Shown: piece by piece, positions 1-36,799 of the stretch | How positions within the stretch are numbered: the stretch's first letter is position 1 | Layout: every line of letters starts with the position of its first letter | Assembly: GCA_903911085.1 (NCBI GenBank) | Contig: CAIWCC010000162.1 | Span: 1-36,799 of the forward strand | Source: an uncultured Bacteroidales bacterium | Lineage (GTDB): Bacteria; Bacteroidota; Bacteroidia; Bacteroidales; Paludibacteraceae | Reading direction: 5' to 3' | Length of the DNA stretch: 36,799 nt | Notes under the pieces: generated by a model | Seen by the model: only the letters and a program-made list of their open reading frames with translations | What the model was told of the DNA's origin: nothing | Database searches by the model: none | Position numbers and translations under genes: made by a program

Positions 1-80
1 ACTTAGTGGTCTATATTTGATTTAAAATTAAACTTAGTGTATCTATGTGGTCTATGTGGACTTAGTGTTAAGCTTCTTAT
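1..80. repeat. Degenerate CTTAGTG repeat cluster
   Basis: The unit CTTAGTG occurs three times (near 2, 32 and 60), and TGGTCTAT appears twice. The sequence resembles the low-complexity 'cttagtgt...tgtggt' intergenic repeats common between Bacteroidetes genes. A short hairpin ATTGC-gta-GCAAT follows at about 86-98. I see no gene in positions 1-288. Confidence 0.5.
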
Positions 81-209
81 TTTTAATTGCGTAGCAATTT
101 AATCTATATAAAGTCTATTTAAATTACTTGCCTATAACTTTACATTAAAAAAAATAATTATTGTATTTTAAACATTATCAGCCTTCTAAAAATTGAAATG
201 AAGAAATGA

Positions 210-238
210 TTGTTTTAATAATAAACATTGTATCTTTG
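210..238 (+). promoter_or_regulatory. Bacteroidetes-type promoter of tcdA
   Basis: TATCTTTG at 231-238 is a perfect match to the -7 consensus TAnnTTTG. A TTG at 210-212, 18 bp upstream, can serve as the -33 element. The box lies about 70 bp before the tcdA start. Confidence 0.65.
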
Positions 239-306
239 TAACTTCAATAAAAAATGAATAATTAGATTAATGAAAGTAATAATTAGTTTTGGGAATATCT
301 TATAAA

Positions 307-1107
307 ATGGGATTAGAGAGAGGAATATTTCAGCGCACTGAGTTGCTGATTGGCAAAGAGAAAATGGACAAATTGCGTGCAAAAAGCGTAATAATTTTTG
401 GCATTGGAGGCGTTGGAAGTTGGTGTGCTGAGAGTCTAATTAGAAGTGGAATTCAGCATTTAACTATAGTAGATTCAGATAGAGTTTGTGTTACAAATAT
501 TAATCGTCAAATAATTGCAACTACAAAAACAGTAGGAAAAGTAAAAACTGAAGTTTTGAAGGAACGATTATTGGAAATTAATCCAAAAGCAGAAATTACT
601 GCATTACAAATGATATATAGTAAAGAAACGCATGACTCATTCCATATCGAAAGTTACGATTTTATTATAGATGCCATTGATAGTTTTTCAAATAAAATAT
701 ATTTGATACATAAAGCCACGGAGTGTAAAGCTGTGTTATTTTCATCTATGGGCGCTGCATTAAAAATGGATCCAACGCGAATTAAAGTGGCCGAATTCTG
801 GAAGGTAGATGGTTGTCCTTTTGGTGCTGCATTACGTAAAAAAATTCGTCAAAGTAAGACAGTGGTAAGTAAAAAATTCTTATGTGTTTATAGTGACGAA
901 TTACTAGAAAACAAAGGCGAAAATGCAGCATGTGGCACTGAAAAATGTTTATGCCCGAAAGCTCAAAATGGACCTGGCGATCCTGATTTAGTAAATCATG
1001 AGTGGTGTAGCTTAAAAGCCCAAGTAAATGGAACAACATCACACATTCCTGCCATTTTCGGGTTTACCATTGCGGGACTTGTAACACAAAGCATTTATAA
1101 TGAGTAA
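307..1107 (+). CDS. tcdA: tRNA threonylcarbamoyladenosine dehydratase (TcdA)
   Basis: E1-like ThiF/MoeB-fold enzyme that uses ATP to cyclise the threonylcarbamoyl group of t6A37 in tRNAs reading ANN codons. The Rossmann nucleotide loop GIGGVGSW lies about 32 residues in. It is followed by IVDSDRVCVTNINRQ, with the acidic and Arg/Gln residues that hold ATP, and then the DAIDS motif typical of TcdA. A Cys-containing C-terminal part (GTEKCLCPK) and the family tail IPAIFGFTIAG complete it. The frame is open from a TTG at 289; I prefer the ATG at 307 because MGLERGIFQRTELLIG lines up with the usual N-terminus. At 266 residues the length is normal. It stands alone behind its own promoter, with no clear terminator before the kinase gene 83 bp downstream. 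Confidence 0.9.
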   Translation: MGLERGIFQRTELLIGKEKMDKLRAKSVIIFGIGGVGSWCAESLIRSGIQHLTIVDSDRVCVTNINRQIIATTKTVGKVKTEVLKERLLEINPKAEITALQMIYSKETHDSFHIESYDFIIDAIDSFSNKIYLIHKATECKAVLFSSMGAALKMDPTRIKVAEFWKVDGCPFGAALRKKIRQSKTVVSKKFLCVYSDELLENKGENAACGTEKCLCPKAQNGPGDPDLVNHEWCSLKAQVNGTTSHIPAIFGFTIAGLVTQSIYNE

Positions 1108-1190
1108 CAATATATAGTTTAAAAGGTTATCGATTTCATTTTTCAACTTATAGAATTTAATAAGTGACACGTTAAAATTAGAAGGCAATT

Positions 1191-4100
1191 ATGAAAAATA
1201 CAGATGACATGTCAGACGCTGAAAACCTTCGACAAAAAGCCGAAGATTTAACAAAAAAAACATCTCAAGAAGTTGAATCACAAGCTTCCAAAACTGAAAA
1301 TCTTCGTATAATTAAAGAATTGAAGAAGCACCAGGTAGAGCTTGAAATGCAGAATATGGAACTTTTGTTAGCAAAAGAACGAGCCGAAGTTATTGCGCAA
1401 AGATATTCTGATTTATACAATTATGCTCCCAATGGCTACTTCACACTTTCGGCTGATGGGAAAATTATTGACTTAAACGTCAATGGAGAGAAAATGCTTC
1501 ACAAAGAGCGGTCATCATTAATTAATTGTCAATTTGAATTGTTTATTTCCATCGAAACACTTCCAATTTTTAGAAAATTTATCGACAAAATCTTTAATGA
1601 AAAAAATAATGAAAACTGTGTAGTCATTCTATCTAACGAAGGTTGCTCCCCCATTTGTATTCATCTTACTGGAAATATTTTATCTACAGGAGAAAAATGT
1701 CTTGTTACAGCAGTTAACATATCAGACATAAGTGAGTTACCAAATCTCAACGAAGTTTTGTTATCATCACTACCTTATCCAGCAATGTATATTCGTGGAA
1801 AAGACAGAGTGATATTGGCCGCAAATAAAATTGCTGTAGATCTTGGTGTAACTATAGGCGGTTATTGCTGGCGTGAATTTGGAAAATCGGAGTTTATATC
1901 TGATAAAGAAAAACAAATTTCAGAGGTATTTCCCCAATTTGTTCCAAACGATTATGGTATAAAATGTTCATTTTGTTTAGCGGATAAATGCACTTCAAGT
2001 TTTCCAAGTCAAAACAATCCCGAGGTAAATGCCTTTGGTCAGATTTGGGATACATATTGGATAAAAGTTGGTAATGATATTTTTCTACATTATTCCATCG
2101 ACATCACTGATAGAAAACGGGTAGAAGCCGAAAGAAAATTTCTATCGGCAGCAGTTGAAAACAGTGATAATTTTGTAGTGGTTAAAGACCTGAATCTTCG
2201 AATAGTGGCAGCTAATAAGGCATGGCTATTTCTGAGTGGAAATACATCTATTCAAGATGTTTTAGGGAAAACTGATGCTGAAGTTTTTGGAATTCAATCA
2301 AACTCCGAACAAATTAAAACTTACATGGAGGATGATAAAAGTGCGCAAAATCTGTGTCAAGGGGAATGTATAGTTAGAGAAGAATTTATAACATTAGCAA
2401 ATGGAAAAAAAATAACTGTAATTACTAAGAAATACCCAATTTTTGATAATGACGGCAAATTATTTTGTACAGGTACTGTTGCTACCGACATTACCGAACG
2501 CAAACAAGCCGAATCGCAATTAATTCGTAATCTAAAATTTACCGAAACACTATTGAAATCAACGCCTATTCCAATTTTTCTTAAAGATGCAAATGGATTT
2601 TATACTGGTTGTAATGAGGCATTTAGTGAACAAACTGGATTTACCAACGAAAATATTAAAGGCAAAACTGATATGGATTTGTGGGAAATCCATCAAGCCA
2701 AAATTTATCAACAAAAGGATTTAGAGTTACTTTCTAATCCAGAATATCAGACTTATGAGTCTCAATTAACGAACAAAGAAAACGAAATTAGAGATGTAAT
2801 TTTTGCAAAAAATGTTTTTCAAGATGAGAATGGTCAGATTTCAGGCATTGTTGGAACTTATATTGACATAACGGAAATAAAATTAACAGAAAATGCGCTT
2901 CGAAAAAGTGAACAAATGCTACTTACAGTATTAGATCATTTTCCAGGTGTAGTTTTTTGGAAAGATAGAAACTCAAATTATTTAGGTTGTAATCAGGAGT
3001 TTGCGCTAGGTGCTGGTTTAAAAAACCCAAGTGAGATAGTTGGAAAAAATGATTTTGATTTGCCTTGGGGCGATAACGAAGGATTAAATTATCGCGCTGA
3101 CGACATCGAAGTAATGGAAAATGGTAAAACAAAACTTCATATAGTTGAAACTCAACATCAAATTGATGGAAAATTAATATGGTTTGATACTTGTAAAATT
3201 CCAATTCGAGAATCTAACGGTGAAGTTATAGGTGTCATAGGAGTTTCGAATGATATTACAAATTGGAAAATTACTGAAGATGCTTTAATTGCTAGCGAAG
3301 AAAAATACAGAACAGTTGCAAATTACACTAATGATTGGGAGTTTTGGATTAATCAAAATGAAAATTTTCTTTATTGTTCACCCTCTTGTGAAAAAATAAC
3401 TGGCTATAAATCAATTGATTTCATCAAAAATCCGCAATTAATTTTTGAAATAGTTTTTCCAGATGATTTGAAAATTATCCAAGAACACAGACATCAAGAA
3501 AAAATGGCTCAATCTATTAATAATGAGTTAGTATTCAGGATAATACGTTTAGATGGTGAAATTAGGTGGATTGGTCATGTTTGCCAATCAGTATTTAACA
3601 AATCGGGAGAATTCATTGGAATAAGAGGAAGTAACAGAGATATCACAAAAAGAAAAGAAACAGAGCAACAGTTAATTTCTAGTGAACACAAATACAAATT
3701 ACTATCAGAAAACATTACGGACGGAATTTTCATTTGTAGAAATGGGTGTTTTGAGTATGTGAATCAGGCAATGAATGATATTTTTGGTTATGATGTGGAT
3801 GAATTAGATGGATTAAAACTACTTCATTTAGTAAAACCAGAAAGTCAGGGATATTTAGAAAAATTCATAATATCAAATTCATTATTTAATCTTACAAAAA
3901 ACATTGAAATTGATTGTATAAAAAAAGATGCAACAACAATTTATGTAGAACTACTATTGAATTATGTAGCAAATGAAAAAGTAATATATGGTGTGGTACA
4001 CGATATTACACAAAAAAGACAAATTCAGCAAAAAAGTATTTTGAAAGCTATTATTCAGACAGAAGAGAAAGAAAAAGCTCACTTTTCAAAAGAACTTCAT

Positions 4101-4661
4101 GATGGTTTAGGTCCTTTGCTTTCTACAATAAAATTATATTTGCAATGGACTTTAAGATTAAAAAGTATCAAAAAACGCAATGAAATTATTTACAAAGCCG
4201 AAACTATAGTAGAAGATGCACTTTCTACTGTAAAGGAAATATCTAATAAACTCAGTCCGCATCTATTAGCACATTATGGATTAAGCTCTGCACTTCAAAG
4301 CTTTGTAAATAAAATTGAAGAAACTTCGGCCATTAATATTGTATTTGAAAGCAATTTAACGCGTCGAATTGATATGGAAATAGAGGCTGCAATTTATCGT
4401 GCGATGATTGAATGTATTAACAACACAATAAAATATGCTAATGCTGAGAATATTTACATATCGGTAAATGATATTGGAAGTCAAATTCAAATAAACTTTA
4501 AAGATAATGGAAAAGGATTTAATTTGAATGAAACAATGAATGAGCAAAAAGGTCTTGGTTTATTTAATCTTCAAAACCGGATTCAAACAATCGGAGGGCA
4601 AATTGACATGAAAAGTGAGATTGGACACGGAGTTAATTATCAAATAATCATTCCATTATAA
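1191..4661 (+). CDS. Multi-PAS cytoplasmic sensor histidine kinase (HisKA_3 type)
   Basis: Very large (1156 aa) soluble kinase with no membrane segment. An N-terminal coiled coil (about 30-75) leads into seven PAS-like modules at roughly 76-185, 190-305, 318-435, 440-560, 575-690, 700-817 and 830-938, most ending in the D-I-T-x-x-K hinge. The dimerisation/phosphoacceptor region carries ELHDGLGPLLSTIKLYL with His970, the HisKA_3 form of NarX/DesK-type kinases. The ATPase domain at about 1065-1156 shows NNTIKYA (N box), DNGKGF (G1) and GLGLFNLQNR (G2). The second PAS has a Cys cluster, C259-x2-C262-x4-C267, plus an upstream CW, which could bind metal or sense redox (inference). The partner regulator starts 39 bp downstream, so the two are probably co-transcribed. 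The ligand cannot be read from the sequence. Confidence 0.93.
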   Translation: MKNTDDMSDAENLRQKAEDLTKKTSQEVESQASKTENLRIIKELKKHQVELEMQNMELLLAKERAEVIAQRYSDLYNYAPNGYFTLSADGKIIDLNVNGEKMLHKERSSLINCQFELFISIETLPIFRKFIDKIFNEKNNENCVVILSNEGCSPICIHLTGNILSTGEKCLVTAVNISDISELPNLNEVLLSSLPYPAMYIRGKDRVILAANKIAVDLGVTIGGYCWREFGKSEFISDKEKQISEVFPQFVPNDYGIKCSFCLADKCTSSFPSQNNPEVNAFGQIWDTYWIKVGNDIFLHYSIDITDRKRVEAERKFLSAAVENSDNFVVVKDLNLRIVAANKAWLFLSGNTSIQDVLGKTDAEVFGIQSNSEQIKTYMEDDKSAQNLCQGECIVREEFITLANGKKITVITKKYPIFDNDGKLFCTGTVATDITERKQAESQLIRNLKFTETLLKSTPIPIFLKDANGFYTGCNEAFSEQTGFTNENIKGKTDMDLWEIHQAKIYQQKDLELLSNPEYQTYESQLTNKENEIRDVIFAKNVFQDENGQISGIVGTYIDITEIKLTENALRKSEQMLLTVLDHFPGVVFWKDRNSNYLGCNQEFALGAGLKNPSEIVGKNDFDLPWGDNEGLNYRADDIEVMENGKTKLHIVETQHQIDGKLIWFDTCKIPIRESNGEVIGVIGVSNDITNWKITEDALIASEEKYRTVANYTNDWEFWINQNENFLYCSPSCEKITGYKSIDFIKNPQLIFEIVFPDDLKIIQEHRHQEKMAQSINNELVFRIIRLDGEIRWIGHVCQSVFNKSGEFIGIRGSNRDITKRKETEQQLISSEHKYKLLSENITDGIFICRNGCFEYVNQAMNDIFGYDVDELDGLKLLHLVKPESQGYLEKFIISNSLFNLTKNIEIDCIKKDATTIYVELLLNYVANEKVIYGVVHDITQKRQIQQKSILKAIIQTEEKEKAHFSKELHDGLGPLLSTIKLYLQWTLRLKSIKKRNEIIYKAETIVEDALSTVKEISNKLSPHLLAHYGLSSALQSFVNKIEETSAINIVFESNLTRRIDMEIEAAIYRAMIECINNTIKYANAENIYISVNDIGSQIQINFKDNGKGFNLNETMNEQKGLGLFNLQNRIQTIGGQIDMKSEIGHGVNYQIIIPL

Positions 4662-4700
4662 ATTTCAAATTAAACCTATTAAAGCAAACAAATAAAAAAA

Positions 4701-5363
4701 ATGGCTTTACGACCGACAGAAAAACCGACGTTAATACTTGTTGATGATCATTTAATATTTCAACAAGGATTAAAAACAATACTTACATATGAGAATATTG
4801 CCACTGTAATAGGTGAAGCTGCTAATGGTAATGATTTCATCAAACTTCTTTCGCATCTTAAGCCAGATATAGTTTTGATGGACATAGACATGCCATACAT
4901 GAATGGAATGGAAGCCACGCGCAAAGCATTGGAATTGATGCCTGAGTTAAAAATAATTGTTTTATCAATGCTTGGTGATGAAGATTATTATTATAAAATG
5001 ATTGATCTTGGAGCTAAAGGATTCATTCTTAAATCGACTGGTATTGATGAAATTGAAAAGGCTATACACGATGTAATGTTAGGCGAAAGTTACTTTTCGA
5101 ACGAACTTCTCCGTAAAATTATCAAAAATTTCAGTACAAACAACAATCAAATCCACATTATAAATGAATCACTTACAGACAGAGAAACCGAAATTTTGAA
5201 ATTAATTTGTCATGGATTAACTACAGAAGAAATGGCTTCAAGTTTAAACATTAGCCCCAAAACAATTAAAACACATCGTGCCAATTTGCTTGAAAAAACT
5301 GGTTGTAAAAACACACCTGCTATGATATTTTTTGCTTTGAAAAATAAAATCATAGAAATATAA
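4701..5363 (+). CDS. NarL/FixJ-family response regulator (REC + LuxR HTH)
   Basis: 220-aa transcription factor and likely phosphorylation target of the upstream kinase. The receiver domain (about 10-130) has the acidic pair D15-D16, phosphoacceptor D61 in LMDIDMP, and conserved Lys111 in GFILKS. A LuxR-type helix-turn-helix (about 155-215) has LTDRETEILKLICHGLTTEE and the recognition-helix region ISPKTIKTHRANLLEKTG. HisKA_3 kinases normally pair with NarL-type regulators, so the pairing is well supported. It lies 39 bp downstream of the kinase on the same strand, so one operon is likely. Its closest relative in the window is the receiver-only protein that follows. Confidence 0.93.
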   Translation: MALRPTEKPTLILVDDHLIFQQGLKTILTYENIATVIGEAANGNDFIKLLSHLKPDIVLMDIDMPYMNGMEATRKALELMPELKIIVLSMLGDEDYYYKMIDLGAKGFILKSTGIDEIEKAIHDVMLGESYFSNELLRKIIKNFSTNNNQIHIINESLTDRETEILKLICHGLTTEEMASSLNISPKTIKTHRANLLEKTGCKNTPAMIFFALKNKIIEI

Positions 5364-5487
5364 ATGGTGGCACGCGCTAATTGTTTTTTTATAAAGGCTT
5401 TTACTAGTAGAAAAAAAATAAAATAAACTACTCCTTTAGGCCTAGATAAAATACAGCTTTTTTCAAATTTATTGGTGCTTTTTGTAC

Positions 5488-5518
5488 TTGTCATTTAATT
5501 TTGTTTATAATACATTTG
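5488..5518 (+). promoter_or_regulatory. Promoter of the receiver-only gene
   Basis: TACATTTG at 5511-5518 matches TAnnTTTG, with TTG at 5488-5490 as a possible -33 element (20-bp spacer). It lies about 55 bp before the start at 5573, so the receiver-only gene can be expressed separately from the kinase operon. The rest of the 209-bp gap (5364-5572) is AT-rich with no other feature seen. Confidence 0.6.
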
Positions 5519-5572
5519 CAGTATTAATAATACAAAACAATGAGTTTACGCACCCCTTAAATTTATAGAAAA

Positions 5573-6064
5573 ATGAAAACATCAATTGAAAAAAAGCCGA
5601 CCGTTATACTTGTAGATGACCACTTAATTTTTCGTCAAGGATTAAAATCTCTTATCAATTTCGAAAATATTGGAATAGTTGTTGGAGAAGCCTCGGATGG
5701 AAAAGAGTTCTTAGAATTGTTGTCAGTATCGGTTCCTGATTTGGTAATTATGGATATAGATATGCCAAATATGAATGGAATTGAAGCTGCTCAAAAGGCA
5801 TTAGAATTGAAGCCTGGCATAAAAATAATAGTTTTTTCGATGTTTGGAGATCAAGAGTATTTTTTGAAAATGATTGACCTTGGCGTTAAAGGATTTATTC
5901 TAAAATCGAGTGGAATTGGTGATCTTGAAAAAGCAGTTAGTGAAGTAATGAAGGGGAAAAACTATTTTTCGTCAGAACTTCCAAAAAAGACTATAAATAA
6001 GTTCGGAGTAAAAAATTCGCAAGAAACAATTGAAAAACCCAAAGCACCAATACCTTGGTGGTAA
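5573..6064 (+). CDS. Single-domain receiver protein, paralogue of the preceding regulator
   Basis: 163-aa receiver domain clearly duplicated from the preceding regulator: VILVDDHLIFRQGLKS, IMDIDMPNMNGIEA with D61 at the same residue number, and GFILKSSGI with the conserved Lys are nearly shared. After the receiver it ends in a short Lys/Pro tail (IEKPKAPIPWW) instead of a LuxR helix-turn-helix. No HTH-coding sequence follows in any frame before the terminator at 6143, so the domain is absent and not frameshifted. All phosphorylation residues are kept. This suggests a working output-less receiver that competes for phosphate from the kinase or acts by protein contact (inference). It has its own promoter. 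Confidence 0.85.
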   Translation: MKTSIEKKPTVILVDDHLIFRQGLKSLINFENIGIVVGEASDGKEFLELLSVSVPDLVIMDIDMPNMNGIEAAQKALELKPGIKIIVFSMFGDQEYFLKMIDLGVKGFILKSSGIGDLEKAVSEVMKGKNYFSSELPKKTINKFGVKNSQETIEKPKAPIPWW

Positions 6065-6142
6065 ATGCAATAACAACCAATAATTCAAAACAATTTCACA
6101 TTTCATTCAAAATCAACAATTATTATTTTTATGTCCTTTTTA

Positions 6143-6185
6143 ATGTTGGAGAACGATATAACTTTCGTTCTCCAACATTTTTTTT
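6143..6185 (+). terminator. Rho-independent terminator after the receiver-only gene
   Basis: A perfect 13-bp stem, ATGTTGGAGAACG (6143-6155) with its complement at 6166-6178, has a 10-nt loop and is followed by a run of T to 6185. There is a T tract only on the + side. The convergent macroglobulin gene ends just beyond it. Confidence 0.92.
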
Positions 6186-6217
6186 ATAATATGTAGCTCA
6201 ATTCTATACAATTATCT

Positions 6218-9200
6218 TCAATGCACAGTTATCTTTTCACCACCTGAATGACTTACAAACTCAGGTGCATACTGACATTGAACCGACGCAATTCCACTTG
6301 TAAATTCGCCACTATTATTTACCCAGAGTTCATATTCAAATACGTATGTCCCTTTTGGTAAAAAAGAGAAAAAGTATTGAGTGGAAGCATCTTTGGTAGT
6401 TTGATAATAACATACACCTTCTTTCCAATCGCAGCCAGATAGCTGTTTTACAGGCTCGAAACACGCTGCACGTAAATCTTTCAGAGCTACAAATTCTAAA
6501 TTTCTATCAGTTGTAATTACCAATCGTGTTATTACTTTATCGCCTTTTGCAAGTTTAGTCTGTTCAATTGGAATTATTGATTTAACAGATGAAGTCATTT
6601 TTTCGACAAATAACTTTTTGGAAATTCTTAATGAACCACTTTGCCCTTCTACTTTATCCAAGTCTTGATAATACTGCCAATAAACAGCACCCCAACCAAT
6701 TGAACTTTTGTTGAAGTTTCGTTTAGAAGCAGAACTACCAACATTGGTAGTCGAAACAGTAACCTTTCCCATTTCTGGTCGAAAATTATCAGCTGGAATC
6801 GTTTTTTTGAAATATCCAGTTCCAGCCTCTGCATTTTTAGTATCCAACAAAGTAGAAGCAAGTTTGATACTCACGGTACTTTCATTTGCTAACCAATTAT
6901 TTCCTTGACAAAGTAAAGCATAAATTGCATCTACAGTTGACATGGGCGAATCCCAACGTTGAGTTTGCTTCTGTTTTAACAACCAAATTTTCATCTCATC
7001 AATATCGGCTATATTTTTATTCACTTCGGCAAAAGCGTCAATAATTGCGGCTTGAGTGGCAATTGGACGTTCTGACCAGAAAAAACCTGAAGTATTTTTA
7101 GCCCAATACATTCCAAGTTCATCTGTTTTTAACGCATTTTCTTTCAATGATTTAATTATCTCATTCGCAATTTGAATTTTGCCGTTTCGGCTAGCTACAA
7201 TTGCCATCGAGGCTTTGCCATAAAGTGAGAAATTTGTCCAGTATTTTTGAGCTTGTCCAGTATAAAATTTCACTGCAGCTTGTGCTGAAACCTGAATTGG
7301 AATTTCTGGATATTCGGAACGTAAATGCAAGTATAACAACTGCATATTATCAATAGACATTTCATTTTCATAATTTTTGCTGTACTTTTTCAAGTTCTCA
7401 AAATCGCGAGCAATTTCTAAATCGAGAAAATTTATCGCTTTATTGATAGTTGAGTGTTGACAGCTTAAAGTTCCGGTCAATCGTTTTAATCTGGCAAAAT
7501 TTAGAATAATTTCTTGTGTAATATACCTACTTTCCGGCATTCCTTTGAACCAAGAAAAACCACCCGAAGGCAATTGCAAACTTTCCAGTTTTTCAAGATA
7601 TTGTTGCGATTGGTTTTTCTGCATATTGAGGTCGAACAACAAAGCAATCTGGCGTTTTTGCTCTGTTTCGTCTTTGGCTGCCATTACCCAAGGCGTTTCT
7701 TCCAAAAGCATATTCTTCAATTCTTTGTTTTTCTCTAAATTAGATAATAAAGCTTCTCTACTGCCACCCGCTTTCTTCCAACGGTCGAAAGTTGCAGCTA
7801 TTTTAGGATTAGAATTAGCAATAAAAGCCGCCAAACTATTAGCATAAAACGCAGTAAAATAATCGAATGCGTTATCATTATCTGGTTGTGATATTGTTGG
7901 CAATGCCTGAACAGCATACCAAGCAGGATTGGACGAAAACTCAACAGTTAGATTTTTGGTCGTTACATTCGCTCCATTTGTCAACAAACTTTCGAAATTG
8001 AAAATGCGTGTTTGATTGCCACGTATAGTTAATGGTAAACTTTCGGTTATCAAAACTTTATCGGGCAAAATGGGTAAATATTTTTGCTCACCATCACTAA
8101 AATTTCCAGCCTGTGCCACTACTTTACATATTACTAATTCGTAAGCAGAAAAATCGCTTATTTCCCATTGAACTGCTTTGGTTTCATTTGCAGCCAAAGT
8201 TACGACCTCACCACTAACCACTCGCCTTGAGGAAAGTGGAGCTGTGGCAGTAGTGAAAATAATTTTCTCAGTTGCAGGGTCAATCATTTCAAACTGTACT
8301 TTGGCCGTCAACTCTTTATCTGAAAGATTAATAACATTTGTACTCAAAAGCAATTTATCCGACCGTCGCACAAAACGTGGCAAATTCATTTGCACCATCA
8401 AATCTTTTTGAGTCACCACTTGGGCTTGGTTTTGACCAAAATACAAATCGGCAGTATGCGCCAACATTTTCACATTCCACCGAGTTAGGCTTTCAGGCGC
8501 AGTAAAGGTAAACTTCACATTACCAAGCGCATCGGTACGAAGCTGCGGATAGAAAAATGCTGTTTCGTTGAAGTTAGTTCGTGTTTTTATTGGTGCTGGA
8601 GCAGGTAAATTTTCAATTTGTTGAAATACCATATCACCTGCTTTTGAGTCCGAAATTCCAGCAATAGAACCTGTCATATCTATCTTCTTTTGACTTCCAT
8701 AACCCACTACTACCATTTCATTTAAGCTACTCGAATTTTCTTGAGCTACTATTGACGTGCTACCAGATAGTATTGATTTATTCATAGAACTTGCGCCTCT
8801 TACTATGAATGTTTTCCGACTGTTCATGTTTAGCCCAAACCAATTCAACTGGTCGGTGATAAAATCAGGCACATATTTTTGCACATAATAATTGACATTT
8901 ACAATGTCCGAACCAGCATTGAAACCATTTGATATCCATCGTGGACTATTCAGAACTACAGCACGATATGTTGGATTGAATCTCCAATAATTTGGACGAA
9001 GCTTATCCAACGAGGCATCGTACATATCCACCAACAATTCAGCTTTATTGCTTACAGTTTCAGGAATTGTTACAGTCCACTCGGTTTTCTCACCTGGCTG
9101 AAGTTTGTTACGAAACACGCTCAAAGTTGGAGTAAGTTTTTTTTGTGTAATTTTTCGAGTGATTTGTACTTGTTTGGTAAAGAATTTCTCATCTTTCATA

Positions 9201-12193
9201 AACGTGAAGACTACCGTTACACCTGTACCATAACTTTCTTTAAAAGGAAATTCGAATGTTTTTATTTCGTCTGAAATTTCAATCCAACGACTTTCCAACT
9301 TTAAATTACCAAGCATAACTTCGTATAAAACCATTGAATTTTTGGTAGAAGTTCCAAAATAAATTTGTGCTTTTTCGCCCACTTCACATTCTGTTTTTGG
9401 AGTCATTATCCATTCATAACATTTCACTGGTAAATGCTTATCATCAAGACCGTAAAGCACAAAAATCTTTTCCAGCTTCACTTCCTTTCCATGATTATCT
9501 GTGGTAGAAAAAACCATTTTGTACCGCCCCGAAACAAACTTATTTAAGTTCATATTAAGCATTAAATTCTTAGTATCGAAACTGCCTGTCAACACCTTTT
9601 CTGCATCTTTCAAAATCAAATTCTTATCCAAATTTTCAGCAAAAATTTCAGTTTCTTCCAATCGGTATAAACTATACTTGATTGTTGAATTGAGCTTTTC
9701 ACCGTTCAATGTTTCGGTGCTGATTGCGATTTTTAAAGTTTGTTTTTTATCAACTTTTTCAGCTACTTCCGCTAAAATAAATAGCGATTTATCACCTACA
9801 CTAATAGTTTGTTCGCCTTGTTGCGTTTCACCTTTTAAATCGGTAACATCGGCGTAAATGGTATAGGAATAAAACTGATCGTCAAAAAACGAAGTTGTTT
9901 GATTTTTTGATTTTTCGGCAACAAAAATTATTTCAAAAGTACCGTCAGACTTGGAAGTGGTCGTTCCATTGTTAATTGCCTTTTCAGGTTCGCTCCATCT
10001 CCACCAATAACGGTGCGAACGACGAACCACGCGGTATTTTACCATAGCTTCACCAACATTGTAACCCGCATAAGCTTTTACATTTCCAGTCAATGTTGTT
10101 TTATCGCCAAAATTCACCTCTGATTTGGGTTTTTCTAACGTCACTTCAAAAGTGGGTCGTTTATATTCTTCTACCAATATATTCTGAGAAAACTTATCAG
10201 CCTGAATACGATAAGAACCATTTAACCCACCTTCTGGCAGCACAAATTCACCCGCAAATGAACCAAACTCATTTGTTTTAAGGGTTTTAGTTGACACTTT
10301 TTGATTATTTTCGTCAAATAAAATAACATCATATTCTTTACCCGATTCAATCTCCTGTCGCGTTTTATTAGAATAAAAGGCTATCCCTTTGAAAAACACA
10401 GTTTGTCCTGGTCGATATATTGAACGGTCGGTAATTATATTTACACGAACATTTTTGTTTATTGAAAAGTTTTGTGGGTAAAAATAGGTAGATGAACTAG
10501 ATGAGAAGAATTTATCATCGCCTTTCTCGAAGAAAAATACTTCATTATAAATATTTTTCTCACTTGGAAATTGACATAAACCACTTTTATCAGATATTAA
10601 TTGATCAACTAATTGAATTTCATAACCATTGCCAGCCCATTTGTTATTATATCTGTTCACATTAACTTTTGATTGTGGCTTACCAGAATTTCTATTCAAC
10701 ACGTACATATCGGAAATTTCAGCAGAACTTTTCCTGACCATAAATGCCAAATCGGAAACGGTAAAATTCCCAATTGCACACTGCGATTCATCATTATTGT
10801 CATTTGGAGCTAAGGTAAATTCATATATGCCATAATTAGCTGTTTTAATCAAAATTTCAGTTTCCACATTTCCATAATTGGCGTCGGGCTTAATTTCAAT
10901 AAGTCGTGTCTCAAGCAATGTTGAATTTTTAAATACAGCTTTAGGATTTCCAGTTTTTTGTTTATATGAATAATAATCTTGTGCACTAGCATTTACTTTA
11001 TATACCGACAATTTCATTACTGAAATGTTACCTGAACTGATTCTAACTTTCAAGTTCGCAGTTGGTTTTATAACTTGATTATAATTGATTGAAAGGTAAC
11101 TCCGAGTAATATCATGCTGCATATTCTCAAGTAAACCAATTCTATTATATTTAGGAAAACGCTTCATACCTTCCTCACAAAGGTTATATGCAACATTCTT
11201 ATTACTTTTCAATTCCTCCAAATAGGAATTTTCTTTATAATAATTTGCCAATTCGGCATAAACTTCCACCACTGCCTCATTCTCGAAATACTGTTTTTTC
11301 AACCTATTCAGTGCCGATAAATAAAGCGAATCTACCTCCACATTTGATGAGTGTTGTTTTAAATATCTGAGGAAGTGCAAATCCGCAAAAATCAATGCAA
11401 GCGTATTTTTTTCACTTAATCTAAAACCTAGCAATTGTTGATAAGTCTCAAGTATCGGATTTTCGATGGAAGATTTGTAAGTTGAATCTATTTTCAAAGT
11501 AGAAAGCCGAGGAATATCACCGAATAATTGATTGTCATTCAACGGATTTTTAACCGCAGTGGTTAGTTCTATCTGTTGTAAAATAGAAATTTTACGATAG
11601 GAAAGAAAATCAAAAAGAGTAGGTTGCAAAGTTCTACTGTCATTCCCTATTTGGAGCAATGTAGTGAATTTCAATGCATCCGTTTTTTTCAAAACATCTG
11701 GGTTTTGCAATGAAGCTGCAAGATGCTTACTGATTTTATCAAAATAAATATTCTTTGTCCACTCTTTAATATCTTCTGGTACAAAGCCCTTTAATTCAGT
11801 TCTTCGATTGATTGTCCATTGGTCTTTTTGATAAAATTGAACATATAAATCAGCAGTCATGCAATGCAGTAAAGCACTTTCGGCAGGATCTGTATTGTTA
11901 TCAGTAAATGCTTCAAAATCGTGAATCAATGTTGCAGCTTCATCTGGGTTTTTCTCCAAAATAAAACGCATTTTATACAGCATTGCTTTCACAATTTCGG
12001 TTGATTTTTTTTCGGCTTGGGCTTGGGTAAGTATTGATTCAACTTCTTTAAGTGCCGATTCAGGTAATTGTTTCTCTGCAAACTCTTCTACAGATTTCCA
12101 ACGTTTTTCGATACTTGTATTTTCATTTTGTGCCAATAAATATTTGCCAAAAACTATCGCGAGAATAACAATAAATAAAATGGATTTTTTCAT
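6218..12193 (-). CDS. Secreted alpha-2-macroglobulin family protein (MG2/A2M domains)
   Basis: 1991 aa with a signal peptide (hydrophobic core, then LLAQ) and no lipobox Cys. The N-terminal 350 residues are helical and repeat-like. Macroglobulin beta domains follow; the MG2-type motif SIYRPGQTVFFKG is near residue 590. The A2M core signature FNETAFFYPQLRTDALGNV is near 1205-1225, then SLTRWNVKMLAHT near 1235. The C-terminal part is a helical alpha-toroid (thioester-type fold) and a final receptor-like beta domain. I see no CxEQ thioester; the corresponding helix reads DNAFDYFTAFYANSLAAF, so it probably traps proteases without covalent linkage. An odd SusC-like motif (VVVGYG, residues 1161-1166) sits just before the A2M domain. 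It is transcribed alone from a TAnnTTTG promoter. Bacterial homologues are thought to protect the cell envelope from foreign proteases. Confidence 0.9.
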   Translation of the reverse strand: MKKSILFIVILAIVFGKYLLAQNENTSIEKRWKSVEEFAEKQLPESALKEVESILTQAQAEKKSTEIVKAMLYKMRFILEKNPDEAATLIHDFEAFTDNNTDPAESALLHCMTADLYVQFYQKDQWTINRRTELKGFVPEDIKEWTKNIYFDKISKHLAASLQNPDVLKKTDALKFTTLLQIGNDSRTLQPTLFDFLSYRKISILQQIELTTAVKNPLNDNQLFGDIPRLSTLKIDSTYKSSIENPILETYQQLLGFRLSEKNTLALIFADLHFLRYLKQHSSNVEVDSLYLSALNRLKKQYFENEAVVEVYAELANYYKENSYLEELKSNKNVAYNLCEEGMKRFPKYNRIGLLENMQHDITRSYLSINYNQVIKPTANLKVRISSGNISVMKLSVYKVNASAQDYYSYKQKTGNPKAVFKNSTLLETRLIEIKPDANYGNVETEILIKTANYGIYEFTLAPNDNNDESQCAIGNFTVSDLAFMVRKSSAEISDMYVLNRNSGKPQSKVNVNRYNNKWAGNGYEIQLVDQLISDKSGLCQFPSEKNIYNEVFFFEKGDDKFFSSSSSTYFYPQNFSINKNVRVNIITDRSIYRPGQTVFFKGIAFYSNKTRQEIESGKEYDVILFDENNQKVSTKTLKTNEFGSFAGEFVLPEGGLNGSYRIQADKFSQNILVEEYKRPTFEVTLEKPKSEVNFGDKTTLTGNVKAYAGYNVGEAMVKYRVVRRSHRYWWRWSEPEKAINNGTTTSKSDGTFEIIFVAEKSKNQTTSFFDDQFYSYTIYADVTDLKGETQQGEQTISVGDKSLFILAEVAEKVDKKQTLKIAISTETLNGEKLNSTIKYSLYRLEETEIFAENLDKNLILKDAEKVLTGSFDTKNLMLNMNLNKFVSGRYKMVFSTTDNHGKEVKLEKIFVLYGLDDKHLPVKCYEWIMTPKTECEVGEKAQIYFGTSTKNSMVLYEVMLGNLKLESRWIEISDEIKTFEFPFKESYGTGVTVVFTFMKDEKFFTKQVQITRKITQKKLTPTLSVFRNKLQPGEKTEWTVTIPETVSNKAELLVDMYDASLDKLRPNYWRFNPTYRAVVLNSPRWISNGFNAGSDIVNVNYYVQKYVPDFITDQLNWFGLNMNSRKTFIVRGASSMNKSILSGSTSIVAQENSSSLNEMVVVGYGSQKKIDMTGSIAGISDSKAGDMVFQQIENLPAPAPIKTRTNFNETAFFYPQLRTDALGNVKFTFTAPESLTRWNVKMLAHTADLYFGQNQAQVVTQKDLMVQMNLPRFVRRSDKLLLSTNVINLSDKELTAKVQFEMIDPATEKIIFTTATAPLSSRRVVSGEVVTLAANETKAVQWEISDFSAYELVICKVVAQAGNFSDGEQKYLPILPDKVLITESLPLTIRGNQTRIFNFESLLTNGANVTTKNLTVEFSSNPAWYAVQALPTISQPDNDNAFDYFTAFYANSLAAFIANSNPKIAATFDRWKKAGGSREALLSNLEKNKELKNMLLEETPWVMAAKDETEQKRQIALLFDLNMQKNQSQQYLEKLESLQLPSGGFSWFKGMPESRYITQEIILNFARLKRLTGTLSCQHSTINKAINFLDLEIARDFENLKKYSKNYENEMSIDNMQLLYLHLRSEYPEIPIQVSAQAAVKFYTGQAQKYWTNFSLYGKASMAIVASRNGKIQIANEIIKSLKENALKTDELGMYWAKNTSGFFWSERPIATQAAIIDAFAEVNKNIADIDEMKIWLLKQKQTQRWDSPMSTVDAIYALLCQGNNWLANESTVSIKLASTLLDTKNAEAGTGYFKKTIPADNFRPEMGKVTVSTTNVGSSASKRNFNKSSIGWGAVYWQYYQDLDKVEGQSGSLRISKKLFVEKMTSSVKSIIPIEQTKLAKGDKVITRLVITTDRNLEFVALKDLRAACFEPVKQLSGCDWKEGVCYYQTTKDASTQYFFSFLPKGTYVFEYELWVNNSGEFTSGIASVQCQYAPEFVSHSGGEKITVH

Positions 12194-12230
12194 AATGGAG
12201 AAGTACTTTTTTTATTAGAAAAACAAAATG

Positions 12231-12262
12231 CAAATATAATACCAAAATGCGAGTTTAAACAA
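12231..12262 (-). promoter_or_regulatory. Promoter of the macroglobulin gene
   Basis: On the minus strand TATATTTG (complement of 12231-12238) matches the -7 consensus. A TTG (complement of 12260-12262) lies 21 bp upstream. The start codon is about 38 bp downstream of the box. Confidence 0.6.
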
Positions 12263-12333
12263 TTTGAAATTGAAAAATCTAATTTAATTAAAATCAATAT
12301 AACTGCTTATCCCTTTCGGTCAAGCTATAAGAT

Positions 12334-12484
12334 TTAAACCACAATAGACACATTAGAATAATAATTTGTTGATTAAGATGGTACAATTTTATTAAATTCA
12401 AATACCGATAGGTATTTGCCTATTGTGTTCTATATTATATACTTGCATGTTAATTTTCTTTCTAGTGTGCCTATTGTGGTTTAA
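12334..12484. repeat. Intergenic inverted repeat with internal palindrome
   Basis: A 23-nt arm at 12334-12356 (core CCACAATAGACACATTAG) pairs with 12462-12484 with two mismatches. Between them AATACC-gata-GGTATT (12400-12415 region) forms a small hairpin. TGCCTATTGTG occurs directly repeated at 12417-12427 and 12468-12478. The 721-bp gap 12194-12914 holds this repeat, a dispersed repeat, a tandem repeat and the glgB terminator. I see no convincing gene in it. Confidence 0.65.
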
Positions 12485-12586
12485 TTGATTTTTACCTTGG
12501 TAATAGGGATTCAAAAGTTTTAAAACGAATATGTATATTACTTGATTAATGTGGATAAGCAATTCAATATATTTTATTCTGAAACG

Positions 12587-12687
12587 ATATATAATAAAAG
12601 ACATTAGAACAAAGTGCAAAGACAAGACGTAGTTTATCAATACTTTACCAAATTCAAAGTGTAGGTTATAAATGAAGTTTATTATAT
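12587..12687. repeat. Dispersed intergenic repeat, copy A
   Basis: About 100 bp, nearly identical to copies at 28468-28566 and 30706-30804. Long shared blocks include ACTTTACCAAATTCAAAGTG and GCAAAGACAAGACG. Copies differ by scattered substitutions. Copy A is followed at once by a 21-bp tandem repeat. Confidence 0.9.
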
Positions 12688-12747
12688 CTGGCTTTAGAAC
12701 TGGAGTATTTGACTTTAGAAATGACATATCTGGCTTTAGAAATGGAC
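12685..12747. repeat. Three-unit 21-bp tandem repeat
   Basis: Three contiguous 21-bp units (12685-12705, 12706-12726, 12727-12747) share the pattern TATYTGRCTTTAGAA followed by six variable bases. It abuts dispersed repeat copy A. The 21-bp period is a multiple of three, but no supported gene covers it. Confidence 0.8.
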
Positions 12748-12848
12748 AAACTACAACGATAATCCATTTCTGAGTTCAATACACTCAAATAATGTATCAT
12801 AAAAACCTGTTATTATCAGTTTTCGGAGATTATATTTAGAAAACATTC

Positions 12849-12885
12849 AAAAAAAAACTCCTTATTCCAAACTTGAACAAGGAGT
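12849..12885 (-). terminator. Terminator of glgB
   Basis: On the minus strand the stem ACTCCTTGTTC (12885-12875) pairs with its partner at 12867-12857 with one mismatch and a 7-nt loop. A run of T (complement of the A tract 12849-12857) follows. It is placed 30 bp past the glgB stop. Confidence 0.85.
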
Positions 12886-12914
12886 ATTTTTGCATTTTTT
12901 TAAGTTTATGTGTT

Positions 12915-14912
12915 TTACTTTTTCAGCACGAAAGCAGTACGAGCAGGAATATAAAGTTTTAACCATTCTTTTCCAAAAGAATCTTTTGTACCAGGCAATG
13001 TACAATGGGTAATGCTTTGGTCAATTAAATCAAATCCACCAAAAAGATTATCATCGGAATTTAAAATAATTTTATACTCACCTTTGTCGGCTACAATTCC
13101 ATAATCAGTAAAAGATTGAGTACCATTAAAGTTAAATACAAAAATATAATTACCACGTTGATAAGCCAATACCTGATCATCTTCTTTATCCCAAAGTTTC
13201 TGAATTGGTGTTTCGTTAAACTGAGGAATTGAATTAATTAAAGCTATCATTGCTTTGTCAAATTCGCCCAAAGCGTTATATAAACACTTTTGATTGTCGG
13301 CCAAATCCCATTGACGACGTGCATATTTGTGCGACCAATTATTACCTTCGCGAGGGAAATCAATCCATTCTGGATGTCCAAATTCATTGCCCATAAAGTT
13401 CAAATAGCCACCATTACAAGTGGTTGCAGTAATTAGTCGAATCATTTTATGTAACGCCACTCCCCTATCAACTGTCATTGTACTATCACCGCGGCGCATG
13501 TGCCAATACATTTCGGCATCAATAAGACGGAAAATAATTGTTTTATCACCTACAAGCGCTTGGTCATGACTTTCGGCGTAGCTAATTGTTTTTTCGAGAG
13601 CACGTCTATTGGTTAATTCCCAAAATATATTTCCAACTTTCCAATCTTCGTCCTTGACTTCTTTTATCATTTTAATCCAGAAATCAGGAATTCCCATTGC
13701 CATGCGGTAATCAAAACCTATACCACCATCTTCCACTTTAGTAGCCAACCCTGGCATTCCGCTAACTTCCTCAGCAATAGTTATTGCATTCGGATTAACC
13801 TCATGTATCAATTTATTAGCCAATGTAAGATAACATAGTGCATCTCCATCCTGATTCATATTGTAATATGAATCATAACCATTAAAATCTTCACCTAATC
13901 CATGACTTCTGTACAACATTGAAGTAACCCCATCGAAACGGAAACCATCGAAATGATATTCTTCTAACCAGAATTTACAATTTGATAATAAAAAATGGAT
14001 AACAGATGGTTTTGCATAATCAAAACAGAGAGAATCCCAAGCAGGATGTTCGCGGCGAGAGCCACCATGAAAATACTGATACGGAGTTCCATCAAGTCGC
14101 CCCAATCCTTCCACCTCATTGCGAACAGCATGAGAATGAACAATATCCATAATTACAGCAATTCCCAAACCATGTGCCTCATCAATCAAACGTTTAAGTT
14201 CTTCGGGTGTTCCGAAGCGAGACGAAGCAGCAAAAAAACTAGAAACATGGTATCCAAAAGAGCCGTAATATGGATGTTCTTGGATAGCCATAATTTGAAT
14301 GCAATTGTATCCATCTTGCGCAATACGAGGCAATACTGTTGTGCGAAATTCATCATAACTCGACACCTTCTCCTCAACACTCGACATACCTATATGGCAT
14401 TCATAAATTAAAAGAGGCTCAGTTTTTGGCTTAAAATCTAAATGTTTGAATACATAAGGCTGAATAGAACTCCAAACCTGGGCACTAAAAATTTTTGTAT
14501 TTTCATCTTGAACAACTCTTCGAGTCCAAGCAGGAATGCGCTCTCCGCTCCCACCATCCCATTGAACCAACAATTTATAGAGTTGCGAATGTGCCATGGC
14601 AAACTCAGGTAAACGAATTTCCCAAATGCCATTCTGCATTTTTTTTAATTGATAGTCAGGATGTTTTTGCCAATTATTAAAATCACCAATCAAATATATT
14701 GAAGTTGCATTTGGAGCCCATTCTCTAAAAATCCAACCATCTGATAATTTATGTAACCCAAAATATAAGTAACCAGTTGCAAAGTCGGATAATGTGTGCC
14801 CTTCGGTTACTAGCTTTTTTTCAATACTTTCGAAATATTCAAATCTACCATTTATTGCATCTGCAAAAGGAGCCAACCAAGGGTCTGATTCAATAATTGC
14901 AAGTTGTTTCAT
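12915..14912 (-). CDS. glgB: 1,4-alpha-glucan (glycogen) branching enzyme, GH13
   Basis: 665-aa enzyme that cleaves alpha-1,4-glucan chains and re-attaches them in alpha-1,6 linkage during glycogen synthesis. An N-terminal CBM48/E-set domain (about 45-150, FREWAPNATSIYLIGDFNNW) precedes the GH13 barrel. Catalytic residues are visible: nucleophile D327 in DGFRFDGVTSM, acid/base E381 in ITIAEEVSGMPG, and D450 in YAESHDQ. NFMGNEFGHPEWIDFPR near 505-521 and the wording of the motifs match the eukaryotic-like GH13_8 branch common in Bacteroidetes. No other glycogen gene is adjacent. A clear terminator follows. The next gene upstream (yhcH-like) ends 108 bp before its start, on the same strand. Confidence 0.96.
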   Translation of the reverse strand: MKQLAIIESDPWLAPFADAINGRFEYFESIEKKLVTEGHTLSDFATGYLYFGLHKLSDGWIFREWAPNATSIYLIGDFNNWQKHPDYQLKKMQNGIWEIRLPEFAMAHSQLYKLLVQWDGGSGERIPAWTRRVVQDENTKIFSAQVWSSIQPYVFKHLDFKPKTEPLLIYECHIGMSSVEEKVSSYDEFRTTVLPRIAQDGYNCIQIMAIQEHPYYGSFGYHVSSFFAASSRFGTPEELKRLIDEAHGLGIAVIMDIVHSHAVRNEVEGLGRLDGTPYQYFHGGSRREHPAWDSLCFDYAKPSVIHFLLSNCKFWLEEYHFDGFRFDGVTSMLYRSHGLGEDFNGYDSYYNMNQDGDALCYLTLANKLIHEVNPNAITIAEEVSGMPGLATKVEDGGIGFDYRMAMGIPDFWIKMIKEVKDEDWKVGNIFWELTNRRALEKTISYAESHDQALVGDKTIIFRLIDAEMYWHMRRGDSTMTVDRGVALHKMIRLITATTCNGGYLNFMGNEFGHPEWIDFPREGNNWSHKYARRQWDLADNQKCLYNALGEFDKAMIALINSIPQFNETPIQKLWDKEDDQVLAYQRGNYIFVFNFNGTQSFTDYGIVADKGEYKIILNSDDNLFGGFDLIDQSITHCTLPGTKDSFGKEWLKLYIPARTAFVLKK

Positions 14913-15020
14913 ACTTAATCGTTTTCAGTGTTTGTTGTTAAAATAGTCGGAATTATTGTCAAAAAGAAAAGATGTTATTGGAACAAAATTCACAATAACA
15001 TCTAAATAATGGGCATGTTA

Positions 15021-15467
15021 CTACACCAATACCTTAATAATAATTTTCTTTACCGTACCATTAGCAATTCCTGGTTGATGACCATCGGTTGGAAAAAATA
15101 TAGCAAACTCACTTGGATTGACTTGTAAAAAGTTATAAGCAGCATCACCAAAAAAAGCCAAATCTTTATCGACATTGTAAGGTTCTGTAATCACTTTTAA
15201 ATCATTTTCAGGAATCCAACCCATAGTTTCGGTTGCAGTAATTGGCACTTGAATATCAATGTATTTAATGTGAGTTTCCATTCGAGCCTCTTCTGCCGTT
15301 TTTCCAGCAATCTCTACCACATTAACAAATAAATTAGAACCATCTAATTCAATTTTACCCAATGGAAGCGTTAATAAATCGGTAGTTTTCAAAAAATCGA
15401 AAGCTTTTTTAAAAGCTGGATGAATGGATTCGTACAATCCACAGTTTTCTAATTTGTCTAAAATCAT
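15021..15467 (-). CDS. YhcH/YjgK/YiaL family protein
   Basis: 148-aa single-domain protein of the YhcH/YjgK/YiaL cupin-like family, once called beta-galactosidase subunit beta. Members often bind a metal and occur with sugar or sialic acid catabolism genes, but their reaction is poorly defined. Recognisable stretches are ARMETHIKYIDIQVPI (the likely metal-binding E-x-H region), GDAAYNFLQVNPSEFAIFFPTDGHQPG, and a C-terminal KKIIIKV strand. It is full length for the family. It lies between glgB and the DUF2461 gene on the same strand with gaps of about 108 and 128 bp, so a tight operon is not evident. The substrate is unknown. Confidence 0.88.
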   Translation of the reverse strand: MILDKLENCGLYESIHPAFKKAFDFLKTTDLLTLPLGKIELDGSNLFVNVVEIAGKTAEEARMETHIKYIDIQVPITATETMGWIPENDLKVITEPYNVDKDLAFFGDAAYNFLQVNPSEFAIFFPTDGHQPGIANGTVKKIIIKVLV

Positions 15468-15595
15468 ATTATATTTATTATTTGATTTAACTTATACAAT
15501 CCCTATGCAACACCTAAACCCTAAAGGGGAACTCTGCAAGTACTGATTATGAAAAACTTTGACTAAAATGTCAACTATTAATTGTCAATTACCAA

Positions 15596-16273
15596 CTACT
15601 TTACTTCATCCACAGTATAATTTAAAAAACTATTAAACGGATAAGAAATTCGGAAAATATCTGCAATTTGTAATACAAAATCATCTGCATTAAGTATTTC
15701 ATCATTCAATTTATATTCAACTAAATAATGCTTCAATTTTAGAAGTTCCGCATCCTGAAAATCTTTTGGAAAACCAGCTGGCACATTTTTAAGTTTATCC
15801 TCTTCGAAAAATGAAGTGAAATGCTCAGCAAATTGAGGTTGAAAACGTATTGAGTTTAATTCTTCAATATTATCGTAAACACTTTGGCGTAAAGCTTTTA
15901 AAAGATTTGGCTCTGGACACCAAACGCCTGAGCCCACAAAACATCCTGCAGGATCGAGATGAAGATAATAACCGCCTCTTTGACTTTTGCGACCACCAGC
16001 AGCTGCTATAAATACCCCAAAATGAGTTTTGTATGGAGTTTTATCATGCGAAAAACGTGTGTCGCGGTATATTCTAAATACACAATCTTTTGCTTCTACA
16101 GTCTTAATTTCATCGTCAAACTTAGCAATTTCAACAATCAGTTGCTTGCTTAATTGCTCAAACTCGCCTTTTACTTGTTCGTACCAAGTCTTATTTTGTG
16201 CAAACCATTCTCGGTTATTGTTGATTTTCAATTCACTGATAAACTTCAGTATATTTTGAGTAGCCATATTCAT
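15596..16273 (-). CDS. DUF2461 (TIGR02453) family protein
   Basis: About 225-aa protein of unknown function. Family hallmarks are LKFISELKINNNREWFAQNK at the N-terminus, VFRIYRDTRFSHDKTPYKTH and GGYYLHLDPAGCFVGSGVW in the middle. The open frame reaches upstream to 16303. However, a perfect -7 box (complement of 16290-16297) lies inside that extension, so I place the start at the ATG at 16273, or the one at 16267. This gives a very short leader. The family is widespread in Bacteroidetes, and no catalytic role is established that I know of. It is divergently transcribed from pheS with a 201-bp shared promoter region. Confidence 0.88.
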   Translation of the reverse strand: MNMATQNILKFISELKINNNREWFAQNKTWYEQVKGEFEQLSKQLIVEIAKFDDEIKTVEAKDCVFRIYRDTRFSHDKTPYKTHFGVFIAAAGGRKSQRGGYYLHLDPAGCFVGSGVWCPEPNLLKALRQSVYDNIEELNSIRFQPQFAEHFTSFFEEDKLKNVPAGFPKDFQDAELLKLKHYLVEYKLNDEILNADDFVLQIADIFRISYPFNSFLNYTVDEVK

Positions 16274-16289
16274 TTTATTTTGCGGTTTA

Positions 16290-16297
16290 CAAATATA
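16290..16297 (-). promoter_or_regulatory. -7 box of the DUF2461 gene
   Basis: TATATTTG on the minus strand. Its position fixes the downstream start codon at 16273 or 16267. Confidence 0.6.
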
Positions 16298-16370
16298 GGG
16301 CAAAAATAAGACAATATATTATTATTGCCCATATTTTTTAAAATAAATTTCATTTTTGCGGAAAAATGAT

Positions 16371-16378
16371 TACTTTTG
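16371..16378 (+). promoter_or_regulatory. -7 box of the pheS leader
   Basis: TACTTTTG matches TAnnTTTG. The predicted transcript start near 16384 lies about 10 nt before the small leader ORF and about 90 nt before pheS. Confidence 0.55.
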
Positions 16379-16393
16379 TGGACTAATTTGCAA

Positions 16394-16459
16394 ATGCAAA
16401 AGCCTGCAAATGAATATGTAAAACCCAATACAATAGGCTTTTTGGTATTTTTTAAATAA
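16394..16459 (+). CDS. Possible Phe-rich leader peptide upstream of pheS
   Basis: A 21-codon ORF with ATG at 16394 and TAA at 16457-16459, ending in GFLVFFK. Three of its last six residues are Phe. It sits between the promoter and pheS, 15 nt before the pheS start, and overlaps a terminator-like hairpin (16398-16446). This layout resembles leader-peptide attenuation of phenylalanyl-tRNA synthetase genes (pheM in enterobacteria). The Phe codons overlap the 3' arm of the hairpin and its T-rich tail instead of lying in an upstream stem, so the mechanism would differ from the classic one. Very short ORFs arise easily by chance, so treat this as a hypothesis. Confidence 0.35.
   Translation: MQKPANEYVKPNTIGFLVFFK
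16398..16453 (+). terminator. Terminator-like hairpin in the pheS leader
   Basis: AAAAGCCT (16398-16405) pairs perfectly with AGGCTTTT (16435-16442) across a 29-nt loop and is followed by a T-rich tail ending at 16453. No gene ends upstream (the neighbour is divergent), so a terminator here would act on pheS itself. A competing 6-bp stem ATTTGC/GCAAAT (16386-16391 with 16406-16411) abuts the 5' arm. Confidence 0.4.
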
Positions 16460-16474
16460 TGCAAAAAATATATA

Positions 16475-17494
16475 ATGAAAAATCGTATTAATCAATTGTT
16501 GGAGGAAGTAAACCAACTTGTTGCCGCCAACCAAGATGAATTGGAAGCGCTGCGAATTAAATATCTGAGTAAAAAAGGAGAAGTATCTTCACTTTTTAAC
16601 GATTTCAGAAATGTCGCAAATGAAGAGAAACGTGAAGTTGGACAATTATTGAATGAACTAAAAAATGTTGCTCAAGACAAAATAAATGATTTAAAAAATT
16701 CCTTTGCTGACACAAACGCTACTGATCAAAAAACTGATTTGACCCGCACCGCCGACCCTATAAAATTAGGTACGCGTCATCCTTTATCATTGGTAAAACA
16801 TGAAATAATAGAGATATTTTCTCGCATTGGTTTTACAATTGCCGAAGGTCCAGAAATTGAGGACGACTGGCATGTGTTTGGTGCACTGAACTTTGCACCC
16901 GAACATCCTGCCCGCGACATGCAGGACACATTTTTTATTGAACAAAATCCAGACATTTTGCTTCGCACGCATACTTCGTCGGTGCAGTCGCACATTATGA
17001 CGCAACAAAAGCCACCCATCCGAAAATTATTTCCAGGACGTGTGTACCGCAACGAGGCAATTTCTTATCGTGCCCACTGTTTTTTCCATCAAGTAGAAGG
17101 TCTATATATCGACAAAGATGTTTCGTTTGCCGATTTGAAACAAGCATTAATGTATTTTGCCAAAGAGATGTTTGGGGCTGATACCGAAATTCGTTTGCGA
17201 CCATCCTATTTCCCATTCACCGAACCTAGCGCCGAAATGGATATTTCATGTAATTTGTGTGGTGGCAAAGGTTGCCCTTTTTGCAAACATACTGGCTGGG
17301 TAGAAATTCTTGGCTGTGGAATGGTAGATCCTAATGTGCTCGAAAACTGCGGAATAGACTCTAAAATTTATTCAGGTTATGCATTTGGAATGGGCGTAGA
17401 ACGCATCACCAACCTAAAATACCAAGTAAAAGATTTGCGAATGTTCTCCGAAAACGATGTGAGATTCTTGGAACAATTTGAATCGGCACATTGA
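16475..17494 (+). CDS. pheS: Phenylalanine-tRNA ligase alpha subunit
   Basis: 339-aa catalytic subunit of the (alpha-beta)2 PheRS that charges tRNA-Phe in the cytoplasm. The N-terminal coiled coil (about 1-85) binds tRNA. The class II core has motif 2 around FPGRVYRNE (near 188), HQVEGLYID, FTEPSAEMDI, and the Cys cluster CNLCGGKGCPFC near 258-269 before GWVEILGCGMVDPNVL. Motif 3 is GYAFGMGVERI. Length is normal. pheT is not adjacent, and a strong terminator follows immediately, so pheS is monocistronic here. Expression may be modulated by the leader hairpin and Phe-rich small ORF upstream (inference). Confidence 0.97.
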   Translation: MKNRINQLLEEVNQLVAANQDELEALRIKYLSKKGEVSSLFNDFRNVANEEKREVGQLLNELKNVAQDKINDLKNSFADTNATDQKTDLTRTADPIKLGTRHPLSLVKHEIIEIFSRIGFTIAEGPEIEDDWHVFGALNFAPEHPARDMQDTFFIEQNPDILLRTHTSSVQSHIMTQQKPPIRKLFPGRVYRNEAISYRAHCFFHQVEGLYIDKDVSFADLKQALMYFAKEMFGADTEIRLRPSYFPFTEPSAEMDISCNLCGGKGCPFCKHTGWVEILGCGMVDPNVLENCGIDSKIYSGYAFGMGVERITNLKYQVKDLRMFSENDVRFLEQFESAH

Positions 17495-17529
17495 TATTTT
17501 CAATAAGTTATATTTCAAAAAGATAAACG

Positions 17530-17562
17530 AAAAACACAGTACATATTGTATTGTGTTTTTTT
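17530..17562 (+). terminator. Terminator of pheS
   Basis: AAAACACAGTAC (17531-17542) pairs with GTATTGTGTTTT (17548-17559), with one G-T pair and a 5-nt loop, followed by more T. It lies 37 bp after the stop codon. Confidence 0.88.
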
Positions 17563-17634
17563 GTTTTAAAAACGAAATGCTAACATATAAAAAAAATAAT
17601 TTTATCATAGTCTGTAAATGTAAAAAAATAATCT

Positions 17635-17642
17635 TATATTTG
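17635..17642 (+). promoter_or_regulatory. -7 box for a non-coding RNA
   Basis: TATATTTG matches TAnnTTTG. It sits after the pheS terminator and directly before a run of stable hairpins, not before an ORF. No clear TTTG -33 element is visible. Confidence 0.6.
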
Positions 17643-17647
17643 CAGTT

Positions 17648-17858
17648 CACAAAATGAACTCAGCAATTGTAACGACAATTGTTTTACATATTATCAAAAG
17701 CGTTAGCTTTTATTCCCGTTTCTGAAACTTCGACACTTTCAAACGTAAAGGAATAAGTTAGTAAACGCCTGCGCCAAACGGCGTGGGCTTTAACTTATCA
17801 TTTACGTCGGCAGTCGAAGGCCTCAGAAGCGTGATACGTTATTGTTCACGCTTTTTTT
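17648..17858 (+). ncRNA. Structured non-coding RNA of unknown family with own promoter and terminator
   Basis: No ORF covers this stretch, which is GC-richer than its flanks. Predicted stems in order: GTTCA/TGAAC (17645-17659); CAATTGT-aacg-ACAATTG (17664-17681); AAAAGC-gtta-GCTTTT (17696-17711). Next comes a long rod built from TTCTGA/TCAGAA (17720, 17823), CTTCGAC/GTCGAAG (17728, 17813), ACGTAAA/TTTACGT (17743, 17801), ATAAGTTA/TAACTTAT (17753, 17791) and a GCC/GCGCC apical helix capped by AAAC (17767-17788). A terminator, AGCGTGA/TCACGCT plus T7 (17828-17858), closes it. A -7 box precedes it. The length of about 210 nt and rod shape recall 6S-type or other housekeeping RNAs, but I cannot match it to a family. 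It could also be an attenuator leader of the gene at 17967, although I see no antiterminator. Confidence 0.7.
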
Positions 17859-17966
17859 GTGCATAAAAGTGAAGAAAATATGGATACCCCTGAACATCCA
17901 AAACAGTGAAGGAAGCGGAAGCCGAAAAGCTTATGAGTAGGTAAAAAAACAAATAACTATTGTCTT
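17859..17966 (+). other. Leader between the RNA terminator and the T9SS gene
   Basis: This 108-bp stretch has two small potential hairpins: GGAT...ATCC at about 17882-17899 and AAGC...GCTT at about 17913-17932. A purine-rich segment (GAAGGAAGCGGAAGCCG) lies between. There is no TAnnTTTG box, so the promoter of the next gene is not identified; read-through from the upstream RNA is possible. Confidence 0.35.
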
Positions 17967-19580
17967 ATGAAAAAGTTTTATTCTCTAATTTTTTGTTTTT
18001 CCATAACGTTGCTTTGTAATGCACAAACAATCGTTAATTCTGTAGCGTCTTTATCGGGTTTCACTTACTCACTTGGTGCTGGACCATCATCTCAACAATC
18101 ATTTACCGTAAGCGGCAGTTCGCTTTCTGCTGGAATCTCAATCACAGCATCGTCCGATTACGAAATTTCAGCAGTGTCAGGCACTTATTTTACCGGCACT
18201 AATTCATTGACTATTAGCAAGTCTGGAACTGTAGTTAATTTAACTACAATTTATGTGAGGCTTAAAACCGGTTTAGTAATCAATAATTATAACGGGAGTA
18301 TCACTTTATCATCTACAGGAGCTGTATCCAAAAATATAACTTTAAGTGGAAAAGTGAATAACTCAACAATTGGTATCTCTACTTCAACCACTTCATTAGC
18401 AGAGTTTAATTATGTAATTGGGTCTGGTCCTTCTGGCGAAAAATCTTTTACTGTTAGTGGCACAAGTCTTTCTGGTAATATAAGTATTGTTGCACCAACT
18501 AACTTTGAAATTTCTACTGGAACTGGAGCCTTGTTTGTTGGAAAGAGCTCAATAAGTTTAATACAAAATGGTGGAAATGTACCAACAACAACTATTTATG
18601 TTCGTTTAAAGTCTGGATTGTCGGTTAATTCTTATTTAGGTAACATAAACTTATCGACAATTAGCGGTTTAGGCACAACAATATCTTTAAGTGGATCTGT
18701 TTCTGAATCACCAATTATAACAGTATCAACAAAAGATATATCAGGATTAAATTATATGCTAGGAATTGTTCCAACTACTGTAAGGTCATTCACTGTAAAT
18801 GGTTCAACACTTTCGTCTGATATAACAATAACGCCACCAACAAATTTTCAAATTTCTCTAACATCAAATGCTTCTTATGTATCTACTCCAATTATTCTTA
18901 CTAACATTGGTGGCAATGTTTCTTCACGAACAATTTATGTGCGTTTAATATCTGGGTTGCCTTTGAATACATATTCAGAATCAATTAGTTTGACTTCAAA
19001 TGGAGCAATTGCTCAAAGTATTTTATGTAGTGGAGAAGTAACTTCTGGGGGCTCATTGAATGTTTCAACTTCTTCAATGTTTTTAACACAGAATGATCAG
19101 TCATTTAATGTAAGTGGATATGGACTCACCTCTACTGTAATAGTTTTAGCACCTACGAACATCGTAATATCAACCGAATCATCATATAATTTTAATGGGT
19201 CAAATCAAATTTTACTTTCACCTTCAAGTTCAAAATTAACAGAAACTCCTATTTATATACGTTTAAAGGAGGGGTCAGCCAATGGAAATGGAAATATAAC
19301 AATTCTTTCAACAGATGTAGCAACAAAAAGTATTTCGATAAGTACTTCTATTTATTATACAGGTACTTCCAATTTGAAAAAAGAAGTTGCCATTAGTACA
19401 TTGAAAAATCAAATTAGAATAAATGGATTAAGTTCGGGTGAAGAGATAAAGATTTATAATACAAAGGGTATTTTAGTCAAATCATTTATTTCTTCTAGTG
19501 GTGAAAACATAATTAGAATAAATGAGAATGGTTTGTATATTTTAAAATACGGAAATAATACAAAAAAAGTTATTCTTTAA
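17967..19580 (+). CDS. Secreted beta-sandwich repeat protein with T9SS C-terminal sorting domain
   Basis: 537 aa with a signal peptide (MKKFYSLIFCFSITLLCNAQ). Three clear repeats of about 112 residues begin near 28, 143 and 257, each with SFTVSG/SFTVNG, an FEIS-type strand and TIYVRLK-x-GL. A degenerate fourth begins near 370 (SFNVSGYGL). These are Ig-like beta domains seen in Bacteroidetes surface proteins. The last 75 residues (IKIYNTKGILVKSF ... GLYILKYGNNTKKVIL) look like a type A T9SS sorting domain, which directs export through the type IX system and anchoring at the cell surface. No catalytic motif is visible, so adhesion or a structural role is the best guess. Ser/Thr/Asn-rich composition fits a surface protein. 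Confidence 0.85.
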   Translation: MKKFYSLIFCFSITLLCNAQTIVNSVASLSGFTYSLGAGPSSQQSFTVSGSSLSAGISITASSDYEISAVSGTYFTGTNSLTISKSGTVVNLTTIYVRLKTGLVINNYNGSITLSSTGAVSKNITLSGKVNNSTIGISTSTTSLAEFNYVIGSGPSGEKSFTVSGTSLSGNISIVAPTNFEISTGTGALFVGKSSISLIQNGGNVPTTTIYVRLKSGLSVNSYLGNINLSTISGLGTTISLSGSVSESPIITVSTKDISGLNYMLGIVPTTVRSFTVNGSTLSSDITITPPTNFQISLTSNASYVSTPIILTNIGGNVSSRTIYVRLISGLPLNTYSESISLTSNGAIAQSILCSGEVTSGGSLNVSTSSMFLTQNDQSFNVSGYGLTSTVIVLAPTNIVISTESSYNFNGSNQILLSPSSSKLTETPIYIRLKEGSANGNGNITILSTDVATKSISISTSIYYTGTSNLKKEVAISTLKNQIRINGLSSGEEIKIYNTKGILVKSFISSSGENIIRINENGLYILKYGNNTKKVIL

Positions 19581-19654
19581 ATGACATATATAACAAATTT
19601 TGCTAAACTTTTATCCTCAAAGCTATACAATAATTTATAGCAAAACAAAGTTAA

Positions 19655-19787
19655 CCCTCGTTGAGCGTAGCATTGTTTGGTAGTCTTAGTTCGTCGAAGC
19701 GTTATACGATCATCTGGTGGGAAGGAAAGCTATATTTTCCATATTAAAAGCTAATCGGCTGAAATACAAACTGTATATCAGCCGATT
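19655..19787 (+). repeat. Repeat-plus-hairpin module, copy 1
   Basis: A 39-bp block (19655-19693, starting CCCTCGTTGAGC and ending CTTAGTTCG) matches copy 2 at 20361-20399 at 33 of 39 positions without gaps. About 100 bp later comes the hairpin AATCGGCTG/CAGCCGATT (19753-19787) followed by a short T-rich tail, possibly a terminator. The module separates the T9SS gene from the DUF4160/DUF2442 pair. Confidence 0.75.
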
Positions 19788-19795
19788 TTAGTTAA

Positions 19796-19827
19796 TTGAT
19801 AAATTCAGAATAAAGGTATTATCTTTG
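19796..19827 (+). promoter_or_regulatory. Promoter of the DUF4160/DUF2442 unit
   Basis: TATCTTTG at 19820-19827 is a perfect -7 box, with TTG at 19796-19798 as -33 (21-bp spacer). It probably still drives the DUF2442 gene through the decayed upstream gene. Confidence 0.6.
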
Positions 19828-19857
19828 CAGTTATAATTCAAAAAACAACACAACCTG

Positions 19858-20082
19858 CCACATATTCATTTAAAATATCAAGATGATGAAGCTGTGATTT
19901 CGCTTATTGACGGTCAATTATTGGAAGGAACTTTAAAAACTAATAAGATGAAACTTGTACAAGCGTAGATTGAAATTACTCCCAAAAGGTCGTGACCGCT
20001 GGTTCATAATGAAGAATTAATGGCTGATTGGGCATTGGCGATAAGTGGTGAAACTATTTTCAAAATAGACCCTTTAAAATAA
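19858..20082 (+). pseudogene. Decayed DUF4160 gene
   Basis: Translated in one frame this stretch reads PHIHLKYQDDEAVISLIDGQ, then LLEGTLKTNKMKLVQA, stop, IEI ... stop ... ELMADWALAISGETIFKIDPLK. This is the C-terminal part of a DUF4160 protein. The TAG at 19966-19968 replaces the usual Trp of an A-W-I-E motif, and a second in-frame stop lies at 19993-19995. The N-terminal third with the start codon is missing. It ends 7 bp before the intact DUF2442 gene, the normal order for this pair. DUF4160-DUF2442 pairs are common mobile accessory genes with toxin-antitoxin-like behaviour suspected but not established. Confidence 0.85.
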
Positions 20083-20089
20083 TAAATAT

Positions 20090-20326
20090 ATGAATCCCAG
20101 AGTAATAAATGTAAAGCCAGAGCAAAACTTTAAACTATTGATTACATTCAATAATGGTGAAAAGAAAAGTTTTGATGTAAAACCATACCTCGGAATCGGC
20201 ATTTTTAAGGAGTTGGAAGATATTAGTCTATTCAATTCTGTTAAACCGTTTCTTGGAAGTATACAATGGGCAAATGGTGTGGATCTTTGTCCAGACACCC
20301 TTTATCTAGAAGGTGAAACTTGTTGA
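20090..20326 (+). CDS. DUF2442 domain protein
   Basis: 78-aa full-length DUF2442 protein: MNPRVINVKPEQNFKLLITF, the strand KKSFDVKPYL, then LFNSVKPFLGSIQWANGVDL with the conserved W, and CPDTLYLEGE. The biochemical function is unknown. It lies 7 bp downstream of the broken DUF4160 reading frame, which would normally be its partner, so this is an orphaned half of a two-gene unit. The frame itself is intact, suggesting that decay of the partner is recent or that the protein keeps a function alone. It is flanked by two copies of the same repeat-plus-hairpin module. Confidence 0.88.
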   Translation: MNPRVINVKPEQNFKLLITFNNGEKKSFDVKPYLGIGIFKELEDISLFNSVKPFLGSIQWANGVDLCPDTLYLEGETC

Positions 20327-20360
20327 ATATTAGACAATTATTCCTTCGAGATATGTTGCT

Positions 20361-20480
20361 CCCTCGTTGAGCATAGCGTAGTTTGTTGTTCTTAGTTCGA
20401 CAAATCGCATACTGGCGCAGATTTGTGCCATTAGAAAATACATTTTCGGCTGAATTTCTTTTTAAGAAATTCAGCCGTTC
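20361..20480 (+). repeat. Repeat-plus-hairpin module, copy 2, with terminator
   Basis: The 39-bp block at 20361-20399 matches copy 1. It is followed by a perfect 14-bp stem CGGCTGAATTTCTT (20447-20460) with its complement at 20464-20477, a 3-nt loop and a T-rich tail. This is a convincing terminator for the DUF2442 gene. Confidence 0.8.
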
Positions 20481-20705
20481 TATTTTTATGAATCTAAAAC
20501 ATTAGAAAAAACAAATTATTGGAATATGTGCAACAACACAAATATTGAAATTGCTTAATAATGTCTTATTATTAGTTGTTTTTACTATTTTTTGCTTGTT
20601 TTTTACTCCATTTCAAAGTAGTAGTAAATCATGTAGTAAAATGGATTTTGACTACTAAATATACTTTTCTTTCCCTTTATTGTTATAAATCACAGCAATT
20701 CGAGT

Positions 20706-20760
20706 TAAATTATATATATTACGCGCAACTATAAGTTAACTTATGTGTAATATAATTTAA
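20706..20760. repeat. Nested palindrome
   Basis: ATAAGTTAACTTAT (20731-20744) is a perfect 14-bp palindrome. It is surrounded by the imperfect arms AAATTATAT...ATTAC (20707-20721) and GTAATATAATTT (20747-20758). It could form a cruciform or bind a symmetrical regulator. The intergenic region 20481-21160 (680 bp) has no supported gene. Confidence 0.6.
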
Positions 20761-20847
20761 ATTTTGTCGCCTAACTTTCCTGCATTTTTTCTTTACGCCA
20801 CCAAAATTAATGAACAATTCAGGTATTCTGGAAATTGTTCCATTAAA

Positions 20848-21048
20848 TACTACAATAATCACTACAAACATTTACTACAGAACAACGGTAAACTTTGTCT
20901 ATTCTACTTCCACATCCACATTATCAGACAATTAAGTCTTTGCTTCAGAACATAAAACAAACTTATTACTTTAACACGAATTGAAATTTAGTTCTACAAC
21001 AATAGAATGTGTATTTATTTTTACTACAAAACTAGAATTATTACTACA
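20848..21048. promoter_or_regulatory. Cluster of TACTACA motifs upstream of a T9SS gene
   Basis: TACTACA or a one-base variant starts at 20848, 20860 (CACTACA) and 20873, about 12 bp apart. Further copies lie at 20992 (TTCTACA), 21022 and 21042. An inverted TGTAGTA occurs at 20632. Four exact copies in about 200 bp is far above chance for this composition. They lie 110-310 bp before the gene at 21161, so binding sites for an activator or repressor are possible (inference). Confidence 0.4.
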
Positions 21049-21083
21049 TATAATTGTATATCAATCTATTACAAAATTATTAT

Positions 21084-21091
21084 TATGTTTG
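21084..21091 (+). promoter_or_regulatory. Possible -7 box of the 21.2 kb gene
   Basis: TATGTTTG matches TAnnTTTG about 70 bp before the start codon. No -33 element is found at the usual distance, which would fit activator-dependent transcription. Confidence 0.4.
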
Positions 21092-21160
21092 TATCATAAA
21101 AATTCAACAAAACAATCTGGTTTGATATATAGTTATTCACTTCTTTAAAATTTTAGTATT

Positions 21161-21967
21161 ATGAAAAATTCAACTTTAAAATCAGCCCTTTTAGTATTCG
21201 TTTTATTTATAACAATATTACAAGTAAATGCCGATACTAATAATATAGCAACAAATGCTGCAAGTAGAATAAGCACACAAGACTATGTATATACAATTAT
21301 CGATGTAAATGGCACTCGCTTTGCGGATCAAATGATGATTTTTACAGTGGATGGTTGCACCCGTAATTTTGATAATGGTTGGGATGGTCGCAAAATGTTT
21401 GGAAACCCTGTAACTCCACAACTCTTTGCAATGGAAGCAGATGGTAATTATCAAATAAACTCAATTGATGACATCAACAATTCCAATCTTGGATTTAAAG
21501 CTGGCGAAGATACAACTTACACACTCAAATTTACACACGAAAACTTAGGAATGAAGTATGCTGAATTATATTTAATAGATTTGGCAAATAACAAAACAAT
21601 AGATGTTACTAGCACAGGTGCACAATACACTTTTAATGCAAAATCTACTATTGAACCCGTAAAACGCTTTCAATTAGTAACAAGTAAACCACAAGCAGTT
21701 AGAGGTGTTACAACTCAAAACAATGATGTTGCTGGTTCGTCAGAAGAATTAAAAGTGTTTAGTTCTAATCAAACAATATTTATCAAAAATAATAGCGCTG
21801 AAGCAGGTGTTTTGAGATTATTTGATTTATCAGGAAAGTTTGTAAAAGAATTGACTTTTGGTGCATTAGGAATTGCTACATTTCAAAACTGTGCTCCTGT
21901 TGGTGCTTATTTTATCAAAGGTGGTACTGCTAGCAATCCTATTACTTCAAAATTGATGTTGCGTTAA
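21161..21967 (+). CDS. Secreted protein with T9SS-type C-terminal domain
   Basis: 268 aa with a signal peptide (MKNSTLKSALLVFVLFITILQVNA). The central beta-rich domain has FADQMMIFTVDGCTRNFDNG followed by WDGRKMFGNPVTPQLFAM. This pattern is common in Bacteroidetes T9SS proteins just before the sorting domain. The C-terminal 75 residues (ELKVFSSNQTIFIKNNS ... GVLRLFDLSGKFVKELTF ... GAYFIKGG) form a type A-like sorting domain. No enzyme motif is seen, and the function is unknown. It has an unusually long upstream region with repeated TACTACA motifs and a palindrome, suggesting tight regulation, and a good terminator downstream. Confidence 0.8.
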   Translation: MKNSTLKSALLVFVLFITILQVNADTNNIATNAASRISTQDYVYTIIDVNGTRFADQMMIFTVDGCTRNFDNGWDGRKMFGNPVTPQLFAMEADGNYQINSIDDINNSNLGFKAGEDTTYTLKFTHENLGMKYAELYLIDLANNKTIDVTSTGAQYTFNAKSTIEPVKRFQLVTSKPQAVRGVTTQNNDVAGSSEELKVFSSNQTIFIKNNSAEAGVLRLFDLSGKFVKELTFGALGIATFQNCAPVGAYFIKGGTASNPITSKLMLR

Positions 21968-22059
21968 ACAATCCGTTATTTAATCTTTAAATTTTAAAAA
22001 TGACTCTAAATGAATTGTTTTCTGATTAATTGATTTCTAGTGTTTAACCATTATTGAAT

Positions 22060-22110
22060 GCTCTTTTTCTTACCGCCATTTGGTCAAGGAAAAGAGCAAT
22101 CTCTTTTTTT
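22060..22110 (+). terminator. Terminator after the 21.2 kb gene
   Basis: GCTCTTTTTCTT (22060-22071) pairs with AAGGAAAAGAGC (22086-22097), with one G-T pair and a 14-nt loop. A T run at 22104-22110 follows. Confidence 0.85.
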
Positions 22111-22123
22111 AATTTTGGATTAA

Positions 22124-23386
22124 TTATTCAACATTAATTTCCATTGCATCTCCAAGTTTTGTACTATAGCACGGCGAAAGCATTTCGTTTTTCAATTTCC
22201 ACTTACGGTCGAAACCTTGTGCTGCAATTTTTACTTTTTGTTTTCCATACGAAGCATTTAAATTGTCCATAACGCACATTATTTTGCTAAATTTCTCTCT
22301 ATCACGCAAATCGAATAAATCTCCTTGCAAGGGACGTTCAGGTACAATCTCACTAACAATAACACCTGCTTTTTTATATAAATATCCTTTTACAAAAATC
22401 GATTTCAATCCACGAAGGGCATAATTTATCAGTTCCGTAGTGTCGTTTGTGGGAACCGACAACTGCATTAACGTTTGGTTATAATACTGAGGCTGATTAG
22501 TTGCAAAAGGATTGGTATGGATAAACACGGTTAGAACACATGCGTAAGAATGTTGCTTACGTAATTTTTCGGCACAACTAGCTGCGAAATTCGAAACAGC
22601 TTCTGACACAGGTGCTAACTCAGTGAGCTTTTCTCCAAAACTACGTGATGTACAAATAGACTTTTTACTTTTTGGCGTTTCCATTTCCAAACAAGGCGTT
22701 CCTTGCAATTCCAACCATGTTCGCTCACCTACAACTCCCATCGTGTGACGAATCCAACTTTTGGTTCGTTGTGTAAAATCCCATGCCGTATTAACGCTAT
22801 AATAACGTAACGTTTTTGAATATCTACGACCAATACCCCAAACATCGCCTATATCGGTCAATTTCAATGCTTTTTCTCGTTTTTCATCTGTATCGATAAT
22901 GCAAACTCCATTGTATTTTTTGTGCTTTTTTGCAAATTTATTTGCTACTTTCGCCAAGGTTCTGGTAGGTGCCATGCCTAAACTAACTGGAATGCCTGTG
23001 TTACGATGTACAGTTTTAACCATATTTTCACCATAAGACTTTAAATCAATATTCTCAAATCCGTCAAACAAAAGAAATGCTTCGTCAATTGAGTAAACTT
23101 CCATATCGGGCACAAACTTGCTTATTGTATTCATAACCCTATATGACATGTCGCCATATAAAGTATAATTTGACGAAAACACAACAACTTTATTCGTCTC
23201 AATTAATTCCTTCAACTTAAATGCTGGCTCTCCCATAGGAATGCCGAGTGCTTTTGCTTCATTTGATCGGGCAATTACACAACCATCATTGTTGGACAAA
23301 ACTACTATGGGAACTCCATTGAGCGACGGCTTAAAAACTCGCTCGCACGATGCATAAAAATTATTACAATCGATAAGTCCAAACAT
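22124..23386 (-). CDS. umuC: Y-family DNA polymerase V catalytic subunit (UmuC)
   Basis: About 420-aa error-prone translesion polymerase. [17 protein letters not shown] carries the first catalytic Asp and steric-gate region; [19 protein letters not shown] follows; [11 protein letters not shown] has the second catalytic D-E pair. Helix-hairpin-helix and little-finger regions ([22 protein letters not shown]) complete it. The frame is open from an ATG at 23461, but family members start right before the (F/Y)-x-L-(I/V)-DCNNFY strand. I therefore place the start at the ATG at 23386; use of 23461 would add 25 residues and bring the start to 30 bp from umuD, so it remains possible. It follows umuD on the same strand, forming a umuDC operon for DNA-damage tolerance. 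Confidence 0.95.
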
Positions 23387-23491
23387 TGAAGAGCTGCCCC
23401 ATACTTTCGTTGAAGTATTGGATTTCAATTGGTTGTCATTATCATTCACAAAATTTATCATAAAATAAAATGGAAGTAAAGATTGCTATAT

Positions 23492-23977
23492 TTATTTCTT
23501 TGAAGTCAGAGCTTTATTCTTTTTTTTGTGATTTTTAATAGAATAGGTTACCACACCCCAAATACAAAAGTTATTTTCCTCAGTTACTTTTAGAGTTTGA
23601 AATTTACTATTTGCAGGCACTAAATAAACTGCATCTTGCTCAATTTTAATGTATTTAATTGTAAATTCACCATCGATAAAACACACAGCAGTATCACCAT
23701 CTTGAGGCTCTATCGATTTATCAATAACTAAAATATCGCCATCTTCAATCCCAGCATCCTTCATTGACGCACCCTTTACACGCCCATAGAATGTGCTCGA
23801 AGGATTGGCAATCAACTCTTTATTCAAATCAATTTTTAAGTCAATGTAATCTTGAGCTGGACTTGGAAACCCAGCTGCAATTCCTCCTTCTACAATCGGT
23901 AATGCTAAAACCGAACTAGTGTTAGCAGTATAAAAATCTATGCATGAAGATACTGCAATTTTATTTATTTTATTCAT
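23492..23977 (-). CDS. umuD: UmuD, S24-family self-cleaving polymerase V subunit
   Basis: 161-aa LexA/UmuD-type protein. The self-cleavage site is A35-G36 in AAGFPSPAQDY, matching C24-G25 of E. coli UmuD. The catalytic dyad is Ser71 (GASMKDAGI) and Lys108 (DGEFTIKYI). After RecA-stimulated cleavage UmuD' joins UmuC to form polymerase V. The N-terminal arm is slightly longer than in E. coli (about 11 extra residues), and there is a Lys-rich C-terminal tail (KNHKKKNKALTSKK). It is the first gene of the umuDC unit. A dyad symmetry straddles its likely -7 box, consistent with repressor control. Confidence 0.95.
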   Translation of the reverse strand: MNKINKIAVSSCIDFYTANTSSVLALPIVEGGIAAGFPSPAQDYIDLKIDLNKELIANPSSTFYGRVKGASMKDAGIEDGDILVIDKSIEPQDGDTAVCFIDGEFTIKYIKIEQDAVYLVPANSKFQTLKVTEENNFCIWGVVTYSIKNHKKKNKALTSKK

Positions 23978-24014
23978 ATTTTCAAATCAAACACTTTGTG
24001 CATCAATTACAATT

Positions 24015-24058
24015 TATATCCATTACAAAGTAACACATTTTTATTGATAATGGATATA
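24015..24058 (-). promoter_or_regulatory. Promoter and dyad operator candidate of umuDC
   Basis: TATATCCATTA (24015-24025) and TAATGGATATA (24048-24058) are perfect 11-bp inverted repeats 22 bp apart. On the minus strand the near-consensus -7 box TTACTTTG (24033-24026) lies between them, and TTGTAAT occurs twice nearby. A repressor spanning the dyad would block the promoter; a LexA-like SOS repressor is an obvious candidate (inference). Confidence 0.45.
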
Positions 24059-24100
24059 TACTTTAAGTTGAATTAATATCATTTTTCTAAATAGTGATCT

Positions 24101-24524
24101 GCTGAAAAACAGTAAAATAATTGATTAATAAGTTATTATCGCAGAATTCCAATTGTTTCATGCAAAGTTTTTCAACATCTATGTTCAATATGTTTGCACT
24201 AACACTTCATTAGTATTGTAAAATCCCGTAGGGATTTCCTATGCATAACCCCCAAATTTATTTGGGGGTAAAAATATAAAAAGAAAATTGAACTCCAGCG
24301 GAGTTCACCAACACAACACAACACAACACAACACAACACAACACAACACAACACAACACAACACAACACAACACAACACAACACAACACAACACAACACA
24401 ACACGCAAATATCTGATAAACATAGGAAAACTCCTCTGGAGTTTAGGCAGAATTATTCTTATATCCCCCAAATAAATTTGGGGGTTATGCACAGGCAACT
24501 CCTCTGGAGTTTTTCAGCAGACCT
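24101..24524. mobile_element. MITE-like non-autonomous insertion with 13-bp target duplication
   Basis: The stretch is bracketed by the exact 13-bp direct repeat TAAATAGTGATCT at 24088-24100 and 24525-24537. TCTGCTGAAAAAC (24098-24110) recurs inverted at 24509-24521 as terminal repeats. Inside, a perfect 26-nt inverted repeat (24243-24268 and 24465-24490), itself containing the hairpin CCCCCAAAT...ATTTGGGGG, encloses further AACTCC/GGAGTT hairpins (24290-24306, 24428-24444, 24497-24512) and a pentanucleotide microsatellite. It codes for no transposase. It lies between the fusA-like terminator and the umuDC promoter. Confidence 0.75.
24309..24403. repeat. (CAACA)19 pentanucleotide microsatellite
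   Basis: Nineteen uninterrupted CAACA units (95 bp) lie in the centre of the MITE-like element. The unit count is likely variable between cells through replication slippage. The antisense reading, a Val-Leu-Cys-Cys repeat, is not a credible protein. Confidence 0.97.
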
Positions 24525-24540
24525 TAAATAGTGATCTCAT

Positions 24541-24576
24541 AAAAAAAGCAGTCATCCAAGATTGGATAACTGCTTT
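24541..24576 (-). terminator. Terminator of the EF-G paralogue gene
   Basis: On the minus strand AAAGCAGTTATCCAA (24576-24562) pairs with its partner at 24559-24545 with one mismatch and a 2-nt spacer at the tip. A T run (complement of 24541-24547) follows. Confidence 0.88.
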
Positions 24577-24601
24577 GATTTTGAATGAAGGAACAATTTT
24601 A

Positions 24602-26761
24602 TTAATCTTCTTCTTTTTTCGAAGCTTCGTATTCTTTGAGTAATTTGTCTTGAATATCTGAAGGCACTAATTCGTAACTTGCAAATTTCATGCTAAATGA
24701 GGCTCTACCACCAGTAAGCGAGCTTAAAGTAGTGGAATAGGTACCCAATTCTTTCAACGGAATTTTTGCTGATAATTTTTCAAAACCCTTTTCGCTTTCC
24801 ATACCCATAATTATAGCCCGTCGTCCTTGTAAGTCGCTCATCACATCACCAAGTCTATCGGACGGTGCATTAATTATTACATCATATACAGGCTCTAGCA
24901 ATTTTGGTCCAGCATCTTTAAAAGCTAATGCAAAAGCATTTCTACCAGCTAACCGGAATGAAATTTCGTTTGAATCAACAGGGTGCATTTTACCTTCATA
25001 AACAATTACACGAACATCACGTGCATACGAACCTGTAAGCGGACCTTGCTCAATTCTATCCATAATTCCTTTAAGAATAGCTGGAACAAAACGCGCATCG
25101 ATTGATCCACCAACGATACTGTTAATCAAAACTAGTTTTCCACCCCAATCTAAGTCTATTTCTTGAGTGTCACGGTTACTAATTTTGTATTCTTGTCCTC
25201 CAAAATGGAAAACTACAGGTGCTGGCATCCCATCGTAGTATGGTTCAATAATCATATGAACCTCACCAAATTGACCCGAACCACCCGATTGCTTTTTGTG
25301 GCGATAATCGGCACGAGCATTCTTAGTAATAGTTTCGCGGTAAGGTATTTTGGGTTCTTTAAATTCAATTTGAATTTTATCATTATTTTCGACTCTCCAT
25401 TTCAAAGTGCGAAGGTGGAATTCGCCTTGTCCATAAAGAATTGTTTGTTTCAATTCTTTCGATTGTTCAACAATCCATGTAGGATCTTCTTCGTGCATAC
25501 GAGTAAGAATTTCACTTAGCTTTTCTTCATCAGCTTCCAATTTTGCTTTTATTGCACGACGGAACTTTGGTTCTGGATATTTAATTTCTTTGAAATCGTA
25601 CTCGCAACCCTTAATATTAAGCGTGTTACCAGTGCGAGTATCTTTCAATTTTACAGTAGCACCTATATCACCAGCTACAATCTCATCCACTTTGGTACGA
25701 ATTTGACCAGCAACTGCAAAAATCTGGCTGATACGTTCTTTCGAATTGCGATCAACATTTACCAAATCATCACCTTCTCGTAATATTCCACTCATAACTT
25801 TGAAGTAAGATACTTCGCCAATATGTGGTTCTACACTTGTTTTGAAAACATAAATACTTGTTGGACCTTTAGCATCGGGTGCTATTGCTACACCATCGCA
25901 AGTTTTGGGTTTTTCGGTATCGCTTACACTTGGCGACACATTGCCCACAAATTCCATCAATCGACGCACACACATATCTTTGCCAGCACAAACACAAAAA
26001 ACAGGGAACATATCGCGATGAATCAGCCCCTTGCGAATACCAATTCGCAATTCGTCTTCGGTAAGTGAACCTTGATCGAAAAACTTTTCCATCAACTCTT
26101 CATCGTGCTCGGCAGCAGCTTCTACTAATGTGTTGTGAAGATCTTGGGCTTTTAAAATTTCCGAATCTGGAATTTCTAATACATCGGGTACACCACCTTC
26201 TGGTTTCCAGCGATACATTTTCATTTTCAACACATCCACCACTGCATTAAATTGTGGACCAGTAGCAATAGGATATTGAATTTGAACAACTTTACTACCA
26301 AAGCTTTCTTTCAGTTGCAACAAAGTGCGGTCAAAATCGGCCTTTTCTTGGTCGAGATGATTGGTAACAAAAATTACAGGTTTATTGAATTTTTCGGTAT
26401 AACGGAAATGATTGTTAGTACCAACTTCCACACCGTATTGGGTGTTTAATAGAATAAGTGCAGTATCGGTTACATTTAGAGAGGTTACAACGCCACCGAT
26501 AAAATCGTCGGAACCAGGACAGTCAATAAAATTTAATTTTCGGTTAAGCCATTCCGTTTGAATAATGGTAGAAAAAACGGAATAGCCATACTCTTTTTCA
26601 ACAGGGAAATAATCGGAGACAGTGTTTTGACTGTTTACAGAGCCTCTGCGTTTTGTAACACCACTCTCGTAAAGCATCGCTTCTACAAGAGTGGTTTTCC
26701 CAGCGCCAGAACTTCCCAAAAGTGAGATGTTCTTAATTTCATTAGATTGGTATACTTTCAT
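24602..26761 (-). CDS. EF-G paralogue (EF-G2 type) with altered GTPase motif
   Basis: 719-aa translation-factor GTPase with all EF-G domains. The P loop is GSSGAGKT (16-23) and G4 is NHLD (134-137). G3 reads DCPGSDDF (80-87), where canonical EF-G has DTPGHVDF, so the catalytic His is Ser84. Switch I is also changed (VEKEYGYS in place of the RERGITI type). Domain IV carries GSGQFGEVHM, close to the tip region of EF-G. This is the Bacteroidetes EF-G2 type; the Bacteroides thetaiotaomicron EF-G2 has been reported to support translation without GTP hydrolysis and to matter under carbon limitation. The Ser here suggests the same property (inference). It is monocistronic with a clear terminator; no consensus promoter was recognised upstream. 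Confidence 0.92.
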   Translation of the reverse strand: MKVYQSNEIKNISLLGSSGAGKTTLVEAMLYESGVTKRRGSVNSQNTVSDYFPVEKEYGYSVFSTIIQTEWLNRKLNFIDCPGSDDFIGGVVTSLNVTDTALILLNTQYGVEVGTNNHFRYTEKFNKPVIFVTNHLDQEKADFDRTLLQLKESFGSKVVQIQYPIATGPQFNAVVDVLKMKMYRWKPEGGVPDVLEIPDSEILKAQDLHNTLVEAAAEHDEELMEKFFDQGSLTEDELRIGIRKGLIHRDMFPVFCVCAGKDMCVRRLMEFVGNVSPSVSDTEKPKTCDGVAIAPDAKGPTSIYVFKTSVEPHIGEVSYFKVMSGILREGDDLVNVDRNSKERISQIFAVAGQIRTKVDEIVAGDIGATVKLKDTRTGNTLNIKGCEYDFKEIKYPEPKFRRAIKAKLEADEEKLSEILTRMHEEDPTWIVEQSKELKQTILYGQGEFHLRTLKWRVENNDKIQIEFKEPKIPYRETITKNARADYRHKKQSGGSGQFGEVHMIIEPYYDGMPAPVVFHFGGQEYKISNRDTQEIDLDWGGKLVLINSIVGGSIDARFVPAILKGIMDRIEQGPLTGSYARDVRVIVYEGKMHPVDSNEISFRLAGRNAFALAFKDAGPKLLEPVYDVIINAPSDRLGDVMSDLQGRRAIIMGMESEKGFEKLSAKIPLKELGTYSTTLSSLTGGRASFSMKFASYELVPSDIQDKLLKEYEASKKEED

Positions 26762-27256
26762 ACTGTATTAAATGATAAATGATTAATACTAAAAAATAAG
26801 TTATTTTTGATAATGAAAAATCGTATGGCAATGTATGAATTCTACTTTAAATCTGTATTTACTTTTTCTATGTTATTAAACAATGTTTTTGAGCATAAAT
26901 ATTGAAAGTTGATATAGCATTACAGAAAATGTTATGTATTTTTGCACAAAAATAAAAAATGAGTTTCCTCAAGCAAAATACTATTATTCAAATTAAGTAG
27001 ACATTCTTTGCATTATGAAAGAGTTTAATTCTGCAATATTAGTTTTTTAGTAAATCAATGTAATTGGAATTAAGAATAAGAAAATATTAGATAAATAAAT
27101 TATTATTGGGGATTAATCAGAAATAATTTTCCATGCTACTGTATATATCACAATTTCAATCGAATACATAATAAAATTGAAATTAACGATAAATCGAATT
27201 CAGCAAAATATGCTCTAAAACATATTATTCTCTATTTTTTTTCAGCAAACAGCATC
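26762..27256. other. 495-bp intergenic region between the EF-G paralogue and fucR
   Basis: AT-rich divergent region. TATTTTTG at 26937-26944 matches a -7 box on the + strand but faces only tiny ORFs (13 codons from 26959 and 11 codons from about 27015). ATTTCAAT/ATTGAAAT near 27150-27183 can form a stem. No gene is supported; an unannotated small RNA is possible. Confidence 0.4.
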
Positions 27257-27281
27257 TATCTTTGCAGCACAGTTCAGCACA
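27257..27281 (+). promoter_or_regulatory. fucR promoter with overlapping operator
   Basis: A perfect -7 box TATCTTTG (27257-27264) is followed at once by CAGCACAGTTCAGCACA (27265-27281), which covers the transcription start. The same 17 bp occurs upstream of fucI. It is a direct repeat CAGCACA-gtt-CAGCACA with a 10-bp period, one helical turn. A related CAGCAAA lies at 27243. Autoregulation by FucR is the natural reading. Confidence 0.75.
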
Positions 27282-27293
27282 CTTGATATAATA

Positions 27294-28280
27294 ATGAAAA
27301 ACATAAAATTCTCGCATTCTACATCGAAAATTAAGTCATTGGCCGATGGAATTAGTTTATCCATTATGCAAGGACAATTGAGGGCGGGCGATAATTTATT
27401 GTCAATCAATGAAGCAAGTGCTTTGCACAAAGTGTCTCGCGATACAGTTTTTAAAGCATACAATGAGTTAAAACGAAGAGGTCTGATTGATTCAACACCA
27501 ACAAAAGGCTATTTTGTAACTGGGGAAGTAAACCATGTGTTGCTTTTACTCGATAATTATTCTGCATTTAAGCAAAATCTTTACCATAGATTTGCAGCTA
27601 ATTTGGCAGAAAATTTCAAAGTCGATCTTATTTTTCACCAATATAACGAACACCTTTTCGAAACCATTGTACGTGAAAGTATTGGGAAATATAGCATGTA
27701 TGTGGTAATGAATTTTTCGAATGACCACCTCTCCGAAACATTAAAAGCAATTCCTAGCAATAAATTGTTGTTGTTGGATTTTGGAAATTTCGAAAAGTTA
27801 GAATTTTCTTATATATGTCAAGATTTCGACAACTCATTTTATCAATGCCTAAATGAAGGGAAGCAATTACTGCATAAATATAACAAATTTGTATTTGTAT
27901 TTCCCGAAGAAATTTGCCACCCAGTAACTTCTATCGACTACTTTGTTCGATTTTGTTCCGAACAAGAAATTGAATGTCAAGTAATAAGAAGTAATTCTGA
28001 ATGGAAAGGAGTTGAAACTGGCGCTGCGTATTTGTGTATTTCATCGGACGATTTGGTAAAAATTATAAAAAATGCAGATGCTCAAAAATTAAATATTGGT
28101 GCAGATTATGGTATAGTTGCATATAACGATGACCCTGTATTAGAAGTAATAAAAAATGGCATATCATCAATCAGTATTGACTTTGGATTAATGGGCGAAA
28201 AAGCTGCAAATTTTGTTACGTCAAAATTGCCAATTCAGGAATATCTGCCAACACAATTGATATTGAGAGGATCTATTTAA
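27294..28280 (+). CDS. fucR: GntR-family regulator, probable fucose repressor FucR
   Basis: 328-aa transcription factor. The N-terminal GntR winged helix (about 8-75) shows the LADGISLSIMQGQLRAGD helix, VSRDTVFKAYNELKRRGLI recognition region and the wing STPTKGYFVTG. The remainder (about 80-325) is a periplasmic-binding-protein/LacI-like sensor domain (VLLLLDNYSAF near the start; IGADYGIVAYNDDP near the end). It is the same architecture and neighbour as Bacteroides FucR, which controls fucose catabolism. The downstream gene is fucI, and both genes share an identical 17-bp site near their promoters, so it most likely represses itself and fucI until a fucose-derived ligand binds (inference). 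Confidence 0.88.
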   Translation: MKNIKFSHSTSKIKSLADGISLSIMQGQLRAGDNLLSINEASALHKVSRDTVFKAYNELKRRGLIDSTPTKGYFVTGEVNHVLLLLDNYSAFKQNLYHRFAANLAENFKVDLIFHQYNEHLFETIVRESIGKYSMYVVMNFSNDHLSETLKAIPSNKLLLLDFGNFEKLEFSYICQDFDNSFYQCLNEGKQLLHKYNKFVFVFPEEICHPVTSIDYFVRFCSEQEIECQVIRSNSEWKGVETGAAYLCISSDDLVKIIKNADAQKLNIGADYGIVAYNDDPVLEVIKNGISSISIDFGLMGEKAANFVTSKLPIQEYLPTQLILRGSI

Positions 28281-28440
28281 TTGATAATTGATAATTGACA
28301 ATTGATAATTAAAAAAAAATCCACCAAAACAGGTAATTTGTAGTATTTGTCATTTTATTCTTATTATCAATACGGATAAATATTTTTACGGGAACAAAAA
28401 AAGGAAGAATATATAAGTAATTATTTTTTTTACAATAGAA

Positions 28441-28457
28441 CAGCACAGTTCAGCACA
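28441..28457 (+). promoter_or_regulatory. fucI operator (FucR site)
   Basis: CAGCACAGTTCAGCACA is an exact copy of the fucR operator. The box before it (TACAATAG, 28431-28438) is a poor -7 match. The site lies about 200 bp before fucI, so the leader would be long and would include dispersed repeat copy B. Confidence 0.7.
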
Positions 28458-28467
28458 ATAAAAGACA

Positions 28468-28566
28468 ATATATAATAAAAGACATTAGAACAAAGAGCAA
28501 AGACAAGACGAAGTCTATCAATACTTTACCAAATTCAAAGTGTAGGTTATAAATAACATTAATTAT
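28468..28566. repeat. Dispersed intergenic repeat, copy B
   Basis: It matches copy A almost throughout, with only a handful of differences before the tail. It lies between the fucI operator and the fucI start, so it would be part of the fucI 5' untranslated region. Confidence 0.9.
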
Positions 28567-28652
28567 AGATATAACAACAACTAATTAAACAATTAAAAAT
28601 AAATCAACTTATTTCCCATGTAGGGAATAGAGGTCACAATTAAGAATTAAAT

Positions 28653-30500
28653 ATGAAAGCAGGAGCAGTTTCGGGCGAATTTTCAGCATCTGGAAATACC
28701 CAACAAAGAAAGATCAAAACAGGGAGATTACAAGGCGAAAACCCAAAAATCGGCATTCGTCCAACCATTGATGCACGTCAAGGTGGCGTAAGAGAATCAT
28801 TGGAAGTGCAAACAATGAATATGGCCGAAAACTTGGCTAACTTCATTACCAGCACAATGAAATACAGCGATGGAACGCCAGTGCAATGTGTAATTGCCGA
28901 TACCACAATTGGTCGTGTGGATGAAGCAGCAGCATGTGCCGAAAAATTCAAATTATCGGGTGTTGGTGCAACTATCACAGTTACTCCAGCTTGGTGTTAT
29001 GGTAGCGAAACCATTGATTACGATTCACAATTGCCAAAAGCAATTTGGGGATTCAATGGCACAGAGCGTCCAGGAGCAGTATATTTGGCAGCAGCGTTGG
29101 CAGGCCATACACAAAAAGGTATTCCTGCATTTGGTATTTACGGTCGCGATGTACAAGATGGTGGCGACAATACTATTCCAGCTGATGTACAAGAAAAAAT
29201 TATTCGTTTTGTGAAAGGTGCTATTGCGGTAGCAAGTTTACGCGGAAAATCTTACTTATCAATTGGTTCAGTTTCAATGGGAATTGCTGGCTCAATTGTT
29301 GATGCCGATTTCTTCCAAACATACCTTGGAATGCGCAACGAATATGTTGACATGAGCGAAATTATTCGTCGTGTACAATTGGGCATTTTTGACCCTGAAG
29401 AATTTAAAAAAGCAATGGATTGGACAATTAAAAATTGCAAACCAAACGAAGGTGCTGATACAAATGATGAGGACAAAAAGAAATCGCGCGAAGTACTTGA
29501 TACTGAATGGGAATTTGTGGTAAAAATGACCATGATTATGCGTGACTTAATGATTGGAAATCCTAAATTGGCTGAACTTGGTTTTGGCGAAGAGTCATTG
29601 GGACACAATGCCATTGCTTCAGGTTTCCAAGGACAACGTCAATGGACTGATTTTATGCCAAATGGTGACTTTGCTGAGGCAATTTTGAATACTTCTTTCG
29701 ACTGGAATGGAATTCGTGAAGCATTTGTAGTAGCTACCGAAAACGATGCGTTGAATGGTGTGGCAATGCTTTTTGGTAAATTGGTGACTAACACTGCACA
29801 AGTATTTGCCGATGTTCGTACATATTGGAGCCCAGAAGCTGTTGAACGCGTTACTGGACATAAATTGGAAGGCTTAGGAGCTAATGGTTTGATTCACTTA
29901 ATCAACTCAGGTTCGGCAGCATTGGACGGTAGTGGAGAACAAACCATCGACGGACAACCAGCTATGAAACCTTTCTGGGAAATTACCGAAGAAGAAGTTC
30001 AAAAAACATTAGACGCTACAACTTGGTATCCAGCTGATTGTGGATATTTCCGCGGTGGTGGTTTCTCGTCAAACTTCCTTACAAAAGGTGGAATGCCTGT
30101 AACAATGGCTCGTATCAATTTGGTAAAAGGTCTTGGACCAGTTCTTCAATTGGCTGAAGGTTATACAGTTGATATTCCTGCTGAAGTTCACAAAGTATTG
30201 GATGACCGCACCAACAAAACATGGCCAACAACTTGGTTTGCACCACGTTTGACTGGCGAAGGCAATTTTGCTGATGTATATTCGGTAATGAATAATTGGG
30301 GTGCTAATCATGGTGCATTCAGTTATGGACACATTGGTGCTGACTTAATTACTTTGGCTTCAATGTTGCGCATTCCAGTTTGTATGCACAATGTTGACGA
30401 AAGCAAAATCTTCCGTCCAAGTGCATGGGCAGCTTATGGTATGGATAAAGAAGGCTCTGATTACCGCGCATGCCAAACTTACGGTGCATTGTATAAATAA
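28653..30500 (+). CDS. fucI: L-fucose isomerase
   Basis: Converts L-fucose to L-fuculose, the first step of fucose breakdown in the cytoplasm, with a Mn2+ site. Family sequence is strongly conserved: [47 protein letters not shown], and the C-terminal GADYRACQ-like tail. Metal ligands equivalent to E. coli E337, D361 and H528 are E363 (VVATEND), D387 (VFADVRTYW) and H553 (NWGANHG). At 615 aa it carries about 27 extra residues at the N-terminus compared with Bacteroides enzymes. No Met is available nearer the usual start, so the extension seems real. The other fucose genes (kinase, aldolase, permease) are not in the window. A strong terminator follows, so fucI is expressed alone. Confidence 0.97.
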
Positions 30501-30627
30501 AAAAATTAAGACAGGTACAATGTTAATTTAAAATATGACATTTTGAATATGAAACAAATCAATGATTTGCAAATATCTCAAAAAGACATAACCAAACTAA
30601 CTAGCAAACTAGCAATAATTTAATATT

Positions 30628-30674
30628 AAAACGCCAATCGAAAATGTTAATCATTTTACGATTGGCGTTTTTTA
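30628..30674 (+). terminator. Terminator after fucI
   Basis: AAAACGCCAATCG (30628-30640) pairs perfectly with CGATTGGCGTTTT (30659-30671). An inner AAATG/CATTT extends the stem, and more T follows. It lies 130 bp after the fucI stop. Confidence 0.9.
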
Positions 30675-30705
30675 TATAATTGATATTCAAATCTCAAACA
30701 AAGCA

Positions 30706-30804
30706 ATAATAATAGACATAAGAACAAAGAGCAAAGACAAGACGAAGTCTATCAACACTTTACCAAATTCAAAGTGTAAGTTATAAATGACGTTTATTAT
30801 ATAT
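30706..30804. repeat. Dispersed intergenic repeat, copy C, overlapping the pnuC 3' end
   Basis: Third copy of the repeat at 12587 and 28468, with a few substitutions. Its last 24 bp supply the final codons and stop of pnuC (residues IYNKRHL), so the repeat has either been captured by the gene or grown into it. Confidence 0.88.
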
Positions 30805-31392
30805 TACAATTGACTCATCATGTTTTTTTTTCCATTGATAATAACCCACAACTGCCATTGCAGTATAAATTACAAACAAAAAAGTTGTGACATAAAGCCC
30901 CTTATAAAAAAATAATCCACATGCAAGGGCATCGGCAGCAATCCAAACCAACCAATTTTCAAGAAGTTTCTTTGCCAACATCCATGTTGCTAAAACGCTT
31001 AGCATACCAACAATAGAATCGGAAATGGGAATAGAAGAATCGGTAAATCTTGATAATATCAAATAATAAACTGCAAAAATCAATATTCCTGCAACAATCA
31101 ATTGCAACCAAGTGCGTTTCGAAGTATTTGTTGCTGGCAATTCATTCCCTGTTTCGGGCTTAATTTTATGCCAATTTATCCATCCATAAACACTTACCAA
31201 TAAATAATACAACTGAAGACTCATGTCGGCATAAAATCTTGTTTGAAAAAAAACAATTATGTAAAATGCGGACGACATAAATCCGAAAATCCACAGACTA
31301 ATCTTTTGTTTAATAGAAAGATATAAATAAATCAAACTAAGAATAGCACCAACAATTTCTATCCAATTTGTTTGTATATAGTTTAAAATCAT
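30781..31392 (-). CDS. pnuC: PnuC-family nicotinamide riboside/vitamin transporter
   Basis: 203-aa inner membrane facilitator with about seven hydrophobic helices. PnuC hallmarks are YGWINWHKI near 69-77 and LLENWLVWIAADALACGLFFYKG, whose Trp/Asn residues line the substrate site. PnuC proteins import nicotinamide riboside; relatives take up thiamine or riboflavin. No riboswitch is seen upstream, so nicotinamide riboside is the default guess. The gene starts 18 bp after the hairpin that terminates the protease gene, and no promoter box is visible between, so it may depend on read-through. Its last codons lie in a dispersed repeat, giving an atypical C-terminus. Confidence 0.9.
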   Translation of the reverse strand: MILNYIQTNWIEIVGAILSLIYLYLSIKQKISLWIFGFMSSAFYIIVFFQTRFYADMSLQLYYLLVSVYGWINWHKIKPETGNELPATNTSKRTWLQLIVAGILIFAVYYLILSRFTDSSIPISDSIVGMLSVLATWMLAKKLLENWLVWIAADALACGLFFYKGLYVTTFLFVIYTAMAVVGYYQWKKKHDESIVIYNKRHL

Positions 31393-31400
31393 TGTATGTA

Positions 31401-31432
31401 TAATAAAAAATAACCTCCTAAAAAGGAGGTTA
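31401..31432 (-). terminator. Terminator between the protease gene and pnuC
   Basis: On the minus strand TAACCTCCT/AGGAGGTTA forms a perfect 9-bp stem with a 4-nt loop, followed by TTTTTTATTA. It sits 25 bp after the protease stop and just upstream of pnuC, so it is either a leaky terminator or an attenuator for pnuC. Confidence 0.8.
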
Positions 31433-31457
31433 TATATTTGAAATTAATGACGTTTTT

Positions 31458-33179
31458 CTATTTTAGAATTTTATCATAAGCTCCTGGAGTTTGCAAAATC
31501 TCAACAGCTTTTGTTAATGATTCATTGTCGGCATCCATTATTTGGTAATATTCATTCATTTCCCATAAATCTCTTGCAATCAGAGCTTTTAATTGCATCT
31601 TAATCAATGGTTTCGATTTTTCGTATTCCGATTTTTCATTACTTGATTTCTTTTTAGTAGCTGAATTCAAAAACTTAGCCAATGTATTTTCATCAAAATT
31701 ATACTCTTTTTTAAATTTATCAATTGAGTTTGTCAATTGAGTTTTAGTAGAATTTTTTGATGAATCAGATGAATTCACATAAATCTTTTCTTTTTCGGCA
31801 GCCGCCAAAAGTGTTTTAAGTAATTCTTCGTCAATTTCAAACTCTTTTCTGAATTTTTCAAAAGTTGGATATTGAACCTTTAAAGCTGCACGGTTTTTAT
31901 CAATATATTGCACACAAACTTTATTTACAATACCTTTTGCCACAATTTTACGATGGAAAAGTGTAAAACGGGTTGTATCGATTGGTACAAAAATATCAGG
32001 CATAATGCCACCGCCACCATACACAGTTCGCTTTAAATTAAGCGTTTGATAGCGCAAAGAATCTGGAAAATGTATGCTATCGGCATGCAATAATTCACCT
32101 TTGTTATATCTATTCACCAAATCATCTTCATATTTATCTTTACCATCTTTATACGATTTTTGAATACAACGTCCTGTTGGCGTGTAGTAACGAGCTGTAG
32201 TTAAACGAATCATTGAGCCATCGACCAACTGAATTGGGCGTTGTACCAATCCTTTTCCAAACGAACGGCGACCAATAATAATGGCACGATCCCAATCTTG
32301 TAATGCACCAGAAACAATTTCGCTTGCCGAAGCAGAGTACTCATCAACCAAAACGATTAATTTTCCATTTTCAAATTTTCCTACTGCTGTCGACTCAGCC
32401 ACAGTTTTCGGTTGATTTAAACCTTGAGTATAAACAATTAATTTCTTGCTTGACAAAAACTCATCAGCCAATTGAATAGCTGTATTCAAATAACCACCAC
32501 CATTGCCTTGTAAGCTCAAAATAAGATGTTTCATACCTTTTGCTTGAAGTTTTGCAAATGCTTTTAAAAACTCTTCGTGCGTGGTACTTCCAAAACTATT
32601 GATTTTTATATAACCAATATCTTTGCTAATCATATAATTGGCATCGACACTATAAATTGGAATTTTATCTCTAACAATTTTAAATTCCATTAGTTCCGAT
32701 TGTTCGCCACGAAGAATTTTAACAGTTACTTCAGTACCTTTTTTGCCGCGCAAGCGTTTCATAATTGCAGAATTCTGAATTTTTACTCCTGCAATCAATT
32801 CATTATCAATAAAAATAATGCGGTCACCAGGCAATACCCCAACTTTTTCGGCAGGACAACCTGCTATGGTTTGTACCACTAAAAGCGTATCGTCGAGTAT
32901 CTGAAATTGAATACCAACACCCTCAAAACTGCCTTCAAGAGGTTCATTCACTCGTTCAATTTCTTCTTTTGGAATATAAACAGAGTGAGGATCCAAATCC
33001 TTGAGCATTGAAGTTAATGCCGTTTCTACTAGTTTTTTATCATTGATAGTATCTACATAAAGGCTGGAAATAACTGAAAGCGCATTTGTCAACTTACGTT
33101 GTTGAACGGACGAAAATCCTTGCGCAAAAAGTACTGGTGTGAAAATAATGATTAAAAATAATGATGCGTATTTCTTCAT
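31458..33179 (-). CDS. C-terminal processing protease (CtpA/Prc, S41A)
   Basis: 573-aa periplasmic serine protease with a signal peptide (MKKYASLFLIIIFTPVLFAQ). An N-terminal cap is followed by a PDZ domain (about 85-165, EGVGIQFQI ... GVLPGDRI). The S41 catalytic domain has nucleophile S284 in SASASEI, D295 and general base K309 in RSFGKGLVQ, with spacing identical to E. coli Prc. The substrate-binding loop reads LSLQGNGGG, where most relatives have DLRGNGGG. The C-terminal 150 residues are charged and contain two similar helical units (FRKEFEIDEELL and FKKEYNFDENTL). These enzymes trim or degrade envelope proteins; its own target is not evident. A consensus promoter precedes it and a hairpin terminator follows. 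Confidence 0.94.
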   Translation of the reverse strand: MKKYASLFLIIIFTPVLFAQGFSSVQQRKLTNALSVISSLYVDTINDKKLVETALTSMLKDLDPHSVYIPKEEIERVNEPLEGSFEGVGIQFQILDDTLLVVQTIAGCPAEKVGVLPGDRIIFIDNELIAGVKIQNSAIMKRLRGKKGTEVTVKILRGEQSELMEFKIVRDKIPIYSVDANYMISKDIGYIKINSFGSTTHEEFLKAFAKLQAKGMKHLILSLQGNGGGYLNTAIQLADEFLSSKKLIVYTQGLNQPKTVAESTAVGKFENGKLIVLVDEYSASASEIVSGALQDWDRAIIIGRRSFGKGLVQRPIQLVDGSMIRLTTARYYTPTGRCIQKSYKDGKDKYEDDLVNRYNKGELLHADSIHFPDSLRYQTLNLKRTVYGGGGIMPDIFVPIDTTRFTLFHRKIVAKGIVNKVCVQYIDKNRAALKVQYPTFEKFRKEFEIDEELLKTLLAAAEKEKIYVNSSDSSKNSTKTQLTNSIDKFKKEYNFDENTLAKFLNSATKKKSSNEKSEYEKSKPLIKMQLKALIARDLWEMNEYYQIMDADNESLTKAVEILQTPGAYDKILK

Positions 33180-33206
33180 GACAAAATGAATTTTTTATTT
33201 GGAAGG

Positions 33207-33214
33207 CAAAGGTA
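33207..33214 (-). promoter_or_regulatory. -7 box of the protease gene
   Basis: TACCTTTG on the minus strand matches TAnnTTTG, about 28 bp before the start codon. Confidence 0.55.
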
Positions 33215-33284
33215 CATAAATAACTAATTAAATTTGAATAATGAACATTTAATAACTCAACTTATATTTGAATTTTATTGATAG

Positions 33285-33917
33285 TTAAGATTTATTTTTT
33301 GAAAAAAACAAATCATTGGCAGATAATGAGTCAATTGAAATGTTTTTTATGGCAGCTATTCTGCGATAAATTTCATCAATAGAAAGATTACTTTCATCAG
33401 TTTCAACAAACAATTTATTAATTGGAGTTAGAAGTACACTTTCATTATTGAAATACTCGCCAAAGGACAAAGCACAACCGGCTTTTAAAACCTGAGATGC
33501 CAATTGAGGTTTTCCACGAAAACCATGAATAATCCAAAGTTGCTGTGGTTGCAAGCTTTTTTTTAATTCAAATAGCTCATTGAAGTACCCAACGCAATGA
33601 ATAATAAGTGGTTTGTGAATTTTTTCTGATATTTGAATTTGTTTTTCGAACACCGTAACTTGCTCATTAAATGTGGCTTTGCTATTTTTATCCAATCCAC
33701 ATTCACCAATAGCAACAATTTTGGAATCCTCAACCCATTTCTCCATTTGGTTAAATAATTGCTCTGTAAATTCATTTGCGAACCAAGGATGAATGCCAAT
33801 GGAAAAAAGCACATTTTCGCTGGATGCAATTTTATCACTAGCCTCCTCAAATTTCAAATTGTATATTGATAAATAACAATTGGACAAAGAATTATGTGTA
33901 TGGACATCTATAATCAT
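33285..33917 (-). CDS. TatD-family metal-dependent hydrolase
   Basis: About 210-aa amidohydrolase-fold protein. Metal ligands appear in order: IDVHTH (H-x-H), GECGLD (Glu), IIHC (His), IIHG (His) and VETDE (Asp). Typical TatD proteins are about 260 aa, so this is a compact member of the family. TatD enzymes are DNases or phosphoesterases; the substrate here is unknown. The open frame extends to a TTG at 33956, but a -7 box (complement of 33944-33951) lies in that extension, so I start at the ATG at 33917, directly before IIDVHTH. It is followed by the protease gene on the same strand after 105 bp, which has its own promoter. Confidence 0.88.
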   Translation of the reverse strand: MIIDVHTHNSLSNCYLSIYNLKFEEASDKIASSENVLFSIGIHPWFANEFTEQLFNQMEKWVEDSKIVAIGECGLDKNSKATFNEQVTVFEKQIQISEKIHKPLIIHCVGYFNELFELKKSLQPQQLWIIHGFRGKPQLASQVLKAGCALSFGEYFNNESVLLTPINKLFVETDESNLSIDEIYRRIAAIKNISIDSLSANDLFFSKNKS

Positions 33918-33943
33918 AAACAGTAACTGAATTTCTGAAGGCA

Positions 33944-33951
33944 CAAAGTTA
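33944..33951 (-). promoter_or_regulatory. -7 box of the TatD-like gene
   Basis: TAACTTTG on the minus strand matches TAnnTTTG, 27 bp before the ATG at 33917. It supports the shorter start. Confidence 0.5.
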
Positions 33952-34058
33952 ATCAATAAAGCGATAAAACAAGGTTGTAAAATGAGTCATTAAGCCAATT
34001 AATTATCAATTATTCATTATAAATTATCAATTATCATCTTTATTTCGTCGAAAACATG

Positions 34059-34066
34059 TATCTTTG
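34059..34066 (+). promoter_or_regulatory. -7 box of ahcY
   Basis: TATCTTTG matches TAnnTTTG perfectly, about 50 bp before the start codon. Short ATTATCAATT-type repeats lie just upstream (34000-34035). Confidence 0.65.
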
Positions 34067-34116
34067 CACTCCATTTTTGGAAGAACAAGAAATAATAATT
34101 ATCAATATAAATAAAT

Positions 34117-35538
34117 ATGGATACAAAACAACTATTCAGCACTTTACCATATAAAGTTGCTGACATATCGCTTGCTGCTTTTGGGCGTAAAGAAATTGAA
34201 TTAGCAGAAAAAGAGATGCCAGGTTTGATGGCATTACGTGCAAAATACGGCGTAGAAAAACCATTGAAAGGCGCTCGCATCATGGGTTCACTTCACATGA
34301 CAATTCAAACGGCTGTTTTGATTGAAACTCTTGTAGAACTTGGAGCCGATGTGCGCTGGTGTAGTTGCAATATTTATTCCACACAAGACCATGCTGCTGC
34401 TGCAATAGCTGCTGCAGGCGTTCCAGTTTATGCTTGGAAAGGTGAAACATTGGAAGAGTATTGGTGGTGTACACTACAAGCTTTGATATTCGACGGACAC
34501 AAAGGGCCAAATGTAATTGTGGATGATGGTGGAGATGCTACAATGATGATTCACGTGGGCGTGGCAGCCGAAAAAGATGCTGCAAGTCTCAACAATCAAG
34601 CCGATGGCGAAGATGAGCGTTTATTGTATGCTATATTGAAAGATGTATTGAAAGACGACAATGGTATTTGGACACGTATGATTCCTGAGCTTCGCGGTGT
34701 ATCGGAAGAAACTACAACTGGTGTTCACCGCTTGTATCAAATGTTAGAAGAAGGCTCATTGTTATTCCCAGCTTTCAATGTAAATGACTCAGTAACAAAA
34801 TCAAAATTTGACAACCTTTATGGCTGTCGCGAATCGTTAGCCGACGGTATTAAACGTGCAACCGACATAATGTTGGCTGGCAAAGTGGTAGTAGTTTGTG
34901 GTTATGGCGACGTAGGCAAAGGTTGTGCAAAATCAATGTTGGCTTATGGAGCACGTGTAATTGTCACCGAAATTGACCCAATTTGTGCGCTACAAGCTTC
35001 TATGGAAGGCTTTAAAGTTTGTCCAATTGAAGATGCTTTAGCTGAGGGAAATTTGTATGTTACAACTACTGGAAACCGCGACATTATTCGTATTGAGCAC
35101 ATTGAAAAGATGAAAGATGGTGCAATAATTTGTAACATTGGACACTTCGACAATGAAATTCAAGTTGAAAAACTGAAACAATATCCAGGCATTGAACTAG
35201 TTAATATTAAACCTCAAGTAGACAAATATGTTTTTCCTGATGGCAAATGTGTGCTTTTGTTGGCCGACGGTCGTTTGGTAAATTTAGGATGTGCTACAGG
35301 TCATCCATCATTTGTAATGAGCAGCTCGTTTACCAATCAAACATTGGCACAAATTGAACTTTTCACCAAAGATTATGCTGTTGATGTATATCGTTTACCA
35401 AAATACTTGGATGAAGAAGTAGCACGTTTGCACTTGGAACAATTAGGCGTAAAACTAACAGTTCTAACTCCGGAACAAGCTGCATACATTGGCGTAAATG
35501 CTAATGGACCATATAAACCAGAACATTACAGATACTAG
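34117..35538 (+). CDS. ahcY: Adenosylhomocysteinase (S-adenosylhomocysteine hydrolase)
   Basis: 473-aa NAD-dependent enzyme that splits S-adenosylhomocysteine into adenosine and homocysteine, relieving product inhibition of methyltransferases in the activated methyl cycle. Substrate-domain motifs are [29 protein letters not shown] and [11 protein letters not shown]. The NAD-binding Rossmann loop is [11 protein letters not shown] (about 261-271). ATTGNRD-type (TTTGNRDII), [10 protein letters not shown] and the C-terminal YKPEHYRY complete it. The segment [20 protein letters not shown] is the insertion found in the longer bacterial/plant form. It stands alone between its own promoter and a strong terminator. 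Confidence 0.97.
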
Positions 35539-35566
35539 TAGATAGTTGACAGTTGATAATGTATAT

Positions 35567-35602
35567 GTAATAGTATGACTCCCAGTCATACTATTACTGT
35601 TT
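35567..35602 (+). terminator. Terminator of ahcY
   Basis: A perfect 14-bp stem GTAATAGTATGACT (35567-35580) with its complement at 35584-35597, a CCC loop, then TGTTTT. It lies 28 bp after the stop. Confidence 0.9.
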
Positions 35603-35649
35603 TATACAAGTCCGACAATTATAGTATAGATTGCTCAATTATCTAAATT

Positions 35650-36012
35650 TTATGTTGGTGTATTCGTACTGTCAGTTTTAGGTTTTGCAGCACTACGTCG
35701 GATGTTGATTGTGTTTTTGTAATAATCGATTTGATAATTCACTTTATCGATAAATGTGCTGTAGTCGGCTTCACCATTCAATAAAACCATGGCATTTGTT
35801 ACATTGCAGATATTTTTGAAAATCTCATCAACAATCACTCGTGCTGCTCTCACATCACCACTTATGCGGGCTGAAACTTCGGTGGAACGTGTTCCAAAAT
35901 CAGCAATAAAAGATTTGTTAGCTTCGTCCAATTTTTGAAGCAAAACTGTTGCATTACACAGAGCTAGGTCAGCAGCATAATTATTTATAAGCTGATTTGT
36001 AAAACTTGTCAA
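35650..36012 (-). pseudogene. 5'-truncated DUF6261 family gene
   Basis: The 120 remaining codons resemble the C-terminal half of DUF6261 proteins (about 240 aa in Bacteroidales): LQKLDEANKSFIADFGTRS, EVSARISGDVRAARVIVDEIF and FIDKVNYQIDYYKNTI. There is no ATG. The frame opens at a TTG at 36012, only four codons after an in-frame stop, and the expected N-terminal half is absent. The break coincides with the missing 5' end of the divergent thioredoxin-like gene. The function of the family is unknown. Confidence 0.7.
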
Positions 36013-36015
36013 CGA

Positions 36016-36456
36016 TTCACTTTTTTAATTAGTGGATTTATTGCTCAAAGTCAAGAATTAAAGTGGTACACAGACGTATCTATTGCTACCGATTTATCTA
36101 TTAAAGAAAACAAGCCAATGTTTTTATTTTTTACAGGATCCGATTGGTGTGGTTGGTGTATTCGTTTACAAAAAGAAGTTTTTAAAACCCCAGAATTTGT
36201 AAAATGGGCAACTGATAATGTTATTTTGGTAGAATTAGATTTTCCAAGAAAAAATGAACAAACAGATGCGGTAAAAATGCAAAATGCACAATTACAACAG
36301 CAATTACAAGTTAGAGGCTATCCAACGGTTTGGTTTGTTAGTGCTACTAAAACAGCAGAAGCAAAAGTAAATTTAAACGCACTTGGAAGCACAGGATATG
36401 TTGCTGGTGGCCCACAAGTTTGGTTAGAAGGCGCAAATAAAATTATCAAAAAGTAA
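36016..36456 (+). pseudogene. 5'-truncated thioredoxin-like periplasmic protein gene
   Basis: Thioredoxin-fold protein with redox motif WCGWC in FTGSDWCGWCIRLQKEVF, cis-Pro region GYPTVWF, and C-terminal GYVAGGPQVWLEG. The reading frame is open well upstream of the first ATG (36118). It reads FTFLISGFIAQSQELKWYTD, the tail of a signal peptide and mature N-terminus, but no start codon is found before it merges into sequence antisense to the DUF6261 fragment. The start and n-region of the signal peptide are therefore missing. Translation from 36118 would lack the first strand and export signal. A hairpin terminator follows. It may be a recent deletion, or an assembly join. Confidence 0.7.
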
Positions 36457-36460
36457 GAAT

Positions 36461-36799
36461 TTATTTCAATCTATAAAATCCCTTTTCGGCTGTAGCGTGG
36501 AAAGGGATTTTTTCTTGCTCACAAGTGGCCTTCCAGAGTTGAATGTAACTTTTATAATTAGAACCATCGGCAATTATTTGTTCTGGTTTAATGGTTGAAA
36601 TTAATCGTTTCAAATTAATTTTTGGCGATTGAATTAGTACCAAAATTTCTGGTTTTTGTTTGGTAGTATACACTCCTAAACTATCTATGCAGAGAATTTT
36701 CTTTTGGAAAGTATATACATTTTTAATAGGTTCTATTCGATACTTTTTAACAAACTTACCTCTTATATAAGCTTCTATTGAAGATTTAGAATTAGCCAA
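36461..36799 (-). CDS. ComEC/Rec2-type competence protein, C-terminal part (runs off the window)
   Basis: The last 112 codons of a gene that continues beyond the window end. EILVLIQSPKINLKRLISTI, KPEQIIADGSNYKSYIQLWK and CEQEKIPFHATAEKGFYRL match the extreme C-terminus of Bacteroidetes ComEC-like membrane proteins (after the metallo-beta-lactamase-like domain), which move single-stranded DNA across the inner membrane in natural transformation. The part with membrane helices is outside the window, so the call rests on this tail only. The 3' end overlaps the terminator hairpin of the convergent thioredoxin-like gene. Confidence 0.7.
   Translation of the reverse strand: MANSKSSIEAYIRGKFVKKYRIEPIKNVYTFQKKILCIDSLGVYTTKQKPEILVLIQSPKINLKRLISTIKPEQIIADGSNYKSYIQLWKATCEQEKIPFHATAEKGFYRLK
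36476..36513 (+). terminator. Terminator of the thioredoxin-like gene, inside the comEC 3' end
   Basis: AAATCCCTTT (36476-36485) pairs with AAAGGGATTT (36501-36510), followed by TTT. The stem is made of comEC codons (around IPF and KGF), so coding and termination signals overlap. Confidence 0.7.

Follow-up and report, generated by a model that had tools for sequence, protein, structure and literature searches.

What kind of element occupies positions 17648-17858, between pheS and the next gene in the genome of an uncultured Bacteroidales bacterium? The preliminary description of this stretch, which lies in a window of 36,799 nt (the whole piece of DNA analysed here), proposed a novel structured RNA of no assigned family, with a -7 box in front, small hairpins, a long rod helix and a perfect terminator with T7, and read it either as an independent small RNA or as the leader of the following gene. 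The structured RNA itself is confirmed. On the plus strand, 17648-17858 folds to -68.9 kcal/mol versus -41.4 ± 4.4 in shuffled sequences (z -6.2), and none of 200 shuffles was as good, which bears out the claim of long-range pairings beyond chance; the minus strand folds less well (z -4.65). The minimum-energy fold contains the long rod and the hairpin at 17662-17683. A second small hairpin, at 17697-17710, is absent from that fold, where its 5' arm is taken up by the 3' end, and is backed instead by homologues. The rod proved to be only part of the fold, to which the comparison of homologues adds a pseudoknot and in which two covarying arms are possibly paired loops. The features are listed below; percentages give paired cells with each copy's own arms versus arms exchanged between copies, among 174 distinct copies, counting an opposite-strand match (L093 +) and L079, which is probably degenerate.

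17635 to 17642, plus strand: AT-rich promoter-like -7 box, TATATTTG, recognised by sequence
17662 to 17683, plus strand: hairpin hp1, from the fold and an alignment of 19 copies
17693 to 17858, plus strand: conserved RNA core, a full-length match to a covariance model built partly from this copy
17697 to 17710, plus strand: hairpin H1, AAAGC-GTTA-GCTTT, 92.3% versus 83.1%; ATAGC/GCTAT in a branch
17710 to 17756, plus strand: pseudoknot helix, TTATTCC (17710-17716) with GGAATAA (17750-17756), from covariation and an alignment-free test
17717 to 17831, plus strand: helix R1, 17717-17724 with 17824-17831, 96.4% versus 55.7% (n = 174)
17729 to 17818, plus strand: helix R2, 17729-17734 with 17813-17818, 98.8% versus 56.0%
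17743 to 17807, plus strand: helix R3, 17743-17749 with 17801-17807, 90.3% versus 44.0%
17753 to 17798, plus strand: conserved hairpin S9, outer helix 17753-17760/17791-17798, 85.4% versus 67.0%; inner helix 17767-17775/17780-17788 with G-U pairs, 98.6% versus 97.3%

Compensatory changes, which the preliminary description had named as the check on its proposal, are plentiful among homologues. The covariance model was built from 18 of 19 copies of the genus, and in these 18 copies 93.7% of cells pair versus 84.8% after shuffling and 31-48% when the arms are slid. Double changes occupy 75 cells versus 19; further pair types, 42 versus 40.7, show no excess over shuffles. In a separate scan of named genomes, 76 copies (one of which repeats a copy used for the model) have 92.6% of cells paired versus 67.5% shuffled and 767 double changes versus 237; these copies were picked by an S9 pattern, so the invariance of S9 among them is a product of selection. 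Alignments fitted to the model lean toward it, a bias kept in bounds by arm swapping and by the tests that need no alignment.

Individual helices differ in how they vary. The stem of hp1 changes in sequence among the genus copies and, by eye, retains its pairing. The pseudoknot joins the strand before R1 to the strand before S9 with an alignment-free z of 13.6, and two of its five pairs covary among the 18 genus copies. On the covariance-model alignment of distant copies it scores weakly (0.761 versus 0.699 arm-swapped), we guess because its arms are not aligned there. Each arm of R2 fits the loop of a small hairpin (GAAA..TTTC and GGC..GCC), whose stems are 100% and 94.4% paired with little variation in 18 copies; R2 may thus be a loop-loop contact, although the identical bases would also suit a plain rod. 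The 3' arm of S9 may pair as GCGTGGG with CCCACGC, both near invariant (mean 8.92 versus a swap maximum of 8.86), with a few co-changes (L036, L115, L107, L113 and L184), a break in L079, and a fit in L197 only by hand. In L197 (G647) the whole S9 stem is swapped to GCCTCCACC/GGTGGAGGC, a strong lone case of compensation. One candidate was rejected as a general helix: AAAGCG (17697-17702) with CGCTTT at the 3' end is near invariant in the genus, scores 0.880 versus 0.857 arm-swapped over the 174 copies, and in one branch H1 is altered as a hairpin instead.

The claim of a structured RNA of no known family, now backed by homologues and covariation, also stands against the family search that had been asked for. 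At gathering scores Rfam 15 gave nothing in the whole window, and over the core the gathering and E-value modes gave only weak chance matches. In E-value mode, 17400-18100 returned four matches, three of them weak (E 0.33-0.74) and one placed between the leader and the gene at 17967:

17912 to 17943, plus strand: DUF805b-like motif (RF02914), 34.8 bits, E 4.5e-8, below the gathering score of 35.6

ARAGORN found 0 tRNA or tmRNA genes in the window, and among the open-access papers listed, no title or opening lines of an abstract described the element.

How widely is this RNA distributed? A DNA search of 60 genomes, the own one and relatives, gave matches in 33 of them, with 13 places in the own genome; some of these matches are to the DUF805b-like stretch alone. 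The covariance model recognises 16 places in the own genome and hits 28 of 48 genomes of the genus, 98 of 295 genomes and 70 of 184 genera of the order, and 40 of 395 genomes of a phylum sample, the own genome being included in each of the three genome counts. The pattern scan of named genomes gave at least 80 loci, and in 75 of the 80 listed the model recovers the element, at 76 places in all. Confirmed copies among the matches listed come, for instance, from Prevotellaceae, Paludibacteraceae, Capnocytophaga canis, Flagellimonas, Sunxiuqinia, Mucilaginibacter and Sphingobacterium, with Flagellimonas meridianipacifica, Sunxiuqinia indica, Paenimyroides aquimaris, Mucilaginibacter sp. SG564 and Sphingobacterium lumbrici among the carriers known by species or strain; among the loci listed, the model fails to confirm the pattern in Streptomyces, Cupriavidus, a Proteobacteria MAG, a Phycisphaeraceae MAG and one Paludibacteraceae MAG. 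In the virus collection, the element is present on three of the 11 contigs that show the pattern.

The genes next to these copies indicate what the element may do. In the window it is flanked as follows:

16475 to 17494: pheS (Pfam tRNA-synt_2d), upstream of the element
17967 to 19580, plus strand: downstream gene of 537 aa, with an N-terminus that resembles a signal peptide by eye

The 537-aa protein has no Pfam match at 0.001, and 'T9SS' is the label of an earlier reader. Two sets of copies, with four in common, were examined for their neighbours, the next ORF being the first of at least 60 aa kept by the picker and not an annotated gene; for L139 the picker chose a gene at +2084, the true one lying at +53 on the same strand. 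In two batches of 20 extracted stretches, five and three, respectively, stop early at contig ends. In the first set of 77 copies, a next ORF was present in 75, co-oriented in 75 of 75 at a median gap of 67 nt, whereas upstream ORFs were 46 co-oriented and 25 opposed. In the second set of 108 copies, 100 had a next ORF, co-oriented in 95 and opposed in five (L200, L220, L271, L287 and L288), eight had none in reach, and upstream ORFs were 53 co-oriented and 47 opposed. In 100 of 162 copies the motif TAnnTTTG, which we take to be the Bacteroidetes -7 box, lies between -120 and -20 relative to the core; the reversed pattern does so in 11, and nine have the motif in -300..-200.

The products are many. 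Among 75 in the first set the commonest were Por_Secre_tail (8), Fib_succ_major (6), N6_N4_Mtase (4) and ResIII (4), and among 95 in the second TonB Plug (10), LRR_8 (5) and Por_Secre_tail (4). By a crude signal-peptide rule, applied to wide loci only, 53 of 72 are exported versus 202 of 867 other ORFs at the same loci (odds ratio 9.2). As to a coherent set of controlled genes, exported proteins are enriched, yet one branch precedes restriction-modification genes. In g190, one genus of another family, the element lies 225-375 nt before similar genes, several encoding TonB-dependent receptors by Pfam (L182, L184, L185, L187, L189, L190, L193, L196 and L199), which looks like a conserved locus.

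Fixed orientation, short distance to the next gene and compensatory structure are the properties of a cis-regulatory leader, and the element has all three. Between the two roles first offered for it, gene order and the pairings that pass the T run in homologues strongly favour the leader. A free small RNA of about 210 nt that acts in trans and ends at T7 would account for the promoter box and terminator present in the genus; it is improbable, given that the next ORF is co-oriented in nearly all copies and belongs to many different genes, that covarying contacts reach beyond the T run, and that helices differing among paralogues would leave few fixed bases for targets.

The position behind pheS raises a further alternative. 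At 30 pheS loci, the own one included, the upstream neighbour is present in 30 of 30 and the downstream side is variable, three of the loci ending shortly after pheS. The window leader therefore sits at a variable site, and the site after pheS in the genus is, on this comparison of sequences, insertion-prone. Right after pheS, 17529-17561 forms a 15-pair hairpin followed by a T run, likely the pheS terminator. Elsewhere, L033:9273-10085, L031:4099-4176 and L035:7186-8065 are partial copies with promoter, hp1 and AAAGCGTTAGC and without the core; those at L033 and L031 precede ORF6N and nucleotidyltransferase-HepT genes, as though two kinds of gene shared a single 5' module. Such partial copies, the multicopy occurrence next to accessory genes and at variable sites such as the one following pheS, and a constant orientation to the next gene that a cassette would also give, would suit a DNA element, that is, a mobile gene-cassette end or recombination site structured merely as a palindrome. 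The base changes speak for an RNA. Over R1, R2, R3 and both S9 helices, G-T cells number 546 versus 99 A-C cells, or 259 versus 95 without the near-invariant inner S9 helix, which holds 287 of the 546, and this excess marks the plus strand as the RNA; an integron attC-like site would not be expected to prefer G-T over A-C. Together with the promoter-box association and a window copy that has no match in plasmid or phage collections, this makes a DNA element highly improbable, and the integron-like gene-cassette reading was dropped as the main one.

If the element is a leader, its 3' end may show how it acts, and two features are relevant there:

17827 to 17858, plus strand: terminator, AAGCGTGA (17827-17834) with TCACGCTT (17846-17853), T run 17852-17858
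17844 to 17895, plus strand: candidate contact over the T run, GTTCA (17844-17848) with TGAAC (17891-17895), tested at class level only

The hairpin before T7 has -13.1 kcal/mol and z -4.85, in line with the terminator first described; a simple terminator scan missed it, its loop probably being longer than the limit of 8 set in that scan. Its perfection is mostly a trait of the window genus. With 171 of 174 copies scorable, and with the genus taken here and in the R1 comparison as the genus-search loci plus L173 and L253, added by similarity, a local terminator hairpin occurs in 32 of 40 genus copies versus 29 of 131 others, which does not make it a class-wide feature; five or more T among the following eight bases are found in 38 of 40 and 122 of 131.

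The terminator takes five bases (17827-17831) from the 3' strand of R1. In forced folds of the window, R1 reaches -61.5 kcal/mol versus -59.5 for the terminator, or -58.1 with a slightly different terminator set, a gap of 2-3.4 kcal/mol in energies that, here and in the other copies, leave out the pseudoknot. Each of the 31 genus copies passing the filter has an overlap of 2 nt or more between R1 and the terminator. The median gap is 4.9 kcal/mol in favour of R1, and 16 of the 31 lie within 5 kcal/mol; in the other 15 one form leads by more than 5 kcal/mol, as the terminator does in L073 by 12.1. Two of the 31 favour the terminator. The genus thus has the mutually exclusive layout of an attenuator.

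Among homologues, other pairings reach across the T run. In 50 of 168 copies an exact complement of the five bases preceding ACGC occurs no more than about 75 nt farther downstream, versus 13.7 arm-swapped (maximum 21), and a related downstream-complement test gives z 6.9. In addition, the strand just 5' of H1 pairs with the strand just 3' of the T run in a closing helix of up to 11 bp in a subset of copies (z 5.8). In many homologues, then, a closed domain seems to surround the T run, which would be read through, and since the local hairpin is mostly missing outside the genus, termination is not the general mechanism.

These pairings are the core of a rival in which the leader acts on translation or mRNA stability and not on termination: with the T run inside a helix-closed domain, a loop nearer the start codon would pair with the strand before the T run, and an upstream tiny ORF (AUG-one codon-stop) may couple the leader to ribosomes. 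Of 168 copies, 68 indeed have a micro-ORF in the 60 nt upstream, versus 30 and 27 in two farther 60-nt stretches and 31.7 in shuffles (maximum 47). It mostly reads ATG-one codon-TAA, the middle codon being variable, often follows TTTGCCT, and is seen outside the genus, e.g. in L258, L107 and L113. The closing helix is strong (score at least 16) in only 26 of 169 copies, the window copy not being among the best, and the window, like most of its genus, has the local terminator hairpin. As an account of the window this rival is unlikely, if less so than the two above; outside the genus, where the micro-ORF is enriched, the domain seems to work in another way, perhaps through translation.

The branch before restriction-modification genes is set apart by its H1. 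ATAGC..GCTAT replaces the usual arms in 17 of 181 copies, and 13 of the 17 continue with GTTCGC, a boundary set after the genes had been noticed. Eleven of these 13 stand before genes for restriction enzymes or related defence enzymes, of unrelated types: type III methylase (L036, L086, L137 and L139), type III nuclease (L133), type II methylase (L080 and L082), type I (L085 and L135) or PLD-SNF2 (L077 and L087). Ten of the 11 begin 40-66 nt after the core, and that of L087 begins at 217 nt. Of the two exceptions, L084 precedes a gene for a TPR protein, and L076, truncated at a contig end, has no match. The four ATAGC copies without GTTCGC (L088, L131, L134 and L207) have no defence match. Six defence families match one protein each among the 95 of the second set, and L063, outside the branch, also precedes such a gene. 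No P value is attached to the association because the sets were sampled differently.

Taken as a whole, the element probably acts as a genetic switch. What the computations show is its fold and covariation, the association with a promoter box, the orientation of the genes and the bases common to R1 and the terminator. We favour, with a probability of about 0.55, a class of cis-acting leader RNAs of Bacteroidota that in the window genus most likely works by transcription attenuation. Transcribed from its own promoter, such a leader would fold into a domain of about 170 nt with H1, the pseudoknot, R1-R2-R3 (R2 perhaps as paired hairpin loops) and S9, and would control a gene starting mostly 45-120 nt downstream. 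With the domain folded, R1 would hold the 5' arm of the terminator, RNA polymerase would continue into the surface-protein gene, and the gene would be on; with the domain not stabilised, the terminator would form and the gene would be off. The direction of this putative switch would be opposite if a factor unfolds the domain, and its signal, with any ligand, is likewise presumptive. Tentatively, and with less confidence than in attenuation, one may imagine a phylum-wide riboswitch-like class through which one common signal reaches many acquired surface-protein genes, with a branch for restriction-modification genes timed on entry into a new host.

To our knowledge, few RNA switches are known in Bacteroidota. 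A large pseudoknotted leader RNA in about one third of the sampled genomes of the order offers an entry point to gene control in this phylum. The genes concerned encode surface proteins, TonB-dependent receptors, lipoproteins and restriction systems, the kind that mediates contact with hosts, food and phages, and the covariance model together with a testable switch makes the signal searchable.

Structured leaders as a kind are known; the architecture of this one matched nothing searched. DUF805 RNA (RF03081) and DUF805b RNA (RF02914), joined in clan CL00115 and of Cis-reg type in Rfam, lie 3' of the element in the window and in L061 (both sub-threshold), in L096 and in L091/L120. Unlike the element, they are 35-68 nt long and stand downstream of it, whereas the 170-nt core matches no Rfam model. 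6S-Flavo (RF01685), Flavo-1 (RF01705) and Bacteroidales-1 (RF01693), which PMC2864571 lists as Bacteroidetes RNAs, are like the element structured RNAs of the same phylum, and the element has no match to them; the further literature used is PMC8040213 and PMC7366714. The closest likeness in layout is to terminator-platform riboswitches. Here the terminator is not conserved across the class, and a riboswitch role is a candidate one; what the element has in common with them is a conserved complex pseudoknotted domain followed, in the genus, by a terminator that shares bases with a domain helix, and many copies in one genome, ahead of genes that share a trend.
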